From Brenneria izadpanahii (GTDB taxonomy: Bacteria; Pseudomonadota; Gammaproteobacteria; Enterobacterales; Enterobacteriaceae), in the NCBI RefSeq assembly GCF_017569925.1, contig NZ_CP050854.1, positions 4,216,001 to 4,280,000 of the forward strand: a stretch of DNA of 64,000 bases, written 5' to 3'. The translations under genes and the position numbers were made by a program. Shown piece after piece: positions 1-64,000 of the stretch. Within the stretch, counting starts at the first letter, position 1. Each line of letters begins with the position of its first letter. Under the pieces are notes generated by a model. The model ran no database searches and was not told the DNA's origin. It was given only the letters and a program-made list of their open reading frames with translations.

Positions 1-818
1 GCCGACTGATAGCTGTTTTCCGAGGCTTCCTCGATATGGGCGATATCGCGCAGGCGCAGCGCCGCGCCGTTTTGATAGGCCAGAATCAGATTGCCGTACT
101 CTTCGGCGGTACGCAGTTGGTCGTTGGCGTCGATGGTGACCGAATGATACTTGCCGTCGAAGCCGCCCTTCGAACCATTAACATTGCTGTTGCTAATCAA
201 CGTATTGACGTCTTCCAGCGTCAATCCCCGCGCCGCCAGCGCTTTGGGATCCGCCTGTACGCGGATCGCCGGCTGATGACCGCCCGCCAGCGTGACCATG
301 CCTACGCCGGAAATCTGCGACAGCTTGAGCGCGATGCGCGTGTTCACCAGATCCTGCACTTTGATCAGCGGCAGCGTATCCGAACTGGCGGCAAGGGTGA
401 TCACCGCGCTATCCGCCGGATTGACCTTTTTATAGGTCGGCGGATTGGGTAAATCGGAGGGCAACAGACTGTCGGCGGCATTGATCGCCGCCTGCACTTC
501 CTGCTCCGCGACGTCCAACGACAGATCGAGCGAAAACTTTAGGGTAATCAACGAAGAACCGCTGCTGCTGTTGGAGGTCATCTGGCTCAGTCCCGCCATT
601 TGCCCAAGCTGGCGCTCCAGCGGCCCGGTCACGGATGACGCCATCACATCCGGGCTGGCGCCCGGATAAAGCGTCGTCACCTGAATAGTGGGGTAATCAA
701 CCTGCGGCAGCGCGGAGGTCGAAAGCGTGCGATAAGCAAAAATCCCGGAAATCAACACGCCCACCATCAGCAAGATGGTGGCGACCGGACGCTCAATAAA
801 TATTCGTGACGGATTCAT
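1..818 (-). CDS. mdtB: MdtB-like RND multidrug efflux permease, N-terminal part
   Basis: This is the inner-membrane proton-driven pump subunit of a tripartite MdtABC-type exporter; only the first 272 or so codons lie in the window and the gene continues past base 1. The start ATG at 818 overlaps the mdtA stop in an ATGA arrangement, the usual sign of translational coupling. The translation begins with a hydrophobic first membrane helix, followed by the RND porter-domain segment [13 protein letters not shown] and PGASPDV, which are strongly conserved in MdtB/MdtC/AcrB proteins. Later porter-domain text such as [13 protein letters not shown] also fits. Assignment as mdtB rather than another RND pump rests on its place directly after mdtA. 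Confidence 0.88.
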
Positions 819-2044
819 TGAGCCTTGGCGCTCCCACTGGCCGCGCCGGTTTGCTCTTGCTCCGCTGTCACTACGCTGACTTTACTGCCGTTGGCCAGGC
901 GATCGACGCCTTCCGTCACCACCCGATCCCCCGGCGCCACGCCGGAAATAATCGCCCGTTGGTCTTCACCGAAACTCGGCCCGGTTTCCACCACTTTGCG
1001 CGTCACGGTATTGTCCTGGTTGATCACGAAGACAAAGCTGCCGTCGCTGCTAAGCTGCAGCGCCTGGGAAGGTATCACCGTCGCCTGCGATAGCAGACCG
1101 ATTTGCAGCCGCACGTTGACGAATTGGTTGGCATACAGCGCCTCATCCTCATTATCGAACAGGGCTTTTAACTGCACGGTGCCGGTGCTGGTGTCGATGC
1201 TGTTGCTGATGAATTGCGCTTTGCCTTCCGCCAGAATCGTTTTGTTATCCTGATCAAAAGCGCTTACCGGCATACTCTGCCCGTTATGCAGCGCCTTCAA
1301 CAATACCGGAATGTTGCTTTGCGGCACGCTGAAAGTCACCGCCGCGGGTTGAGTTTGCGTAATGGTGACGATGCCGGTGGTATCGCTGCTGGTTACCATA
1401 TTGCCCGCATCCACCAGGCGCAGACCGACGCGGCCGCTAATCGGCGCCGTGATGCGCGCGTATTCGAGATTCAGCTTCGCGGCGGCGATTTGCGCCTCAT
1501 CGGCTTTGATCGCCCCGCTGTACTGCCCGACGGTGGCGATCTGCGTATCCAGATCCTGGCGGGAAAGCGAATCCTGGGCGAAGAGTTTTTTATAGCGTTC
1601 CAGAGTTAGCTGCGCGCTTTTCAGCAGCGCCTGATTTTCACTCAGTTCAGCCTGATACTGCGCCAGCGTCGCCTGGTAGCTGCGCGGGTCGATCTGCGCC
1701 AGCAGTTGGCCGGCTTCAACCTTCTGCCCTTCGGTAAAATAGACTTTCATTAACTGGCCATCGACGCGGCTGGTCACCGTTACCGAGGCATTCGGCGTTA
1801 CCGTACCCAGCGCGTTGAGGTACACCGGCACATCCGCCTGGGTGGCGCTTCCGGCATGAACCAGCGTGCTTGCGCCGCCCATCATCATACCGGCCCCCGG
1901 ACCGCCAGGTCCGCCCGGCCGCCCCATACCGTTCTGCCCGCTCTGTCCGTGCGGCCACAAACGCCAGACCACGCCGGCGATAATTAACACTAATACGACA
2001 AGTAACAGGAGTTTCAACAGTCGGGAACGCGATGGCTTTGTCAT
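815..2044 (-). CDS. mdtA: MdtA-like membrane fusion protein
   Basis: Periplasmic adaptor that links the RND pump to an outer-membrane channel. I start it at 2044 (MTKPSRSR), 14 codons inside the longest open frame, because this places a short basic segment directly before the single membrane anchor ([18 protein letters not shown]), giving 409 residues, the usual size. A Gly/Met/Pro-rich linker follows (about residues 38-60), then the biotinyl-lipoyl-like and coiled-coil hairpin region with the typical [10 protein letters not shown] and the beta-barrel segment. It is the first gene of the mdtAB operon. A BaeR box was not recognised upstream. Confidence 0.9.
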
Positions 2045-2271
2045 GAAAATCTTAATCGTAGTTAAGGGCGGATGCCTCTCCCGCAAGGCGGGAAAGAAAA
2101 GTGACTGGAGCTATTATCGTCAACTATGTTGGCGACTTCCATGTTTTAACCGTAATAGTTTCGTTAAGATTGTTCAGGATTCTAAGCTGCGGGAACTTTA
2201 AGAAGGGAACTTACTCCACTTGGCTCTTACTTACTGCATACATAACAGATCAGTAATGGAACAATTTTAAT

Positions 2272-3000
2272 ATGGATAAGATACCCGGCTATTCAGCAAA
2301 CGCCTCATGGACGCACGCTTATGGAAATACCCCATCCGCCGCCAGTTCATCTTCGAATATACGAGCAACGGCCTCCGCTTCTCAATGTTTGGGGTTATTT
2401 GAGCGGATCGGTGAACTAACACAGCAAATAGCCAACAGAACCCGGTTATCGACCACAGGCTACCAAATTGCGATGGAGCGAATAAATAATTCCCACAGGC
2501 TGGATGCCAACACTCTGATGACAATGCGCAGAGCCGAGCAATATACACAGGCGGCCAAGCGGGCCTACCCGACAGAAACGCTAAAACAACTGGCGACGTT
2601 GCAACAACAATATATCTACCGCACCGCCGGCGATGAACTGCGGGGCGCAATTGAAATGTCGCCGGAACAGCTCACCGATTGTCTGCAAAAATGCCGCGAA
2701 CACGGATTTTCCAATTGTGATATGCAGGCTCTCGAAGTCGGGCTGCACTTACGATATGGTTTAGGTTTGACTGACTTCAGCATCGTCAGCAACCACAAAC
2801 TCAGTCATAACTATGTGGTTCTCCCCCCAAGCGATACTTTCCCCAAAGGAGCGATCGTCGATTCCTGGACCGGACAAGGAGTTGTGGAATTAAATATGAA
2901 AAATAAACTGAAGTTTATGCATCATGAGGGAAATTATCATGTTAATGAAAATATGCATAACTGGATAGAAAATGACGGCTCCCGCTATGTGCTTTCGTAA
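2272..3000 (+). CDS. Putative secreted effector with Cys-His-Asp catalytic triad
   Basis: A 242-residue protein that I cannot assign to a named family. Three short blocks stand out in the C-terminal half: FSNCDMQALEVGLHL (Cys149), KLSHNYVVLP (His179) and GAIVDSWTGQG (Asp197). A Cys in a helix followed by His-X-X-V/V-L and V-D-P/S-W-G is the pattern of papain-like/transglutaminase-fold hydrolases, including the type III effector deamidases and proteases of the SseI/PMT-C3 and OspI kind. The N terminus (about residues 10-40) is rich in Ser, Ala, Thr and Asn with no hydrophobic signal peptide, as is common for type III secretion signals. The base composition looks more AT-rich than its neighbours, hinting at acquisition. 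No chaperone gene lies next to it. Secretion and activity are inference. Confidence 0.6.
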   Translation: MDKIPGYSANASWTHAYGNTPSAASSSSNIRATASASQCLGLFERIGELTQQIANRTRLSTTGYQIAMERINNSHRLDANTLMTMRRAEQYTQAAKRAYPTETLKQLATLQQQYIYRTAGDELRGAIEMSPEQLTDCLQKCREHGFSNCDMQALEVGLHLRYGLGLTDFSIVSNHKLSHNYVVLPPSDTFPKGAIVDSWTGQGVVELNMKNKLKFMHHEGNYHVNENMHNWIENDGSRYVLS

Positions 3001-3042
3001 TAAATTTCGTTTAATAACGGTATTTTTAGTCAGTTTGCCAGC

Positions 3043-3483
3043 TTAATCGGCAAGATAGCCAACGCCTCTGAGCCGTTCTATTTCCTGCGGATTGGCATAA
3101 ACCATGCCGGTCGCCAGAATATGATAGCCATATTTTTTATAGAAGCCGATTTTATCCGGCACCGAATAGATAAAGGTTTTCCCATATTGGGATAACGTCG
3201 TCATAATCTCGCGCATCAATAGATTGCCATACCCCCGGCCTTGAAATTCGGGCGATATCGCCACGTCCGCCAGATAGGATGCGTAGGTTAAATCGCTGAT
3301 GGCGCGAGCGGCGGCGATTATTTTATTATCGGCATAGCCAAGCCAATAAAATTGGCTGTTTTGATACGCCTGTTTTAATTTAACCGCGTCTCTGTCGCCC
3401 AAGCCGGCGCGGCGCAACAGGGCGGCCAGCGCCTGCCACTCAATGTCGGGCGCATCACTTTTTTTAACGATTAGCATACTCAT
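3043..3483 (-). CDS. GNAT family N-acetyltransferase
   Basis: Small cytoplasmic acetyltransferase of 146 residues. The acetyl-CoA binding motif is clear: VAISPEFQGRGYGNLLM (about residues 74-90), with the Q/R-X-X-G-X-G/A loop, followed by the later motif IGFYKKYGYH typical of GNAT motif B. The substrate cannot be told from the sequence. It runs convergently to the effector-like gene and divergently from the glutathione S-transferase gene, so it is probably its own transcription unit. Confidence 0.85.
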   Translation of the reverse strand: MSMLIVKKSDAPDIEWQALAALLRRAGLGDRDAVKLKQAYQNSQFYWLGYADNKIIAAARAISDLTYASYLADVAISPEFQGRGYGNLLMREIMTTLSQYGKTFIYSVPDKIGFYKKYGYHILATGMVYANPQEIERLRGVGYLAD

Positions 3484-3565
3484 CTTCCACGTTATCCCCG
3501 ATTATATTATATTTAATTAGAATACAATCATCGTGTTAATACCAACACATTCACTGGAGGGCGGT

Positions 3566-4204
3566 ATGTTAACGGTTTGGGGAAGACGTTCTTCGTCAAA
3601 TGTTCAGGCACTAATGTGGTGTATCGGCGAGCTAAGTCTGCCCTATCATCGTCATGATGCCGGTCATATTTACGGCGGCACCAATACGCCGGAGTTTCTG
3701 GCGATGAATCCGAATGGTACGATCCCGGTACTGAAAGATGGGGACGAAGAAGCGCTATGGGAAACCGGCGCGATTCTCCGCTACCTGGCAAATCGTTATG
3801 GACCAGAGGCATTCTGGCCAAAAGATTTGTCTGCACGCACTAACGTCGACAAATGGGCCGAGTGGTCCAAGCTCAATATCGCGTTGATGTTTACCGCGCC
3901 GATTTTCTGGCGTGTCGTGCGTACGCCGGAAAACGAACGCGATGATGATGCGATCGAAAAAGCGCTGGCGGCATTCTCCGCCAAACTTAAAATCGCAGAA
4001 GAGAGACTGTCGGCGCATGACTATCTGGCCGGCCCGGATTTCACTCTGGCGGATATCCAGTTCGGCCACGTCCTCTACCGTTATTACGATATCGCTATTC
4101 AACGCCCCGCGTTTCCAGCCGTCAGAAGCTACTACCAACGGCTGACGGAGCGCCCCGCATTCAAAGAGCATGTGATGGTTTCCTACGACGAGCTGCGGGC
4201 TTGA
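3566..4204 (+). CDS. Glutathione S-transferase family protein
   Basis: Cytoplasmic enzyme of 212 residues likely to conjugate or reduce substrates with glutathione. The thioredoxin-like N-terminal domain shows NPNGTIPVLKDGD (cis-Pro loop) and ETGAILRYLANRYG (Glu-Ser/Thr glutathione site), and the C-terminal helical domain has the LAGPDFTLADIQFG capping motif. I chose the ATG at 3566 because a GGAGG ribosome site lies 6-10 bases before it and the thioredoxin fold begins at once (MLTVWGRRSS); an upstream in-frame start adds 11 residues without function. The catalytic N-terminal region has Ser residues (RRSSSN), suggesting a Ser- or Cys-type bacterial GST. A strong terminator follows. Confidence 0.88.
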   Translation: MLTVWGRRSSSNVQALMWCIGELSLPYHRHDAGHIYGGTNTPEFLAMNPNGTIPVLKDGDEEALWETGAILRYLANRYGPEAFWPKDLSARTNVDKWAEWSKLNIALMFTAPIFWRVVRTPENERDDDAIEKALAAFSAKLKIAEERLSAHDYLAGPDFTLADIQFGHVLYRYYDIAIQRPAFPAVRSYYQRLTERPAFKEHVMVSYDELRA

Positions 4205-4227
4205 TCAATGCCGGCGGTAAAACCCGA

Positions 4228-4261
4228 CGCGCGCTGATGGCTAGATCAGCGCGCGTTTTTT
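4228..4261 (+). terminator. Rho-independent terminator after GST gene
   Basis: A perfect 11-bp stem (CGCGCGCTGAT at 4228-4238 with its complement at 4245-4255), a 6-base loop and six T residues. It lies 24 bases after the GST stop. Confidence 0.93.
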
Positions 4262-4323
4262 CAGTATCGGTCAGGATACGCCGCGCCATGCAAAGATACG
4301 GCGTTATTACCCCGCTGAAATGT

Positions 4324-5124
4324 TTATTTACCCGCCAGTTCGGTGGTTCGTTTCACCGCCGCCAGCACGCTGCGCTGTAAACCGGCGGCAAAATCGCTGT
4401 TGTTCAACGCATACAGCCCATTCATGCCCACCCCGGCCGGCGAGTTGTTGATATCCATCAACTGACGCGGATGCTTGCCGCTGATATTAAGCATCGCCAC
4501 CGCGCCCACCAGGTTTTCATAGGCGATCTGAGTCGCCTGCGCCCGCGGCATCCCGGCCAGCACGCCGGCGTCAATCAGCGATTCGAGGAAGTAGTACACG
4601 TAATTCGGGCCGGCCACGCCGTAACCGGTGAAAATATCCAGCAGCCGCTCTTCCACCAGCATCACTTTCCCGAAACTTTCCAGAAACGCCCGCAGCGGCG
4701 CTTCCTCAACATAGGCGTTCAACGCCGCGCCGCTGTAGCCATAGCCGGTATCGGTCAGCGTATTCGGGATCACTCGGGCGATAGGCCGCGCGTCGCCCAG
4801 TTGTTCGGTCAAGGTGGCGATCGTCACGCCGGCGATAATGGAAATCACCGTCGCCTGCGGCGACGCATGCTGGCGGATGCGGGCGGACACCGACGCGATA
4901 TCGTCCTGCGGCCGCACGCCCATTACAATATAGTCGGCCACCGCCAGCGCCTCCTCGCCGCGCTGGCGGGACGTCAGCTGGTAGCGCTCTTCCAGCGTGG
5001 CGATCCTGGCGGCGTCAATATCATCCAGGGTAACGGCGTCACGCGATAGTTTACCGCCGTTCAGCGCCGCCCGAATAATGGCTTCCGCCATCTGCCCCGC
5101 CCCAATAAAGTGAATCTGACTCAT
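4324..5124 (-). CDS. ProC-like pyrroline-5-carboxylate reductase family protein
   Basis: NAD(P)H-dependent reductase of 266 residues from the ProC family. The Rossmann nucleotide motif IHFIGAGQMAEAI opens the protein, and the dimerisation-domain signature appears in the second half (VAGPNYVYYFLESLIDAGVLAGM and the final SPAGVGMNGLYAL, where ProC has SPGGTT). The divergence at this last motif suggests it is a paralogue acting on another cyclic imine or keto compound rather than housekeeping ProC. It sits 18 bases after the glyoxalase-fold gene on the same strand and is probably co-transcribed, facing the Liv-type importer, so a catabolic role for the imported compound is likely. Confidence 0.8.
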   Translation of the reverse strand: MSQIHFIGAGQMAEAIIRAALNGGKLSRDAVTLDDIDAARIATLEERYQLTSRQRGEEALAVADYIVMGVRPQDDIASVSARIRQHASPQATVISIIAGVTIATLTEQLGDARPIARVIPNTLTDTGYGYSGAALNAYVEEAPLRAFLESFGKVMLVEERLLDIFTGYGVAGPNYVYYFLESLIDAGVLAGMPRAQATQIAYENLVGAVAMLNISGKHPRQLMDINNSPAGVGMNGLYALNNSDFAAGLQRSVLAAVKRTTELAGK

Positions 5125-5142
5125 GATCTGGCCTCCGGATAC

Positions 5143-6045
5143 TCAGCGTTCGACGTCAACAAATTCAAGGATAATGTTACCTGCCGTTTCCGGCGCCACG
5201 CGCACTCGTCCGGCGGCATCATGATGGCTGACCTGATTGGTCGTCAGGATATCGCGCAGCGCGCGGCCGTCCCGCGTGCCCAGCGTCAGGGCGATGGCAT
5301 GAGGTTTGGTGTTAACCGAAACCGGCAGCGCCACGCCCGCGAAGTGCTCTTCCGCCTGCGCCGGGGTCATCGCCCGCAGCAGACCGGAGCCGGTATCCGC
5401 CGTCAGCACGCCGTCCCTCCACGTCGCCCGCTCGCCGTAAGCGTTGCGCCAGCGGGATTCCAGCACGTTCATTTCGTCTTGCCGCGCCATGTAGGTCACC
5501 GCTTCAATGCCGGTCGCGCCATTCGGGTGATGACGCCACGCGTCCACCCAGATCAGATCGGGACGGAACTGCTGACAGATAAAGCTGGACGCTTCCGGAT
5601 AGCGGGGATCGATCAGTAAACCGATAGAAACCACCACCTCATCCAGTTGGCCGTTATCCATGATGATTTCACGGCGGAAATCGATCACGCCCTGATGCTG
5701 TTCAAAGCGTTTAATCAACTCCGCGTAATCCCCGCGCGCATCTTTGCTGTGCAGCGCAATCAGGGAGATACCGTCCTCGCCGCGCTCCAGAAATGACCCC
5801 ATCTGACGGCCGAAGCAGAAGCCGTTGACCGCATTGGCGCCGAATTTACTGGCGTCGTTCACCCCGATAAGCTCGATGAAATTATCTTCAAACATCATAA
5901 AGCTGGTGACGGTTCCCCACGGATGATAGCTGATGGGCGATGGCGAAAATCCCATCCGGCGGTAGTTTTCAAAGGACTGCTCATAATGATTGACCGTCAC
6001 CAATACATGATCGAGACTTAACGTCGCTTTCTGATTAATATTCAT
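5143..6045 (-). CDS. VOC/glyoxalase-like superfamily protein
   Basis: A 300-residue protein beginning LSLDHVLVTVNHYEQSFENYRRMGF, the hallmark of a glyoxalase-like (vicinal oxygen chelate) domain: a His in the first strand and a beta-alpha-beta-beta-beta repeat. FEDNFIELIGV supplies the first-repeat Glu position. A second half (about residues 150-300, starting near GIEAVTYMARQ) looks like a second VOC module. Such proteins include dioxygenases, isomerases and lyases; the exact reaction is unknown. It lies between the GntR regulator and the ProC-like gene, both on the same strand. Confidence 0.75.
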   Translation of the reverse strand: MNINQKATLSLDHVLVTVNHYEQSFENYRRMGFSPSPISYHPWGTVTSFMMFEDNFIELIGVNDASKFGANAVNGFCFGRQMGSFLERGEDGISLIALHSKDARGDYAELIKRFEQHQGVIDFRREIIMDNGQLDEVVVSIGLLIDPRYPEASSFICQQFRPDLIWVDAWRHHPNGATGIEAVTYMARQDEMNVLESRWRNAYGERATWRDGVLTADTGSGLLRAMTPAQAEEHFAGVALPVSVNTKPHAIALTLGTRDGRALRDILTTNQVSHHDAAGRVRVAPETAGNIILEFVDVER

Positions 6046-6242
6046 TTTCGTATTCCTTTTCCTGAAAAGAAGTCAGGGAATAAAACCTAAAAAAATGCAT
6101 ACCCGGAATAATGCGAGCCGCAGGGAAACGGCCACGAAAAATTATCGGATATAAATAAGACAATGCGATAAAATAGCCGAGTAACGGCAACTATCCCGGC
6201 GGCAATATTATTTACGGCGCTGATGATTACCGGTTATTTCGC

Positions 6243-6950
6243 TCAAGTTAATTTGCCGAAATAAATACGCGCCAGGCCTTCTTTCGTCACCGCCACCGCA
6301 TGCTCCGCGCTCAATGAAACATGCTTTTCCATTAATAAAACCCCTCTCTCCACGTCACGCTGGCGCAACGCCTCAATAATGCCGATATGTTCGTCATAGG
6401 CATTGTTACGACGGCTGGGCGTTTCCAAATCGATGCGGCGGAAAAAACGAATCAGGGAATTCAGGCTGTCGAGTGTGTCATACAACCGCCCATTACGGGC
6501 GATACGGGCGATCGACATATGAAAGGCTTCATCATCCTCCGCGACTTTGGTCCAGTCCGTGATGGTATCCGGATCGGGCAAATCGCGGCAGCTCTGCTCC
6601 CAGATTTCCGCCGTCTGATTGATATCTTCATCGCTGGCGCGCAGACAGGCGAAGCGGAACGCCGCCTGTTCAATCACCGCCCGCATTTCATAAAGCTCAT
6701 GCACGCCTTCAGGCGTGATATCTCTGGAGTAAAAACCGCGGTTGGGCACAAAACTCATGAAGCCATCCTGAGCCAGACGATTCAGCGCCTCGCGGACCGG
6801 CGTGCGAGATACACCCAGCCGGCTGGCCAGTTCAACCTCGTTAATGCGCTCGCCCGGTCTGAAGTGATAATCCACCGCCAGCGATTTCACCACTTCATAA
6901 ACCTTTTCCACGCTATCCGCGCTGCGCACTGTTTTCTGACTCACCGGCAC
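6243..6950 (-). CDS. GntR family regulator with FCD domain
   Basis: DNA-binding regulator of 235 residues. An N-terminal winged helix (about 15-80) shows RPGERINEVELASRLGVSRTPVREALNRLAQDGF, the GntR signature, followed by an all-helical FCD ligand domain (about 85-225) with EMRAVIEQAAFR and the metal/acid ligands near FHMSIARIARN and DEHIGIIEALRQRD. FCD regulators respond to carboxylic acids or amino acids. It is divergent from the Liv-type importer across a 632-base spacer that holds repeated sites, so it probably controls both directions. Confidence 0.9.
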   Translation of the reverse strand: MPVSQKTVRSADSVEKVYEVVKSLAVDYHFRPGERINEVELASRLGVSRTPVREALNRLAQDGFMSFVPNRGFYSRDITPEGVHELYEMRAVIEQAAFRFACLRASDEDINQTAEIWEQSCRDLPDPDTITDWTKVAEDDEAFHMSIARIARNGRLYDTLDSLNSLIRFFRRIDLETPSRRNNAYDEHIGIIEALRQRDVERGVLLMEKHVSLSAEHAVAVTKEGLARIYFGKLT

Positions 6951-7582
6951 GTTATTTCCTCTTGATGGCTGAAATCGTTTAACAACCGGAGTTTTCCCCG
7001 GAAAACACGTTAATTAAATTCATAGCATGCCTGCATGCATAACACAATGACGATGTGAATACACTTCTATCTACACTTTATTTTTATCGGAATCAAATAA
7101 AAAATCCGCGTCACGGCGCTGGCTCAATATATTATTTGATTATATTTTTATAACAAAAACTTATTGCACTAAAATAACTCTTTCCTCGCACCAAACAAAA
7201 GCATATCCCGCTGGAATTTTATAATTTATTCCATTCACGCATTAGATATTCCTTTTCCGTATAAATCATCAAACCGCATTTTATCATCCGTTCTTTTTTA
7301 TGGGACTTGTTGTTATTTATAGAAATATTACCGCCCGTTGCAATAACGTCCCGACTATTTTCACGCATGTGCGCCACTTTTTATCCCGGCTGGCATAGCA
7401 ATTGCTGAATACTTTCGGCAAAGTGTATTCACTTAAGCATTCACTATGTTATTCACTTGTAGATAAACAAGGACAGCAAGACTTAACGTCCTGCCGGTCA
7501 CAAACCATTACGCAGCAATGCCGTCGGGGAAAATAGGTTCACCGCCGCTCCGCCCGCATTTACTCTGACCAGGAGACACAGT
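6951..7582. promoter_or_regulatory. AT-rich divergent regulatory region with repeated operators
   Basis: No gene is seen here. The 12-mer GTGAATACACTT occurs at 7055-7066 and in inverse at 7421-7432. ATTCACT is repeated three times at exact 12-base intervals (7427, 7439, 7451). An inverted repeat CTTGT-N6-ACAAG lies at 7456-7471, of the TTGT...ACAA form expected for GntR/FCD proteins. These are probable binding sites of the divergent regulator controlling the importer operon. Confidence 0.55.
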
Positions 7583-8695
7583 ATGACTTTACGTATTCGT
7601 CATGTTTTATTTGCTTCGGCGTTGTTAGGCGGCACGCTTTTGGGCGCCTCCCTGCCGGCAAAAGCGGATGTCACGGTTGGCGCGATTTTGCCGTTGACCG
7701 GCGTCAGCGCCACCATCGGCGAAGACATGCGCCGCGGAATAGAGCTGGGCGTGGAACAGGTAAATGAGCGCGGCGGCGTTAACGGCCAGAAGCTGGCGGT
7801 GACGATTGAAGATTCCGCGGGCAGCCCGGTCACCGCCCTGGATGCGGTGCGCAAACTCACTCAGGTTAACCGCGTGCCGCTGGTCATCGGCGAATTTTCA
7901 TCCAGCGTCACCATTCCCGTCGGGCAATATCTGGTGAAAAACCAACTGGTGCATATCAACATTACCTCTTCCAGCACCGATATGCGTAAAGTCGGCAAAT
8001 ACTCCTACAGCGTGATTGGGCTGGCCGATCTGGCGGCCAGATTCTCCGCTCAGGATGTCTATGACATGGGTTACCGCAAGGTCGCCTTTATCGCGCCGAA
8101 CGGCGCCTACGGCCAGAGCATGCTGGATCAGTTCAGTAAAGATTTTCAAAGCCTGGGCGGTAAAGTCGTCGCCAAGATGATGTACACCGGCGGCCAGTCC
8201 TCCTATCGCCGGGAACTGGGCCAACTTTCGCGCATCAAGCCCGATGCCTATGTCTACACTACCTACGGCCAGGATGCGGTGGTGCTCAACCGTGAGTCCT
8301 ATGAAATGGGCCTGAATCAAACGCCCTGGTACGGTATGTACCTGACCATGTGTACGGCCAATACGCCGGCGCAGTACATCGAGGGAAGAATGGGCATGGA
8401 AGTGGCCGGCACGGGCGATGAAGGCCAGGGCTACATCGACATGTTCCACAAACGCTATGGCGCCGATCCGCAATCCGCTTACAGCAGCTATGCCTATGAC
8501 AGCATCACGCTGGCCGCCGCCGCCATCAATAAAGCCGGATCGGCCGATCCCGCCGCGCTGCAGGCGGCGATGCAGAGCGTCGCGCCGCACTTCGACGGCG
8601 TAACCGGTCCGCTTAATCTGGATGCCGATAACCTGCGCCAGACCCAGCCTTATAAAAAGGTCAAAGTGGTCAACGGCGCGCAGGAACTTCGCTAA
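7583..8695 (+). CDS. Liv-type ABC transporter substrate-binding protein
   Basis: Periplasmic binding protein of 370 residues for a branched-chain amino acid or amide-like substrate. The signal peptide (about residues 1-29, cleaved near AKA/DV) is followed by VTVGAILPLTGVSATIGEDM and GVNGQKLAVTIEDSAGSP, typical of the type I periplasmic fold of the LivJ/urea/amide group. GAGA-rich ribosome site AGGAGA is present before the ATG. It begins a five-gene operon with two permeases and two ATPases. The substrate is unknown; the divergent ProC-like reductase and glyoxalase-fold protein suggest a compound that is further broken down. Confidence 0.9.
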   Translation: MTLRIRHVLFASALLGGTLLGASLPAKADVTVGAILPLTGVSATIGEDMRRGIELGVEQVNERGGVNGQKLAVTIEDSAGSPVTALDAVRKLTQVNRVPLVIGEFSSSVTIPVGQYLVKNQLVHINITSSSTDMRKVGKYSYSVIGLADLAARFSAQDVYDMGYRKVAFIAPNGAYGQSMLDQFSKDFQSLGGKVVAKMMYTGGQSSYRRELGQLSRIKPDAYVYTTYGQDAVVLNRESYEMGLNQTPWYGMYLTMCTANTPAQYIEGRMGMEVAGTGDEGQGYIDMFHKRYGADPQSAYSSYAYDSITLAAAAINKAGSADPAALQAAMQSVAPHFDGVTGPLNLDADNLRQTQPYKKVKVVNGAQELR

Positions 8696-8745
8696 GCGCC
8701 GGGTGATTCGCTCACAAGAGATTCGTTTCCTTGCAGGAAGGCATT

Positions 8746-9639
8746 ATGTTTCAGTTCATCCTTGATACATTACTGCGCACCGCCGATCTGTCGCTGATCG
8801 CCGTGGGCCTCAGCCTGGTTTATGGCCTGGTGCGGTTCGCCAACGTCGCGCATGTACAGTACGCCATGGTGGGGTCGTTTATGACATTCGCCCTGCTACA
8901 GCTCGGATTTCCGTTTCTGTTGGCGATCCTGGCGGCCAGCGTGCTATGCGGGATTATGGCGACCTTATTGCATCATTGGATCTTCCGCCGGCTGGCTCAG
9001 GCCGGTCCGGCGAACGCCATGATTGGATCGCTGGCGCTGTCGATGATCCTGATCGCGCTGATTCTCGGCGTCGTCGGATCGTCGCCGCAGGGCTATAACC
9101 TGCCGCTCAGCCCGATGCTATCGCTGGCCGGCAGCCACGTTTCACGCAATCAGCTATGGTCCGTCGCGGTGACGTTTCTGCTGCTGATCGGTTTTTGCGC
9201 CCTGTTGTTCTACTCATCCCTGGGGCGCTCCATCCGGGCGCTGGCCAGCAATCGCGATTTGGCCGCCGCCTCCGGGCTGAATGCCGATGCGCTGGTGCAC
9301 ATCGTCAATTTCATCGCCGGTACGCTGGCCGGACTGGGCGGCTCCATGCTGGCGATGAACGCCAGCGCCTATTTCAATCAGGGCAACGACTTACTGCTGC
9401 CGGTGCTGGCCGCCGCCATTCTGGGCGGATTGGGCAACCCGATGGGCGCGGTGCTGGGCGCCTTGCTGATCGCCGCCACCGAAACGCTGGTCACCAACCT
9501 CGATTTCGGCTGGCTGTTCGGCAGCGAACTGGTCTTTATTCCGGTGACCTACATTAACGCCGCCTCGTTCATGATCCTGCTGCTGGCGCTATTGCTGCGT
9601 CCTTACGGCCTGTTTAACCGGGAGGTGCGCCGTGTCTGA
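8746..9639 (+). CDS. LivH-like ABC transporter permease
   Basis: Inner-membrane permease of 297 residues with about eight hydrophobic segments. The family segment SLVYGLVRFANVAHVQYAMVGSF near the N terminus and AAAILGGLGNPMGAVLGALLIA in the second half (the coupling loop to the ATPase) are diagnostic of the LivH group. I use the ATG at 8746, which has an AGGAAGG ribosome site, rather than the in-frame TTG at 8731. It overlaps the next gene by 8 bases. Confidence 0.9.
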   Translation: MFQFILDTLLRTADLSLIAVGLSLVYGLVRFANVAHVQYAMVGSFMTFALLQLGFPFLLAILAASVLCGIMATLLHHWIFRRLAQAGPANAMIGSLALSMILIALILGVVGSSPQGYNLPLSPMLSLAGSHVSRNQLWSVAVTFLLLIGFCALLFYSSLGRSIRALASNRDLAAASGLNADALVHIVNFIAGTLAGLGGSMLAMNASAYFNQGNDLLLPVLAAAILGGLGNPMGAVLGALLIAATETLVTNLDFGWLFGSELVFIPVTYINAASFMILLLALLLRPYGLFNREVRRV

Positions 9640-10522
9640 CTTTCTGCTCCATCTCATCAGCATCACCGGCATTTATGCCCTTATCGCGCTGGCGTTGAAC
9701 ATTCAGGCCGGCTATGCCGGACTGCTGAACTTCGGCCATATCGCCTTTGTTGGCATCGGCGCCTACTCCGCCGGCATCGGCGTCCAGTTCGGACTGTCCT
9801 TTATCGAAGCCAGCGCAATCGGCATGGCGCTGTCGATGCTGATCGGCGCGGGCATGGCGATGCTCGGCCGCCAACTGGCCGCCGACTATTGGGGGATCGC
9901 CACGCTGGCGGTGGCCGAAATCATCCGCACGATAGCGATTAATGAAGATCAGCTGACCGGCGGCGCCCAGGGGCTTGGCAACATTGTTCCTGCCTGGACA
10001 AGCGGCTCCCAACAGCAGGACAGCGTTATTTTCGCCATCCTGATCCTGTCGGCCGTGGCGTTAGTCGCCCTGGCCTCTCTGCGGCTGAGCAAAAGCCGCT
10101 TCGGCCGGGCGCTGCGGCTGATGCGGGAACAGCCCCAGTTAGCCACCTGCATGGGCTACCACCTGCAATGGCTGAAGTGCCGCACCTTGATGTGCAGCGC
10201 CGCGATCGCCGCCGCCGCGGGTATTCTGCTGGCCTATTACACCAGCTACGTTAGCCCCGATTACCTGCTGTCTTCAGAAACCTTTCTGATCTGGAGTATG
10301 GTGATGATCGGCGGCATCGGCAACGTAGCCGGCGTATTGTTGGGCGTACTGTTGGTAGAGTGCCTCTATACCTTTATTCCCTTCGCCAAAGATATTTTCA
10401 ATATCAGTTCCGATGTTACCGGCGCGCTGCGTCTGGGCGCCGTCGGCGTCATTCTGCTGGGCTGCCTGCTGGGCCGCGCCGGCGGTCTGCTGCCTGAACG
10501 ACTAAGGAGAATACCGTCATGA
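9632..10522 (+). CDS. LivM-like ABC transporter permease
   Basis: Second inner-membrane permease, 296 residues. The opening LISITGIYALIALALNIQAGYAGLLNFGHIAF is the classic LivM signature, and MVMIGGIGNVAGVLLGVLLVE is the coupling-loop motif. The start is a GTG inside the end of the LivH gene, preceded by GGGAGG, and the stop overlaps the ATPase start in an ATGA arrangement, so the two permeases and ATPases are translated as a unit. Confidence 0.9.
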   Translation: MSDFLLHLISITGIYALIALALNIQAGYAGLLNFGHIAFVGIGAYSAGIGVQFGLSFIEASAIGMALSMLIGAGMAMLGRQLAADYWGIATLAVAEIIRTIAINEDQLTGGAQGLGNIVPAWTSGSQQQDSVIFAILILSAVALVALASLRLSKSRFGRALRLMREQPQLATCMGYHLQWLKCRTLMCSAAIAAAAGILLAYYTSYVSPDYLLSSETFLIWSMVMIGGIGNVAGVLLGVLLVECLYTFIPFAKDIFNISSDVTGALRLGAVGVILLGCLLGRAGGLLPERLRRIPS

Positions 10523-11301
10523 CACCATTGATGCAGATCGATGCCGTCAGCAAGGCTTTCGGCGGCAACCGGGTACTGGAAGGCGTGACGTTCACTCTGA
10601 ACCGGGGGGAAATCCTCGGTTTGCTGGGGCCCAACGGATCGGGTAAAAGCACGCTGCTTAACGCGATCTCCGGTTTCACCCCCATCGACGGCGGCGCCAT
10701 TCTGGTGGATGGACGGCGCATCGACCGTCTTCCCACCTACCGCATTATCAACGCCGGCGTGGCCAGAACCTTTCAGCTCCCGGCGATGCCTGAAAAAATG
10801 ACCGTCATGGAAGTGGTGATGGCCGCCGGAACCCGGCATCATGGTTTTTGGAGCAGCCTGCTGTCTCTGTCCGCCGCCCGGCGGGCCGAACGGGAAGACA
10901 AACACAAGGCCCAGGCGCTGCTTGACGAACTGTTGCTGACCACCGTTCGCGATCTGCCCGCCGCCGCGCTGTCGGGCGGACAAAAGAAGCTGTTGGGCAT
11001 CGCCTGCGCGCTGATGGGCGAACCGCAAATCCTGATGCTGGATGAGCCGATGGCGGGCGTGCATCCCAATCTGCGGCGCGACATTGTGGAAACGCTGCTG
11101 CGTCTGCAACGTGACGGACTGTCGCTGGTGATTATCGAGCACGACATGCACTTTATCCGCGAACTCTGCCAGCGCTGCATCGTATTGGACCGGGGCAATA
11201 TTGTCGCCGACTGCCGCCCCGATGAACTGGCCGATAACCAACAGGTGCTGGACGCCTATCTCGGCCGCAGCACAGCGTTTTCACTACAGGAGGCCGTATG
11301 A
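10519..11301 (+). CDS. LivG-like ABC transporter ATP-binding protein
   Basis: Cytoplasmic ATPase of 260 residues. Walker A is GPNGSGKST (about residue 37), the signature is ALSGGQKK, and Walker B is ILMLDEPMAGVHP, followed by the switch His in IIEHDMHF. The LivG trait of an aromatic-containing insert after RTFQLPAMPEKMTVMEVV is visible. It overlaps the previous gene by 4 bases and the next by 4 bases. Confidence 0.92.
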   Translation: MTPLMQIDAVSKAFGGNRVLEGVTFTLNRGEILGLLGPNGSGKSTLLNAISGFTPIDGGAILVDGRRIDRLPTYRIINAGVARTFQLPAMPEKMTVMEVVMAAGTRHHGFWSSLLSLSAARRAEREDKHKAQALLDELLLTTVRDLPAAALSGGQKKLLGIACALMGEPQILMLDEPMAGVHPNLRRDIVETLLRLQRDGLSLVIIEHDMHFIRELCQRCIVLDRGNIVADCRPDELADNQQVLDAYLGRSTAFSLQEAV

Positions 11302-12017
11302 TCAGGCTGCATGACGTGATTGCCGGCTATACCCCCGGCATCGATATCCTGCAAGGAATTTCCCTACAGGTTGATAACGCGGAAATCGTCACGCTGCTGG
11401 GGCCGAACGGCTGCGGCAAATCCACCCTGCTAAAATGCATCGCCGGTTATCTGCGCCCACGCAGCGGACAGATCCTGCTGGACGACCGGGACGTCGGTCA
11501 GATCCCTATTCACCGCAAAGTACGCGAGTGCTCGCTGGGGTTTGTGCCGCAAACCGATAATGTTTTTAACAACCTGACCATTAAGGAAAATTTGCAGATC
11601 GGCGGACAATTTTTGCCGGACGGTCAACGCCGCCAGCGCATGGAGGAGCTATGCGAACGCTACCCGTTATTGCGTAAAAAGTGGCGCGCCATGGCCTCGG
11701 CGCTCTCCGGCGGAGAGCGGCAGATACTGGCGCTGACCCGCGCCCTGATGCCGAAGCCCGCGACGCTGCTGCTGGACGAGCCTTCCGCCGGGCTATCGCC
11801 GAAAATGCTTTCAGACGTGTTCGCGGCGATCCAGGATATCCGGCGACAGGAAAAGGTGGCGATCCTGATGGTGGAACAGAACGCCATGGAAGCGCTGCAC
11901 ATTTCAGACCGCGCTTACGTGCTGGCGCTGGGTAAGGTGGCGCTTACCGGCAACGCCGGCGAACTGCTGGAGGATCCGCGCATGCGCGAATTGTATCTGG
12001 GAGGCCGGGCGGCCTGA
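11298..12017 (+). CDS. LivF-like ABC transporter ATP-binding protein
   Basis: Second ATPase of the importer, 239 residues. Walker A is GPNGCGKST, the signature ALSGGERQ, Walker B TLLLDEPSAGLSP and the switch region MVEQNAMEAL, all as in LivF. The phrase FVPQTDNVFNNLTIKENL is the Q-loop region. It closes the operon; an inverted repeat follows the stop. Confidence 0.92.
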   Translation: MIRLHDVIAGYTPGIDILQGISLQVDNAEIVTLLGPNGCGKSTLLKCIAGYLRPRSGQILLDDRDVGQIPIHRKVRECSLGFVPQTDNVFNNLTIKENLQIGGQFLPDGQRRQRMEELCERYPLLRKKWRAMASALSGGERQILALTRALMPKPATLLLDEPSAGLSPKMLSDVFAAIQDIRRQEKVAILMVEQNAMEALHISDRAYVLALGKVALTGNAGELLEDPRMRELYLGGRAA

Positions 12018-12032
12018 CAATCGCCGATAATG

Positions 12033-12065
12033 ACCGCCGCCCCTGCGCATGTCAGAGGCGGCGGT
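12033..12065. terminator. Inverted repeat between convergent livF-like and xapB genes
   Basis: A perfect 9-bp stem (ACCGCCGCC at 12033-12041, complement at 12057-12065) with a 15-base loop lies between two convergent genes. There is no long T run, so it may be a weak bidirectional terminator. Confidence 0.45.
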
Positions 12066-12078
12066 TCATCGCCGTAAT

Positions 12079-13326
12079 TTAGTTTGCGATCGCTGATTTT
12101 CGCTCGCCGGCGGGATAGTGAAACGAGAAGGCGAAAATGATGGCCAGCACCAGCGCATAGGCGGCAAATACCAGCCAGATGCCATTCCAGTCTTTCACCC
12201 CGTCGCGGGTAAAGTAATCCACCACCATGCCGCTGCCGATAGCGCCGGCATAAGCGCCCAATCCGTTCACCATCGTCATGAATAACCCCTGGGCGCTGGC
12301 GCGAATATGCGGACTGGCTTCTTTTTCAACAAAGATTGAGCCGGAGATATTAAAGAAATCAAAGGCGCAACCGTAGACGATCATCGAGAGCACCAACAGC
12401 ATAAAGCCCAGCCCCGACGGGCTGCCCCAGGCAAAAAAGGCGAAACGTAAGGTCCAGGCGATCATACTGATCAGCATGACCCTTTTGATGCCGTAGCGTT
12501 GCAGAAAGAACGGAATGGTGAGGATGAAAAAGACTTCGGAAATCTGCGAAAGGGACAGCAGTACCGATGGATATTTCACGGCGAAACTGTCCTGATACAG
12601 CGCATTTCTCGCAAAATCATGCAGATAGGGGTTACCAAACGTGTTGGTGATTTGCAATGCGGCCCCAAGCAGCATGGCAAAAAGCAGAAACAGCGCCATC
12701 CGCCGCTGACGGAAAAGCACCAGCGCATCCAGCCCCAGCATGCTGAACCAGCTCGCGCCTTTTTTCGCCTGCGAGGTAGAACAGGTCGGCAGCGTCAGCG
12801 AATAGAGCCCCAAAACCAGGGAAACCGCCGCGGCCAAATACAGCTGGACGCTGCTAAGCTCCAGCTTGCTGAAGCTGATGATCCACATGGCGCAAATAAA
12901 GCCGACGGTGCCGTACACCCGTACCGGCGGGTAATCTTTCGTCGAATCAAGGCCATGTTTTTCCAGACAGAAATAGGAAATGGCGTTGGTCAGCGCCAGC
13001 GTCGGCATGTAGAGCATCGCGTAAACCAGTATCACCCAGAACATCGCCGCGGAGGTGGAAACCTGAGCCGCAATCAGCAACGCCACGGCGCCCAGCAGGT
13101 GACAGAAGCCGTAAAGCCAGTTGGCTTTGATCCAGCGATCCGCCACGATCCCCGCCAGGCTGGGCATAAACAGCGAGGCGATGCCTTTAGCGCTGTAAAC
13201 CAGCCCGACTTCCAGCCCGCTGAAGTGCAGCGTGTTAATCATGTAGGAACCAAATGTCGTCAGCCAACATCCCCAAATAAAAAACTGCATAAAAACAAAA
13301 AACTTCAAACGTAACGTTATCGACAT
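12079..13326 (-). CDS. xapB: XapB-like xanthosine/nucleoside:proton symporter
   Basis: Inner-membrane major facilitator transporter of 415 residues with about 12 hydrophobic segments. The text matches E. coli XapB closely, for example FMQFFIWGCWLTTFGSYMIN near the start and IVYGCAFDFFNISGSIFVE in the second half, both shared with NupG/XapB nucleoside symporters. I start it at 13326 (MSITLRLKFF), as in XapB, not at the upstream end of the open frame, which would add 35 residues lacking similarity. It follows xapA by about 125 bases on the same strand and imports xanthosine or other nucleosides for that enzyme. Confidence 0.9.
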   Translation of the reverse strand: MSITLRLKFFVFMQFFIWGCWLTTFGSYMINTLHFSGLEVGLVYSAKGIASLFMPSLAGIVADRWIKANWLYGFCHLLGAVALLIAAQVSTSAAMFWVILVYAMLYMPTLALTNAISYFCLEKHGLDSTKDYPPVRVYGTVGFICAMWIISFSKLELSSVQLYLAAAVSLVLGLYSLTLPTCSTSQAKKGASWFSMLGLDALVLFRQRRMALFLLFAMLLGAALQITNTFGNPYLHDFARNALYQDSFAVKYPSVLLSLSQISEVFFILTIPFFLQRYGIKRVMLISMIAWTLRFAFFAWGSPSGLGFMLLVLSMIVYGCAFDFFNISGSIFVEKEASPHIRASAQGLFMTMVNGLGAYAGAIGSGMVVDYFTRDGVKDWNGIWLVFAAYALVLAIIFAFSFHYPAGERKSAIAN

Positions 13327-13450
13327 GACATTTACCGTAATAATAAAAATCGGCGCCGGCGGCCGCTGGGGCCGCACAGCTAGCGGACACACAAGTGTTG
13401 GATCGGCCAGGAACGATACCGCTATTTGCAACGCTCCCGACGGCGGAAAG

Positions 13451-14281
13451 TTACGCCTCCGATAGCGACGCGAAGAATTCCCGGATTAACCGGGTAAAAT
13501 CTTTCGCCGCCATAGCGGCGCAGCGCAGAGTTTGTTCATGGGACAACGGCGTATCCGACAGCCCTTCGGCATAGTTGGTGATGGCGGCGACGGCCAGCAC
13601 CTTCAAACCGCAATGCCGGGCCGACAGTACCTCCGGCACAATCGACATCCCCACCACATCGCAGCCCAAAATCTGCATCATACGGATCTCCGCCGGCGTT
13701 TCGAAATTGGGGCCGGTATATGCGGCAAAAACCCCTTCCGCCAAATCAATGCCGGCCCGCTCCGCCACGCCAGCCAAACGATTGCGCAACTCGCGGTCGT
13801 AAGCATTCGCCAGGCTGAAGAAACGCGGGCCGAAACGTTCATCGTTGGCTCCCACCATCGGTGATTCCGGCATGAAATTGATGTGATCGCTGAGCGCAAC
13901 CAGACGGCCGGGGCCGACGCTCGGCCGCAGGGAACCGGCGGCATTGGTGGCGAATAGGAATTCACAGCCGAGTAATTTAAAGGTGTAAATCGGGGTTGTC
14001 ATTATCTTCATTCCCCGCCCTTCATAGAAGTGCCCCCGGCCTTTCATCACCAGAACCGGAACGCCTTCGAGATATCCGGCGACCAACTGCCCGGCATGAC
14101 CAACCACGCCGCTGACCGGGAACCCCGGAAGCTCATCGTAATCAATAACAACGGCGTCCGTCATGGCATCGGCCAACTCTCCCAGGCCGGAACCAAGAAT
14201 TAAGGCGGCGCGAGGTTGCAGATCGGCGATTTTACCGCGGATAATATCCGCCGCGATGAAAGCATCATTTTGATTAAACAT
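13451..14281 (-). CDS. xapA: XapA-like purine nucleoside phosphorylase
   Basis: Cytoplasmic phosphorylase of 276 residues that cleaves xanthosine, inosine and guanosine to the base and ribose 1-phosphate. Family motifs are ALILGSGLGELAD (phosphate loop), VMKGRGHFYEG, FATNAAGSL, YTGPNFETPAEIRMM and the base-recognition part AITNYAEGLSD, where Asn and Tyr positions follow the trimeric PNP/XapA group. It is adjacent to the transporter xapB and divergent from the LysR regulator, exactly the set found in the E. coli xap locus. Confidence 0.9.
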   Translation of the reverse strand: MFNQNDAFIAADIIRGKIADLQPRAALILGSGLGELADAMTDAVVIDYDELPGFPVSGVVGHAGQLVAGYLEGVPVLVMKGRGHFYEGRGMKIMTTPIYTFKLLGCEFLFATNAAGSLRPSVGPGRLVALSDHINFMPESPMVGANDERFGPRFFSLANAYDRELRNRLAGVAERAGIDLAEGVFAAYTGPNFETPAEIRMMQILGCDVVGMSIVPEVLSARHCGLKVLAVAAITNYAEGLSDTPLSHEQTLRCAAMAAKDFTRLIREFFASLSEA

Positions 14282-14423
14282 GGTTATTTCCGGTCGAAAA
14301 ATCAGGAATTTTATCTTATGAGCAATAAATAACAGGGACTAATACAATATCGGCGGCCTATTTATTGCCTGTCTCTATAAATAGCTATAAATTGCATCGC
14401 CCCGGCCCCAGGAGAAAATAGCG

Positions 14424-15347
14424 ATGAAAAGGCAACAAACTAGCAAATTTGATCTTGGACCGATTAATTTCCGTCTGCTGCACTACTTTCGCATCGTAGC
14501 CGAAGAGATGAACTTCACTCAGGCCGCACACCGTCTCAACATGTCGCAACCGCCGTTGAGCAAGCATATCAAAGAGCTGGAAGATCAGCTGGGCGTGAAG
14601 CTGTTCCTGCGCACTACCCGCACCATGTCGTTGACTCCGGCCGGCAGCAAGCTGCTAAGCAGCGTGGAGAATCTGTTGGATCAGGCCACGATTTCTCTGC
14701 GTGAAGTTCAGCAGTTGGGACGCGGGGAAGTGGGACATATGGTGGTGGGCGCCGTCGGAACGTCGGTATGGGGAGCGCTGATGCAAACCCTGCAACAATT
14801 TACCCGCCAGGTTAAACACGCCACCTGGTCGTTGAATGAATTGACGCCGGTTGAGCAAATTATCGCCCTGCGCCAGCGCCGTATCGATATTGCCGTCTGG
14901 CGGGAAGCGGCGAGCCAGTCGCTGCCGGAGATGGCGTGCCAATTGCTGGCTCGTGAAAACTTTGCCGTCGCGCTGCCGCAGGATCATCCGTTAGCCAGCG
15001 GGGACGCGATCCCCTTTGAAGTATTAAAACGCGAGTCTTTTATCGTGCTGCCGTCGCAGGAGAGAAATCTGGGGCTTCAGGTGCGCAATCTGTGTCTGAA
15101 ATATGGATTTTCGCCGGTCATCGCCCATCAGGTCAACGAGCCGCAAACCGCGCTGGCGCTGGTCGCCGAAGGATACGGCATCACCTTGCTGCCCGTCAGC
15201 TACGGCCGAATTACCTGGCCCGGCGTGCGGTTCTGTCCATTGATCAACCCGCCGTCGGCCGACCTGTATGTGGTATACGATCCCTACGCCACGCCGCCTC
15301 TGGTGCAAGAGTTTCTGCAAATAGTGCGCCGGCAGGTGCGGCGCTAA
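14424..15347 (+). CDS. xapR: XapR-like LysR family activator
   Basis: LysR-type regulator of 307 residues. The N-terminal helix-turn-helix (about 18-75) contains NFTQAAHRLNMSQPPLSKHIKELEDQLG, and the C-terminal effector domain contains HQVNEPQTALALVAEGYGIT and WPGVRFCPL, which resemble E. coli XapR. Divergent placement across 142 bases from xapA suggests that it activates xapA-xapB in response to xanthosine. The start ATG has a GGAGAA ribosome site. A strong terminator follows. Confidence 0.82.
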   Translation: MKRQQTSKFDLGPINFRLLHYFRIVAEEMNFTQAAHRLNMSQPPLSKHIKELEDQLGVKLFLRTTRTMSLTPAGSKLLSSVENLLDQATISLREVQQLGRGEVGHMVVGAVGTSVWGALMQTLQQFTRQVKHATWSLNELTPVEQIIALRQRRIDIAVWREAASQSLPEMACQLLARENFAVALPQDHPLASGDAIPFEVLKRESFIVLPSQERNLGLQVRNLCLKYGFSPVIAHQVNEPQTALALVAEGYGITLLPVSYGRITWPGVRFCPLINPPSADLYVVYDPYATPPLVQEFLQIVRRQVRR

Positions 15348-15387
15348 ATGGCGCTTTTCCGCGAAAGTCTCTTCTTCAGAACGTCAA

Positions 15388-15409
15388 AAAGGCCGATTAA
15401 TCGGCCTTT
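15388..15409. terminator. Terminator hairpin after xapR
   Basis: A perfect palindrome with arms AAAGGCCGA and TCGGCCTTT around a 4-base loop, followed by AAGTTT on the plus strand and preceded by an A run, so it could stop transcription from both sides. Confidence 0.8.
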
Positions 15410-15414
15410 AAGTT

Positions 15415-15550
15415 TGACAACAAAGTTCGAAATATTGCCATCAACGACCCCCTCCCGGCCTCCCTCTTGTCAGGGGGAGGCGCTAATGCATTAAGAACAC
15501 TAGCTTTTCTTCCTCCCCTGCGAAGGGGAGGGTCGGGGTGGGGTCAGAAC
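15415..15550. repeat. Dispersed palindromic repeat, copy 1
   Basis: About 135 bases starting TGACAACAAAGTTCGAAA and ending GTCAGAAC. It is an imperfect palindrome whose arms are C-rich (ACCCCCTCCCGGCCTCCC) and G-rich (GGGGAGGGTCGGGGTGGGG). A clearly related copy with the same order of blocks is at 34578-34702. Both sit just after a terminator hairpin, in non-coding DNA. Confidence 0.75.
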
Positions 15551-15556
15551 AAAAAA

Positions 15557-15634
15557 TTAGTGGATTGCTCCCGGCGGGACATCTTTATATGCATTGATGT
15601 AGGCCTTCAGGACTTTCTTCAATAGATTACGCAT
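15557..15634 (-). CDS. azuC: AzuC-like 25-residue small protein
   Basis: A 25-codon frame starting ATG at 15634 with ribosome site AAGGTG eight bases upstream. The peptide is basic and amphipathic at its N terminus (MRNLLKKVLK) and carries the motif KDVPPG near the C terminus. E. coli AzuC (28 residues) has the same lay-out: a Lys/Leu-rich start with KILK and KDVPPG near its end. AzuC is a membrane-associated small protein encoded by the dual-function RNA AzuCR, reported to affect carbon metabolism through GlpD. A good promoter and a consensus CRP site lie upstream. Assignment rests on short similarity plus the upstream signals. Confidence 0.7.
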   Translation of the reverse strand: MRNLLKKVLKAYINAYKDVPPGAIH

Positions 15635-15685
15635 TTTGTTCACCTTGACTAATTACGTTGTAAGATTGTTACCTCAAGGTGAATA

Positions 15686-15736
15686 ATTGTACGATTAGCC
15701 ATCAACGCACGCAAGATTTTTGTGACGCAAATCACA
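15686..15736 (-). promoter_or_regulatory. Promoter and CRP site of the azuC-like gene
   Basis: On the minus strand, TTGCGT (15714-15709) and TACAAT (15691-15686) are separated by exactly 17 bases. Six bases further upstream is TGTGACGCAAATCACA (15721-15736), a perfect TGTGA-N6-TCACA CRP core, centred about 49 bases before the predicted start of transcription. That spacing is not the standard activating one, so whether CRP activates or represses cannot be told. Confidence 0.65.
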
Positions 15737-16011
15737 AAAAATCACATCCTTCGCCGATGGCGCTTTCCCTCATCTCCAACGCCGGCATACCTGTATCCTC
15801 ACACGATTGATTTTTGAATGTTTTTGTTGCGAATAGTTACCGGACTGTCAAACAACAAATTAGCACACTATGTTATGCTCATAGCATGAGATGAAATACC
15901 GGTAGCCTTACGTATTTGTTGATACTCACACGCGATGGATTTCATCAAATTACGTTCCGACGCTCAATTTCACCATTGGCAACCCGCTTACAAAGGCTCG
16001 CCCTGCACACC

Positions 16012-17205
16012 ATGGAAACCTGGAAACTCAACTTATTCTCTGCCTGGCTGGGATGTTTTTTTACCGGCCTGGCCATGAGTCAGATATTGCCTTTTCTACC
16101 GCTGTACATAGAGCAACTCGGCGTACATTCACATGAGTCATTAAGCCTCTGGTCGGGGATTATTTTCAGCTCTTCATTTATGGTTTCCGCGATTGTCGCG
16201 CCGCTATGGGGGAGCCTGGCCGACAGAAAAGGGCGCAAGCTGATGCTGCTGCGCGCGGCGCTCGGCATGTCCATCGTCATGGCGCTGCAAGGCCTTGCCA
16301 CCAACGTATGGCAGCTATTTTTTCTGCGTTCCATGATGGGTCTGACGTCAGGTTTTATTCCTAACGCCATGGCGTTGATCGCCTCGCAAGTACCGCGCGA
16401 AAAGAGCGGCTGGGCGCTAGGCACTCTGTCTACCGGACAAATTTCCGGGGTGATACTCGGTCCGCTGCTCGGCGGATTTATGGCCGACTATATCGGCCTG
16501 CGCATCGTATTTTTCGTTACGGCCGGAATGCTGTTCACCAGCTTTTTGATTACGCTTTTCGCGATTAAAGAAAACGTTATCAAAGTCAGCAAAGCAAATC
16601 GCCTGAGCGGGAAAGCGGTGTTTACCACCCTGCCCTACCCGATGTTGATCGTGGGTCTGTTTATCACGACCATGATGATCCAACTGGCAAACGGCTCCAT
16701 CAACCCGATTTTGACGCTGTTCATCCGCGACCTTGCGCCCGACAGCAATAATATCGCCTTTATCAGCGGCGTTATCGCCTCCGTTCCCGGCGTATCGGCC
16801 CTGTTGGCCGCCCCTCGCCTCGGCCGGCTGGGCGATCGCATCGGCGCGCACCGCATACTGATCGCCGCCCTGGCGTTCAGCGTTCTGCTGTTTTGCTTAA
16901 TGTCGGTGATTCAAACGCCAATCCAGCTCGGCATACTGCGGTTTATGCTGGGATTTGCCGATGGCGCGCTGATGCCCGCGGTACAGGCTCTGCTGGTGAA
17001 ATACAGCAGCCAACAGGTAACCGGCCGCATCTTTGGCTATAATCAATCATTCATGTATTTGGGGAATGTCGCCGGTCCGCTCATTGGCTCAAGCGTTTCA
17101 GCCATGGCGGGCTTCCGCTGGGTCTTTCTGACGACCGCCTTTCTGGTGCTGTGTAACGCCATACAGATCGCATTAAACTTCCGTCGGGTAGCTAAAAAAG
17201 CCTGA
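16012..17205 (+). CDS. mdtG: MdtG-like major facilitator efflux pump
   Basis: Inner-membrane drug exporter of about 397 residues with 12 hydrophobic segments. Text such as [25 protein letters not shown] (the loop 2-3 motif A), [21 protein letters not shown] and [22 protein letters not shown] matches E. coli MdtG. The start is uncertain: the ATG at 16012 lies close to where MdtG proteins begin, but its ribosome site is weak, and an open frame with a TTG start reaches back to 15916. The gene stands alone downstream of the azuC region. Confidence 0.87.
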
Positions 17206-17388
17206 ACAGATCAGGCCGTCGTCCAGAACGTCTGGATTTTCACCAATATCCGCCTTATTCCCGACCGCGCGGCGGCGTAACAGCCTGGCAATCACGCAAA
17301 TGACATATCCGTTATTTAAGCTCCTGTGATTTTCATAATCAAATCAGCCTAGATCCCCAAGATGACGGATACCACAAGAGTGAACACG

Positions 17389-18750
17389 ATGAAACACAAT
17401 GTATTACCGCTATTGCTAGCCGGCCTTGTTCCGTTAAACGCCCTGGCCGATGGCGAAAAAGTCACCCGCTATATCGTTACTTTTCCCGCCGGAGAGCGAA
17501 TCGCTTATCAGGGCAGATTCGCCGGCAATTTTCCCAACGGTTTGCCGATAGGGATTGGCTCCGGCCTCCATTTTGCGGGTAAACAGGGCGACGACCTGCT
17601 GTTTACCACGCTGACCGATCGCGGTCCCAACGCCGATGCGCCGCTGGCGGGGAATAAAGAAGCCAAGATCTTCGCCACCCCGGATTACACCCCGTTGATT
17701 ATGGATATCAAAGTGAGCGCCAAAGCAGCGCTGGCGATCAACCCTCGTCCCTTGCATGACGAGCAAGGGGCGGTAAATGGCCTGCCGTTGCCGGGCGATT
17801 TAATCGGCGCCACCAACGAAGCGGCGTTGAATGATGCACTGCTTCCCCTAAACACCAGTACACGCGGCCTGGATACCGAAGGGATCACGCCGGACGGCAA
17901 AGGCGGTTTCTGGCTGTGCGATGAATACGGTCCGTTCCTGATCCATATTGATGCGCAAGGGAAAATCCTGGAAAAATTCGGCCCGACGCCGGCCGGTGAC
18001 GAGCAGTCCGTCGCCAGCGGACTGCCCAATATCATCAAATGGCGTCAGCCCAACCGTGGCTTCGAGGGATTGACCCGGCTACCGAACGGCACCCTGGTGA
18101 TGGCGCTGCAAAGCACGCTGGATATTAATGAAAAAAGTAAGAACAAGGCGCTATTCACCCGGCTGGTGATGTTCAACCCGGCAACCGGCGCCAGCCGAAT
18201 GGTGGGCTATCCCATCAATATCGACAGCTATAAGAAAGCCAAAGATGCCAAAATCGGCGATATCACCGCGTTAGATAACCAACGCATCTTGCTGGTGGAA
18301 CAGGGCGAAGATAAAGATAAGCGGCTACAAAACCGCATTTATCTGGTGGACTTAAGCTACGCCACCGATCTGACGCCGTTTGACGCTGACGGCAAATCGC
18401 CGGAATTTGACGACCGCGAACGGTTGGAAAAACGCGGCATTCGTCTGGCGCAAAAACAGGAGTTGGTCGATCTGCGGAAACTGGGTTGGCGGCAGGAGAA
18501 AGTTGAAGGTCTGACCATTGTCGATAGACAAACGCTGGCCGTCATCAACGATAACGACTTCGGCCTGCGTTCCGTCCTGAAATCCCCGGTGAAAGCAAAA
18601 GACAAGGCCGATGATTACCAGGTCAGCAAGGACGGCAAACTGACGCGGGATGGGAAAGCCACCGATACCACGCTGGAAATCGTACCGTTGCAAAAGCCGG
18701 AGTCCGATAACGAGCTGTGGCTGATTAAACTGGATCGCCCTTTGCCGTAA
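17389..18750 (+). CDS. Secreted phytase-like esterase family protein
   Basis: Exported protein of 453 residues with a signal peptide (MKHNVLPLLLAGLVPLNALA, cleaved near residue 20). The rest shows blade-like repeats ending in acid-rich strands, for example LDTEGITPDGKGGFWLCDEYGPFL and NRGFEGLTRLPNGTLVMAL, the pattern of the esterase-like activity of phytase family (a beta-propeller). The substrate is not known; organic phosphates are possible. I start at 17389 because the hydrophobic signal follows directly; another ATG lies 27 bases upstream. Single-gene unit. Confidence 0.8.
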   Translation: MKHNVLPLLLAGLVPLNALADGEKVTRYIVTFPAGERIAYQGRFAGNFPNGLPIGIGSGLHFAGKQGDDLLFTTLTDRGPNADAPLAGNKEAKIFATPDYTPLIMDIKVSAKAALAINPRPLHDEQGAVNGLPLPGDLIGATNEAALNDALLPLNTSTRGLDTEGITPDGKGGFWLCDEYGPFLIHIDAQGKILEKFGPTPAGDEQSVASGLPNIIKWRQPNRGFEGLTRLPNGTLVMALQSTLDINEKSKNKALFTRLVMFNPATGASRMVGYPINIDSYKKAKDAKIGDITALDNQRILLVEQGEDKDKRLQNRIYLVDLSYATDLTPFDADGKSPEFDDRERLEKRGIRLAQKQELVDLRKLGWRQEKVEGLTIVDRQTLAVINDNDFGLRSVLKSPVKAKDKADDYQVSKDGKLTRDGKATDTTLEIVPLQKPESDNELWLIKLDRPLP

Positions 18751-18918
18751 CAGGATGGCAACAGATGCTGCCACAAGCGGCGATTTTTATGACCCTCGCT
18801 AATAACGCAATGGTTTATATACAGATTTTATATAAAACCTCTAATCCGCTGGTGGCGGCTTTTCCGCAGCAGTAGGATCGAAACGATTTTTCTATCGTCA
18901 AACGAAGGAGGTTTTAAG

Positions 18919-19125
18919 GTGTATAAGGCGTATGACAGATACAGAAATCCGCTCGATACCGGTTACCGCGTGATGCAAAGCGATTCTCGCCTGGTCGGAA
19001 CCATTGCGGCTATTCATACCGAAAATCTAAAACGTGAAGAAGTCCGTCGTTCAAAATGCGTCGAGCTGCGAGGCGTTAAAGGGCTATTTGCCCCTCAAGA
19101 ACTAATGTGTCTTAGCCGTGCCTGA
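18919..19125 (+). CDS. ydfZ: YdfZ-like small protein
   Basis: A 68-residue protein with a GTG start and a strong AAGGAGG ribosome site eight bases upstream. It aligns along its whole length with E. coli YdfZ: AYDRYRNPLDTGYRVM near the start, GTIAAIHTENL in the middle, and the end APQELMCL. YdfZ is annotated as a putative selenium-binding protein, but its role is not established. In E. coli ydfZ also lies within the ydfI-rsp neighbourhood. No FNR site was recognised upstream, although the E. coli gene is reported to be anaerobically induced. Confidence 0.85.
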   Translation: MYKAYDRYRNPLDTGYRVMQSDSRLVGTIAAIHTENLKREEVRRSKCVELRGVKGLFAPQELMCLSRA

Positions 19126-19180
19126 TCTTTAGGATGCGTGGTATTTTAACGCGCGGTTTATGATGCAGTGTTTTTGTTAT

Positions 19181-19203
19181 TCGGGCGTCGTTTTGTCGCC
19201 CGA
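19181..19203. terminator. Hairpin between convergent ydfZ and rspR
   Basis: Arms TCGGGCG (19181-19187) and CGCCCGA (19197-19203) pair between two convergent genes. The T run is short, so this may be a weak bidirectional terminator. Confidence 0.5.
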
Positions 19204-19246
19204 TATTGCCCAAACGCTTTCACCCCGCCCCGGCAAACATCTCCGT

Positions 19247-19933
19247 TCAGGTTCGTTCAAACCAATCGCTGTTTTGTTCCGCGATCGGGGTAATCGAATA
19301 AATCATTTCCTGTAAGTGATCGCGCAGCGCCTTTTCAGCCGCATCGGGATCGCGTTTTTTCAATCCGTCAAAAATAAGATAGTGCTGCTGAATCAGACTC
19401 TGCGGCGGGGAAACCTGGCCCAGGCTGAGGAAACGCACCCTGTCCATGGTCGCTTTAATCGATTCAATGGTTTCCCAGGCCAGAGGACACTTTGCAATCT
19501 GGGTCAAAAACTGATGGAAGCTGTCATCAAGGTTGAGAAACTCGCGGATCTGTTCATTCTGCGCAGCCAGTTCCTGACGGCGCAGGTTATGTTCCAGCGA
19601 CAGCAATTGCTCATCGGTTACCATCCCGGCGGCGCGGCGGACAATCGCACACTCCAGCGCCTGGCGGATAAAGCGGGCATCCGCCACCCGCTGTTCGGAA
19701 ATCTTCATCACAAAGGTGCCGCGCTGCGGCAGTATCTGCACCAGCCCGGATTCAGCCAGCTTGATAAACGCCTCTCTGACTGGCTGGCGAGACACCGCGA
19801 AACGCGTTGATATCTCTTTTTCAGACAGCAGCTTACCCGGCGGAATATTGCATTCCACGATATCTCTTCGCAGTACGCGATAAATTTGTTGATTTACAGG
19901 CTCATTGTTATTGATTTGAAAAGAGTTATCCAT
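19247..19933 (-). CDS. rspR: RspR-like GntR/FCD regulator
   Basis: Transcription repressor of 228 residues. The winged helix (about 12-80) carries [21 protein letters not shown] and [20 protein letters not shown], and the FCD domain contains [33 protein letters not shown]. Both blocks match E. coli RspR (YdfH), which represses the rsp operon. It lies upstream of ydfI on the same strand, with 176 bases between. The likely targets are the promoter upstream of rspA and perhaps its own. Confidence 0.87.
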
Positions 19934-20054
19934 TCAGCCGTTTTTTACCCAAGATATTTGCCGACTGAATATCATACATCCTTCACGCTTATCGCCCTAG
20001 GCATAATTATTGCCAAAAGAGCTGATGTTCAGACATACACGGCTAATGAAAATA

Positions 20055-20092
20055 GCTTAAAAAGCACGGCCGATTGATAAACCGTGCTTTAC
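20055..20092 (-). terminator. Terminator after ydfI
   Basis: On the minus strand AAAGCACGG and CCGTGCTTT form a 9-bp stem (20061-20069 with 20082-20090) around a 12-base loop and run into TTTTTAAG. It ends the rspA-rspB-ydfJ-ydfI direction. Confidence 0.8.
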
Positions 20093-20109
20093 CAGGATTG
20101 CCGTATAAA

Positions 20110-21576
20110 TTAGCGGACTAACGTTTTTAACGTTGCTTTGGCGCCTTTTTCCACCAACGCCAGATAAAACTGCGTTACCGTTTGCACGAAGGTTTGATTG
20201 TGGGATAAGTCCTGACCAAAAACGGCATCCAAAGAGAGTAATGCCGTCACTCGCTCTTTCCCTTCACGGCTTCGTTGTACCGTTTCGGCTAGCACCGCCT
20301 GCAACGGATCGCTGATTTCAATGGGTTGCCCTTGTTCATCAACCCCGCCGACATAACGCATCCAGCCCGCGACGCCTAACGCCAGCATGTCAAAGCGGCT
20401 GTCATGAGCCAGATGCCAGCGAATGGAATCCAGCATGCGCTGCGGCAATTTCTGCGAACCGTCCATCGCTATCTGCCAGGTACGGTGTTTTAAGGCCCGG
20501 TTACGATAGCGCGCCAGCAACGCATCCGCATAGGCGGCGAGATCAACGCCCTGAACGCTCAGCGTGGGCGCCTGCTCTTGCAGCATTAAGCGGTGCGCCG
20601 CCGCCACAAGATCGCCATCTTGCATACATTCGCTAATGTATTGGTAGCCGGACAGGTAACCCAAATAGGCCAGGAACGAGTGGCTGCCATTGAGCATTCT
20701 CAGCTTCATTTCTTCAAACGGCAGCACATCCTGTACCAATTCGGCCCCGGCTTTTTCCCACTCAGGACGATCATTCACAAAGTTATCTTCGATAACCCAT
20801 TGAAAAAACGGCTCACAGGCAACGCCGGCCGGATCGACGACGCCCAATTGGTTATGAATAGTTTCCAGCGTCTCCGGCGTGATCGCCGGAACGATCCTAT
20901 CGACCATCGTGGAAGGAAAAGTGATGTTCCGCTCAATCCATCGCGCCAACTCGATATCCTGCTGCTCAGCCAATTGCACAATCACATTGCGGGTAACGTG
21001 GCCATTTTCCGGCATATTGTCGCAGGACATCACGCTGAATGGACGCAACTGACGTTCCCGTCTGCGCTTAATGGCAGCCAGAATCACGCCGGGCAGGGAG
21101 CGCGGCTGGTCGGGCGACGATAAGTCATGACTAATCAGCGGATGTTCGGTATTTAACCGGCCGGTCGCCGGATGATGGCAATAGCCCTTTTCAGTCACGG
21201 TAATTGACACGATGGCAATATCCGGCGCGCTCAGCGCTTCCAATACCGCATCAATACCGTCAATTTCGGCGTGCAGCGCCGATGTCGCCACTCCCACAAT
21301 TCGGCTCTGCCATCCGGTATCGGCCATTTCCGATACCGACCAGAGTAAATCCTGCTGACGAATATCGTTGATTTGCTGCTCGCCGCCAACCAGATTGATC
21401 TCGCAATATCCCCAGTCGCTATTGTGTTCAGATGCCAGCTTATCGGCGCAAACCGCCTGATGAGCCCGGTGAAACGCGCCAAAACCGATATGGGCGATAC
21501 GCGTCTTCAGGGCGCTGCGATTATATTTTGGAACGATCACCTGTGGTTTCAGCAGGCTAAATTCAGTGATTTTCAT
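20110..21576 (-). CDS. ydfI: YdfI-like mannitol dehydrogenase family oxidoreductase
   Basis: NAD-dependent oxidoreductase of 488 residues from the polyol-specific long-chain dehydrogenase group that includes fructuronate reductase UxuB and mannitol dehydrogenase. The N-terminal nucleotide motif is IAHIGFGAFHRAHQ, and the catalytic domain holds FPSTMVDRIVPAIT and KLRMLNGSHSFLAYLGYL (catalytic Lys followed by Asn and His). Its position next to rspB-rspA makes a fructuronate or related sugar-acid substrate likely. The same order is present in E. coli. Confidence 0.88.
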   Translation of the reverse strand: MKITEFSLLKPQVIVPKYNRSALKTRIAHIGFGAFHRAHQAVCADKLASEHNSDWGYCEINLVGGEQQINDIRQQDLLWSVSEMADTGWQSRIVGVATSALHAEIDGIDAVLEALSAPDIAIVSITVTEKGYCHHPATGRLNTEHPLISHDLSSPDQPRSLPGVILAAIKRRRERQLRPFSVMSCDNMPENGHVTRNVIVQLAEQQDIELARWIERNITFPSTMVDRIVPAITPETLETIHNQLGVVDPAGVACEPFFQWVIEDNFVNDRPEWEKAGAELVQDVLPFEEMKLRMLNGSHSFLAYLGYLSGYQYISECMQDGDLVAAAHRLMLQEQAPTLSVQGVDLAAYADALLARYRNRALKHRTWQIAMDGSQKLPQRMLDSIRWHLAHDSRFDMLALGVAGWMRYVGGVDEQGQPIEISDPLQAVLAETVQRSREGKERVTALLSLDAVFGQDLSHNQTFVQTVTQFYLALVEKGAKATLKTLVR

Positions 21577-21672
21577 TCTTTTCCCCGATCTCGATTTTAA
21601 AAATATTGAGGTATTGCCGCTATTAAATAAAACCAGAGAGATTGTCGTCCGTTCTATCTCTCTGAATATTTA

Positions 21673-23034
21673 TTATGCGGCATCCTCCAGAGCGCCCAGG
21701 TCGCGATCTTTTACTTCCGGCATGCAAATGGCTGAGAATAAACCGACAAGTGAATAAATAATTAACATAGCAGCGATAGGCCACCAGGATCCGGTCATAT
21801 TACAGAAGATACCGGCCAACAGCGGACCGAATCCGACGGCAACCAACCCTCCCGCTTCTTTGGCGATAGCCATTTGCGTGAAACGATCCCGCGCGCCGAA
21901 TATTTCCGCCATGGTAATATTTTCGAGCGCAAACAAACCTAATACGGCCACGTTATGAATAACAATAATGCAGAGGATTATCGTGCTGACCGCGACATTT
22001 TTATCCACAATGATCGACAGCATTGGGTAAGCCAGAATGATCGCGGAAATATTGATAATAATATAAGGAATCCGCCGCCCGACCTTATCAGAGAGCCACC
22101 CCAGTAACGGTATGGTAATAAAACCGATGACGGAACTGATCATTAGCGCATCGGTCGGAATCGCTTTTTCAAACAATAATGTCTGGACTAAATAACCGGC
22201 CAGGAATGTTTGAATAAGACCTGAATTGCCAGCCTGACCAAACCGTAGCCCGGTAGCCAGCCAGAAAGACTTACCCTTGAACATGCTTAATATTGATTTA
22301 CTGGCAATAACAGGCGCTTGAGTCGACGACGCGTCATCACCGGTTTCATTAACTTCTTCAAAGACAGGGCTTTCTTTAAGGTTCATCCTTAACCATATGG
22401 CAAAGAACATGACGACCACGCTGCACAGGAAAGGCACGCGCCAGCCCCATGCGAGTAATTGTTCTTTATCGAGCAGGAAAAACATAATCGCCCAAATCGC
22501 CGTCGCGCTAAGCGTTCCGCAGTTCGTGCCCATCGCAACCAGAGAGGAAATAATCCCGCGTTTTCCTCGCGGCGAGTATTCCGCCAGCATGGTGCCCGCG
22601 CCGGATATTTCAGCGCCTGCGCCCAATCCCTGAACGATGCGTAGCGTCACCAACAAGATGGGGGCAAAAATGCCAATCTGGGCATAGGTGGGTAAAACGC
22701 CGATTAGCGTCGTACAGATCCCCATCATCGTAATAGTAATAAAGAGGACTTTCTTCCTTCCTATTCTGTCCCCCATTCTTCCGAAGATAAAGGCGCCGAC
22801 AATACGCGCTATATATCCCGCGCCGTAGGTTCCCATCGCCAAAATTAAGGCCATGGCCGCAGACTGTTCCGGGAAAAATATTTCATGAAAAACTAATGCA
22901 GCTCCTAGCGAGTACAACTGAAAGTCCATAAATTCCAAAGCGGTTCCTAACCATCCGGATACAGCCGCTTTTACTAAATCAGTGGTGCTCCGCTCAGGTT
23001 TATTCGTCCTGGACTCTACTTGTTTATTGTTCAT
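21673..23034 (-). CDS. ydfJ: YdfJ-like metabolite:proton symporter (MFS, MHS family)
   Basis: Inner-membrane transporter of 453 residues with 12 hydrophobic segments. AVSGWLGTALEFMDFQLYSLGAA starts the protein as in the metabolite:H+ symporter group (ShiA, ProP), and GRMGDRIGRKKVLFITI is the conserved loop 2-3. It probably imports the sugar acid handled by RspA, RspB and YdfI. In E. coli K-12 the gene at this place is broken by a prophage; here it is complete. The order ydfI-ydfJ-rspB-rspA is conserved. Confidence 0.87.
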   Translation of the reverse strand: MNNKQVESRTNKPERSTTDLVKAAVSGWLGTALEFMDFQLYSLGAALVFHEIFFPEQSAAMALILAMGTYGAGYIARIVGAFIFGRMGDRIGRKKVLFITITMMGICTTLIGVLPTYAQIGIFAPILLVTLRIVQGLGAGAEISGAGTMLAEYSPRGKRGIISSLVAMGTNCGTLSATAIWAIMFFLLDKEQLLAWGWRVPFLCSVVVMFFAIWLRMNLKESPVFEEVNETGDDASSTQAPVIASKSILSMFKGKSFWLATGLRFGQAGNSGLIQTFLAGYLVQTLLFEKAIPTDALMISSVIGFITIPLLGWLSDKVGRRIPYIIINISAIILAYPMLSIIVDKNVAVSTIILCIIVIHNVAVLGLFALENITMAEIFGARDRFTQMAIAKEAGGLVAVGFGPLLAGIFCNMTGSWWPIAAMLIIYSLVGLFSAICMPEVKDRDLGALEDAA

Positions 23035-23108
23035 ATTTATACTCTCTACGATTTGTAGTTAGCGTATAGCACTCTATCAGGTACAATTTATAAATGCGCT
23101 ATACCTCT

Positions 23109-23136
23109 ATCCAGGCCTGGCGAATAGGGCCTGGAT
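23109..23136. other. Hairpin in the rspB-ydfJ spacer
   Basis: A perfect 9-bp stem (ATCCAGGCC at 23109-23117, complement at 23128-23136) lies in the 211-base gap between rspB and ydfJ. There is no T run, so it may reduce or process the transcript rather than end it. Confidence 0.45.
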
Positions 23137-23245
23137 AAATACAGAAGAAGATAGTTGTTATAAAAACGCCCGGTGTTGTTTAAATCAATCGTCACCCCCC
23201 TTTAAATAAATTGCAGAAACAATCTAACCTGCTATTTATTAAAAC

Positions 23246-24265
23246 TTATTCATCAAATTCCAATAACACCTTACAACAGCTTTTTTGATCCTTTTCGAAA
23301 ATCTCAATCGCATTAACGACTTGCTCATAATAAAATTGATGAGTGATTAATTTTGACGGATCGATTTTCTTCTTTTGCAGCCATTCAATAACAACCGGAA
23401 ATTTGTTCGCATTGAGTCTTGATGAAAAAATAGAAAGCTCTTTACTCGTAATCCCTTGTTGGCTTATATGACAAGGTTCGTTGGAAAAGCCCATGATAGC
23501 GATGCGGGCCGCCGGCGAGGCAATGGTGATCGCTTCTTGCAAAATCGCCGGATGGCAGGCCGCGTCAATAATCAGCGTCGGTTTAATATTCAGCTTGTCC
23601 AATTCATCCTTTAATGACAGCGACGCGTTATTAATCACTTTAGTGGCGCCGCAGCGCTGCGCCATACTTAAACGCTCAGGAATGCGATCGACGACAATCA
23701 CTTCTTTAACCTGATATACCCCTTTTAGCACCTGAACAGATGTCAATCCCATCGGTCCGGCCCCGTAAATCAGAGCGATATCCTGTTCAGTGGGCTTAAC
23801 TTGAGCCGTCACATTTGCCGAGATGGTAAAAGGCTCCACCATCACCGCGAACTCATCAGGAATCTCATCAGGAATGGGGTAGGCGTTTTTAGCCGGCACG
23901 GCGGCATAATCGCTAAATCCGCCATCACGGTGGACGCCTAATACCACCAAAGAACTACATACGTTCGGCCTGCCAATAGAACAAGGATAGCAGTGTCCGC
24001 AACTGACGACCGGATCAACCGACACCCGTTCGCCAATGCGCGATACATCCACGCCCTCGCCGACGGCATCAATAACACCGAAGAATTCGTGGCCAATGAC
24101 TCTGGGGTATTTGGCAAAAGGATTGTGTCCACGGTAAATATGGCTATCCGAACCGCAAATTCCGGCTAACTTCACCTTGACTCTGACTTCGCCACCGGCT
24201 GGCTGAGGGATCTCTCTTTCCTCGATCGCCAAATCATTCGGCTGTTTTATAACGATGCTTTTCAT
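23246..24265 (-). CDS. rspB: RspB-like zinc-dependent alcohol dehydrogenase
   Basis: Medium-chain dehydrogenase of 339 residues, probably an L-gulonate/sugar-acid 5-dehydrogenase-type oxidoreductase. The zinc and coenzyme motifs are GICGSDSHIYRGHNPFAKYPRVIGHEFFGV (catalytic Zn), GHCYPCSIGRPNVC (structural Zn cysteines) and ALIYGAGPMGLTSVQ (NAD site). I start at 24265 (MKSIVIKQPND), as in E. coli RspB; the open frame extends 120 codons further only because it runs out of frame through rspA. It lies 13 bases after the rspA stop. Confidence 0.92.
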   Translation of the reverse strand: MKSIVIKQPNDLAIEEREIPQPAGGEVRVKVKLAGICGSDSHIYRGHNPFAKYPRVIGHEFFGVIDAVGEGVDVSRIGERVSVDPVVSCGHCYPCSIGRPNVCSSLVVLGVHRDGGFSDYAAVPAKNAYPIPDEIPDEFAVMVEPFTISANVTAQVKPTEQDIALIYGAGPMGLTSVQVLKGVYQVKEVIVVDRIPERLSMAQRCGATKVINNASLSLKDELDKLNIKPTLIIDAACHPAILQEAITIASPAARIAIMGFSNEPCHISQQGITSKELSIFSSRLNANKFPVVIEWLQKKKIDPSKLITHQFYYEQVVNAIEIFEKDQKSCCKVLLEFDE

Positions 24266-24278
24266 ATTGTTACCTCTG

Positions 24279-25493
24279 TCACCAACTCCACAGCGTGCCG
24301 TCTTCGAGACGCGCCACCGGCAAATAGGCGGGTTCATAGGGATATTTGGCCGCCAGCTTTTCATCAAATTCGATCCCCAGCCCAGGCTTATCGCCAGGGT
24401 GCATATAACCGTCGTCAAACACCCAGTTATGCGGGAATACTTCCAGCATCTGCTCGGAATAGCCCATATATTCCTGTACGCCGAAGTTGGGCACCCAAAG
24501 ATCGAAGTGCAGCGCGGCGGCCATACAGATAGGCGACAGATCGGAAGGACCGTGAGAGCCGGTGCGAACCTGGTATAACGAAGCAAAATCGGCAATTCGC
24601 CGCATCCCGGTGATGCCGCCGGCATGAGTGATGGTGGTGCGGATATAGTCGATCAGCTGCTCTTCGATTAGCTGTTTGCAATCCCAAATGCTGTTGAATA
24701 CCTCGCCGACGGCAATCGGCGTTACGGTGTGTTGGCGGATTAAGCGGAAACATTCCTGATTTTCGGCGGGCGTCGGATCTTCCATCCAGAATAGGCGGTA
24801 ATCCTCGATGCTCTTGCCAAAACGGGCGGCTTCTATCGGCGTCAACCGGTGGTGCATGTCGTGCAGCAGATGTTCTGAGAAACCAAACTTTTCGCGCACG
24901 GCTTCGAACAATTTCGGCGTGAAGTCGAGATACTTTTCCGTTGACCACAGTTGCTCTTCGGGCCAGTTGCCCTTGGTTGCCGGCTCATAGGCCAGCCCTT
25001 TGCCTTTCGCCATGCCGTAGGTGGTTTTCATACCGGGGACGCCGCACTGCACGCGAATGGCTTTGAAGCCCATATCGCGATGTTTGGCGTAATCTTCCAG
25101 CACTTCATCAATAGTATGGCCGGTGGTATGGCAATAAACCATTACGCCGGTGCGCGATGCGCCGCCCAGTAACTGATAGAGCGGCAGGTTGGCGACTTTG
25201 CCCTTGATATCCCACAGCGCCATATCTACGGCTGAAATGGCCGACATCGTCACCGGGCCGCGGCGCCAATAGGCGCCTTTATAAAAAAACTGCCAAATAT
25301 CTTCAATCCGTTGGGCGTCCCGGCCAATCAGCTGCGGGCAAAGGTGATCTTTGAGGTAAGACGCGACCGACAGTTCACGACCGTTGAGCGTGGCATCCCC
25401 AATGCCGGTAACTCCGCTGTCCGTGGTGATTTTCAGGGTGACGAAATTACGCCCCGGACAGGTAACAAACACTTCTGCGCTGACAATTTTCAC
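24279..25493 (-). CDS. rspA: RspA-like D-mannonate dehydratase (enolase superfamily)
   Basis: Enzyme of 404 residues that removes water from D-mannonate or a similar acid sugar to give a 2-keto-3-deoxy acid. It is nearly identical in pattern to E. coli Rsp[17 protein letters not shown] at the start, then the barrel metal ligands around [19 protein letters not shown] and VGEVFNS, and the general-base His of [16 protein letters not shown] use the GTG at 25493 (VKIVSAEVF) because AGAAGGAT lies 8-15 bases upstream and E. coli RspA begins MKIVKAEVF at the same point. First gene of the operon rspA-rspB-ydfJ-ydfI. Confidence 0.92.
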
Positions 25494-25541
25494 TTTGCTT
25501 ATCCTTCTCGACTTATCACTGTTACGCCTTCTATGCTGACT

Positions 25542-25584
25542 ACCATACAAGTATATACAGAAGGATAATTTGAATCACTTCACA
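25542..25584 (-). promoter_or_regulatory. Possible CRP-dependent promoter of rspA
   Basis: On the minus strand TGTGAAGTGATTCAAA (25584-25569) matches the CRP core TGTGA-N6-TCACA at nine of ten positions. An extended -10-like TTGTATGGT ends at 25542; a start of transcription near 25535 would put the CRP centre at about -41.5, the class II position. The rsp genes of E. coli are reported to depend on CRP. Confidence 0.4.
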
Positions 25585-26353
25585 CTTATGCATTTACGAT
25601 TTAATGAGCACAGGCGGGCAAATAAAGTGATGGCTGGCGGCGCCTTCGCGGGGCTTCCGCCTCAGCGTAATCTCTTACGCCGTAGGCGTAGACGGTTTAA
25701 ACACTGCGTTTATATTCAATATCAGTATGTTAAATATAAAGGTATTTTATGGGGAGTTCGCGGCCCAGTAAGGCAAAGCCGAGTTTCATGCTTATGCGCA
25801 ATTTGGACTGTTCCATTATTTCGCTTAATCAAACGAAATGATGAAATCACATGTTTAGCTAAAAAGCATTAGCCTCGTTATATTATTACCGTCTGAGAGT
25901 AGTTTTCGAAAAAAAAACAATTACCGATCACAAATCTACTATTTCCATTACAACCGAATTAACAATATGCAAATAAAATCGCCAATGCAAATGTAAATTA
26001 TTTGAAAAATAGCAATTCATTATGCCGCAGATTATTTATCGCCTATCGAATTGAATAATTGAGAGACTTATCTAAATAACAGACAGTTATAATAGGTTAA
26101 GATTGGTTTCACATAGATATACAAAGAAATAAATGTGACTGAGAGCACAACCATCATTTCGTCGCTATGGTCAAATAAAAACGAATAAAAAGAATATGGA
26201 TTATGGGTAAGTTAGCCGTCTGATCCAGAATATTTTAAGTCATAAAAATTACCTCTGATGCCAGATTGGTACCATTTTCCCGCTTAGGCTTTTTGTTGCA
26301 CAACGCAACGGATTGTTTGTTGATCGTCAGGATGACTGAATTCAACAAAAACC
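25585..26353. other. Non-coding spacer between rspA and nrfC-like gene
   Basis: AT-rich DNA. One open frame on the plus strand (25570-25872) has a run of Arg codons from a palindromic G/C patch and no ribosome site, and it is not credited. No tRNA or other gene was seen. Confidence 0.5.
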
Positions 26354-26480
26354 TATGCCCCGAATAATTCAAGTTGCAAGAAGGCGGCGTTGCTGCGAAT
26401 CCCCAGGCGCTTACGAAGGTCGAATAACGGGAGTAAGCGAGGAAAACAGCGCCTCTGCGGCATGAAGAATAAAAGGGTAT
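26354..26480. repeat. Enterobacterial repetitive palindrome, full copy
   Basis: About 127 bases with inverted ends (TATGCCCCGAATAATTCAAG and, on the other strand, TATACCCTTTTATTC) and an inner inverted repeat CGCTTAC (26408-26414) / GTAAGCG (26433-26439). The block AATTCAAGTTGCAAGAAGGC is one I recognise from intergenic repeats of Pectobacterium, Serratia and relatives. A half copy is near 34749. Confidence 0.65.
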
Positions 26481-26549
26481 ATCACGATGATCTGCTGATA
26501 TCGGTACCACTTTTCAGCATGGCTGTAGTTTCAATGTGAAGGTTATGTT

Positions 26550-27254
26550 ATGGAAGAATTCTCTCGTCGTCGTTTTATCGCTTACCTGGGAAGCGCTATT
26601 GTTGTTACCGGGAATTCCAGCCTCGCGCTTGCGCAGACTGAAGAAGAACCCTCGAAAACCACCAAACCCAAAGGCGTCAAATACGGTCTGTTGCACAATG
26701 AGCAACGCTGCATTGGCTGCAACGCCTGTATCGGCGCCTGCAAAACCACAAACAATGTTCCTGATGGCGTGACTCGGCTGGAAATACTGAAAACGGTCGA
26801 TATTCCCGCCGAAGGAAAAACGCGGGCTTTCAAGCAATATTTCCGCAAATCCTGCCAGCACTGCGAGAATCCGCCTTGTGTTTCGGTATGTCCGACCGGC
26901 GCGTCATTTAAAGATGCGTTAACCGGCATTGTCGACGTCAACGATAAACGCTGCGTCGGCTGCCGCTACTGCATCGCCGCCTGCCCGTACCACGTCCGTT
27001 TCATTAATCCGGTCAGCAAAACGGCGGATAAATGCAACTTCTGCCGGGAAACCAATCTGGCGGCAGGCAAACAGCCCGCCTGCGTTGAAATATGCCCGAC
27101 CAAGGCGCTGGTCTTCGGCGATCTGAACGACCCCGAAAGCGATATTTCGAAAATGATCCAGGCCAATACGACCTACCGGTCGAAAGTTTATCTCGGCACC
27201 GAACCGCAGGTTTATCGCGTGCCTGGCAGACGGGGAGAAATAGACAATGCTTGA
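26550..27254 (+). CDS. nrfC: NrfC-like periplasmic 4Fe-4S ferredoxin
   Basis: Electron-transfer protein of 234 residues with a Tat signal (SRRRFIAYLGSA) at residues 5-16. Four cysteine clusters follow in the order of NrfC/DmsB-type proteins: CIGCNACIGACK, CQHCENPPCVSVCPTG, CVGCRYCIAACPY, and CNFC with CVEICPTKA, enough for four 4Fe-4S centres. The start lies after a GAAGG-type site. It overlaps nrfD by 8 bases. The usual partners, cytochromes NrfA and NrfB, are absent from the window, so the terminal reductase it serves is unknown. Confidence 0.88.
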   Translation: MEEFSRRRFIAYLGSAIVVTGNSSLALAQTEEEPSKTTKPKGVKYGLLHNEQRCIGCNACIGACKTTNNVPDGVTRLEILKTVDIPAEGKTRAFKQYFRKSCQHCENPPCVSVCPTGASFKDALTGIVDVNDKRCVGCRYCIAACPYHVRFINPVSKTADKCNFCRETNLAAGKQPACVEICPTKALVFGDLNDPESDISKMIQANTTYRSKVYLGTEPQVYRVPGRRGEIDNA

Positions 27255-28209
27255 AGCCTTCCACTTTGACTCCCTTGTATGGGACTGGCCCATCGCCATT
27301 TATCTGTTGCTGGTGGGGATTTCCGCGGGCATGGTTTCGCTGTCGATCTTGATTAAATACTATGTGCCGGCCGAATATCACGGCGGCAATAATATTATTA
27401 AATCGACCGCCATCATCGCGCCGCTGGCGGTTATCGTCGGGCTGGTGATCCTTATTTTCCACCTGACCCGGCCGATGACATTCTGGTATCTGATGGTTTT
27501 CTACAGCCCCACTTCCATCATGTCGCTTGGAGTGATGTTATTTCAGGTCTATTTCGTGGTGATCGCCTTGTGGATTATCAACCTTTACCGCGAAGGGCTG
27601 CTCCACCTGATAGCAACCAAAATCCGCCGTCCGCGGCTGACCGCGCTGGCGCAAAAGGTCACCGCCGTCATCGCCAATCAAGCCGGCGTGATTGAGAAAG
27701 TGCTGCTGGTATTGGCCATTCTGCTCGGCTGCTATACCGGTTTCCTGCTGTCCGCGCTGAAATCGTTCCCGCTGTTAAACAACCCGGTGTTGCCGGTGTT
27801 GTTCCTGGCCTCCGGCACCACTTCCGGGATTGCGGTCGCGATGCTGGCCAACGCCATGAGCCGTAACCGTTCCGGCAATACCGCAACGCTCCACTTTATT
27901 CATAAAATAGAGAACCCGGTCGTCTACGCCGAACTATTCCTGCTGTTCGCCTTCTTTGTCGGCCTTTTCCTCGGCGGCGGGCAAAAAACGGTGGCGGCGC
28001 ATACCGCCCTCAGCGGCTTCTGGGGCGGCGTGTTCTGGATCGGCATCATCGGCATCGGCATCGCCGTACCGTTAATCGCCAGCTTTATCCGCGATAAGCA
28101 TCATCAACCCAGCCGGGGCAACCTCGCCTTGATGGCGGGATTGAGTCTGCTGGGGGTGTTCTTATTACGGCTGTTTGTGCTTTATGCCGGACAAATGACG
28201 GTGGCCTGA
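27247..28209 (+). CDS. nrfD: NrfD-like quinol-oxidising membrane subunit
   Basis: Inner-membrane protein of 320 residues with about eight helices. FDSLVWDWPIAIYLLLVGISAGMVSLSILI near the start and VLAILLGCYTGFLLSALKSFPLLNNPVLPVLF in the middle match E. coli NrfD. In that family it takes electrons from menaquinol and passes them to the NrfC ferredoxin. It is co-translated with the nrfC gene (8-base overlap) and lies 4 bases before the DHA2 exporter gene. Confidence 0.9.
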   Translation: MLEAFHFDSLVWDWPIAIYLLLVGISAGMVSLSILIKYYVPAEYHGGNNIIKSTAIIAPLAVIVGLVILIFHLTRPMTFWYLMVFYSPTSIMSLGVMLFQVYFVVIALWIINLYREGLLHLIATKIRRPRLTALAQKVTAVIANQAGVIEKVLLVLAILLGCYTGFLLSALKSFPLLNNPVLPVLFLASGTTSGIAVAMLANAMSRNRSGNTATLHFIHKIENPVVYAELFLLFAFFVGLFLGGGQKTVAAHTALSGFWGGVFWIGIIGIGIAVPLIASFIRDKHHQPSRGNLALMAGLSLLGVFLLRLFVLYAGQMTVA

Positions 28210-28213
28210 TCCG

Positions 28214-29590
28214 ATGAATACCTCATGGGTCTTATTCTGGATTGCATCAATCACATTTTTCATGCAATCCCTGGATACCACCATGTTGTATGTCGCCATT
28301 CCAGCCATTGCCGATTCGCTGCATCAACCGGTGCTGCATATGGAAATGATCGTCATTTCCTATGTCATCACCGTGGTGGCGTTTACCCCCGTCAATGGCT
28401 GGCTGGCCGAACGTTTCGGCGAAAAGAAAACCTATCTGCTGGCAATCAGCATATTTATGCTGGGTTCGCTGTTATGCATCACGGCGAACTCGGTTATCAG
28501 CCTGAGCGCTTTCCGCTTTATCCAGGGGATTGGCGGCGCGCTGATGTTGCCTATCATCAGAACCGTGATATTACGCACCACGCCGCAGTCCATGAAGTTG
28601 ATATTCCTCAACCGGATTACCCTGCTCGGTTTACTGGGAACGATGGTCGGTCCGCTATTAGGCAGCCTTTTGGTCAACCTGTTTTCATGGCGGATTATGT
28701 TTATCGCCAATATTCCGCTTTCGCTTCTCTGCCTGCTGCTGGCGGCGAAACATATTCCCAACGAAACGCCCGGCATCGAGCGGCGAGCCGATCCCTACGG
28801 GCTGGTCTTGATGGTATTAATGCTGTTTATGGCCGCCTTCACGCTCACCGCAATGCCCAAAAACATCATTTCCACGCCGGTCGCCTTACTGCTTTGTTTA
28901 TCCGGGACGGGTTTGGCGTTTCTGTACTTCAAACGGGACATCACCCGAAGAGAGGCGCTATTCCCCGCCGAACTCTTTGAAATAAAGACCTTCTCCATCG
29001 GTATTCTCGGCGGCATTCTGACTCGGGTGCTGCTGTCGTCCACGCCCGTCGTGCTCTCATTGATGTTGCAAACGACGTTGGACTGCAAACCCGTTGAAAC
29101 CAGTATTATCCTGCTGCTTTTCTCCACCGGCGCGCTGCTGTCGAAAGTGATTTTTGAACCGATGATTAAGCGCGCGGGCTATCGTAAACTCTTGATGGTT
29201 ACGACCGGATTTACGTCGCTGTTTATTCTTGCCATGAGTTTCGCCGTGCAGGAAAAATCCATGATGCAGATCGGTATTATCGCCGCCATCCTCGGAATAT
29301 TGATCTCAACGCTGCACTCGGCGGAAAGCACGCTGGCGTTCAGCAACCTGAGCAATTCCACGTACAATAGCGGCAATAACGTGCTGACCATAACGCAGTT
29401 AATCTCGGTCATGGTCAGTATGGCGCTGACCTTTCCGGTGCTGCGATTCCTATCCCAATATGAAGTCGTCTTTAAGCTAAACAGCTTCAGTCTGCTGTTT
29501 TTGTTGCTGGGCATCGGATTACCGATTTGCTGTCTGGTGTTCAAACATTTAAATGAAGAGGACGGCCATCATTTTATTCATGGGCGTTAA
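28214..29590 (+). CDS. DHA2 family major facilitator exporter (MdtD-like)
   Basis: Inner-membrane transporter of 458 residues with about 14 hydrophobic segments. The opening ASITFFMQSLDTTMLYVAIPAIADSL holds the DHA2 motif (LDxTIVNVALP-like) and GWLAERFGEKKTYLLAI the loop 2-3 motif; FRFIQGIGGALMLPIIRTVI is motif C-like. The 4-base gap from nrfD makes co-transcription likely. The cargo is unknown. It resembles MdtD-type proteins, but it is not in the mdtABC operon here. Confidence 0.82.
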   Translation: MNTSWVLFWIASITFFMQSLDTTMLYVAIPAIADSLHQPVLHMEMIVISYVITVVAFTPVNGWLAERFGEKKTYLLAISIFMLGSLLCITANSVISLSAFRFIQGIGGALMLPIIRTVILRTTPQSMKLIFLNRITLLGLLGTMVGPLLGSLLVNLFSWRIMFIANIPLSLLCLLLAAKHIPNETPGIERRADPYGLVLMVLMLFMAAFTLTAMPKNIISTPVALLLCLSGTGLAFLYFKRDITRREALFPAELFEIKTFSIGILGGILTRVLLSSTPVVLSLMLQTTLDCKPVETSIILLLFSTGALLSKVIFEPMIKRAGYRKLLMVTTGFTSLFILAMSFAVQEKSMMQIGIIAAILGILISTLHSAESTLAFSNLSNSTYNSGNNVLTITQLISVMVSMALTFPVLRFLSQYEVVFKLNSFSLLFLLLGIGLPICCLVFKHLNEEDGHHFIHGR

Positions 29591-29591
29591 T

Positions 29592-30251
29592 TCAGAGGCC
29601 CGCTTTACGAAACGTCAGATTAAAACGATACATGCCCGGCAAATACGCAGGCGCCGATCCCGGCTTCAGCGGCAACACGCCGTGATAGCGCAGCCGGGAT
29701 TCCCCTCCCCAGACGACCACATCGCCATGCGCCAGCGGCCAACGCTGCGCCCGCTCGCTACGCGTCATACCGCCGAACAAGAACACCGCGCTTAATCCCA
29801 GTGAAAAAGAGACGATCGGCTGCCTAAGATCGTTTTCATCTTTATCCTGATGCAGAGATAATCGGGCGCCGACATCGTAACGGTTAATCAGGCAGGCATC
29901 CGGCTCGAAGCCGGCGAACCCCGCCTCTCTGGCGGCATCTTTCGCCAGTTGGGAAAAGATATCCGGCATCGCCGGCCAGCGTTGTCCGCTAAGCGGATCG
30001 AACGGGGAATAGCGATAGCCCGTTTCATCCGTTACCCAGCCAAGCGGCCCGCAGTTACTCATGGCTACCGACATGGTATAGCCGCCCGGCGTTATCATGT
30101 AACGAAACGGCGCGCGGGCGGTAACCGTATCAATCGCCGATACTAATGCCGGCGCCTGATCATAAGCGAACCCGCGCAGGATCGCCGCCCCAGGAGCCAA
30201 AGGTTCCGTGCGGCGTTGCGGTTCATCCTGTTCAAACAAATCAAGATTCAT
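29592..30251 (-). CDS. alkB: AlkB-like alpha-ketoglutarate-dependent DNA repair dioxygenase
   Basis: Enzyme of 219 residues that removes 1-methyladenine and 3-methylcytosine damage by oxidation. The iron ligands are in RLSLHQDKDEND (His134, Asp136) and RYHGVLPLKPG (His190), with the ketoglutarate-binding Arg in RFNLTFRK near the end. N58-G59-like PGGYTMSVAMSNCGPLGW is the nucleotide-recognition lid. I start at 30251 (MNLDLFEQDEP), which overlaps ada by 11 bases and gives the E. coli length; the longer open frame is inside ada. Confidence 0.93.
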   Translation of the reverse strand: MNLDLFEQDEPQRRTEPLAPGAAILRGFAYDQAPALVSAIDTVTARAPFRYMITPGGYTMSVAMSNCGPLGWVTDETGYRYSPFDPLSGQRWPAMPDIFSQLAKDAAREAGFAGFEPDACLINRYDVGARLSLHQDKDENDLRQPIVSFSLGLSAVFLFGGMTRSERAQRWPLAHGDVVVWGGESRLRYHGVLPLKPGSAPAYLPGMYRFNLTFRKAGL

Positions 30252-31323
30252 GATGTATGGATCCTCCCGCTTCTTTTGCCAATAACCTTCTCTTGCGTTC
30301 CACGCCCCAGCGGTAGCCCGATAGCGAACCATCCTGACGCACCACCCGATGGCATGGGATCGCCACCGCCAGCCGGTTGGCCGCGCAGGCTCCCGCAACG
30401 GCGCGAACCGCGGCGGGAGAGCCGATCCTGGCGGCGATATCGCTGTAGCTGGCCGTTTCGCCGATCGGGATATCCCGCAGCGCCTGCCATACCCGCTGCT
30501 GAAAAAGCGAACCGCGGATATCCAGCGGCAGCGTCAGCCCGACGCTCGGCGCGTCGACAAACCCCACCACCTGCGCCATCCGTTGCTCGAACCCGGCGTC
30601 CCCCCCTACCAGTTGCGCATTGGCGAACATATCCTGCAATTCATTCACCAACTGCTGCGGATCGTCCCCCAATAGAATGGCGCAGATCCCCCGCTCGCTT
30701 TCAGCCACCAGAATATCCCCCACCGAACAGACGCCGACGGCAAAATAGATCGTCATCCCCCGTCCTTTATGCTGAAACGTTTTCGGCGTCATCCCCAACT
30801 GCGCATTGGATTCCGCATAAAAACGCCCGTTCGGGCTGTAGCCGGCATCCTGGATCACGCCGGTAATCGGATTGTTTTTCAACAGTTGTTTGCGAACCTG
30901 CCGCCGCCGGCGGGCTTTGGCATATTGTTTTGGCGTAACGCCGGTGAGGTTTTTAAACAAACGGTGAAAATGAAAGGGGCTGAGTCCCACGCCTTTCGCC
31001 AATTCCTTCAGCCCCGGCGCCCGCTCCGCTTGTTCGATCATCCGGCAGGCCTGAGCAATCTGCCTGGCATGCTGCTCGTCACGCGGGATCAATCCCTGGC
31101 GGCAACGCTTGCAAGGCCGAAATCCGGCGGCCTGGGCCGCCTCCGCCGTGGCGAAGAACAGCACGTTTTCGCGTTTTGGCAGGCGGGACGCGCAGGAAGG
31201 CGAACAATATATCCCGGTCGTTTTTACCGCATAAATAAAACTGCCGTCCGCCGCTTTATCACGCGTCAGCACCGCCAGCCAGCGCGGATCATCATCAGAT
31301 TCAGGGATATCGCCAACGTTCAT
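30241..31323 (-). CDS. ada: Ada bifunctional methylated-DNA repair protein and regulator
   Basis: Protein of 360 residues with three parts: an N-terminal zinc domain with the methyl-phosphotriester acceptor (TGIYCSPSC and CKRCRQG, Cys40, Cys44, Cys71, Cys74), an AraC-type helix-turn-helix (about 85-185, LSPFHFHRLFKNLTGVTPKQY), and a C-terminal O6-methylguanine methyltransferase domain with VAIPCHRVV (Cys324). Methylation of the N-terminal Cys turns it into an activator of ada, alkB and alkA. It overlaps alkB and is divergent from the alkA-like gene. A probable Ada box lies 106 bases upstream. Confidence 0.94.
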   Translation of the reverse strand: MNVGDIPESDDDPRWLAVLTRDKAADGSFIYAVKTTGIYCSPSCASRLPKRENVLFFATAEAAQAAGFRPCKRCRQGLIPRDEQHARQIAQACRMIEQAERAPGLKELAKGVGLSPFHFHRLFKNLTGVTPKQYAKARRRRQVRKQLLKNNPITGVIQDAGYSPNGRFYAESNAQLGMTPKTFQHKGRGMTIYFAVGVCSVGDILVAESERGICAILLGDDPQQLVNELQDMFANAQLVGGDAGFEQRMAQVVGFVDAPSVGLTLPLDIRGSLFQQRVWQALRDIPIGETASYSDIAARIGSPAAVRAVAGACAANRLAVAIPCHRVVRQDGSLSGYRWGVERKRRLLAKEAGGSIHHES

Positions 31324-31428
31324 TCGTCACCTCTGCATAGTCGATCCATTAATCCTTGCCTATCGTCAATAGATTTCAAGGTTCAGGAGCCACACACTAA
31401 GACGAAGAAGCATCATAAACACGCCCAA

Positions 31429-31444
31429 CTCTTGCTTTTTAATT
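31429..31444 (-). promoter_or_regulatory. Probable Ada box
   Basis: On the minus strand the bases AATTAAAAAGCAAGAG resemble the E. coli ada operator AATTAAAGCGCAAGA at 13 of 15 positions. A -35-like TTGGGC follows within a few bases, as it does in the E. coli ada promoter. It lies between ada and the alkA-like gene. Confidence 0.6.
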
Positions 31445-31532
31445 CCGCAGCCACTGCACAAGGCATGGCGAACCAACTTATACTCAGCTTCCTGACGCAT
31501 ATGTTATCACCCCGGCCCATGGAAAAATCGTT

Positions 31533-32213
31533 ATGACATTCGATAGCCAACTGGATTTTAACCGCCAAGCCAAAGAACATCTTTGTGCGATTAATGGCCG
31601 CTGGGCCCATCTGATATCGCATATTGGCGACTGCCGGCATCAAACGGCGCCGCACCGGGAACCTTACGAAGCCTTAATCCGCGCCGTGGCTCACCAGCAG
31701 CTCACCGCCAGAGCGGGCGATGCGATGGTGGCGAAATTGCTGCGGATTCATGACGCCGCGGGGAAAACCTTTCCCAGCGCGGAGCAAATAGCGGCTTGCT
31801 CCGCCGAAACGCTGAAACAGTGCGGCTTCTCCGCTCGCAAGGCTGAAACGTTGCTCGCCATTGCGCAAGGCGCGCTCAGCGGACGGGTTCCCACCCTCAA
31901 ACAGGCGATGGTAATGGACGATGAAACGCTGATCGAACAACTTAGTTCATTAAAAGGCATCGGGCGCTGGACGGTGGAAATATTTCTGATTTATTCGCTT
32001 GAGCGCAGTGACATTATGCCGCTGGACGATCTCGGCATTAAGCAAGGGCTACGCTATGTTTACGATCTACAGACGATGCCGAACCGCCAGACGCTGCGCG
32101 AGTTGAGTCATGCCTGTCAGCCTTATCGCACCATCGCCTCTTGGTATTTGTGGCGGACTCCGGCATTACCCGAATATCAGCAATTCAAAGGGATGCTGCG
32201 ACCAACCCGCTGA
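31533..32213 (+). CDS. AlkA-like DNA-3-methyladenine glycosylase
   Basis: HhH-GPD glycosylase of 226 residues that cuts alkylated bases from DNA. The helix-hairpin-helix and catalytic part is LSSLKGIGRWTVEIFLIYSLERSD followed by MPLDDLGIKQG, where one of the two Asp residues (165/166) is catalytic. It lacks the N-terminal TBP-like domain of E. coli AlkA (282 residues), so it belongs to the shorter AlkA/MagIII-like group. It is divergent from ada across a spacer with an Ada box, which supports a role in the adaptive response. Confidence 0.87.
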   Translation: MTFDSQLDFNRQAKEHLCAINGRWAHLISHIGDCRHQTAPHREPYEALIRAVAHQQLTARAGDAMVAKLLRIHDAAGKTFPSAEQIAACSAETLKQCGFSARKAETLLAIAQGALSGRVPTLKQAMVMDDETLIEQLSSLKGIGRWTVEIFLIYSLERSDIMPLDDLGIKQGLRYVYDLQTMPNRQTLRELSHACQPYRTIASWYLWRTPALPEYQQFKGMLRPTR

Positions 32214-32275
32214 GAACGCCGCTCAAGACATAGCGGCGGTTATTATCAGCGCGGATGAGAGTTCCGCGCGTACTC

Positions 32276-32371
32276 TTACTTCGCCGCTGAATAAATCGCT
32301 TGCAGGCTATCGTAGCGCCGCTTATATGCCGCGGCATAAGATAGCCGGGAAACGGTAACGCCATCAAAGCG
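32276..32371 (-). pseudogene. Possible C-terminal gene remnant
   Basis: On the minus strand a stretch of about 31 codons between two stops reads FDGVTVSRLSYAAAYKRR and ends QAIYSAAK with a TAA stop. There is no start or ribosome site. The text looks like the tail of a real protein (YxxxYxRRYxxxQxIY resembles ends of FGGY sugar kinases), but this is too short to prove. Confidence 0.2.
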
Positions 32372-32863
32372 CCGTCAGTAAAGGGGTCTGAAGCGCTCCA
32401 TTTATGCCTTCATCCTCCGGGTTGCAAGCGTGTCGGCTTTCCCGCGGCTCGAATCATTTAGCGCGATATATTATTTAATCCTTACGTAATGAATTTAAAA
32501 AATAAGGATTCTAATAAAATGATTATTCCCTTCAATCATTACCATTATTTTAATTAAATAATTTAATTAAGTAACTTAAAGTGCGAATATTAATAATTCA
32601 TTCTATTTGATTACAATCATTTTACTTTTCTATTTAACCGCAAATAAAAAGAGGTTTGCATGATTTTCTTGCCAATTATGTGATGCGGCGAAGTGGTACG
32701 TTTCGTCACAAAACCATACTATTATAGGGCTTATTACTTTTGTATTCGTGCCAAATGAAATAGGTAGCGATGATAACGACTCTGATACAAAGGTCATTAA
32801 TAAGGAAATGAATCATACAGGATGTAATCCTACTAATATAATGCGAACGCAAGTGAGAAAAAA
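32372..32863. other. AT-rich spacer upstream of fumA
   Basis: A long AT-rich stretch (most marked from 32460 to 32860) with no credited gene. It must hold the fumA promoter and leader. A seven-codon frame (32660-32683) with an AAGAGG ribosome site is the only translatable signal seen. The fumA start codon lies behind a weak purine-rich site (AGTGAGAAAAAA). Confidence 0.4.
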
Positions 32864-34507
32864 ATGTCGACTAAACCCTTTCATTACCAAGATCCTTTTC
32901 CGTTAAGTAAGGATGACACCGAATATCGTCTTCTCAGCGGCGACTATGTTTCCGTTACCCAGTTTGAAGGCCAGGACATCCTGAAGATCGAACCGGAAGC
33001 GCTTACCCTCCTGGCCCAACAAGCCTTTCATGACGCCGCCTTCTTTCTTCGCCCTTCCCATCAGCAACAGGTCGCCAGCATTCTTCACGACCCGGAAGCC
33101 AGCGAAAACGACAAATACGTCGCGCTGCAATTTCTGCGCAACTCGGAAATTGCCGCCAAAGGTATTCTGCCGACCTGTCAGGATACGGGCACCGCGATTA
33201 TCGTCGGCAAGAAAGGCCAGCGGGTCTGGACGGGCGCCAATGACGCCGAATCGCTGTCCCGCGGCGTTTACAACACATTCACCGAAGATAACCTGCGCTA
33301 CTCGCAGAACGCCCCGTTGGATATGTATAAAGAGGTGAATACCGGCACCAACCTGCCGGCGCAGATCGACCTCTACAGCACCGAAGGCGAAGAGTATAAA
33401 TTCCTGTTTGTCAGCAAAGGCGGCGGCTCCGCCAACAAAACCTATCTGTATCAGGAAACCAAAGCGCTGTTGACTCCGGAGAAGCTGAAAAACTTCCTGC
33501 TGGACAAGATGCGCTCGCTGGGCACGGCCGCTTGCCCACCGTACCATATCGCCTTTGTCGTCGGCGGCACCTCCGCCGAAACCACGCTCAAAACGGTGAA
33601 GCTGGCTTCAACCAAATATTATGATGAACTGCCGACCGAGGGTAACGAACACGGTCAGGCTTTCCGGGATCTCGCGCTGGAGCAGGAACTGCTGGAAGCG
33701 GCGCGCGATCTGGGGCTGGGGGCGCAGTTCGGCGGTAAATACTTCGCCCACGACGTGCGCGTTATCCGTCTGCCGCGCCACGGCGCCTCCTGCCCGGTGG
33801 GCATGGGCGTATCCTGCTCGGCCGACCGTAATATCAAGGGTAAAATCAACCGCAAAGGCGTCTGGCTGGAACAGCTGGAACACAATCCGGGCAAATATAT
33901 CCCCGAAGAGTTACGCCAGGCGGGCGAAGGCGAAGCGGTCAAAATAGATCTTAATCGCCCCATGCCGGAAATCCTGAAAGAACTGTCGAAATACCCGGTT
34001 TCCACCCGTCTTTCACTGACCGGCACCATCATCGTGGGCCGCGACATTGCGCATGCCAAAATGAAAGAGCGTTTGGACAACGGCGAAGGGTTGCCGCAAT
34101 ACATTAAAGATCATCCGATCTACTACGCCGGCCCGGCGAAAACCCCCGCTGGCTACGCCTCCGGTTCATTAGGCCCGACAACCGCCGGACGCATGGATTC
34201 GTACGTGGATTTACTGCAAGCCAACGGCGGCAGCATGATCATGCTGGCCAAAGGCAACCGCAGCCAGCAGGTAACCGATGCCTGCCACAAACACGGCGGC
34301 TTCTACCTCGGCAGCATCGGCGGCCCGGCGGCGATTCTGGCGCAGAACAGCATCAAGAGCCTGACCTGCGTGGAATATCCGGAACTGGGTATGGAAGCGG
34401 TATGGAAAATTGAAGTGGAGGACTTCCCGGCCTTTATTCTGGTTGATGATAAAGGCAATGACTTCTACCAGATGATCCAGAGCGCCAAATGCACGAAATG
34501 CGCTTAA
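32864..34507 (+). CDS. fumA: Class I fumarate hydratase, iron-sulphur type
   Basis: Cytoplasmic enzyme of 547 residues converting fumarate and malate in the citric acid cycle. The family cysteines that hold the 4Fe-4S cluster are visible: [11 protein letters not shown] (Cys105), the middle [16 protein letters not shown], and [12 protein letters not shown]. The text matches E. coli FumA/FumB along its length. FumA rather than FumB is chosen without firm proof, since the two are very similar and fumB normally sits next to a C4-dicarboxylate transporter, which is absent here. A strong terminator follows. Confidence 0.9.
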
Positions 34508-34541
34508 GCGCTCATCGCTGAAACGCACTGGTTATCATGTC

Positions 34542-34572
34542 AAAACCCCGGCATTCATTGCCGGGGTTTTAA
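34542..34572 (+). terminator. Terminator after fumA
   Basis: Perfect 12-bp stem (AAAACCCCGGCA at 34542-34553 with its complement at 34559-34570) around a 5-base loop, with the T run in the stem end. It can work in both directions. Confidence 0.9.
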
Positions 34573-34577
34573 ATTAC

Positions 34578-34702
34578 TGACAACGTTCGAAACATTGCCA
34601 TAGCTTACCCCCACCCAACCTCCCCCTTGTCAGGGGGGCGCTAACCCACTAAAAAACCAGTTTCCCCCTGGGAAGAGGAGGATGTCGGAGAGGTGTTAGA
34701 AC
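34578..34702. repeat. Dispersed palindromic repeat, copy 2
   Basis: About 125 bases beginning TGACAACGTTCGAAAC and ending GTTAGAAC. Blocks shared with the copy at 15415-15550 include GTTCGAAA, ATTGCCAT, CTTGTCAGGGGG and GCGCTAA, in the same order. It begins a few bases after the fumA terminator. Confidence 0.75.
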
Positions 34703-34748
34703 CGGATGGTTGGTCATCCAACTCGGTATTTTTTACCTTATTCCTTCA

Positions 34749-34785
34749 TCTTTCAAATTGCAGCTACGTTGGCTGACGTCATAAG
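34749..34785. repeat. Half copy of enterobacterial repetitive palindrome
   Basis: TTTCAAATTGCAGCTACGTT and the next bases GGCTGACGTCAT resemble one arm of the repeat at 26354-26480 family, ending abruptly before the tehB promoter region. Only one arm is present. Confidence 0.4.
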
Positions 34786-34901
34786 AACGTTTTTGCTTTA
34801 TCCCCGGCCGAAAAACAAATAATGCATTTCAAATGCATATTTCTGGTCAAGCTGTCCGCCGATTTATAAAATACCTCAATCAACGATATGCAGAGGTAAA
34901 A

Positions 34902-35762
34902 ATGCAAAATCTTATTTGCTATAAAAAAATGCCGCGCTGGAACAGCGCCACCCTCCCCGCCGCCTTTCAGGAAAAACACAACACCAAAGAAGGAACCTGG
35001 GCCAAACTCGTCATTCTGCAAGGAGAAATGACCTTTTCTCTGCTACACGAAAACGGGGAAACCAAAGAGACATTGCACTTCTCGCAGCACAATCAACCGC
35101 CATTTATTGAGCCGCAGGCATGGCACCGCATCGTGTCCTTTTCCGACGACCTGGAATGTCAGCTGAGTTTTTTCTGCACACCGGAAGATTACTACGCCCA
35201 AAAATATCAACTCACCCGCACCCATTCAGAAGTCATCAACGCCATGCAATATATCCAGCCCGGCAAAGCGCTGGATTTAGGCTGCGGCAGCGGACGTAAC
35301 GCGCTGTATTTAAACCTGCGCGGTTTTGATGTCACCGCCTGCGACAAAAACGAGCATAGTATTGAAGCGCTCAACGAAATCATCAGAAGCGAGGCGCTGA
35401 ATCACATTCAGGCCCACGTATACAATATCAACCTGGCGGAAATCAAAACGCGGTACGATTTTATTCTCTCGACCGTGGTATTCATGTTCCTGGAACGCGA
35501 GCGCATTGCGCACATTATTCGCAATATGCAGGCGCAGACGACGCAGGGCGGATATAACCTGATCGTCGCCGCCATGTCGACCGATGACTACCCCTGCCCT
35601 ATCCCGTTTTCTTTTACTTTCAAAGAGGGCGAACTGAAAAACTATTATGCCGATTGGCAGATCGTCAAATATAACGAAGACCTCGGCGAGCTGCACAAAA
35701 CCGATGAGAACGGCAACCGGATAAAGCTGCGCTTCGCCACGCTGCTGGCGAAAAAGCCTTAA
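34902..35762 (+). CDS. tehB: TehB-like tellurite resistance methyltransferase
   Basis: S-adenosylmethionine-dependent methyltransferase of 286 residues that probably converts tellurite and related compounds to volatile forms. The N-terminal part (about 1-95, CYKKMPRWNSATLP, AWHRI) is the cupin-like TehB N-terminal domain present in the longer Haemophilus-type TehB and missing in the short E. coli form. The methyltransferase domain has LDLGCGSGRNALYL (motif I). I start at 34902, where AGAGG lies 7 bases upstream and the length equals that of Haemophilus TehB. No tehA is next to it. Confidence 0.88.
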   Translation: MQNLICYKKMPRWNSATLPAAFQEKHNTKEGTWAKLVILQGEMTFSLLHENGETKETLHFSQHNQPPFIEPQAWHRIVSFSDDLECQLSFFCTPEDYYAQKYQLTRTHSEVINAMQYIQPGKALDLGCGSGRNALYLNLRGFDVTACDKNEHSIEALNEIIRSEALNHIQAHVYNINLAEIKTRYDFILSTVVFMFLERERIAHIIRNMQAQTTQGGYNLIVAAMSTDDYPCPIPFSFTFKEGELKNYYADWQIVKYNEDLGELHKTDENGNRIKLRFATLLAKKP

Positions 35763-35801
35763 GCACCGCAATCCGCTTGCCCAAAGGACAAAATTACCGC
35801 C

Positions 35802-36572
35802 TCACCGCATCTCGTTGAGGTAAATAAAATGGTCGGTGCTGAAACGGTGATGCGCAAGGATCACCGGCACCGCGCTCTGATCGAAAGAAATTTCGTCAAT
35901 CACCATAATGGCATGGGGTTCGGAGAGTTCGAGCAGCGTCAGATCCTCCGGCGTCGCCAGCACGGCCGTCAACTGTTCTCGTACCGCGGCCACCCGCACT
36001 CCGTAATGTTCCAACAGGAAACGATACAGTAATTCCGGCACCTGCTCCGCTGGCGGGAAATCAGGAAAGTGCAACACCGGCAGCACCATGACTTCATGCA
36101 TGGCGGCGATTCCCTTCACCCGCCGCAAACGCTTCAGGCGGATAACCTGCTCCGAAGGCGAAATTTGCAGTTTGGCGGCCTCATCCGCGCTGGCGATAGC
36201 CACCTGATAATCCAGCAGTTGGGTCGCCGAATGAACCAGAGCGCCGTCTTTGCCATGCAGGCGGAAATATTGAAAGAAATGGCTGAGATTGTGCAGCGGC
36301 GCCCATCCGGTGACTACCGTCCCGGTCTTACGCCGGCGCATCAGCATCCCTTCGTCGGTCAACGCCGCCAGCGCCTTACGCACCGTCCCCACCGAAACGC
36401 CGAAATCCGCCGCCAGCGCCTGTTCCCCCGGCAACACCGAACCTGGCGTCAATTGCCCCATCAGAATGGCTTCACTGATATGGCGTTTCACCACTTCATA
36501 TAAGCGCGCGCCTTCAAATTCATTTAATCGGTGAAAGCGGCTGACTTCCTGTTCATGTTTTTGCTGCACCAT
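35802..36572 (-). CDS. GntR family regulator with UTRA domain
   Basis: Regulator of 256 residues of the HutC subgroup. The winged helix (about 18-85) has LTPGSVLPGEQALAADFGVSVGTVRKALAALTDEGML, and the ligand-binding UTRA domain (about 100-250) has VIRLKRLRRVKGIAAMHEVMVLP and AIMVIDEISFDQ. UTRA regulators bind small sugars, amino acids or phosphonates. It is divergent from the operon starting at 36648 across 75 bases that hold an inverted repeat, so it is probably the repressor of that operon and of itself. Confidence 0.9.
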   Translation of the reverse strand: MVQQKHEQEVSRFHRLNEFEGARLYEVVKRHISEAILMGQLTPGSVLPGEQALAADFGVSVGTVRKALAALTDEGMLMRRRKTGTVVTGWAPLHNLSHFFQYFRLHGKDGALVHSATQLLDYQVAIASADEAAKLQISPSEQVIRLKRLRRVKGIAAMHEVMVLPVLHFPDFPPAEQVPELLYRFLLEHYGVRVAAVREQLTAVLATPEDLTLLELSEPHAIMVIDEISFDQSAVPVILAHHRFSTDHFIYLNEMR

Positions 36573-36610
36573 TACTGATTACCTCTTGACCAAAGGCACT
36601 AACTGAATTA

Positions 36611-36627
36611 TCTATAAACTATATAGA
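36611..36627. promoter_or_regulatory. GntR operator candidate
   Basis: TCTATA-N5-TATAGA, an inverted repeat centred at 36619, lies 21 bases before the M20 gene start, in the short gap between the GntR gene and the operon. Its form fits HutC-type GntR operators. Confidence 0.65.
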
Positions 36628-36647
36628 AATAAAAAATCGAGTATAGC

Positions 36648-38033
36648 ATGTCGTATAAGAAAAAAATATCGGCGACGTCGTCCAGCGTCACGCAACAACC
36701 ATCCGCGGAACCGCGGGCAGAAACCGCCCATGGTAAAAAACTGGACGCGGCGCTGAAATCACTGCCGCAGGACGAACAAGCCATACTACACGATCTGCGC
36801 GATATGCTGGCGGTCGATACCTGCTTCCCTCCCGGACAGGGTTATCCGGCCTTTGCCGATTTGATGGAAGAAATACTCACGCCTCTGGGATTCGCCTGCT
36901 CCCGCGTCGACGTTCCTGAAGCGTTATGGCAAGTTCCCGACGGCAGCGCTCAGGGCGCGCGAACCAATCTGATTGCCTCGTTGCCGGCAAACGCGGCGGA
37001 AAACTGCAACCTCTACTTTCATGTAGACACCGTTCCTCCCGGCGACGGCTGGCATTTCCCGCCGCTGGCTTTAACGCAGCAGGACGGCAAACTATTCGGC
37101 CGAGGTAGCGCGGACATGAAAGGCACCATCGTCGCCACCCTGGCCGCCCTGCGCGCCGCGCAGCGATTCGATCTGCCTTTACGCTTCAATCCGGTGCTGC
37201 TGCTATGCACCGATGAAGAAGGGGGACTGTACCCCGGCATCCGCTATCTGGCGGAACAACGGCTTTTTCACGGCCACATGCTGAGCTTCAACGGCGGAGC
37301 GGCTCCCCGAATCTGGGCCGGATGCTTCGGCAGTTTCGATCTCGCTATTCAGGTGACGGGACGCGCGGCCCATTCCGGCGATCCGGCGGGCGGCATTAAC
37401 GCCATCGAAGAGAGTCTGCCGTTAATGAACGCGCTGTACGAACTGAAAAAAGAGGTGGAGCGGAGAACCTCGGCCATGCCTGCGCCGCCGCACTATCAGG
37501 GCGCGCCCCTCACTTCCCGCCTCACCATCGCGCTCGCCAAAGGGGGAAGCAAAGGCTCCACCATTCCGGCGCGCTTCGAACTATTGATCAACCGCCGCTA
37601 TTCGCCGGAAGAGACGTTCAACCAGGCGATGGATGAGATCGTCAACTGCATCGAACAGGCGATGTCCGGTTCACGGGCGCTTGCGGTTGAGCATCATCTT
37701 ATCGGCCATCTTGCCCCGGTCAACGATCCGACCGGCCCGCACTGGCCGCGCTGGCTGTCCGCGCTGAGCGTGGGATTTGGTTTCCATGCCGACGATTTCC
37801 GCGCCTGGGGATCATCCACCAGCTCCGATATGGGATGGGTGCAGCAGGCCGGCATACGGGAAATCCTGCTGGGCGGACTGGCGCGCCCGGACAACCATAT
37901 CCATGCCGCCGATGAATACACCACCATGCAGGATCTTATCGCGCTGTCACGCTCGATCCTGGCTTACCTGGCCCACGATTTCGAGCCGGGTCCGACCTTT
38001 GATATCTCCCCACCAGAGAGGAAAGCATCATGA
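36648..38033 (+). CDS. M20 family metallohydrolase (canonical site)
   Basis: Zinc-dependent amidohydrolase of 461 residues, of the ArgE/DapE/CPG2 kind. The metal ligands are all present: YFHVDTVPP (His125, Asp127), GRGSADMKG (Asp156) and CTDEEGG (Glu190 general base, Glu191). An unusual Ser/Thr/Gln-rich tail of about 45 residues precedes the domain; the true start could lie later, since the ribosome site at 36648 is weak. It is the first gene of a seven-gene operon and its stop overlaps the binding-protein start (ATGA). It probably cleaves an amide bond in the imported compound. Confidence 0.85.
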   Translation: MSYKKKISATSSSVTQQPSAEPRAETAHGKKLDAALKSLPQDEQAILHDLRDMLAVDTCFPPGQGYPAFADLMEEILTPLGFACSRVDVPEALWQVPDGSAQGARTNLIASLPANAAENCNLYFHVDTVPPGDGWHFPPLALTQQDGKLFGRGSADMKGTIVATLAALRAAQRFDLPLRFNPVLLLCTDEEGGLYPGIRYLAEQRLFHGHMLSFNGGAAPRIWAGCFGSFDLAIQVTGRAAHSGDPAGGINAIEESLPLMNALYELKKEVERRTSAMPAPPHYQGAPLTSRLTIALAKGGSKGSTIPARFELLINRRYSPEETFNQAMDEIVNCIEQAMSGSRALAVEHHLIGHLAPVNDPTGPHWPRWLSALSVGFGFHADDFRAWGSSTSSDMGWVQQAGIREILLGGLARPDNHIHAADEYTTMQDLIALSRSILAYLAHDFEPGPTFDISPPERKAS

Positions 38034-39631
38034 GCACCGGGAAAACCACTTTAAACCGTCGTCAGTTCATCATCGGTTCATCCTGTTTAGCCAGCGCGGC
38101 CATGCTGCCATGGGCGATGCCGGCGGCTGCGGCCGATGCGGTCAGTTCAACGCCGGCCAACGGGACGCCGCGCCGGGGCGGCGTACTGCGATTCAGCGTC
38201 GATCAGGCCGCCAACGTCATCCATCCTCACCGGGTACGGGTAAACCCGGAATATCTGCTGGCGGAGCTGTTATATAGCGGTCTGACTCGTCTGACGCAGA
38301 ATATGCAGGCGGAAGGCGATCTGGCTGAATCCTGGCAATCCAACCCGGAACTGACGCAGTGGACCTTCAAGCTGCGCAGCAACCTGAAATTTCATGACGG
38401 TTCCGACTGTACGGCGCAGGATGTGGCGGCGAGCTTTGAAGCTATCCTTAATCCGGATAACGCCTCGCCCGCGCTGCATAATGTCGGCCCAATCGACAGC
38501 GTTACCGCCAGCGACGACCATACCGTCATTATCACCACCACGGGCGCTTATGCGGATTTACCCGTCGCGCTGGCCTATCCCGATGCCAAAATTATTCCGG
38601 CGGCCATTGCCCGCGGCGATCTTGAACGCCTCAGTAAAGAGGCGATCGGCACCGGTCCATTTAAACTGTTGTCTTTTGAACCCGCCCGTCAGATCGTCGT
38701 GGAGCGCAACCCCGATTATTACGATCCCGCCCGTCCCTATCTGGACCGGATAGAAATCGTGGTATACCCGGACCCGATTGCGGAAAGCTCCGCACTAAGA
38801 GCGGGCGATACCGATCTGATGATGGCGGCCCAGACGACCGAATTTACCCGGCTATCCCGCACGCCGGGCATTATTCCGCTGCGCATCGCCTCCGGCCAGT
38901 TTTTGAACGTCAACATGGGGTGCGACCAGAAGCCGTTTAATGATGTGCGCGTTCGTCAGGCGCTGGCTCTGTGCGTCGATCGTCAGGCGATGGTCGATTT
39001 TGTCGCCGAAGGATACGGCGCGCCCGGTAACGATTATCCCCTCAGTCCGGCCTATCCGTTTTATAAAGCGATCCCTCTTAAACAGGCCGATTACGCAAAA
39101 GCCAAAGCGCTGCTGGCCGAAGCCGGTTATCCCAATGGTTTGGATCTCACGCTGATTGCCTCCGATAAACCCGCCACTCGTACCCAGTTGGGCATCGCTT
39201 TGCGGGAGATGTGCAAACCGGCGGGGATCAGCATCGACGTCAAAACCATGGCCAACAGCACCTATCTTGATCAGGTATGGAAGAAAAATAACTTCTATGT
39301 GGGTTTTTATAATATGCAACCCACGCCCGACGCGGTGTTTTCCCTGCTCTACACCACGGAAGCGGCCTGGAATGAAACTCGCTGGAATAATCAGGAATTC
39401 GATCGGCAGATCAAGCAAGCCAGAGAGGTCGCCGATCCCGCGCAGCGCAGCGCGCTCTACGCCAGGGCTCAGGAGTTAATGAATGAGCAGGTTCCCTCAT
39501 TGATTCCCACCTTCTTCGATCTGCTGTCCGCCAGCCGCGACTATGTCGCGGGCTACCAGTTGAATCCGCGCGGCGCGGTGTTCCGTCTGGACCACGTGTG
39601 GCTGACCGCCAACGCGCCGGCACGCCGGTAA
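38030..39631 (+). CDS. Dpp/Opp-type substrate-binding protein with Tat signal
   Basis: Periplasmic binding protein of 533 residues of the SBP_bac_5 family (peptides, opines, nickel, glutathione). The N terminus carries NRRQFIIGSSCLA (residues 9-21), a twin-arginine signal, which is uncommon for this family in enterobacteria. Family text follows: RVNPEYLLAELLYSGLTRL, LKFHDGSDCTAQDVAASFEAIL, GTGPFKLLSFEPARQIVVERNPDYY and FNDVRVRQALALCVDRQAMV. It feeds the two permeases that follow. The substrate is not known. Confidence 0.9.
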   Translation: MSTGKTTLNRRQFIIGSSCLASAAMLPWAMPAAAADAVSSTPANGTPRRGGVLRFSVDQAANVIHPHRVRVNPEYLLAELLYSGLTRLTQNMQAEGDLAESWQSNPELTQWTFKLRSNLKFHDGSDCTAQDVAASFEAILNPDNASPALHNVGPIDSVTASDDHTVIITTTGAYADLPVALAYPDAKIIPAAIARGDLERLSKEAIGTGPFKLLSFEPARQIVVERNPDYYDPARPYLDRIEIVVYPDPIAESSALRAGDTDLMMAAQTTEFTRLSRTPGIIPLRIASGQFLNVNMGCDQKPFNDVRVRQALALCVDRQAMVDFVAEGYGAPGNDYPLSPAYPFYKAIPLKQADYAKAKALLAEAGYPNGLDLTLIASDKPATRTQLGIALREMCKPAGISIDVKTMANSTYLDQVWKKNNFYVGFYNMQPTPDAVFSLLYTTEAAWNETRWNNQEFDRQIKQAREVADPAQRSALYARAQELMNEQVPSLIPTFFDLLSASRDYVAGYQLNPRGAVFRLDHVWLTANAPARR

Positions 39632-39643
39632 CGAGGAGGCAGT

Positions 39644-40591
39644 GTGACCGCAAGCTATCTGTTAAAACGATTTTTACTGGTGATTTATACCTTGCTGGTG
39701 GTTTCACTGCTGGTGTTCGGCATTACCCAGTTGCTTCCCGCCGACGCCGCCGTCACCCTGCTGGGACAAAACGCCACGCCGCAGGCGTTGGCGGCGGTGC
39801 GGGAGCGCCTGGGGCTGGATGCCCCGGCCTGGTGGCAATACTGGCAATGGCTCAAAGGCATCGTCCAGGGCGACTGGGGCATTTCCATGCGCAACGGCCT
39901 GCCGGTCGCCCCCACCCTGCTCACCGCCCTCTCCCGTTCGCTGCTGCTGGCGGCCTGCGCGTTGACGCTGATGCTGATTGTCGCCATTCCGCTCGGCATC
40001 TGGGCGGCGATACGGCGGGGGAAAATGGCGGATATGCTGGTCGGCGTACTGTCGTATGTCGGGGTCTCTTTCCCTGAATTCGTTACCGCCACCCTGCTTC
40101 TGCTGCTCTTTGCCGATATCTGGCAGTGGCTGCCCGCCACCGGCTATGTTCCTCTGACGGAAGATCCGATCGGCGGCATTCGCCACCTGATCCTGCCGTC
40201 AGTCACCGTGGCGCTGATTCTGGTGGCCCACGTTTCCCGCATGGTGCGCTCCGAAATGGTCGACGTACTGCAAACCGACTATATCCGGGCGGCCTATCTG
40301 AAGGGGCTATCGCGCCGCCGCATCCTATGGCGTCACGCTTTGCGTAACGGACTGATGCCCACCATCACCATCGTCGCGCTGGATGTGGGCTATCTGCTGG
40401 GCGGCATCGTCGTGGTGGAGGAGATCTTCGCTATCCCCGGCATCGGCAGGGAACTGATCGTCGCCGTGCAATCGCGGGATCTGCCGACCATTCAGGCCGG
40501 CGTCATGATTCTGGCGGCCACCTATTCCATCGTTAATTTCCTGGCCGACGTGGCATATATCACTCTGGATAAACGGATCCATTATGCCTGA
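39644..40591 (+). CDS. DppB-like ABC transporter permease
   Basis: Inner-membrane permease of 315 residues with a GTG start and a GAGGAGG ribosome site. LLKRFLLVIYTLLVVSLLVFGITQLLPADAA and the coupling loop KGLSRRRILWRHALRNGLMP are typical of DppB/OppB. It lies 12 bases after the binding protein and overlaps the next permease gene by 8 bases. Confidence 0.92.
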   Translation: MTASYLLKRFLLVIYTLLVVSLLVFGITQLLPADAAVTLLGQNATPQALAAVRERLGLDAPAWWQYWQWLKGIVQGDWGISMRNGLPVAPTLLTALSRSLLLAACALTLMLIVAIPLGIWAAIRRGKMADMLVGVLSYVGVSFPEFVTATLLLLLFADIWQWLPATGYVPLTEDPIGGIRHLILPSVTVALILVAHVSRMVRSEMVDVLQTDYIRAAYLKGLSRRRILWRHALRNGLMPTITIVALDVGYLLGGIVVVEEIFAIPGIGRELIVAVQSRDLPTIQAGVMILAATYSIVNFLADVAYITLDKRIHYA

Positions 40592-41417
40592 TATCATCAA
40601 ACAGCTTCTTCGATCTCCGCAGGGCGCCGTCGGCAGCCTGATTTTGTTGCTGGCGCTGCTGATGGTATGCGGCGGTAAACACCTTGCCCCCTACGATCCG
40701 GAAAGCCTGTCGCTGCTGGCGCGATATCAGGCGCCCAGCCTGCAACACTGGTTCGGCACCGATCAGCTTGGGCGCGATATTTTCAGCCGCGTTATGTCGG
40801 GCGCCAGAGCGACCATTCTGCTCTCTTTGCTGGCGACGTCGCTGGCCATGATTATCGGCTCCACCATCGGCACCACCAGCGCCTATCTGGGCGGCCGCAT
40901 CGATGAAGCCATCATGCGCACTATGGACGCCATTATGTCCATTCCCAGTTTGCTGTTCGCCCTGCTGATCGTCAGTACGCTGGGCCAGAGCAGCCTGAAT
41001 GCCGTACTGGCCATCACCATCGCCTTTATTCCGGGCATGGTGCGGATCGCCCGCAGCGTCTCCCTTTCCGTGCGCCAGCAGGATTACGTCAACGCCGCCA
41101 TCGCCAGAGGCGAAAATACCGGCTACATTATTGTGCGGGAAATGCTGCCCAATATCGTCGCCCCGATCATCGTCGAGGCCACCATCCGCGTCGCTTTCGC
41201 CATTATGCTGTTCGCTACGCTGAGCTTCCTCGGTCTTGGCGCTCAGCCGCCGGATCCGGAATGGGGACTGATGGTGTCCGAAGCCCGCGCCTATTTTTTC
41301 AACGCTCCGTGGATGATGCTGATCCCCGGACTCGCCATCGCCATCGTCGCCATCGGTTTCAACCTGCTGGGCGACGGCTTACGTGACGTACTTAACCCAA
41401 GGAGCCGCCGCTCATGA
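40584..41417 (+). CDS. DppC-like ABC transporter permease
   Basis: Second permease, 277 residues with about six helices. LAPYDPESLSLLARYQAPSLQHWFGTDQLGRDIFSRVM is the DppC signature, and ARGENTGYIIVREMLPNIVAPIIVEA is the coupling loop. It overlaps the ATPase gene by 4 bases (ATGA). Confidence 0.92.
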   Translation: MPDIIKQLLRSPQGAVGSLILLLALLMVCGGKHLAPYDPESLSLLARYQAPSLQHWFGTDQLGRDIFSRVMSGARATILLSLLATSLAMIIGSTIGTTSAYLGGRIDEAIMRTMDAIMSIPSLLFALLIVSTLGQSSLNAVLAITIAFIPGMVRIARSVSLSVRQQDYVNAAIARGENTGYIIVREMLPNIVAPIIVEATIRVAFAIMLFATLSFLGLGAQPPDPEWGLMVSEARAYFFNAPWMMLIPGLAIAIVAIGFNLLGDGLRDVLNPRSRRS

Positions 41418-43051
41418 CACGGGATACCGCCAACACGCCGGTTCTGTCGGTAGAAAATTACCGTCTTGACTACCTGCTGCCCCAGGGGAATGTGCTGCAC
41501 GTACTGGATGATATCAATCTGCGCGTGCAGCCTGGCGAAGTGGTCGGGCTGGTCGGGGAGTCCGGCTCCGGGAAAACCACGCTGGGCTGGTCCATCATGC
41601 GCTACCTGGCCGCCAATGCCAGAGAGCAAAGCGGCGCTATCCGCCTGCTCGACGCCGATCTCCGTCAAATGCCGCAATCGCAGATCGAATCGTTGCGCGG
41701 CGGGCAGTTGGGGATGATTTTTCAGGATCCCAGCGCCTCCCTGAACCCAACGCTGTCGCTGGGGGAACAGATCACCGAAGTGTTGATTCGCCACCGCCGG
41801 TTGGATCGGCAGCAGGCCGACGAACTGGCGATCCAGTTAATGCAGGACGTTGAGCTTAAACAGCCGCGGGAAATGATGAAACGCTATCCGCACCAGGTTT
41901 CCGGGGGAGAAAAGCAGCGTATTCTGATCGCCGCCGCGTTTGCCTGCCAGCCTAAGTGCCTCATTTTTGATGAGCCCACCACCGCCCTTGATGCGATCAG
42001 CGCGTCGCAAATTCTCCAGCTATTCGAACGCCTGCGCGAAGAAACCGGTGTCGCCGCGCTGTATATCTCTCACGATTTGGCGCTGGTGTCGAAAGTCGCC
42101 GACCGGATCTGCGTGCTGGAAAAAGGCCGCATTATCGAACAGGCGCCGGCTAGGGAACTCTTCCGCCATCCCCGCCATGACTATACCCGCAGTCTGGTTC
42201 GCGCCGCGCCCGATCCCAACTGCCGTTTGCTGACGAATGAAGAGATGATGACCAGGCGCGAACCGCTGTTGAGTCTGGAGAAACTGACGATTTCCTATGG
42301 CCGCCGCGGCCTGTTGGACAAGCTATTGCAACGTTCAAACGGGCAGACCAAAGCCGCGGACGATGTCAATCTGACCATTCACCGTGGGGAAATCGTCGGC
42401 GTCGTCGGCGAGTCCGGTTCGGGAAAATCATCGTTGGCGAAGGCGCTGACCGGGCTGGTGCCGTTCAGCGGCAAGCTGGATTTCCGCGGTTATAGCCTAT
42501 TCGGCTCGGCGGAGATGGATAAGGATTACCGCCGCCGGGTACAGATGATTTTTCAGCACCCGGACGCCTCGCTTAACCCGCGCCAGCGCATCGGCGAAAT
42601 CATTGCCCGCCCGCTGCGGCTATATGGTCTCCCTAAAGGAGAAACCGAGTCGCAGGCGGTTGCCCGGCTGCTCGAAGAGGTGCGCTTGCCGGCAGATATG
42701 GCGCAGCGTTTTCCTCATGAATTATCCGGCGGACAGAAACAGCGGGTCGCCATCGCCAGAGCCTTTGCCTATCCGCCGGAATTGGTGATCTGCGATGAGA
42801 TTACGGCGGCGCTGGATGTCTCGGTGCAGGCCACCATTATTGAGCTATTGCTTAGCCTGCGCCGCCGCTACGGAACGGCCTACCTGTTTATTACCCATGA
42901 CCTCAACCTGATCCGCCAGATTGCCCATCGGGTTGCCGTGATGTATCGCAGCGAGTTGCTGGAGATCCTGCCCGGAGAGGATATGACCGGCAGTGCCAAG
43001 CACCCTTATACGCAAGCATTGTTGGCCGCCGTCCATGTGCCGGAATATTGA
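41414..43051 (+). CDS. Fused DppD-DppF-type double ATPase
   Basis: Cytoplasmic ATPase of 545 residues made of two complete ABC modules. Module 1 (about 10-260) has Walker A GESGSGKTT, signature QVSGGEKQR and Walker B CLIFDEPTTALD. Module 2 (about 278-545) has GESGSGKSS, LSGGQKQR and LVICDEITAALD. DppD and DppF are separate proteins in E. coli; the fused form is common in GsiA and YejF-like systems. It energises the two permeases upstream. Confidence 0.92.
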   Translation: MTRDTANTPVLSVENYRLDYLLPQGNVLHVLDDINLRVQPGEVVGLVGESGSGKTTLGWSIMRYLAANAREQSGAIRLLDADLRQMPQSQIESLRGGQLGMIFQDPSASLNPTLSLGEQITEVLIRHRRLDRQQADELAIQLMQDVELKQPREMMKRYPHQVSGGEKQRILIAAAFACQPKCLIFDEPTTALDAISASQILQLFERLREETGVAALYISHDLALVSKVADRICVLEKGRIIEQAPARELFRHPRHDYTRSLVRAAPDPNCRLLTNEEMMTRREPLLSLEKLTISYGRRGLLDKLLQRSNGQTKAADDVNLTIHRGEIVGVVGESGSGKSSLAKALTGLVPFSGKLDFRGYSLFGSAEMDKDYRRRVQMIFQHPDASLNPRQRIGEIIARPLRLYGLPKGETESQAVARLLEEVRLPADMAQRFPHELSGGQKQRVAIARAFAYPPELVICDEITAALDVSVQATIIELLLSLRRRYGTAYLFITHDLNLIRQIAHRVAVMYRSELLEILPGEDMTGSAKHPYTQALLAAVHVPEY

Positions 43052-43078
43052 TAACTTAATGATAAATAAGAGTACATT

Positions 43079-44302
43079 ATGACATCAGAACAACTGTTGG
43101 CATCCATCGACACCCAATATTGCCTGAATTTTTTGGCTAGCATGGTGCAACATAAAAGCTATAGCGCCACAGACGGCGAACGCAGGTTGGCCGATTATAT
43201 GGTGGAGCAAATGCGGTCCCTGGGATTAAGCGCGGAGCTGCACCCCGTTCCCGGCGAGCGTTACAACGCCATCGGCACGCTGCACGGCGCCGGCGGCGGC
43301 AACAGTCTGCTGTTCAACGGCCACTTGGATACCAACCCCGTCACCGAAGGCTGGACCGTCGATCCGTGGGGCGGCAAGATTGACGACGACTTTATTTATG
43401 GCATCGGCGTCTCCAACATGAAGGCCGGCGACGCGGCCTATTTCTGCGCGCTGAAAACGCTGATTGACGCGGGCGTCAGGCTGAAAGGCGACGTTATCCT
43501 GACTTACGTGGTAGGAGAGTTGCAGGGCGGCATTGGCACGATCGCCGCCATCGAGCAGGGGATCAAGGCTGATTACTTTATCAATGCCGAACCGACCGAT
43601 TTGCAGGCGTTGTCCATGCACGCCGGCTCGCTGATGTTTACCATCGAACTGGTGGGAGATACCCGCCATCTGTCGAAACGGGAAGAAGCGGTCGACGCCA
43701 TCATGGCGGCGGTCGAACTGATCCCGCAAATCAACGCGATGACCTTCTCCGGCGCGAAAAGCCCTGAACATCTGAAAATCAACCGGGCCCACATCGGTAC
43801 GGTGCATGGCGCGCTGGGGCGCGATCTGGAAGAGTGGCGCCCGCCCCAGGTTGCCGATTTCGTTCGTATGAAAGGCTCCGCCCGCTTTGCGCCCGGCCAG
43901 ACCGTGGAAAGCGTGCTGGCCGATCTGCAAGGCAAGCTGGATCGGTTGGTTGAGAAGTTCCCCGGCTTACAGGCGACGCTGTTCGATGACGGCAAAAGGG
44001 ATCGCCCCACCATGCTGCCGTTTGAAGTCTCATCCGATTCACGCATTGTGCAGGCGGTCAATCGGGCCTATCAGACCGTTCGCGCGGAAAAACAGCCCAC
44101 CGGCGCGATTACGCCTCCGGCCTTCTACGGCACCGACGCCGCCCACTTCTACCAGATGTTGGGCATGGAGGGCATCGTCTGCGGCCCAGGAGGAAAATTC
44201 AATACCATGCCGGACGAACGGGTGCATATCGCGGATTTTCTCGACATGATCCGCATCTATATGCTGGCGATCCTCGATATCTGCCAGCCCGTGGAGGCCT
44301 GA
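43079..44302 (+). CDS. M20 family protein with altered metal site
   Basis: A 407-residue ArgE/DapE-like protein. The first metal motif NGHLDTNP (His82, Asp84) is kept. At the bridging-Asp position it reads GVSNMKAG (Asn113), and at the Glu-Glu position it reads VVGELQGG (Glu147 then Leu148), so two usual zinc ligands are changed. The fold and C-terminal TPPAFYGTDAAHFYQMLGMEGIVCGPG are otherwise typical. It may act with one metal ion or on an unusual substrate. The gene follows the ATPase by 27 bases and overlaps the M24 gene by one base (TGATG). Confidence 0.8.
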   Translation: MTSEQLLASIDTQYCLNFLASMVQHKSYSATDGERRLADYMVEQMRSLGLSAELHPVPGERYNAIGTLHGAGGGNSLLFNGHLDTNPVTEGWTVDPWGGKIDDDFIYGIGVSNMKAGDAAYFCALKTLIDAGVRLKGDVILTYVVGELQGGIGTIAAIEQGIKADYFINAEPTDLQALSMHAGSLMFTIELVGDTRHLSKREEAVDAIMAAVELIPQINAMTFSGAKSPEHLKINRAHIGTVHGALGRDLEEWRPPQVADFVRMKGSARFAPGQTVESVLADLQGKLDRLVEKFPGLQATLFDDGKRDRPTMLPFEVSSDSRIVQAVNRAYQTVRAEKQPTGAITPPAFYGTDAAHFYQMLGMEGIVCGPGGKFNTMPDERVHIADFLDMIRIYMLAILDICQPVEA

Positions 44303-45420
44303 TGAGCGACGTAAATCATGCCGCCCTGGCCAGGTTACGAACGGCGATGAGTTCGGCGCAAGCCGATCTCCTCATCGTCGACCAGGGGGAGCTCCTGGCC
44401 TGGCTGACTGGATATAGCGTATCAGAAACCCTGTACCGCGCCTGTCTGGTTCCGGTGCAAGGCGACCCCTGGATGGTGCTGCGCCAGTTGGATGAAGCGC
44501 CTTGCCGCCAAAGCAGTTGGCTGCGGGAGATCGTTACCTTCGACGACCACCAATCGCCCTGGCAATGCGTGGCGGACAGCATAGCGGCAAAAGGATACGG
44601 AAGCGGCAGGATCGCCGCGGACTTCAACTCTTACGGCATGACGGTGCACAACTGGCGGCAGTTGCAAAAATGCCTGCCCGGCTCGCATTGGGTTGATATG
44701 ACCGGCGTCAGCGATCGGTTAAGGCAGGTAAAATTCCCTCAGGAACTGGCCTACCTGCAACAGGCCGCCGATATCGCCGATCGCGCCATGTCGGCGCTGG
44801 CGGAACAGGTCAGGGGCGGCTGGCGGGTACGGGACGCGGCGGCGCTGGCGGCCGCCTGTTTCCTGCGTGAAGGCGCCGACACCGGAGAAACCGGGCCTAT
44901 CGTCTGCTCGCGCAGCGACAACGGCTTTCTGCATAACAGCAACCACGAGCACCGCCTGGCGGCCGGCGATATTCTGCATGTCGAACTGATCCCGAAAGTC
45001 AGGCATTACAGCGCCCGGATTATGCGGCCGATATTTATCGGCCAGCCAACGGAGCAGCAGCAACAGGTGGCGCGGCAACTGATTGAATTGCAGGATCGGC
45101 AGTTGGCGATGATGACCCCGAACACGCCGGCCACTGAAGTGGACGCGTTACTGCGCGAAGGGGTGATGGCTGCGGGATTACGCCGCGCTTACGGCAACGT
45201 CACCGGCTGCGCGTTAGGGTTATATACCCGCACGCCCAGACCCAGCGACTTTTCATACTGCTTTACGCCGGCGGCAAACTGGCAATTGGAAGAGAATATG
45301 GTTTTTCATATGTATGCGTCGGCGCAGGGGATCGCTTTCAGCGAAACGGTGCAGGTGACGCCCCAGGGAGGAAAGCGCCTGAGCCGATTGCCCAGGCAGG
45401 CGTTTATTGCGCCATATTGA
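44302..45420 (+). CDS. M24 (pita-bread) family protein with lost metal ligands
   Basis: A 372-residue protein with an N-terminal creatinase-like domain (about 1-145) and a C-terminal pita-bread domain. Metalloenzymes of this fold need two Asp, one His and two Glu. Here the first Asp is Glu228 (HVELIPKV), the second is Ala238 (HYSARIMRP), and the His is Cys303 (VTGCALGL); only the last Glu (FSETVQVTPQGG) is clear. This is the pattern of metal-independent members such as creatinase. The His-rich FLHNSNHEHR, near the creatinase catalytic His, is kept. Last gene of the operon; a hairpin follows. Confidence 0.8.
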   Translation: MSDVNHAALARLRTAMSSAQADLLIVDQGELLAWLTGYSVSETLYRACLVPVQGDPWMVLRQLDEAPCRQSSWLREIVTFDDHQSPWQCVADSIAAKGYGSGRIAADFNSYGMTVHNWRQLQKCLPGSHWVDMTGVSDRLRQVKFPQELAYLQQAADIADRAMSALAEQVRGGWRVRDAAALAAACFLREGADTGETGPIVCSRSDNGFLHNSNHEHRLAAGDILHVELIPKVRHYSARIMRPIFIGQPTEQQQQVARQLIELQDRQLAMMTPNTPATEVDALLREGVMAAGLRRAYGNVTGCALGLYTRTPRPSDFSYCFTPAANWQLEENMVFHMYASAQGIAFSETVQVTPQGGKRLSRLPRQAFIAPY

Positions 45421-45430
45421 TATATGGCGC
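45409..45430. terminator. Bidirectional hairpin between M24 gene and ribB
   Basis: GCGCCATAT (45409-45417) pairs with ATATGGCGC (45422-45430) around a 4-base loop. It covers the M24 stop codon and separates two convergent genes. Confidence 0.6.
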
Positions 45431-45450
45431 GTTATCTTGAATCAAGAAAA

Positions 45451-46104
45451 TCAGCTGGCTTTACGTTCCGTCGCCTGGCGATAGGCCACGATATCCTCAA
45501 TCGTCAATACCGGCATATTATGCTGTTTGGCGAAGGCGATCACTTCCGGCGCGCGCGCCATGGAGCCGTCATCGTTGGTCAGTTCGCACAGTACGCCGGC
45601 CGGTTTCAGGCCAGCCAGCGTAGCCAAATCGACCGACGCTTCAGTGTGTCCGCCGCGGGTTAATACGCCGCCCGGCTGAGCGCGCAGCGGGAAAACGTGT
45701 CCGGGGTGGCTCAAATCGCTCGGTTTGGCATCGTCGGCAATCGCCGCACGGATGGTGGTAAGACGATCCGCCGCGGAAACCCCGGTGGTGACGCCTTCCG
45801 CCGCTTCGATAGTGATGGTGAACGCGGTTTGATAATGGCTGGAGTTATGCTCCACCATCATCGGCAACTCCAACTGCTGACGGCGCTCTTCCGTCAGGCA
45901 CAGGCAAACAATGCCGCTGCCGTGGCGGATCGTCAGCGCCATCTGTTCTACGGTCATATTTTCAGCCGCAAAAACCATGTCACCTTCGTTTTCACGATTT
46001 TCGTCATCCAGCACCAACACGCCGCGGCCTTGACGCAAAGCATCAAGCGCGTGTTCCACACGTTCAAACGGGCTGCCGAATTCAGAAAGTAATGTCTGAT
46101 TCAT
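45451..46104 (-). CDS. ribB: 3,4-dihydroxy-2-butanone 4-phosphate synthase
   Basis: Riboflavin pathway enzyme of 217 residues that makes dihydroxybutanone phosphate from ribulose 5-phosphate. The signature [16 protein letters not shown] (magnesium and substrate site) and [24 protein letters not shown] are conserved. It is the stand-alone ribB of enterobacteria. An FMN riboswitch about 145 bases upstream controls it, as in E. coli, and the divergent neighbour is ubiK as in E. coli. Confidence 0.96.
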
Positions 46105-46248
46105 GGTAAAAAAACCTCAATGTTAATATGGATTACCAGAACCAGGGCGAGATTAAGGAGCCGCCATCGCAACAAGCTGCGTTGCAATGACTAAAAAATA
46201 ACGCGAGTGGATATAATTATATAAAAATATAACTACCCGACAGGTACC

Positions 46249-46437
46249 GTTACTCTCTCCCGTCCGGACTCTAACCGTCGGCTCCGGAATTACACCGGAT
46301 CTGCTGACCTCACGCTGGAAAACCAAACTATTCGCCGGTAAACCAACAGTGAGCGCTCGCGGGCTTCCAACGCGTATATAACAATATATATACGGCTGGT
46401 TTACCGCCGGTGGGGAATTACACCCCGCCCTGAGAAT
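46249..46437 (-). promoter_or_regulatory. FMN riboswitch (RFN element)
   Basis: On the minus strand the region opens with AGGGCGGGGTGTAATTCCCC followed by ACCGGCGGTAAA, and closes with GCCGACGGTTAGAGTCCGGA and GGGAGAGAGTAACG. These are the conserved blocks of the RFN aptamer. It lies in the leader of ribB, which it shuts down when FMN is plentiful. Confidence 0.96.
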
Positions 46438-46656
46438 AAGCGGATTTACTATAGCGCCAATGCAGTAACAGGGCAATTGATTAACAACAAGAAATGTGAC
46501 GTTACTCCACGGAATAATCGCCAGGCGCATCAAGCCAGTATCAAGCGGAAACGTGGAAGATGGCGGGGATAAATGTGAGTTTTAGTTTATCCGGCAATCA
46601 ACTAGCATTACACTGAACGCTATGATCATCCGACATAGCATAATCAGGAAAGCGCC

Positions 46657-46944
46657 ATGATTGACACGAAGAAGATTGAACAGATCGCCCGTCAGGTGCA
46701 TGAGTCCATGCCGAAAGGTATCCGGGAGTTGGGCGACGACGTAGAGAAGAAAATTCGTCAGGTATTACAGGCGCAGTTTAGCCGGCTTGATTTAGTCAAT
46801 CGCGAAGAGTTTGACGTTCAGACCCAGGTGCTGCTGCGCACGCGTGAGAAAATCGCCCGGCTGGAGCAACGCCTGAGCGAGTTGGAAGCAAAGCTCTCCG
46901 CCGAAGAGAAACCGGCCGCCGCCGAGAAGCCAGACGGCGAATAA
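46657..46944 (+). CDS. ubiK: UbiK ubiquinone biosynthesis accessory factor
   Basis: A 95-residue protein formerly YqiC. It begins [19 protein letters not shown] and has a C-terminal coiled coil (about 45-80, [18 protein letters not shown]) and an Ala/Glu/Lys-rich tail. It helps the aerobic ubiquinone-making complex, probably at the membrane with UbiJ. Position beside ribB is as in E. coli. Confidence 0.93.
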
Positions 46945-46990
46945 TCTCGTCGTCATTAACGCCTCCGCCCGCCTGGCCGGAGGCGTCGTC

Positions 46991-48250
46991 TTAATCGAGA
47001 GCGAGCTTCCTTTGTTTATGCGGCAGGAAAAACCAAAGTAACGCCAGCACGATAAGCGCATAAAGCGATTTCCAACCGATCATCAATAACAGCGCGCAGC
47101 AAAGCAGGCTGCCGATCATCGCCATAACTCTGGCCCGGCCTTTCAGTAATCGCCATCCCGACAGCATGCACAGCAGATAGATCAAAACAAAAATTCCATT
47201 CGCGTACACGATAAGCTGATCCAGCGGCAATTTCAGCCAGTAAATCAGTAAACAACTCATCACGCAGCACGATACCACAGCAGACAGCGCATTGGTTGGC
47301 GTCTGTCCGGCGGAGAGCCGAGCCAGCGCGCTGCCCGCCGGCGCCTGCGACCATACCAGACGGGCAAAACCCTGCGTATAGATATTCACACCGGCAAAAC
47401 AGGCCAGATAGCCGACAAGACAGGCAAGCCACATCCCCTGCTCGCCGAATAACTGTACGACGATACGCGGCAGCGACGAGGTCGCCACCCACGCTTCGCC
47501 ATAAGCATGGAAGTGCAACACGGCGACGGTGCATCCCCAGTAAACCGCGCCGGCCACCAACATGCCGATCAGCAATGCCCTGGGGAAATCGCGTTCCGGC
47601 ACGCGGAACTCCGTCGCCATATGGGCAAAAGCCTCCATGCCGACAAAACACCAGAACATCACTGCCAACGCATCAAAAGTATTCGGCCAGGAAAACTCAC
47701 TGGCCGCCGGCCAATGGATTTGGGCCGGCGTAATGCCCCCCTTCCACCAGATGGCTACCACCAATCCGACGACCAACAGCGCGATAATGACCTGAATATT
47801 GCCGCTCGATCTCGCACTACGCCTCCCCAGCAGCCATATCCCGCCAAGCGTCAGCAACTGCACCAGCAGCAATTCATTCGTGCTCCAGCCGAATACGGCC
47901 TGCCAAAAACCGGCGGCAATCTGTAACGCGGCCGGCAACCCAAGCGGAATAACCGACAGAAATAGCCAACCGCTGACCCGCGCCAGACGAGGTCCGAAAG
48001 CCATGGCGACAAAATGGGCGGTTCCTCCGGCATTGGGAAAGTGCTGCCCCAGCGCCGCGAACCCGATCGCAATCGGGAAAACGAAAAGGATCAACAACGG
48101 CCAAGCCCACAGACTATCCTGCTGGGCAATCTGCGCGATCAGCGCCGGCACCGCAAAAACGCCCGTCCCCAGCAGAGAAGTGGAAAGCAGTCCGACGCCT
48201 TGCATCATGCTCAGCTCCTGTTTTAATCCTTTTGTTTCACTCACGCTCAC
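46991..48250 (-). CDS. yjeH: YjeH-like methionine/branched-chain amino acid exporter
   Basis: Inner-membrane APC-superfamily transporter of 419 residues with about 12 helices. GLLSTSLLGTGVFAVPALIAQIA in helix 1 and MFWCFVGMEAFAHMATEFRVPERDFPRALLIGML in the middle match E. coli YjeH closely. It exports L-methionine and branched-chain amino acids in E. coli. In E. coli it lies elsewhere (near groE), so its place between ubiK and zipA is specific to this lineage. Confidence 0.9.
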   Translation of the reverse strand: MSVSETKGLKQELSMMQGVGLLSTSLLGTGVFAVPALIAQIAQQDSLWAWPLLILFVFPIAIGFAALGQHFPNAGGTAHFVAMAFGPRLARVSGWLFLSVIPLGLPAALQIAAGFWQAVFGWSTNELLLVQLLTLGGIWLLGRRSARSSGNIQVIIALLVVGLVVAIWWKGGITPAQIHWPAASEFSWPNTFDALAVMFWCFVGMEAFAHMATEFRVPERDFPRALLIGMLVAGAVYWGCTVAVLHFHAYGEAWVATSSLPRIVVQLFGEQGMWLACLVGYLACFAGVNIYTQGFARLVWSQAPAGSALARLSAGQTPTNALSAVVSCCVMSCLLIYWLKLPLDQLIVYANGIFVLIYLLCMLSGWRLLKGRARVMAMIGSLLCCALLLMIGWKSLYALIVLALLWFFLPHKQRKLALD

Positions 48251-48299
48251 TCACCTTATTTTTTCATTGTTTTTCCAGGCCACGCAGCATCAATCCATG

Positions 48300-48330
48300 C
48301 AAAAAAAAAAGCCCCCAAAACGGAGGCCTT
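48300..48330 (-). terminator. Terminator after zipA
   Basis: On the minus strand GCCTCC pairs with GGGGGC around GTTTT and runs into ten or more T residues. Confidence 0.85.
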
Positions 48331-48351
48331 GTCACGAATCATTATCCTGCG

Positions 48352-49305
48352 TCAGGTATTGGCTTTCAATACGTCCCGAATTCGCGCTTTATAAGATTCG
48401 ACTTTCTGCGGCGTCATCATCCGGCGTTCATCGTCAAGAACGACGCCGCCGACATCATCAGCGATACGCTGCGCCGACTGAAGCATCAGCTTAAAGTTCT
48501 GACTGGCATCGCCATAAGAAGGCACCATCATAAACATGGAGACGCCGGGAGTGGAAAACTCGGACATCTCATCCGGGTTAAATGAACCGGGTTTCACCAT
48601 ATTAGCCAGGCTGAACAACACCGGTCCGCCACCGGACGGGTTGACATGGCGATGGAAAATATTCATTTCCCCAAACTGGAATCCCGACTGCAACACGCTT
48701 TGCAGCAGCAGTTCGCCGCCGATAACGCCGCCCTGATGCGCGGCGACGTGCAGTACCAAAACAGCCTCTTTCGGTTGTTCATTCTGGACGGGTTCAGCGG
48801 AAGGCGACGCAGAGCGAGCCGCAGCGGACTCTTTTTCCTCTTGAACCTCTTGCTCATGGGGAGCATCGGCAAATACGGACGGTTCGCGCGAGGGCTTGTC
48901 CAGCTTAGGCTCGACGCTCTGGGCGGCGCGGCCATCGCTATGTATCTGAGAACGTGGGGAATCAACCGGCGCGGGTTCATCTAGCAGCGGATCGTATGAC
49001 GACTCCGGTTGAGCGGACGGTTTGTCAAATGATGATTTAGCTGCGGGCCGCGTTTCCTCATCCGCATGATAGCTCCCCAGCGGGGGCTCATTCTGCGAAC
49101 GTCCGCTCTTCACGCGAACTTCGCCGACGCCTTCATCAAGCTCTTCAAGCGGGGTTTCATCACGCTCTTTCTTCAAACGCTTAACCGGACGATCGCGAAA
49201 AAGGGACGAGCGCTCTTTACGGCTGGTCCACAAGCCGTGCAGCAACAGCGCTATTATCGCGATCGCGCCAACGACGATTAATATCAGACGCAAGTCCTGC
49301 ATCAT
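48352..49305 (-). CDS. zipA: ZipA cell division protein
   Basis: Inner-membrane protein of 317 residues that ties FtsZ to the membrane. It begins [20 protein letters not shown], the membrane anchor almost identical to E. coli ZipA, then a charged region with [10 protein letters not shown], a Pro/Glu/Ser-rich flexible linker (about 80-185), and the C-terminal FtsZ-binding domain with [40 protein letters not shown] and [19 protein letters not shown] start at 49305 as in E. coli. It is divergent from cysZ. Confidence 0.95.
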
Positions 49306-49529
49306 TGCTATCCCAATTGTTCCAATACATTGCCACCGCGGCAAAGACTTATATACCACTAACTCTATTTGCCTGCGTACACAAGTGCAAGTCTGCACGG
49401 TACATTATGACAATAAAGATAGGTACAACGCATTTTTTTGCTGTTTTTTCATCCAAATGCAGACTGGTCAGTATAAAATCATCCCGATATGATGCAGCCA
49501 TGCATAGACAACCAGAGAACAATGACCCC

Positions 49530-50300
49530 ATGCCTTATTTAAAACCGGTTGATAAACCACGCAGCGGCATCCACTATTTTCTTGAAGGATGGCGCCTGAT
49601 TTCGCTGCCCGGCATCCGCCGATTCGTCATTCTGCCTTTATTAGTGAATATTCTGCTGATGGGCGGCGCATTTTGGTGGCTCTTCACCCGCCTGGGCGAT
49701 TGGATCCCGCAGGTTATGAATCATATTCCTACGTGGCTCCAGTGGCTTAGCTATCTTATCTGGCCGATCGCCGTGCTATCCATTTTATTGGTGTTCGGCT
49801 ATCTGTTCAGCACCATCGCCAATTTCATCGCGGCGCCGTTCAATGGCCTGCTGGCCGAACAACTGGAAGCGCGCCTGACCGGCCAGGCGTTGCCTGACAG
49901 CGGCATTCTGGGGATTGCCAAAGATGTTCCCCGCATTATGAAGCGGGAAGTACAGAAGCTGGCTTATTACCTGCCGCGCGCCGTCTTTCTGCTTTTGCTC
50001 TATTTTATTCCCGGAGTCGGACAGACCGTCGCCCCCGTGCTCTGGTTCTTGTTCAGCGCCTGGATGCTGGCCATCCAGTATTGCGATTATCCTTTCGATA
50101 ACCATAAGGTCAGTTTTCCCATCATGCGTCAGGCGCTGCGCCGGCATAAAGTCACCAATATGCAGTTTGGCGCGCTGATCAGCCTGTTTACGCTGGTTCC
50201 CTTTTTAAATTTGGTCATTATGCCGGTGGCGGTTTGCGGCGCGACGGTCCTTTGGGCCGAATGCTACCGCGACCTTTCCGCCATACGTTCAAAACAGTAA
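49530..50300 (+). CDS. cysZ: CysZ sulphate transporter
   Basis: Inner-membrane sulphate uptake protein of 256 residues. Nearly the whole of its helical core matches E. coli CysZ, including [25 protein letters not shown] and [18 protein letters not shown] use the ATG at 49530, which leaves nine residues before PRSG, as in E. coli; another ATG at 49500 and longer frames lack similarity. It is divergent from zipA and 154 bases before cysK. Confidence 0.92.
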
Positions 50301-50454
50301 TGAGAGACGGCGCATATTGGCCGATGTTTCGTGTTGTAATGAAAACATATTTCCTAAGAACATAACGATATAGCAATTCTTTACTTCCCTGACGGGTGTG
50401 AACGAGTATTCTCTCTATGTTCGCAAAAATTTCATACAGTTATAAGGACGGGCT

Positions 50455-51423
50455 ATGAGCAAGATCTATGAAGACAATTCTTTTACAATCGGCCATACGC
50501 CGCTGGTTCGCCTGAACCGTATCGGCAACGGACGCATTCTGGCTAAGGTTGAGTCGCGCAATCCTAGCTTCAGCGTTAAATGCCGTATCGGTTCCAATTT
50601 GATCTGGGATGCGGAAAAACGCGGAGTGCTGAAAAAAGGCGTCGAACTGGTCGAACCCACCAGCGGCAATACTGGTATCGCATTAGCCTATGTTGCCGCC
50701 GCGCGCGGTTATAAGCTGACGCTGACCATGCCGGAAACCATGAGTATCGAACGCCGTAAACTGCTTAAGGCGCTGGGCGCGAAGCTGGTGCTTACCGAAG
50801 GCGCGAAAGGCATGAAAGGCGCCATCGCCAAAGCAGAAAAGATTGTCGCCAGCGATCCTGACCGTTTCTTACTGTTGCAGCAGTTCAGTAACCCGGCCAA
50901 CCCGGAAATTCATGAAAAAACCACCGGGCCGGAAATCTGGGAAGATACCGACGGCGCCGTTGACGTATTTATCGCCGGCGTAGGTACTGGCGGCACCCTG
51001 ACCGGGGTGAGCCGTTACATTAAAAATACCAAAGGCAAGGCAATCACCAGCGTGGCGGTGGAGCCGGCGGATTCTCCGGTTATCAGCCAGGCGCTGGCGG
51101 GCGAAGAGATAAAACCAGGCCCGCATAAGATTCAGGGGATTGGCGCCGGCTTCATCCCGGATAACCTCGATCTCAAACTGGTCGACCGGGTAGAAAAAAT
51201 CACCAACGAAGAAGCTATCAGCACCGCTCGCCGCTTAATGGAAGAAGAAGGCATTCTAGCGGGGATCTCTTCAGGCGCCGCGGTTGCCGCTGCGTTGAAC
51301 CTGCTCAAAGAAAAAGAATTTGAAGATAAGACCATCGTGGTTATTCTGCCGTCTTCCGGTGAACGCTACCTGAGCACCGCGCTCTTTGCAGACCTCTTTA
51401 CCGAACAAGAACTGCAGCAATAA
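50455..51423 (+). CDS. cysK: Cysteine synthase A
   Basis: O-acetylserine sulphhydrylase of 322 residues using pyridoxal phosphate. The PLP lysine is Lys42 in SFSVKCRIG, the substrate loop is [11 protein letters not shown], the phosphate cup [10 protein letters not shown] and the closing segment [11 protein letters not shown] ribosome site AAGGAC lies upstream. CysB-dependent control is expected from the family, but I did not identify the sites. Confidence 0.97.
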
Positions 51424-51463
51424 ATTTACTGACGGTCTCGAGACGGCAAGTAAAGGCAATGTT

Positions 51464-51492
51464 AAAAAAGCACCTGCCCAGGTGCTTTTTTT
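51464..51492. terminator. Terminator after cysK
   Basis: AAAAAAGCACCT and AGGTGCTTTTTT form a 12-bp stem around GCCC, with an extra T run. Strong on the plus strand and possibly on both. Confidence 0.93.
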
Positions 51493-51865
51493 AATCCATT
51501 TTTGTGGTGCACTTCAAACTTTCCACCATATGTGGATTGCTTTTCTGGCTTAGGTCTAGTATTTAACCGAACAATTATTTCGATGCGTGAAATTAATAAC
51601 TGCCGGATAACCGCTATTCGCTGAATCGATTTAACTGATGCAAAGATGGTTGTATCATCGTTCTGATTGCCCGGTTCAAACAATGATTCAAGAATCAGGC
51701 GGTGTTTGGTGGTATTTTATTCAGGAAATACTTTACGTTTCCTTGCCGCATCCCGGCCTGCCCCTGTAACATAATCAGGTGCTAACCACACAGGCTAAAG
51801 TTTCGCGCATGCGCTAAACTTTAGCTCCACAACATCAATCTAATCCATAAGTTGGGGAAAACAGA
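51493..51865 (+). promoter_or_regulatory. ptsH leader with large palindrome
   Basis: No gene is present. The palindrome at 51794-51825 pairs GCTAAAGTTT with AAACTTTAGC around a self-complementary GCGCATGCGC core, with a single C/T mismatch on each side. The bases from its right arm to the ATG (ACTTTAG, CCACAAC, AAGTTGGGGAAA) closely resemble the E. coli ptsH leader. A strong GGGGA ribosome site precedes ptsH. Confidence 0.6.
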
Positions 51866-52123
51866 ATGTTCCAGCAAGAAGTGACTATTACCGCACCGAA
51901 TGGCCTGCACACGCGTCCTGCTGCTCAGTTTGTCAAAGAAGCCAAAGGCTTTACTTCAGAAATCACCGTAACATCCAACGGAAAAAGCGCCAGTGCCAAA
52001 AGCCTATTTAAGTTACAGACACTCGGCTTAACTCAGGGTACTGTAGTTACCATCGCTGCAGAGGGCGAAGACGAACAAAAAGCTGTGGAACATCTGGTTA
52101 AACTAATGGCTGAGCTTGAGTAA
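51866..52123 (+). CDS. ptsH: HPr phosphocarrier protein
   Basis: The 85-residue general phosphocarrier of the sugar phosphotransferase system. The active His15 lies in NGLHTRPA and the regulatory-type Ser46 in AKSLFKL. It passes phosphate from enzyme I to sugar-specific EIIA proteins. First gene of ptsH-ptsI-crr. Confidence 0.98.
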
Positions 52124-52181
52124 TAGACGAGCCTTACAGACAAGCTTTTTAGTGAACATCAGAATCGAGTAAGGTAGGGTT

Positions 52182-53909
52182 ATGATTTCAGGCATATTAG
52201 TATCACCGGGTATCGCTTTCGGTAAGGCGCTCTTACTGAAAGAAGATGAAATAGTCATCAACCGGAAAAAAATCTCTGCGGACCAAGTAGAGCAAGAAGT
52301 TGAACGTTTTCTGACTGGCAGGGCCAAGGCCGCTAAACAGCTGGAAGCCATCAAGATCAAAGCGGGCGAAACGCTGGGCGCAGAGAAGGAAGCCATCTTC
52401 GAAGGCCACATCATGTTGCTGGAAGATGAAGAGTTCGAGCAGGAAATCATAGCCCTGATTAAAGAAGAGCATGCTTCTGCCGACGCAGCCGCGTTTTCCG
52501 TGATTGAAAACCAGGCGAAAGCGCTCGAAGAACTGGACGATGAATATCTGAAAGAACGTGCGGCGGACATGCGTGACATCGGCAAACGTCTGCTGAAAAA
52601 CATTCTGGGCATGACGATTATCGATCTGGGCGATATCGAAGACGAAGTCATCCTGGTCGCTTCCGACCTGACGCCTTCTGAAACCGCGCAGCTTAATCTG
52701 AATAAAGTCCTGGGCTTCATCACCGACCTGGGCGGCCGTACGTCCCACACCTCCATCATGGCCCGCTCGCTGGAATTACCCGCGATTGTCGGCACCACCG
52801 ATGCGACCAAACAAGTTAAAAACGGCGACTTCCTGATCCTGGATGCGGTCAACAACAAAATCTATCAGAATCCGTCATCTGAAGTTATCGAAGAATTAAA
52901 AGCCGTTCAGCAACAATACAACACAGAAAAGCATGAACTCGCCAAACTGAAAGATCTGCCTGCCGTCACGCTGGACGGTCATCAGGTGGAAGTTTGCGCC
53001 AATATCGGCACCGTGCGCGATGTCGCCGGCGCTGAACGCAACGGCGCGGAAGGCGTAGGCTTGTATCGTACCGAATTCCTGTTTATGGATCGCGACGCCT
53101 TGCCGACCGAAGAAGAGCAGTTCCAGGCTTATAAAGCCGTCGCCGAAGCCGTCGGCGCTCAGGCCGTGATCGTCCGCACCATGGACATCGGCGGCGACAA
53201 AGATCTGCCGTATATGAACCTGCCGAAGGAAGAGAACCCATTCCTTGGCTGGCGCGCCATTCGTATCTGTCTGGACCGCAAAGAAATTCTGCATGCCCAG
53301 TTGCGCGCCATCCTGCGGGCTTCCGTATTCGGCAAGCTGCGCATCATGTTCCCGATGATCATCTCGGTTGAAGAAGTGCAAGCGCTTAAAGCGGAACTGG
53401 AGATGCTGAAAGGGCAGTTGCGGGAAGAAGGCAAAGCGTTCGACGAATCCATTGAAGTGGGCGTAATGGTTGAAACGCCGGCGGCGGCGACCATTGCCCA
53501 TCATTTAGCTAAGGAAGTTGACTTCTTTAGTATTGGGACAAACGACTTAACCCAGTATACTCTGGCAGTTGATCGGGGTAATGAGCTGATTTCCCATCTC
53601 TACAACCCGATGTCTCCAGCAGTATTGACCCTGATTAAGCAGGTGATTGACGCATCCCATGCCGAAGGTAAGTGGACAGGAATGTGTGGTGAGCTCGCTG
53701 GTGACGAACGTGCTACACTACTGTTATTGGGAATGGGTCTGGACGAATTCAGCATGAGTGCAATCTCTATCCCACGCATCAAGAAAATTATCCGTAATGC
53801 GAATTACGAAGATGCGAAGGCGCTGGCGGAGCAGGCATTGTCCCAACCGACTGCGCAAGAGTTGAGCAACTTAGTGAGCCGTTTCATTAAAGAAAAAACG
53901 CTCTGCTGA
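52182..53909 (+). CDS. ptsI: PTS enzyme I
   Basis: Phosphoenolpyruvate-protein phosphotransferase of 575 residues. The phospho-acceptor is His189 in [13 protein letters not shown]; the PEP-binding C-terminal domain shows [12 protein letters not shown] and [19 protein letters not shown]. It starts the phosphate relay PEP to HPr. It lies 58 bases after ptsH. Confidence 0.98.
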
Positions 53910-53957
53910 GTCCGCTATACTGGACGCTGACCCGATATTAACGCTTAGGAGAAGATC

Positions 53958-54467
53958 ATGGGTTTGTTCGATAAATTAAAATCTCTGGTTTCTGATGATA
54001 AGAAAGATACTGGAAGCATCGAAATCATTGCGCCGCTGTCTGGCGAGATCGTCAATATTGAAGATGTTCCTGACGTCGTATTTGCTGAGAAGATCGTGGG
54101 CGACGGTATCGCCATTAAGCCTGCGGGTAACAAAATCGTCGCTCCGGTAGACGGGACTATCGGCAAAATTTTTGAAACTAACCATGCTTTTTCTATCGAG
54201 TCTGATAGCGGTATTGAATTATTCGTTCACTTCGGTATCGATACCGTTGAACTGAAGGGCGAAGGTTTCAAACGTATTGCCGAAGAAGGTCAGCGCGTGA
54301 AGAAAGGCGATGTCATCATTGAGTTCGATCTGCCTTTGTTGGAAGAAAAAGCCAAATCGACTTTAACCCCGGTGGTTATCTCCAATATGGATGAAATCAA
54401 GGAATTGGTTAAACTGAGCGGCACCGTGGTTGTGGGTGAAACGCCGGTTATCCGTATTAAGAAATAA
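53958..54467 (+). CDS. crr: Glucose-specific EIIA component
   Basis: Cytoplasmic protein of 169 residues that carries phosphate on His91 ([12 protein letters not shown]), with His76 nearby (NHAFSI). Besides glucose transport it regulates adenylate cyclase and other permeases. The AGGAG ribosome site lies in the short gap after ptsI. A terminator follows. Confidence 0.98.
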
Positions 54468-54480
54468 ATTGCATCGCCAT

Positions 54481-54500
54481 CGATGGCTTTAAAGCCATCG
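54481..54500. repeat. Perfect 20-base palindrome after crr
   Basis: CGATGGCTTT and AAAGCCATCG abut as a perfect palindrome directly after the crr stop and before its terminator. It could form a second hairpin that protects the transcript end. Confidence 0.6.
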
Positions 54501-54503
54501 TCT

Positions 54504-54532
54504 AAAACGGCACCATCAAGGTGCCGTTTTTT
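54504..54532 (+). terminator. Terminator after crr
   Basis: AAAACGGCAC (54504-54513) pairs with GTGCCGTTTT (54521-54530) around a 7-base loop and runs into T residues. Confidence 0.93.
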
Positions 54533-54563
54533 ATTTCTTTCTATATTAATTGCCCAGCGGATT

Positions 54564-55958
54564 TTAAGACGCGAACCGCAAACGAGGAATGCACAGGCAG
54601 ATAACCAGCCCGCCCTGCTCGCCGTTCTCGGCTTCGATGTGTCCGCCATGAGCCAGCACCACTTTACGGGCGATAGCCAACCCCAGCCCATATCCTTTGC
54701 CGGAAACCGGCGACTCGATACGAACAAAGGGATCAAAAATACTGGACAGCTTGCTTTTCTCCACGCCCGGCCCCTGATCGGCTACGCGTATCGTCCATTC
54801 ACGCTCGTCGCCTTTCAGCGAAACATAAACCTTCTGCGCCCGCGAAGAAAAACGCAGCGCATTGCGCACGATATTGTCGATCGCCCGGCGCATCAGCTCC
54901 GCATTCCCTTTAACCGTGTGATCCAGGCTTTCATCCGCCTCAAAGAGGATGTCGACGCCGGGAACCTGAGCCTCATAGCGCGCATCATTGACCACGGCTT
55001 TGACCAATCCCAGCAAATCAAAATACTCTTCGTCAATACCGGAGTTTTGGGTACGCGACAATGCCAGCAACTCGCCGATCATCTTGTCCATACGGGCGGC
55101 CTCACGCTCGATTCTCTGCAGCGAGTTTTCCGTATTTTCGGCATTCTGATGAACCAACCCTATCGCCAGCTGTAATCGCGCCAGAGGAGATCTCAGCTCG
55201 TGAGAAACGTCGTGCAGCAGTTGCTCTCGGGTGCTGACGAGTATATCCAGCCTTTCGACCATCGAATCAAAGTCACGAGCGACCTCGCTGATCTCGTCAT
55301 GCCGCTTACGCATCAGCGGCAGCAAACGCACGGTGAGATCGCCCTGGGCCACCCGTCCAAAGCCGGCGCGCATCTGATCGAGCGGCCGGGCCAGGTTCCA
55401 CGCCAATAGCCAACTGAAAAGCAGCCCGCAAAAACCGCCGATCAAGAACAAGGGGGTGGGTATGTTGAGAATTTCCCGCGGCCGGGTACGAGGACGAAAC
55501 TCGTCACGTAGCTGATTGGTATCGAAGCGAACCTGATACCACTCGCCTTGCGGCCCCTGCACCTGCCTTACCGCATTGGCCAAGGCAAACGCGTCAAATT
55601 CGGAATTGGGCCTGAGCGAACGCCCGAGTCCCGGCGCCGGCTGAGCGTCCTGCGCCGATCCGCTCCCGATTTCCTGCGCGGATAGCGGTTGCGATGATGC
55701 GGTTACCGCGATATAACCCCGCTCCTTTTCCGGCCATTGAGCCGCCACGGCATTCCACTCGGCCTGTCCCCCGTGCCGCAACGCGGCCAACGCGATGTTT
55801 GACTGCATGTCGACGATACGCGTAACCGCCGTCTCCTCCATTGATCTATGCGGTTCGCCATACAAAGAGAACGCCAGCCATAACAGCTGCGAGATGATGA
55901 TAAACGTCAGCCAGAATCCCAGTAATATTTTCCAAAAAAGCCGTCCGCGTATCATCAT
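54564..55958 (-). CDS. CpxA-like sensor histidine kinase
   Basis: Membrane sensor of 464 residues. Helix 1 spans about 9-32, a periplasmic sensing region of about 130 residues follows, and helix 2 spans about 168-187. After a HAMP linker the H-box is LLHDVSHELRSPLARL with His253, and the ATPase domain has RRAIDNIVRNALRFS (N box), VADQGPGVEKSKL (G1) and GKGYGLGLAIARKVV (G2). The start overlaps the response regulator stop by one base (TAATG). It is a paralogue of CpxA, not CpxA itself, as judged by its low similarity and place. The signal is unknown. Confidence 0.85.
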   Translation of the reverse strand: MMIRGRLFWKILLGFWLTFIIISQLLWLAFSLYGEPHRSMEETAVTRIVDMQSNIALAALRHGGQAEWNAVAAQWPEKERGYIAVTASSQPLSAQEIGSGSAQDAQPAPGLGRSLRPNSEFDAFALANAVRQVQGPQGEWYQVRFDTNQLRDEFRPRTRPREILNIPTPLFLIGGFCGLLFSWLLAWNLARPLDQMRAGFGRVAQGDLTVRLLPLMRKRHDEISEVARDFDSMVERLDILVSTREQLLHDVSHELRSPLARLQLAIGLVHQNAENTENSLQRIEREAARMDKMIGELLALSRTQNSGIDEEYFDLLGLVKAVVNDARYEAQVPGVDILFEADESLDHTVKGNAELMRRAIDNIVRNALRFSSRAQKVYVSLKGDEREWTIRVADQGPGVEKSKLSSIFDPFVRIESPVSGKGYGLGLAIARKVVLAHGGHIEAENGEQGGLVICLCIPRLRFAS

Positions 55959-56638
55959 TAACGAATCCGGTATCCCACGCTGCGCACGGTTTCAATGGTC
56001 ATCGTATTGCCATCCAGCGCGCCGAGTTTCTGGCGGATATTGCTGATGTGCACATCGACGCTGCGATCGTAGGCCTCACGCCGCCGTCCCAGGCACTTTT
56101 CCGACAGTTCATCTTTTGAGACCACCCGTTCAGGAGCCCGCAACAGCAACTCCAGTAAATTAAACTCGGAGGCGGTAAGATCAAAAGCCTGTCCCCGCCA
56201 TTCGCTGCTGCGCGTCGCCGGATTAAGCACCAGATCGCCATATGAGGCTACGCTATCATCCTGTTTCTTACTGGGCTGATCGTCATAGCGCCGCAGAACC
56301 GCCCTAAGCCGCGCAACCAGTTCACGCGGATAACAAGGCTTCGGCATGTAGTCATCGGCGCCCATTTCCAGCCCGATAACGCGATCGATATTGTCGCCTT
56401 TCGCCGTCAGCATAATCACCGGCAACTGTTGGTTCTTTCTTATCTGGCGCAACACATCGATACCGCTCATATCGGGTAGCATGATATCCAGAATAATGGC
56501 GGTGTATTCTCCCGACATCGCCCCCTCAATCCCTTCTTTGCCGGTCAATACCCTTGATGTAGCAAATCCCTCGGCATTCAGGTATTCGCAAAGCATATTC
56601 CCCAATTCTACGTCATCATCGACCAGTAAAATTTTCAT
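55958..56638 (-). CDS. CpxR/OmpR-family response regulator
   Basis: Regulator of 226 residues. The receiver domain has VDDDVELG, phospho-acceptor Asp51 in IILDIMLPD, and KPCYPRELVAR at the conserved Lys, where most relatives have KPF. The C-terminal winged helix has LTASEFNLLELLL and RSVDVHISNIRQKLG. I start at 56638 (MKILLVDDD), with AGGAT just upstream; the open frame runs 29 codons further. It forms an operon with the sensor gene that follows. Confidence 0.88.
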   Translation of the reverse strand: MKILLVDDDVELGNMLCEYLNAEGFATSRVLTGKEGIEGAMSGEYTAIILDIMLPDMSGIDVLRQIRKNQQLPVIMLTAKGDNIDRVIGLEMGADDYMPKPCYPRELVARLRAVLRRYDDQPSKKQDDSVASYGDLVLNPATRSSEWRGQAFDLTASEFNLLELLLRAPERVVSKDELSEKCLGRRREAYDRSVDVHISNIRQKLGALDGNTMTIETVRSVGYRIR

Positions 56639-56872
56639 ATCCTGTCCCCATTCGCGGATGTATCGTGCATTCTCAGGCCTGGCATAAATCTTAGCAGCCA
56701 GATTTACAGAATTCTTACCCTTCATTAACTAAAGATTACCGGTGCTTTTCCACACAACGCGTAAATTAACGCTTTTAATCCCGTCCCTGTATATGAAAAT
56801 CCCCTCAATGGTAATAAGCATAACGGCGACCAGGTAATAAAAGAGCAGCCGTCCCCCGCCTGAAGCGGCCAT

Positions 56873-57781
56873 TCAATCATCATTTGATAACTGCAACTTA
56901 TTGAAATCACACAGCTCAGCGGCCTTTTCCGCGATAGCAGGAACAACGCCAAAGGTCCGATCGGTGCGGTACATAACGGCATAACGTACCAGCGGCGGCG
57001 CGGGCTTCAGTTTTATTACCCCAAGCTTTTGTTGATCCACCAGAAATTTCAGACACTTTACGGGAAGGTAGGTGATGCCGATACCTGAAATCGCCAGCCC
57101 AATCTGGGCCAGCAAATTGTTGCTGATAATATTTTTGTTGAACGTAATACCCCGGCTCGAAAAGTAGCGCTCATAAATCAGGCCGGTGCCGGACTGCGCG
57201 CCTTGTAATAGAAACGAATAGTCGGGGATATCCAATAAATTCAGTTCAGTGCCGTGGGGGATAAGCTTCGGCGAACACATCCAGGCATTTTCAACGCTTT
57301 TTAACGGCACCGAGATCAACCGGACGTCATTGAAAATATCAGGGACGATAATTAAATCCAGCAAGTCATTGGTGATATTTTCATATAAAACCGAACTCAG
57401 CTCAATTGACGGCTCAATCTGCACTCTGGGATACACCATTCGAATCGACTCGATCAGACTCGGCAGCCACGTCATCGCCGTCAACTCAGTCACGCCCAGG
57501 CGCAACCGGCTGACCAGTACCTGTTTATCACTGATCCTCTCCAGCAGTTGATCGCGCCGATGAATAATATCGGTACAGTAATCCAGCAGTTCCCGGCCCT
57601 TTTCCGTCAGTTGAGCGCTGCGGCTCCTTCTGTCGAAAATTTCAATATTGAAGGATTCCTCAAGCTCATGGATCCGTTTCGAAATGGCCGATTGCGACAT
57701 ATTGAGCTTACTGGCGGCCGCTTCAAAACTCCCTGACGTGACGATCCAATAAAGCGCATCAATTTGCTTGAAGGTGATCAT
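56873..57781 (-). CDS. LysR family regulator
   Basis: Regulator of 302 residues. The N-terminal helix-turn-helix (about 1-62) carries SFEAAASKLNMSQSAISKRIHELEESF. The C-terminal domain (about 90-290) contains GIGITYLPVKCLKFLV, the usual ligand-domain feature. It is divergent from the RraA-family and aminotransferase genes across 148 bases, so it likely controls them. Confidence 0.88.
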   Translation of the reverse strand: MITFKQIDALYWIVTSGSFEAAASKLNMSQSAISKRIHELEESFNIEIFDRRSRSAQLTEKGRELLDYCTDIIHRRDQLLERISDKQVLVSRLRLGVTELTAMTWLPSLIESIRMVYPRVQIEPSIELSSVLYENITNDLLDLIIVPDIFNDVRLISVPLKSVENAWMCSPKLIPHGTELNLLDIPDYSFLLQGAQSGTGLIYERYFSSRGITFNKNIISNNLLAQIGLAISGIGITYLPVKCLKFLVDQQKLGVIKLKPAPPLVRYAVMYRTDRTFGVVPAIAEKAAELCDFNKLQLSNDD

Positions 57782-57929
57782 AGCGCTATCTCATGAACAA
57801 AAGTGATGAGTTAATTCCATAAAATATCGCTAAAACTCTCCAAATACTATGGGTAGTATCACAATTGCTGTTGTGTACACATAACCGCCGATCAAAGGCT
57901 GATGCAACACTATGATTCAGAGGGGAAAA

Positions 57930-58601
57930 ATGAACTTACCCGGAAGCGAGATTAATCCTGCGCCAGAGCCTGCCAGCCAGCAAGTACGCGACGCCTTTAT
58001 TCATGTCGTCACCCCGCATATCAGCGACAGCCTGTCACGCAGCATCGGTATTAACGGCCTCACCCGTTATAACCAGTCTGGAAAACTCATCGGCAGCGCG
58101 CTCACCGTGAGATCCCGCGGCGGAGATAACCTCATCGTCTATCAGGCCATGACCATGCTCAAACCCGGCCACGTGCTGGTTATTGACGCCGAAGGCAATA
58201 TGAATAATGCGGTAATCGGCGAACTGATCAAACTGGAGTCGGTAAGGCGCGGCTGCGTCGGATTCATCGTGGATGGCGCAATACGCGATATCGCCAGTTT
58301 TGCCGATACGCCTTGCTATGCCAGAGGGGTGACCCACCGCGGCCCTTACAAGGATGGTCCGGGCGCAATCAATATTCCGGTCAGCGTTGGCGGACAGGTG
58401 GTCAACCCAGGCGACATCGTGGTCGGCGATGAAAATGGCGTCGTCTGCTTTGCCCCCCGGTTTGCCGACGAACTGCTCGCGCTCGCCGCTGAACACGCAG
58501 CCAAAGAGGAAGCCATCAAACAGCAGATAGCCTCCGGCGCGGAAGACCAAACCTGGTTCACTCACATACTCAGACAAAAAGGATTACTTAAATCATGGTA
58601 A
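57930..58601 (+). CDS. RraA/HMG aldolase family protein
   Basis: A 223-residue protein of the family that contains the RNase E regulator RraA and 4-hydroxy-4-methyl-2-oxoglutarate aldolases. The core is GFIVDGAIRDIASFADTPCYARG, where Arg119 and Asp120 match the substrate and metal residues of the aldolases; the next conserved acid (RDxxE/D) is Ser123 here. I start at 57930 because AGAGGGGA lies just before it; an ATG 18 bases upstream has no ribosome site. Its end overlaps the aminotransferase start by 7 bases, which argues for a metabolic rather than an RNA-related role. Confidence 0.8.
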   Translation: MNLPGSEINPAPEPASQQVRDAFIHVVTPHISDSLSRSIGINGLTRYNQSGKLIGSALTVRSRGGDNLIVYQAMTMLKPGHVLVIDAEGNMNNAVIGELIKLESVRRGCVGFIVDGAIRDIASFADTPCYARGVTHRGPYKDGPGAINIPVSVGGQVVNPGDIVVGDENGVVCFAPRFADELLALAAEHAAKEEAIKQQIASGAEDQTWFTHILRQKGLLKSW

Positions 58602-59806
58602 ATAAAAAACAGATATCCGGGCGTCTGAACCGCATCAAACCATCGCCCAGCATTGCCGCCAACGATCTGGTCAATAAACTGCGGTCGGAAGGCAAGGATA
58701 TTATTAATTTCACCATTGGCGAACCGGACTTTGATACGCCGGAGCACATCATAGCCGCTGCGATTGCCGCGATGGGAAACGGCGAAACTCACTATACGCC
58801 GGCCAATGGAACCCTGGCGCTGAGAAAAGCGGTCAGCGAGAAATTAAGCCGGGATAATCAACTGGATTATTCCCCGGATGAGATTGTCTGCGGCTGCGGC
58901 GGAAAGCACATTATTTTTCATGCCTTTGCGTCGACGTTGAATGAACAGGATGAGGTGATCATTCATGCGCCATACTGGGTGTCCTATCCGGATCTGGCGC
59001 TCCTGAACGAAGCCTTCCCGATCGTTATTAAAGGCCGCGCAGAAGATAACTTTAAACTTACGCCGCAAGCGCTGGAAAACACGCTTACCGCCAACACCAA
59101 ATGGCTGGTATTGAATTACCCGAATAACCCAACCGGCGTTATCTATACGGAAGCGGAACTTCTCGCGCTTGCCGAGGTATTAAGAAAATATCCCAACGTG
59201 CTTATCATGCTGGATGAAATCTATGAATATTTCGTCTATCCCGGTAATAAGCACCTCTCTATGGCTAAGGTCGCCCCGGATTTGAAAGATCGCATTCTGA
59301 TCATCAACGGCGTCTCTAAAGGCTACGCCATGACCGGATGGCGCCTTGGCTACGGCGCCGGGCCGCAATGGCTGATCGCCGCGATCGGCAAATTGATCTC
59401 CCAGACCACAACCTGCCCCAGTTCCATCAGCCAGGCCGCCGCCGCCGCCGCGCTTTCCGGCGACCAGACGCCGGTGCGCCGCATGCTGGATATTTACCAG
59501 CAACGCCGCGACCGGATATCGGAGCTATTAGCCGATGTGCCGGGGCTACGCTTTACGCCGCCGTCCGGCGCATTTTATCTATTCCCGAACGTTGCCGGAC
59601 TGTTGGGAAAGGTCACGCCGGCAGGCGGGGTAATTAACTCCGATGACGATGTAGTGCAGTATTTACTACAGGAAGGCGGCGTGGCTACCGTTGGCGGCCG
59701 GGCTTACGGCCTGTCTCCCTATATCAGGATTTCCTTTGCCAGCTCGCTGGATATTATTGAAGAAGGATGTAACCGCATTAAGAACGCGCTCGCCAAATTA
59801 AAGTAA
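58595..59806 (+). CDS. Class I aminotransferase
   Basis: PLP enzyme of 403 residues of the aspartate aminotransferase I-beta group. NFTIGEPDFDTPEHI, NYPNNPTGVIY and the PLP lysine Lys242 in INGVSKGYAMTGWRLGY are conserved, with the C-terminal Arg in SPYIRISFA that binds the substrate carboxylate. It is translationally coupled to the RraA-family gene, so it probably makes the 2-oxo acid that this enzyme cleaves, or the reverse. Confidence 0.9.
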   Translation: MVNKKQISGRLNRIKPSPSIAANDLVNKLRSEGKDIINFTIGEPDFDTPEHIIAAAIAAMGNGETHYTPANGTLALRKAVSEKLSRDNQLDYSPDEIVCGCGGKHIIFHAFASTLNEQDEVIIHAPYWVSYPDLALLNEAFPIVIKGRAEDNFKLTPQALENTLTANTKWLVLNYPNNPTGVIYTEAELLALAEVLRKYPNVLIMLDEIYEYFVYPGNKHLSMAKVAPDLKDRILIINGVSKGYAMTGWRLGYGAGPQWLIAAIGKLISQTTTCPSSISQAAAAAALSGDQTPVRRMLDIYQQRRDRISELLADVPGLRFTPPSGAFYLFPNVAGLLGKVTPAGGVINSDDDVVQYLLQEGGVATVGGRAYGLSPYIRISFASSLDIIEEGCNRIKNALAKLK

Positions 59807-60315
59807 CGCGTTAAGATTCAAACACCGTTTTATATTTCTCTGGTTATATTCCCGCTAGATGATGACTCAAATTAATTGAGCCATCATCTATTTCACCAAT
59901 GGCATATTAAAATCCTATATCTCCCGATAAGACGTAAAATAAAAATCATTAATCCCCTCTAAACCAGAATATGCGCCATTTCCGTTATCTTCGCAGCGAA
60001 TCATGAAGAAAAGTAATTTTAAACCAACATAAAAAATCACTTTTTTTGCCTGGATAAATGGTCTATTACTACTATTCATAGTGTGTTGCGTCCGTTGATG
60101 CCGGTTACAACCCATTGATGAGCACATTAATTTTATCGTACGCCAGTATCTCTGGGACATCCTGACCGCCAAACGGAACGGTATGGCCGAAGATTATCAA
60201 CATATCTATATCGATTTTTATTTCGACAAACACACAGTGAAGGTAAGACGTATTGCCTTCACCTTATTACCTCTAGCCGTTTTATATAGAACGTTTGTAA
60301 ACAAGGGGAACGACA
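59807..60315. other. Spacer with hairpin and unexplained open frame
   Basis: A hairpin at 59857-59889 (AGATGATG with CATCATCT, CTCAA with TTGAG) probably ends the aminotransferase transcript. From about 60103 an open frame without a good start reads HINFIVRQYLWDILTAKRNG and onward through MAEDYQHIYIDFYF; it may be a gene remnant. The rest is AT-rich and should hold the promoter of the importer operon. Confidence 0.4.
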
Positions 60316-61137
60316 ATGCGTAAAACATTAATAGTCACATTGAGCGCGGTTGTGATGTCTTTTCTGACAGGAACATCGGCCCATGCCGATCAGCTTTCCG
60401 ATATCAAAAATAAAGGAACGCTGGTATGCGGCACCTTAGGCACCGCCGAACCATTTAGCTTTCCCAATCCTCAAACCCGAGAAATCCAGGGATATGACGT
60501 AGATTTTTGTAACGCCATCGCTAAAAGCCTGGGGGTTAAACCAGAGCTCAAATTAATCTCCGTCGCCGCGCGCATTCCTGAATTACAGCAGGGCCGCGTT
60601 GACCTGCTGATCGCCAACCTCGGCTGGACGCCGGAACGCGCGCAACAAATCGTCTACAGCGATAGTTACTATGCCAGCTTGCAGAAGGTCGCGTCTAAAG
60701 TCAGCCAGGGATTCAAAACGCTGGACGATCTTGAAGGCAAACGCGTAAGCGCGCCAAAAGGCTCAACCTCCGAGGCCGCCGTGAAAAGCCGTTTACCCAG
60801 CGCCAAAGTCATCACCTTCCAGGATCCTCCCGCTGCGTTCCTCGCCATGCAGCAGGGTAAGGTAGAAGGCTTTGCCGTTTCTGAAATTATGCTGATGAAA
60901 TTCAAAAAACAGGTCGAAAGCACTTCTCCTATCGCCATCCTCGAACCGGCGTTAATGACCGAAGCATGGGGCGTCGGCATGAAGAAAGGCGAAACCGCAT
61001 TGACCGATCAGGTCAACAGTACCTTGCAATCCATGGAAAAATCGGGGGAAGCGCAACAGATTTTCGACAAATGGTTGGGTGAAAACACAGCCTATGGTCT
61101 ACAGCGAGGCTTCACTATCGAACCGATAAAAGGCTGA
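60316..61137 (+). CDS. Polar amino acid ABC transporter binding protein
   Basis: Periplasmic binding protein of 273 residues with a signal peptide cleaved near residue 24 (SAHA/DQ). GTLVCGTLGTAEPFSFPNPQTREIQGYDVDFCNAIAKSLG and GRVDLLIANLGWTPERAQQIVYSDSYY are the SBP_bac_3 signature for amino acids such as glutamate, glutamine or cystine. AAGGGGA gives a good ribosome site. It opens a four-gene operon with two permeases and an ATPase. Confidence 0.92.
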   Translation: MRKTLIVTLSAVVMSFLTGTSAHADQLSDIKNKGTLVCGTLGTAEPFSFPNPQTREIQGYDVDFCNAIAKSLGVKPELKLISVAARIPELQQGRVDLLIANLGWTPERAQQIVYSDSYYASLQKVASKVSQGFKTLDDLEGKRVSAPKGSTSEAAVKSRLPSAKVITFQDPPAAFLAMQQGKVEGFAVSEIMLMKFKKQVESTSPIAILEPALMTEAWGVGMKKGETALTDQVNSTLQSMEKSGEAQQIFDKWLGENTAYGLQRGFTIEPIKG

Positions 61138-61168
61138 TAGAAAAGAAAAAAACATATCAGGAGATTCA

Positions 61169-61867
61169 ATGGGAACCCAATTAGATTTCTCAGTTTTGAC
61201 ACAAGGCGAGTATCCGCACTGGATACTCCAGGGCGTCATTACGACCGTTGAACTGACAGCATTGGCATGGGTAATTTCTCTGGTGGTGGGGACGTTGCTC
61301 GCCCTGATCCGCATGAGCAATAGTCGCGTGGGTAAAATGCTGGTGGCCTGCTATGTTGAGTTTCATCAGAACGTCCCGATGCTGGTGCAGATTTTCCTCT
61401 GGTATTTCGGCATTCCCACGTTATTTCCCGAAGAGGTGCAGGCCTGGACGAATACGCATAACAGCGAATTCCTGTTTGCGTTTATTGCGGTCGGGCTATG
61501 CATGGGCGCTTATATATCGGAGGATCTTCGCGCCGGCATCCGAACGATACCCCGATCGCAGATTGAAGCCTCCCGGGCATTGGGGCTGGGGTATGTACAA
61601 GCGTTCCGCCTGGTTGTATTTCCACAAGCGGTTCGAGTCGCTCTACCGACATTAATCAACCATACCGTACTGCTGTTCAAAAACACCAGCTTGGCAATGA
61701 CCGTCGGCGTTGCGGAACTGACCTACGTAGCGAGAGAAATTGAGAGCCAGACATTTCACACCGCCGAAATTTACGCGGTGGTTACCGCCCTGTACTTGTT
61801 GGTCTCTTTGCTCATTATGTTTACCGGTTCCGTGCTCGAACAGCGCTACCGTATTAAGGCGAGGTAG
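61169..61867 (+). CDS. Polar amino acid ABC transporter permease 1
   Basis: HisM/GltJ-type permease of 232 residues with about five helices. VISLVVGTLLALIRMSN and the coupling-loop EASRALGLGYVQAFRLVVFPQAVRVALP are diagnostic. AGGAGA lies upstream of the ATG. It ends 2 bases before the second permease. Confidence 0.92.
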   Translation: MGTQLDFSVLTQGEYPHWILQGVITTVELTALAWVISLVVGTLLALIRMSNSRVGKMLVACYVEFHQNVPMLVQIFLWYFGIPTLFPEEVQAWTNTHNSEFLFAFIAVGLCMGAYISEDLRAGIRTIPRSQIEASRALGLGYVQAFRLVVFPQAVRVALPTLINHTVLLFKNTSLAMTVGVAELTYVAREIESQTFHTAEIYAVVTALYLLVSLLIMFTGSVLEQRYRIKAR

Positions 61868-61869
61868 GA

Positions 61870-62610
61870 ATGAGCGATATCCTGTTAATTTTTAAAGATA
61901 ACTGGTTGCTGTTGCTCGTGGGCCAATATCCTCATGGTCCGCTTGGCGGGTTGGCGATTACTTTTTTGCTTTCCATTTTTGGTCTGCTGCTCGCTTTCCC
62001 ATTGAGCGTGGCTATCGCCCTGGCGCGCGTCAGCCCGTTCCGCTGGCTGAGCGTACCGGCTACCGTGCTGGTTTATGCGGTGCGCGGCATCCCATTGGTT
62101 ATGCTGATTTTTTGGGTGTACTTTTTCGTCCCGCTGTTAATCGGCCAGACGGTGAACGGTTTCACCACCATGCTGGTGACGCTGGTGATTTATCAGGCGG
62201 CCTATCTCGCGGAGATCATCCGCGCCGGGATCGTCGGCCTGCCCAAAGGCCAGACTGAAGCCGCGCGCGCGGTAGGACTGAGCTATATGCAAACCACCGT
62301 AAAAGTGATCCTGCCGCAGGCGCTCTACAACATGATGCCGGCCATGATTAGCCAGTTTGTTTCGACCATAAAAGAGACCTCGCTGGGCTATGTCATCAGC
62401 GTGAACGAACTGACGTTCGCCGCTAATCAAATTAACAGCACGCTTCTGACCAAACCGTTCGAAGTCTTCCTGATTCTGACCGTTATTTATTTTTTACTTT
62501 GTTTTTCATTAACACAATTAGCTCGTTACGTAGAAAGGCGCATCAATAAAAAACGCGCCGGCGAGAAAAAAACAATAATTACTGAACTATCCACTTCAGC
62601 TTCAAGCTGA
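61870..62610 (+). CDS. Polar amino acid ABC transporter permease 2
   Basis: GltK/HisQ-type permease of 246 residues. [41 protein letters not shown] and [34 protein letters not shown] match the family. It pairs with the preceding permease to form the membrane channel. Confidence 0.92.
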
Positions 62611-62641
62611 ATGGACAATGAATTCCACACCAGGGAATCTT

Positions 62642-63403
62642 ATGATGACAAATAACACAACGCGCAAAGTACCAATGATTGTCTTTAAGTCAGTCAATAA
62701 ATGGTATGGGGATTATCATGCGCTGAACGATGTGACAGCGCACATTTCCAAAGGCGAAGTAGTGGTTGTTTGCGGCCCTTCCGGGTCGGGAAAATCGACG
62801 CTGATCCGTACGGTAAATCGTCTGGAGGATATACAACAGGGGTCGATACAATTTGACGGGCAAGACATTCACTCGCCGGCATTGGATCTGAATAAATTTC
62901 GCAGCCATGTCGGATTTGTGTTTCAGAGCTTTAACCTTTTTCCCCACTTATCGGTGGCCGAGAATATTATGCTGGCGCCGGTCAACGTCCTGAAGAAAAA
63001 GAAAAGCGAAGCGCGGGAGCGGGCGAAAGAATTACTCCATCGCGTGGGGCTGGCGACCAAAATCGACGCGTATCCGGGCCAGCTCTCCGGCGGACAGCAG
63101 CAGCGGGTGGCTATCGCCCGCGCATTGGCGATGGATCCGCCCGCCATGCTGTTCGACGAACCGACCAGCGCGCTAGACCCGGAAATGGTCGCCGAAGTGT
63201 TACAGGTAATGAAGAGTCTGGCCAGAGAGGGGATGACCATGATGTGCGTCACGCACGAAATGAATTTCGCCCGTGAAGTAGCCGATCGCGTCTTATTTAT
63301 GGATAACGGATGCCTGGTCGAAACCTCGACCCCGGATGCGTTTTTCTCAAATCCGCAGAGCGAGCGGGCGCGGAAATTCCTTACCGAGCTTCGCTCCCAT
63401 TAG
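62642..63403 (+). CDS. Polar amino acid ABC transporter ATPase
   Basis: GlnQ/GltL-type ATPase of about 253 residues. Walker A is GPSGSGKST, the signature QLSGGQQQR, Walker [16 protein letters not shown] and the switch [12 protein letters not shown] start at 62642, where AGGGA lies about 8 bases upstream; an in-frame ATG at 62618 adds eight residues. It powers the importer formed by the three preceding genes. Confidence 0.92.
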
Positions 63404-63538
63404 CGCCGGGAATTACGCCGGTTTACGGAAGGCGGCGTCACGGTTATTGGGCCGGCGTCACAGCGCTTCAATAGGCTGAAACATTACACGGCGGCAGCGC
63501 CGAATGTGAACGCTCAGGAGAGCCTCCCGCCCATCCGG

Positions 63539-64000
63539 CTAGTTGAACACGCCCGTCGATAAATAGCGATCGCCCCGATCGCAGGCTATCGCCACGATAA
63601 CGCTGCCGGGGTTTTCCGCCGCAATACGCAACGCGGCGGAAACCGCGCCGCCGGAGCTGACGCCGCAGAAAATCCCTTCCCGCTGAGCCAGCTGACGCAG
63701 CGAGTTTTCCGCGTCGAGCTGGGAAATATCCAGAATACGGTCGACAAGTTCAGCGTTGAAAATGCCCGGCATATATCCCGGCGACCAGCGCCGAATACCG
63801 GGGATATGGCTTCCCTCCTCCGGCTGTAGCCCCACGGTGACGATCTCGCGGCGTTGCGCTTTCAGGTAACGGCTAACGCCGGTGATGGTGCCGGTGGTTC
63901 CCATACTGGAGACAAAGTGCGTTAATTTCCCCGCGGTCTGCCGCCAGATTTCCGGGCCGGTGGTTAAAAAGTGGGCTAGCGAGTTATCCGGGTTATTAAA
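63539..64000 (-). CDS. cysM: Cysteine synthase B, C-terminal part
   Basis: The C-terminal 153 residues of a PLP-dependent cysteine synthase; the gene enters from beyond the window end. Text such as SSMGTTGTITGVSRYLKAQ, GLQPEEGSHIPGIRRWSPGYMP, and GVSSGGAVSAALRIA matches E. coli CysM rather than CysK. In E. coli cysM also lies a few genes after crr, so the accessory block upstream is an insertion or local difference. Confidence 0.94.
   Translation of the reverse strand, partial: FNNPDNSLAHFLTTGPEIWRQTAGKLTHFVSSMGTTGTITGVSRYLKAQRREIVTVGLQPEEGSHIPGIRRWSPGYMPGIFNAELVDRILDISQLDAENSLRQLAQREGIFCGVSSGGAVSAALRIAAENPGSVIVAIACDRGDRYLSTGVFN

Follow-up and report, generated by a model that had tools for sequence, protein, structure and literature searches.

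A conserved GntR-linked importer operon of proteobacteria encodes M20- and M24-fold enzymes with altered metal sites

We analyzed a 64,000-nucleotide stretch of the Brenneria izadpanahii genome (hereafter, the window), which contains an operon for an ABC importer and three hydrolase-fold enzymes. This operon is genuine and conserved; on the best reading, it is a cassette that takes up a small compound, either an amide or a cyclic one, and hydrolyzes its C–N bonds. As a whole, we lean towards a nutrient-uptake cassette with a one-operon regulator and three-enzyme C–N hydrolysis as the best explanation. An initial annotation had proposed the scavenging of an amidated, cyclic, or guanidino compound; its view of the M24 protein as a non-peptidase is supported, whereas the substrate class is something that we infer.

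Checking the gene set, order, and spacing on the sequence gave seven tightly packed genes on the plus strand (36648–45420), with overlaps of 4, 8, 4, and 1 bases and gaps of 12 and 27 bases. These coordinates, overlaps, and gaps agree with the tight arrangement described in the initial annotation. The features are as follows.

35802–36572, minus strand: GntR-family regulator with a UTRA domain, divergent from the operon (Pfam PF00392 and PF07702 over cut-off)
36611–36627, no strand: proposed operator TCTATAAACTATATAGA, palindrome TCTATA-N5-TATAGA (site conservation only)
36648–38033, plus strand: M20a, M20 hydrolase (Pfam PF01546 and PF07687; alignments)
38030–39631, plus strand: SBP_bac_5 (Dpp/Opp/Nik-type) solute-binding protein (Pfam PF00496)
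39644–40591, plus strand: ABC permease 1 (PF00528 and PF19300)
40584–41417, plus strand: ABC permease 2 (PF00528 and PF12911)
41414–43051, plus strand: fused double ABC ATPase (PF00005, two stretches)
43079–44302, plus strand: M20b, M20-fold enzyme (Pfam, alignments, AF2 model)
44302–45420, plus strand: M24, EutD/DoeA-like pita-bread hydrolase (PF00557, alignments, AF2 model)
45408–45431, plus strand: terminator-like hairpin at the operon end, with a 10-pair stem and a short T-rich tail (pattern scan only)

The hairpin is a weak call, as the pattern scan gave 8 such sites in the region versus 7.6 expected.

We found 80 loci through M24, of which 68 kept the full set in the same order (GntR/UTRA gene divergent from M20a–binding protein–permease–permease–ATPase–M20b–M24), and full-set loci occur in both Alpha- and Gammaproteobacteria. 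The comparison showed that the divergent regulator, the Dpp/Opp-type ABC importer, and the three hydrolase-fold enzymes are kept together across loci. In the window's own class at large, a match at E ≤ 1e-100 was present in 1 of 369 genomes, namely the window's own, and the operon gave no megablast match in E. coli genomes. We mildly favor the view that the cassette is a nutrient-uptake unit moved between lineages. Chromosomal relatives also occur in Pseudomonas, with M20b proteins 77–79% identical to that of the window. Reduced versions occur as well: M24 is absent from some cassettes, M20a is absent from one (Variovorax, with M20b but no M20a in the stretch read), and Microvirga has a solitary M20b. 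M20b was found in each reduced version read, and the core of the cassette seems to consist of the importer and M20b. Since M24 is absent from some cassettes, its chemistry alone cannot define the imported compound. Clustering of flanking ORFs of at least 120 aa, leaving out those resembling the operon's own proteins, gave no cluster in more than 5 of the 80 loci that could serve as a substrate clue. A second full Dpp/Opp-type set was seen in 8 of the 80 loci, and some extra transporter-like ORF in 17. In the open-licence PMC literature, we found no paper recognizable as dealing with the cassette's gene set, and the public names of its proteins ("Xaa-Pro peptidase" and "acetylornithine deacetylase") are probably misleading.

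The importer is of the Dpp/Opp type, with SBP_bac_5, two BPD permeases, and two ATPase domains (Pfam). It shares these families with the Dpp, Opp, Nik, and Gsi importers, but neither its binding protein nor its permeases reach any of the listed NCBIfam cut-offs. For the fused ATPase, the score passes a few of them (NikD and NikE), but this score counts both of its domains and thus does not tell the specificity of the importer. The binding protein carries NRRQFI, read from the sequence, which we take to be a twin-arginine-like (Tat) signal.

The regulator combines a GntR helix-turn-helix with a UTRA effector domain (HutC type; Pfam). Of the 70 divergent intergenic stretches, 58 contained the core CTATATAG (mean after shuffling: 0.26) and 48 the exact 14-mer TATAAACTATATAG. 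Among 24 genomes picked for having the motif core, TATAAACTATATAG occurred exactly once per genome in 22, always at the cassette. This single occurrence suggests that the GntR protein is a one-target regulator acting via TATAAACTATATAG as its predicted operator. The search for further targets outside the cassettes in the 24 genomes returned 9 one-mismatch sites versus 36 hits of a backward control pattern, and in the window's own genome, one further one-mismatch site and five two-mismatch sites were found versus 10 control hits.

Aligned with PepP, Map, and PepQ of the same genome, which retain all five M24 metal ligands (Asp, Asp, His, Glu, and Glu), the operon's M24 has lost all five, at Glu228, Arg239, position 303, Tyr338, and Ser347. 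The initial annotation had named three replacements. Glu228 for Asp holds in 81 of 81 proteins; Ala238 for the second Asp was off by one, with Arg239 being the actual replacement; and Cys303 does occupy the His position but is confined to this window, with Tyr in 80 of 81 proteins. Tyr338 and Ser347, which replace the two Glu ligands, had been missed. The protein has the pita-bread fold (PF00557 over cut-off, Foldseek and VIA matches), and the nearest solved fold to its AF2 model (pLDDT 93.2) was ectoine hydrolase EutD/DoeA, followed by prolidase and creatinase; in a plain sequence comparison with the PDB, prolidase was the top match. The fold search also showed that Spt16 domains share the M24 fold; the absence of a family from the fold lists does not count against it. 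M24 has His211, Glu228, His336, and Glu348 in common with EutD/DoeA, plus Tyr303 in relatives, and the first three of these (81/81) and Glu348 (80/81) are conserved. The residues read from the EutD sequence (His, Glu, Tyr, His, and Thr-Glu) differ from those of the window's M24 at Cys303 and at Ser347, which stands for Thr. However, M24 is only 20–21% identical to EutD/DoeA and lies far below the family cut-offs, and creatinase is structurally less similar to M24 than EutD is (16–17% identity). With no ligand kept and EutD/DoeA nearest in fold and residue pattern, the earlier reading of M24 as a non-peptidase C–N hydrolase of the metal-free type finds support. In addition, a second M24 cassette lies at 3.574 Mb of the same genome. 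Its M24 is 44% identical with the same residue pattern, Tyr at 303 included, but it has an RpiR regulator and a Pot-type ABC importer (SBP_bac_8), without an M20 gene in the stretch read.

M20b shows the conserved pattern His82-Asn113-Glu147-Leu148-Glu171, and departs from the five M20 ligands (His, Asp, Glu, Glu, and His) at Asn113, Leu148, and probably Thr376. As the initial annotation had noticed, Asn113 and Leu148 stand at zinc-ligand places. Of the 76 aligned proteins, 75 share the Asn and one has a gap there, all 76 share the Leu, and all 76 have Glu147 at the general-base place. The C-terminal segment is FNTMPDE, in which Thr376 occupies the likely position of the ligand His, although the alignment is gapped there; judged from this segment, Thr376 probably replaces that His. 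The nearest folds to the AF2 model (pLDDT 80.5) were 5-nitroanthranilate aminohydrolase (5NAA-A), 3pfo, and 7uoi. 5NAA-A has an M20 fold, and by alignment M20b shares its active-site pattern (His/Asn/Glu/hydrophobic/Glu), with Asn for the bridging Asp and Ile/Leu for a ligand Glu, but identity is 19–23% and a shared activity is putative. The active-site roles in EutD and 5NAA-A are taken from alignments and general background. Since 5NAA-A has Mn- and Zn-bound PDB entries, the alteration of the M20b site does not imply that it is metal-free. M20a had been called canonical, which does not hold. It keeps four ligands (His125, Asp156, Glu190, Glu191, and His419 are the retained positions among which these fall) but lacks the full five (His, Asp, Glu, Glu/Asp, and His), as no Glu or Asp occurs in residues 213–221 of the window's protein, where the fourth is expected. 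Asn215 lies in or beside this place in 71 of 71 proteins, and one alignment expects a Glu ligand there; an alternative MAFFT register would put the fourth ligand at 219, where 9 of 71 relatives have Glu.

Ordinary peptide scavenging, in which a di- or oligopeptide importer would serve three normal peptidases with metals held by nearby residues, is improbable. SBP_bac_5 importers are typical of peptide use, as are the M20/M24 folds, prolidase is the best PDB sequence match and next nearest fold of M24, the public name is "Xaa-Pro peptidase", and the conserved His226, His336, and Glu348 adjoin the lost ligand places. However, His336 and Glu348 are also present in EutD, the three peptidases of the same genome keep every ligand that the operon's M24 has lost, and these replacements are conserved across classes and so do not reflect decay. 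Ligand loss is common in pseudoenzymes, and together with the M24 fold of Spt16 domains and the unusual Cys303 in the window's M24, this could suggest that neither M24 nor M20b is catalytically active and that both serve as binding or regulatory proteins. We consider this unlikely, as the retention of the EutD-like His211, Glu228, His336, and Glu348 in 80–81 of 81 M24 proteins and of Glu147 in every M20b protein looks like the mark of catalysis.

An ectoine or hydroxyectoine catabolic cluster was rejected as the identity of the cassette, and we regard it as very improbable. M24 is nearest to EutD/DoeA in fold, and its gene has an M20 neighbor just as eutD has eutE; according to PMC8739950, EutD/DoeA is a cyclic-amidine hydrolase working beside an M20-type deacetylase. 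However, the NCBIfam ectoine hydrolase models gave M24 109.2 bits (cut-off 613) and 100.7 bits (cut-off 575). Known ectoine clusters, as described in PMC8739950 and PMC13188858, carry TRAP or Ehu transporters, enuR, ssd, and atf, whereas here flanking genes of whatever kind are shared by at most 5 of the 80 loci, as given above. The cassette also differs from EutD/DoeA with EutE/DoeB in its transporter and regulator and in having two M20 proteins, both ligand-altered. Finally, M20a and M20b might form one hetero-oligomeric enzyme, like p-aminobenzoyl-glutamate hydrolase, which is a two-subunit enzyme. Each has a conserved dimer-domain His (M20a His242 and M20b His197), the pair is present together in the 68 full loci, and the two have lost different ligands. 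Nevertheless, we find this reading hard to credit: in M20 enzymes a single chain supplies the metal ligands, so M20a and M20b cannot make good each other's losses, and the idea of such a swap was dropped given also that M20b occurs without M20a in the Variovorax stretch and alone in Microvirga.

Under the preferred reading of uptake followed by C–N hydrolysis, the regulator would control only this operon via TATAAACTATATAG and sense either the imported compound or a product formed early from it. A small amino-acid-like compound would enter through the importer, and M20b may hydrolyze the main C–N bond of this compound at a metal site whose composition has changed. M24 would open or cleave a further C–N bond (a cyclic amidine, lactam, or similar) without metal, as EutD/DoeA does, and M20a, perhaps using a single metal, would remove an acyl or amino-acid moiety. 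As the cassette includes no additional enzyme, the products would enter general metabolism.

More tentatively, and with some doubt, the cassette may represent a catabolic pathway, complete in itself and not yet described, by which plant- and soil-associated proteobacteria use a small C–N compound not known as a nutrient. In such a pathway, three metallopeptidase folds would each be without some metal ligands (a metal-free M24 C–N hydrolase, a 5NAA-A-type M20 enzyme for the core step, and another M20 enzyme in which one Glu ligand is replaced), under a GntR regulator that has one target and whose operator is common to Alpha- and Gammaproteobacteria. The cassette occurs widely, and having one operator and a compact build, it makes the substrate question directly testable. 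The answer would identify a small nitrogen compound on which rhizobia, Pantoea, Rahnella, and Brenneria draw, and would show the re-tooling of the M20 and M24 folds away from dinuclear metal chemistry.

We found that the seven genes and their spacing, as described in the initial annotation, are confirmed by the window sequence: an M20-fold hydrolase (M20a), an SBP_bac_5 solute-binding protein (SBP), two BPD permeases, a double ABC ATPase, a second M20 protein (M20b) and an M24 protein, with a divergent neighbour encoding a GntR regulator that carries a UTRA ligand domain. Three features lie at or beyond the 3' end of the operon:

45408-45431, + strand, hairpin from a pattern scan, possible operon end
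45451-46104, - strand, convergent gene 3' of the operon, read as ribB from its own sequence and the FMN riboswitch above it
46248-46441, - strand, FMN riboswitch (Rfam RF00050, 106.5 bits), 5' of the ribB-like gene

The hairpin could act as a terminator of the operon; shuffled sequences are equally rich in such patterns. A Rev42 5'UTR element of soft-rot enterobacteria also occurs at window 49362-49790 on the - strand (Rfam RF02745, 241 bits).

We investigated the conservation of this cassette by searching a profile of 15 aligned M24 proteins against genome contigs (84,980 species by database description), which gave 140 relatives, the best 80 of which were taken for locus comparison. All eight genes occurred in identical order and orientation in 68 of the 80 loci, a sample biased towards M24-bearing cassettes because the loci were found via M24. 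The remaining 12 comprised five M24-only loci, four partial cassettes (L103, L106 and L108 among them, where the stretch spanned 6.9, 6.9 and 14.5 kb, respectively), one without a detected ATPase, one rearranged, and one whose order was odd in the ORF calls and in which GntR was absent. When sampled via M20b, nine of the 295 genomes in the host's family carried this gene, with M24 adjoining in seven. Eight hand-picked plasmids, out of 62 plasmid records with M20b, included two full cassettes with M24, three cassettes without M24, one copy in pieces (M24 pieces included), a Variovorax plasmid with M20b but neither M20a nor M24, and a Microvirga plasmid with M20b alone, adjoining an SBP_bac_3 protein. 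Because plasmid cassettes can be without M24 or M20a yet keep M20b, the importer and M20b are likely the core of the cassette, and M20a and M24 common additions. On Pseudomonas silvicola plasmid p1 (L117), cassette genes were annotated and matched in fragments, apparently a broken copy. On the plasmid of Microvirga sp. VF16 (L118:9008-11218), the solitary M20b follows the SBP_bac_3 (amino-acid-type) binding protein, hinting at an amino-acid-like M20b substrate.

Pairwise distance matrices of GntR, M20a, SBP, ATPase, M20b and M24 were correlated across 69 cassettes, namely the window and 68 full loci (r = 0.86-0.95; no value above 0.20 in 200 permutations for each protein pair). The host genome is a single contig of 5.33 Mb, and the closest relatives of M24 and M20b are those of Brenneria goodwinii (92% and 96% identity, respectively). 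Since M20b was present at E <= 1e-100 in only two of nine genomes of this genus, including that of the window, its patchiness fits horizontal gain or loss. G+C content was 59.5% in the operon versus 52.8% elsewhere in the window; base composition is weak evidence, because third-position G+C overlaps between operon genes (0.67-0.74, five measured) and neighbours (0.61-0.69, three measured).

In the GntR-M20a intergenic stretches, CTATATAG was found in 58 of 70 (the window and 69 loci, flanks added, which are kin and thus not independent), compared with 0.26 on average, and never more than 2 of 70, in 200 shuffles. The consensus common to gamma- and alphaproteobacterial sites after turning was TATAAACTATATAG, exact in 48 of 70. 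A genome-wide search covered 24 genomes chosen from the 80 loci, all carrying the core motif, and thus speaks to singleness of the site, not to frequency. The exact 14-mer was single-copy in 22 of these, always inside the cassette locus: 18 copies lay within the intergenic stretch and four just beyond the cut, where ORF calls start early. Vibrio xiamenensis (L055) had a one-mismatch copy at matching coordinates, and none up to one mismatch was found in the Halotalea (L074) genome. In the window's own genome, the exact 15-mer occurred solely at window 36613-36627. The natural reading is that the GntR protein would be a one-target regulator acting at this candidate operator.

Ligand assignment in M20b follows carboxypeptidase G2. 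In this protein, the bridging Asp is changed to Asn and one ligand Glu to Leu, and the last ligand His is probably replaced by Thr; His82, Asn113, Glu147, Leu148, Glu171 and Thr376 were invariant in 76 aligned proteins, apart from a single gapped row at positions 82 and 113. The first five positions (His, Asn, Glu, Leu, Glu) resemble those of 5-nitroanthranilate aminohydrolase (5NAA-A; His, Asn, Glu, Ile, Glu), whose PDB entries are titled Mn2+-bound and Zn2+-bound, so the M20b pattern need not equal metal loss. The predicted M20b structure (43 sequences) was of moderate quality (pLDDT 80.5) and poorest in the metal-site loops; Foldseek ranked 7uoi (DapE) first and 5NAA-A second, and VIA-align scores were partly tied (5NAA-A, 36.5; 3pfo, 36.1; 7uoi, 35.1).

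M20a had been called canonical, which was not borne out: Asn215 and Gly216 were fixed (71/71) in its fourth-ligand segment, SFNGGAAPR. The initial annotation stands in part, for genes and spacing, with corrections to its residue readings. His125, Asp156, Glu190 and Glu191 of M20a were invariant in 71/71; His419 was present in 70, the remaining row having a gap. The fourth-ligand register is uncertain, the expected Glu aligning to Asn215 (carboxypeptidase G2 alignment) or Gly216 (ArgE alignment), and MAFFT shifting it to residue 219, where the window protein has Ala. General loss of this ligand is disfavoured, because 9 of 71 rows have Glu at 219.

Codon 303 of M24 (window 45208-45210) is TGC (Cys), the residue being Tyr in 80 of 81 relatives and in the B. 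goodwinii protein; Cys303 may possibly be a private loss of function. A second M24 gene in the same genome (G000:C1:3574484-3575578; stretch L114:8479-14504) is 44% identical, shares the metal-free pattern and follows an RpiR regulator and an ABC importer of the SBP_bac_8/Pot type; no M20 gene was found near it in this stretch. Loci L098, L100 and L113 have RpiR-like and permease neighbours in common with it. A further EutD-like M24 subfamily (L030, L031, L032 and L033) has Ala and Pro at positions 239 and 338, respectively; L030, the one scanned, scored below cut-off against ectoine hydrolase models (230.5 and 303.3 bits).

The imported compound is small and probably peptide- or amino-acid-like, and plain peptide use is rated lower than a pathway that scavenges C-N compounds, the reading towards which we lean slightly. 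The enzymes would belong to the amide or C-N hydrolases, M24 resembling a cyclic-amidine hydrolase. Ectoine catabolism, dead enzymes and an obligate M20a-M20b hetero-oligomer are likewise rated below C-N scavenging. We recognised no description of the GntR/M20a/SBP/ABC/M20b/M24 gene set in the open-licence literature searched. No recurrent flanking ORF cluster within 10 kb was found in more than 5 of the 80 loci (ORFs similar to the operon's own proteins left out), and an additional, more distant Dpp/Opp-type importer set lay near the cassette in eight (for example, L051, L052, L059 and L063). The cassette looks self-contained, and we therefore infer that its three hydrolases should suffice to reach common metabolites.
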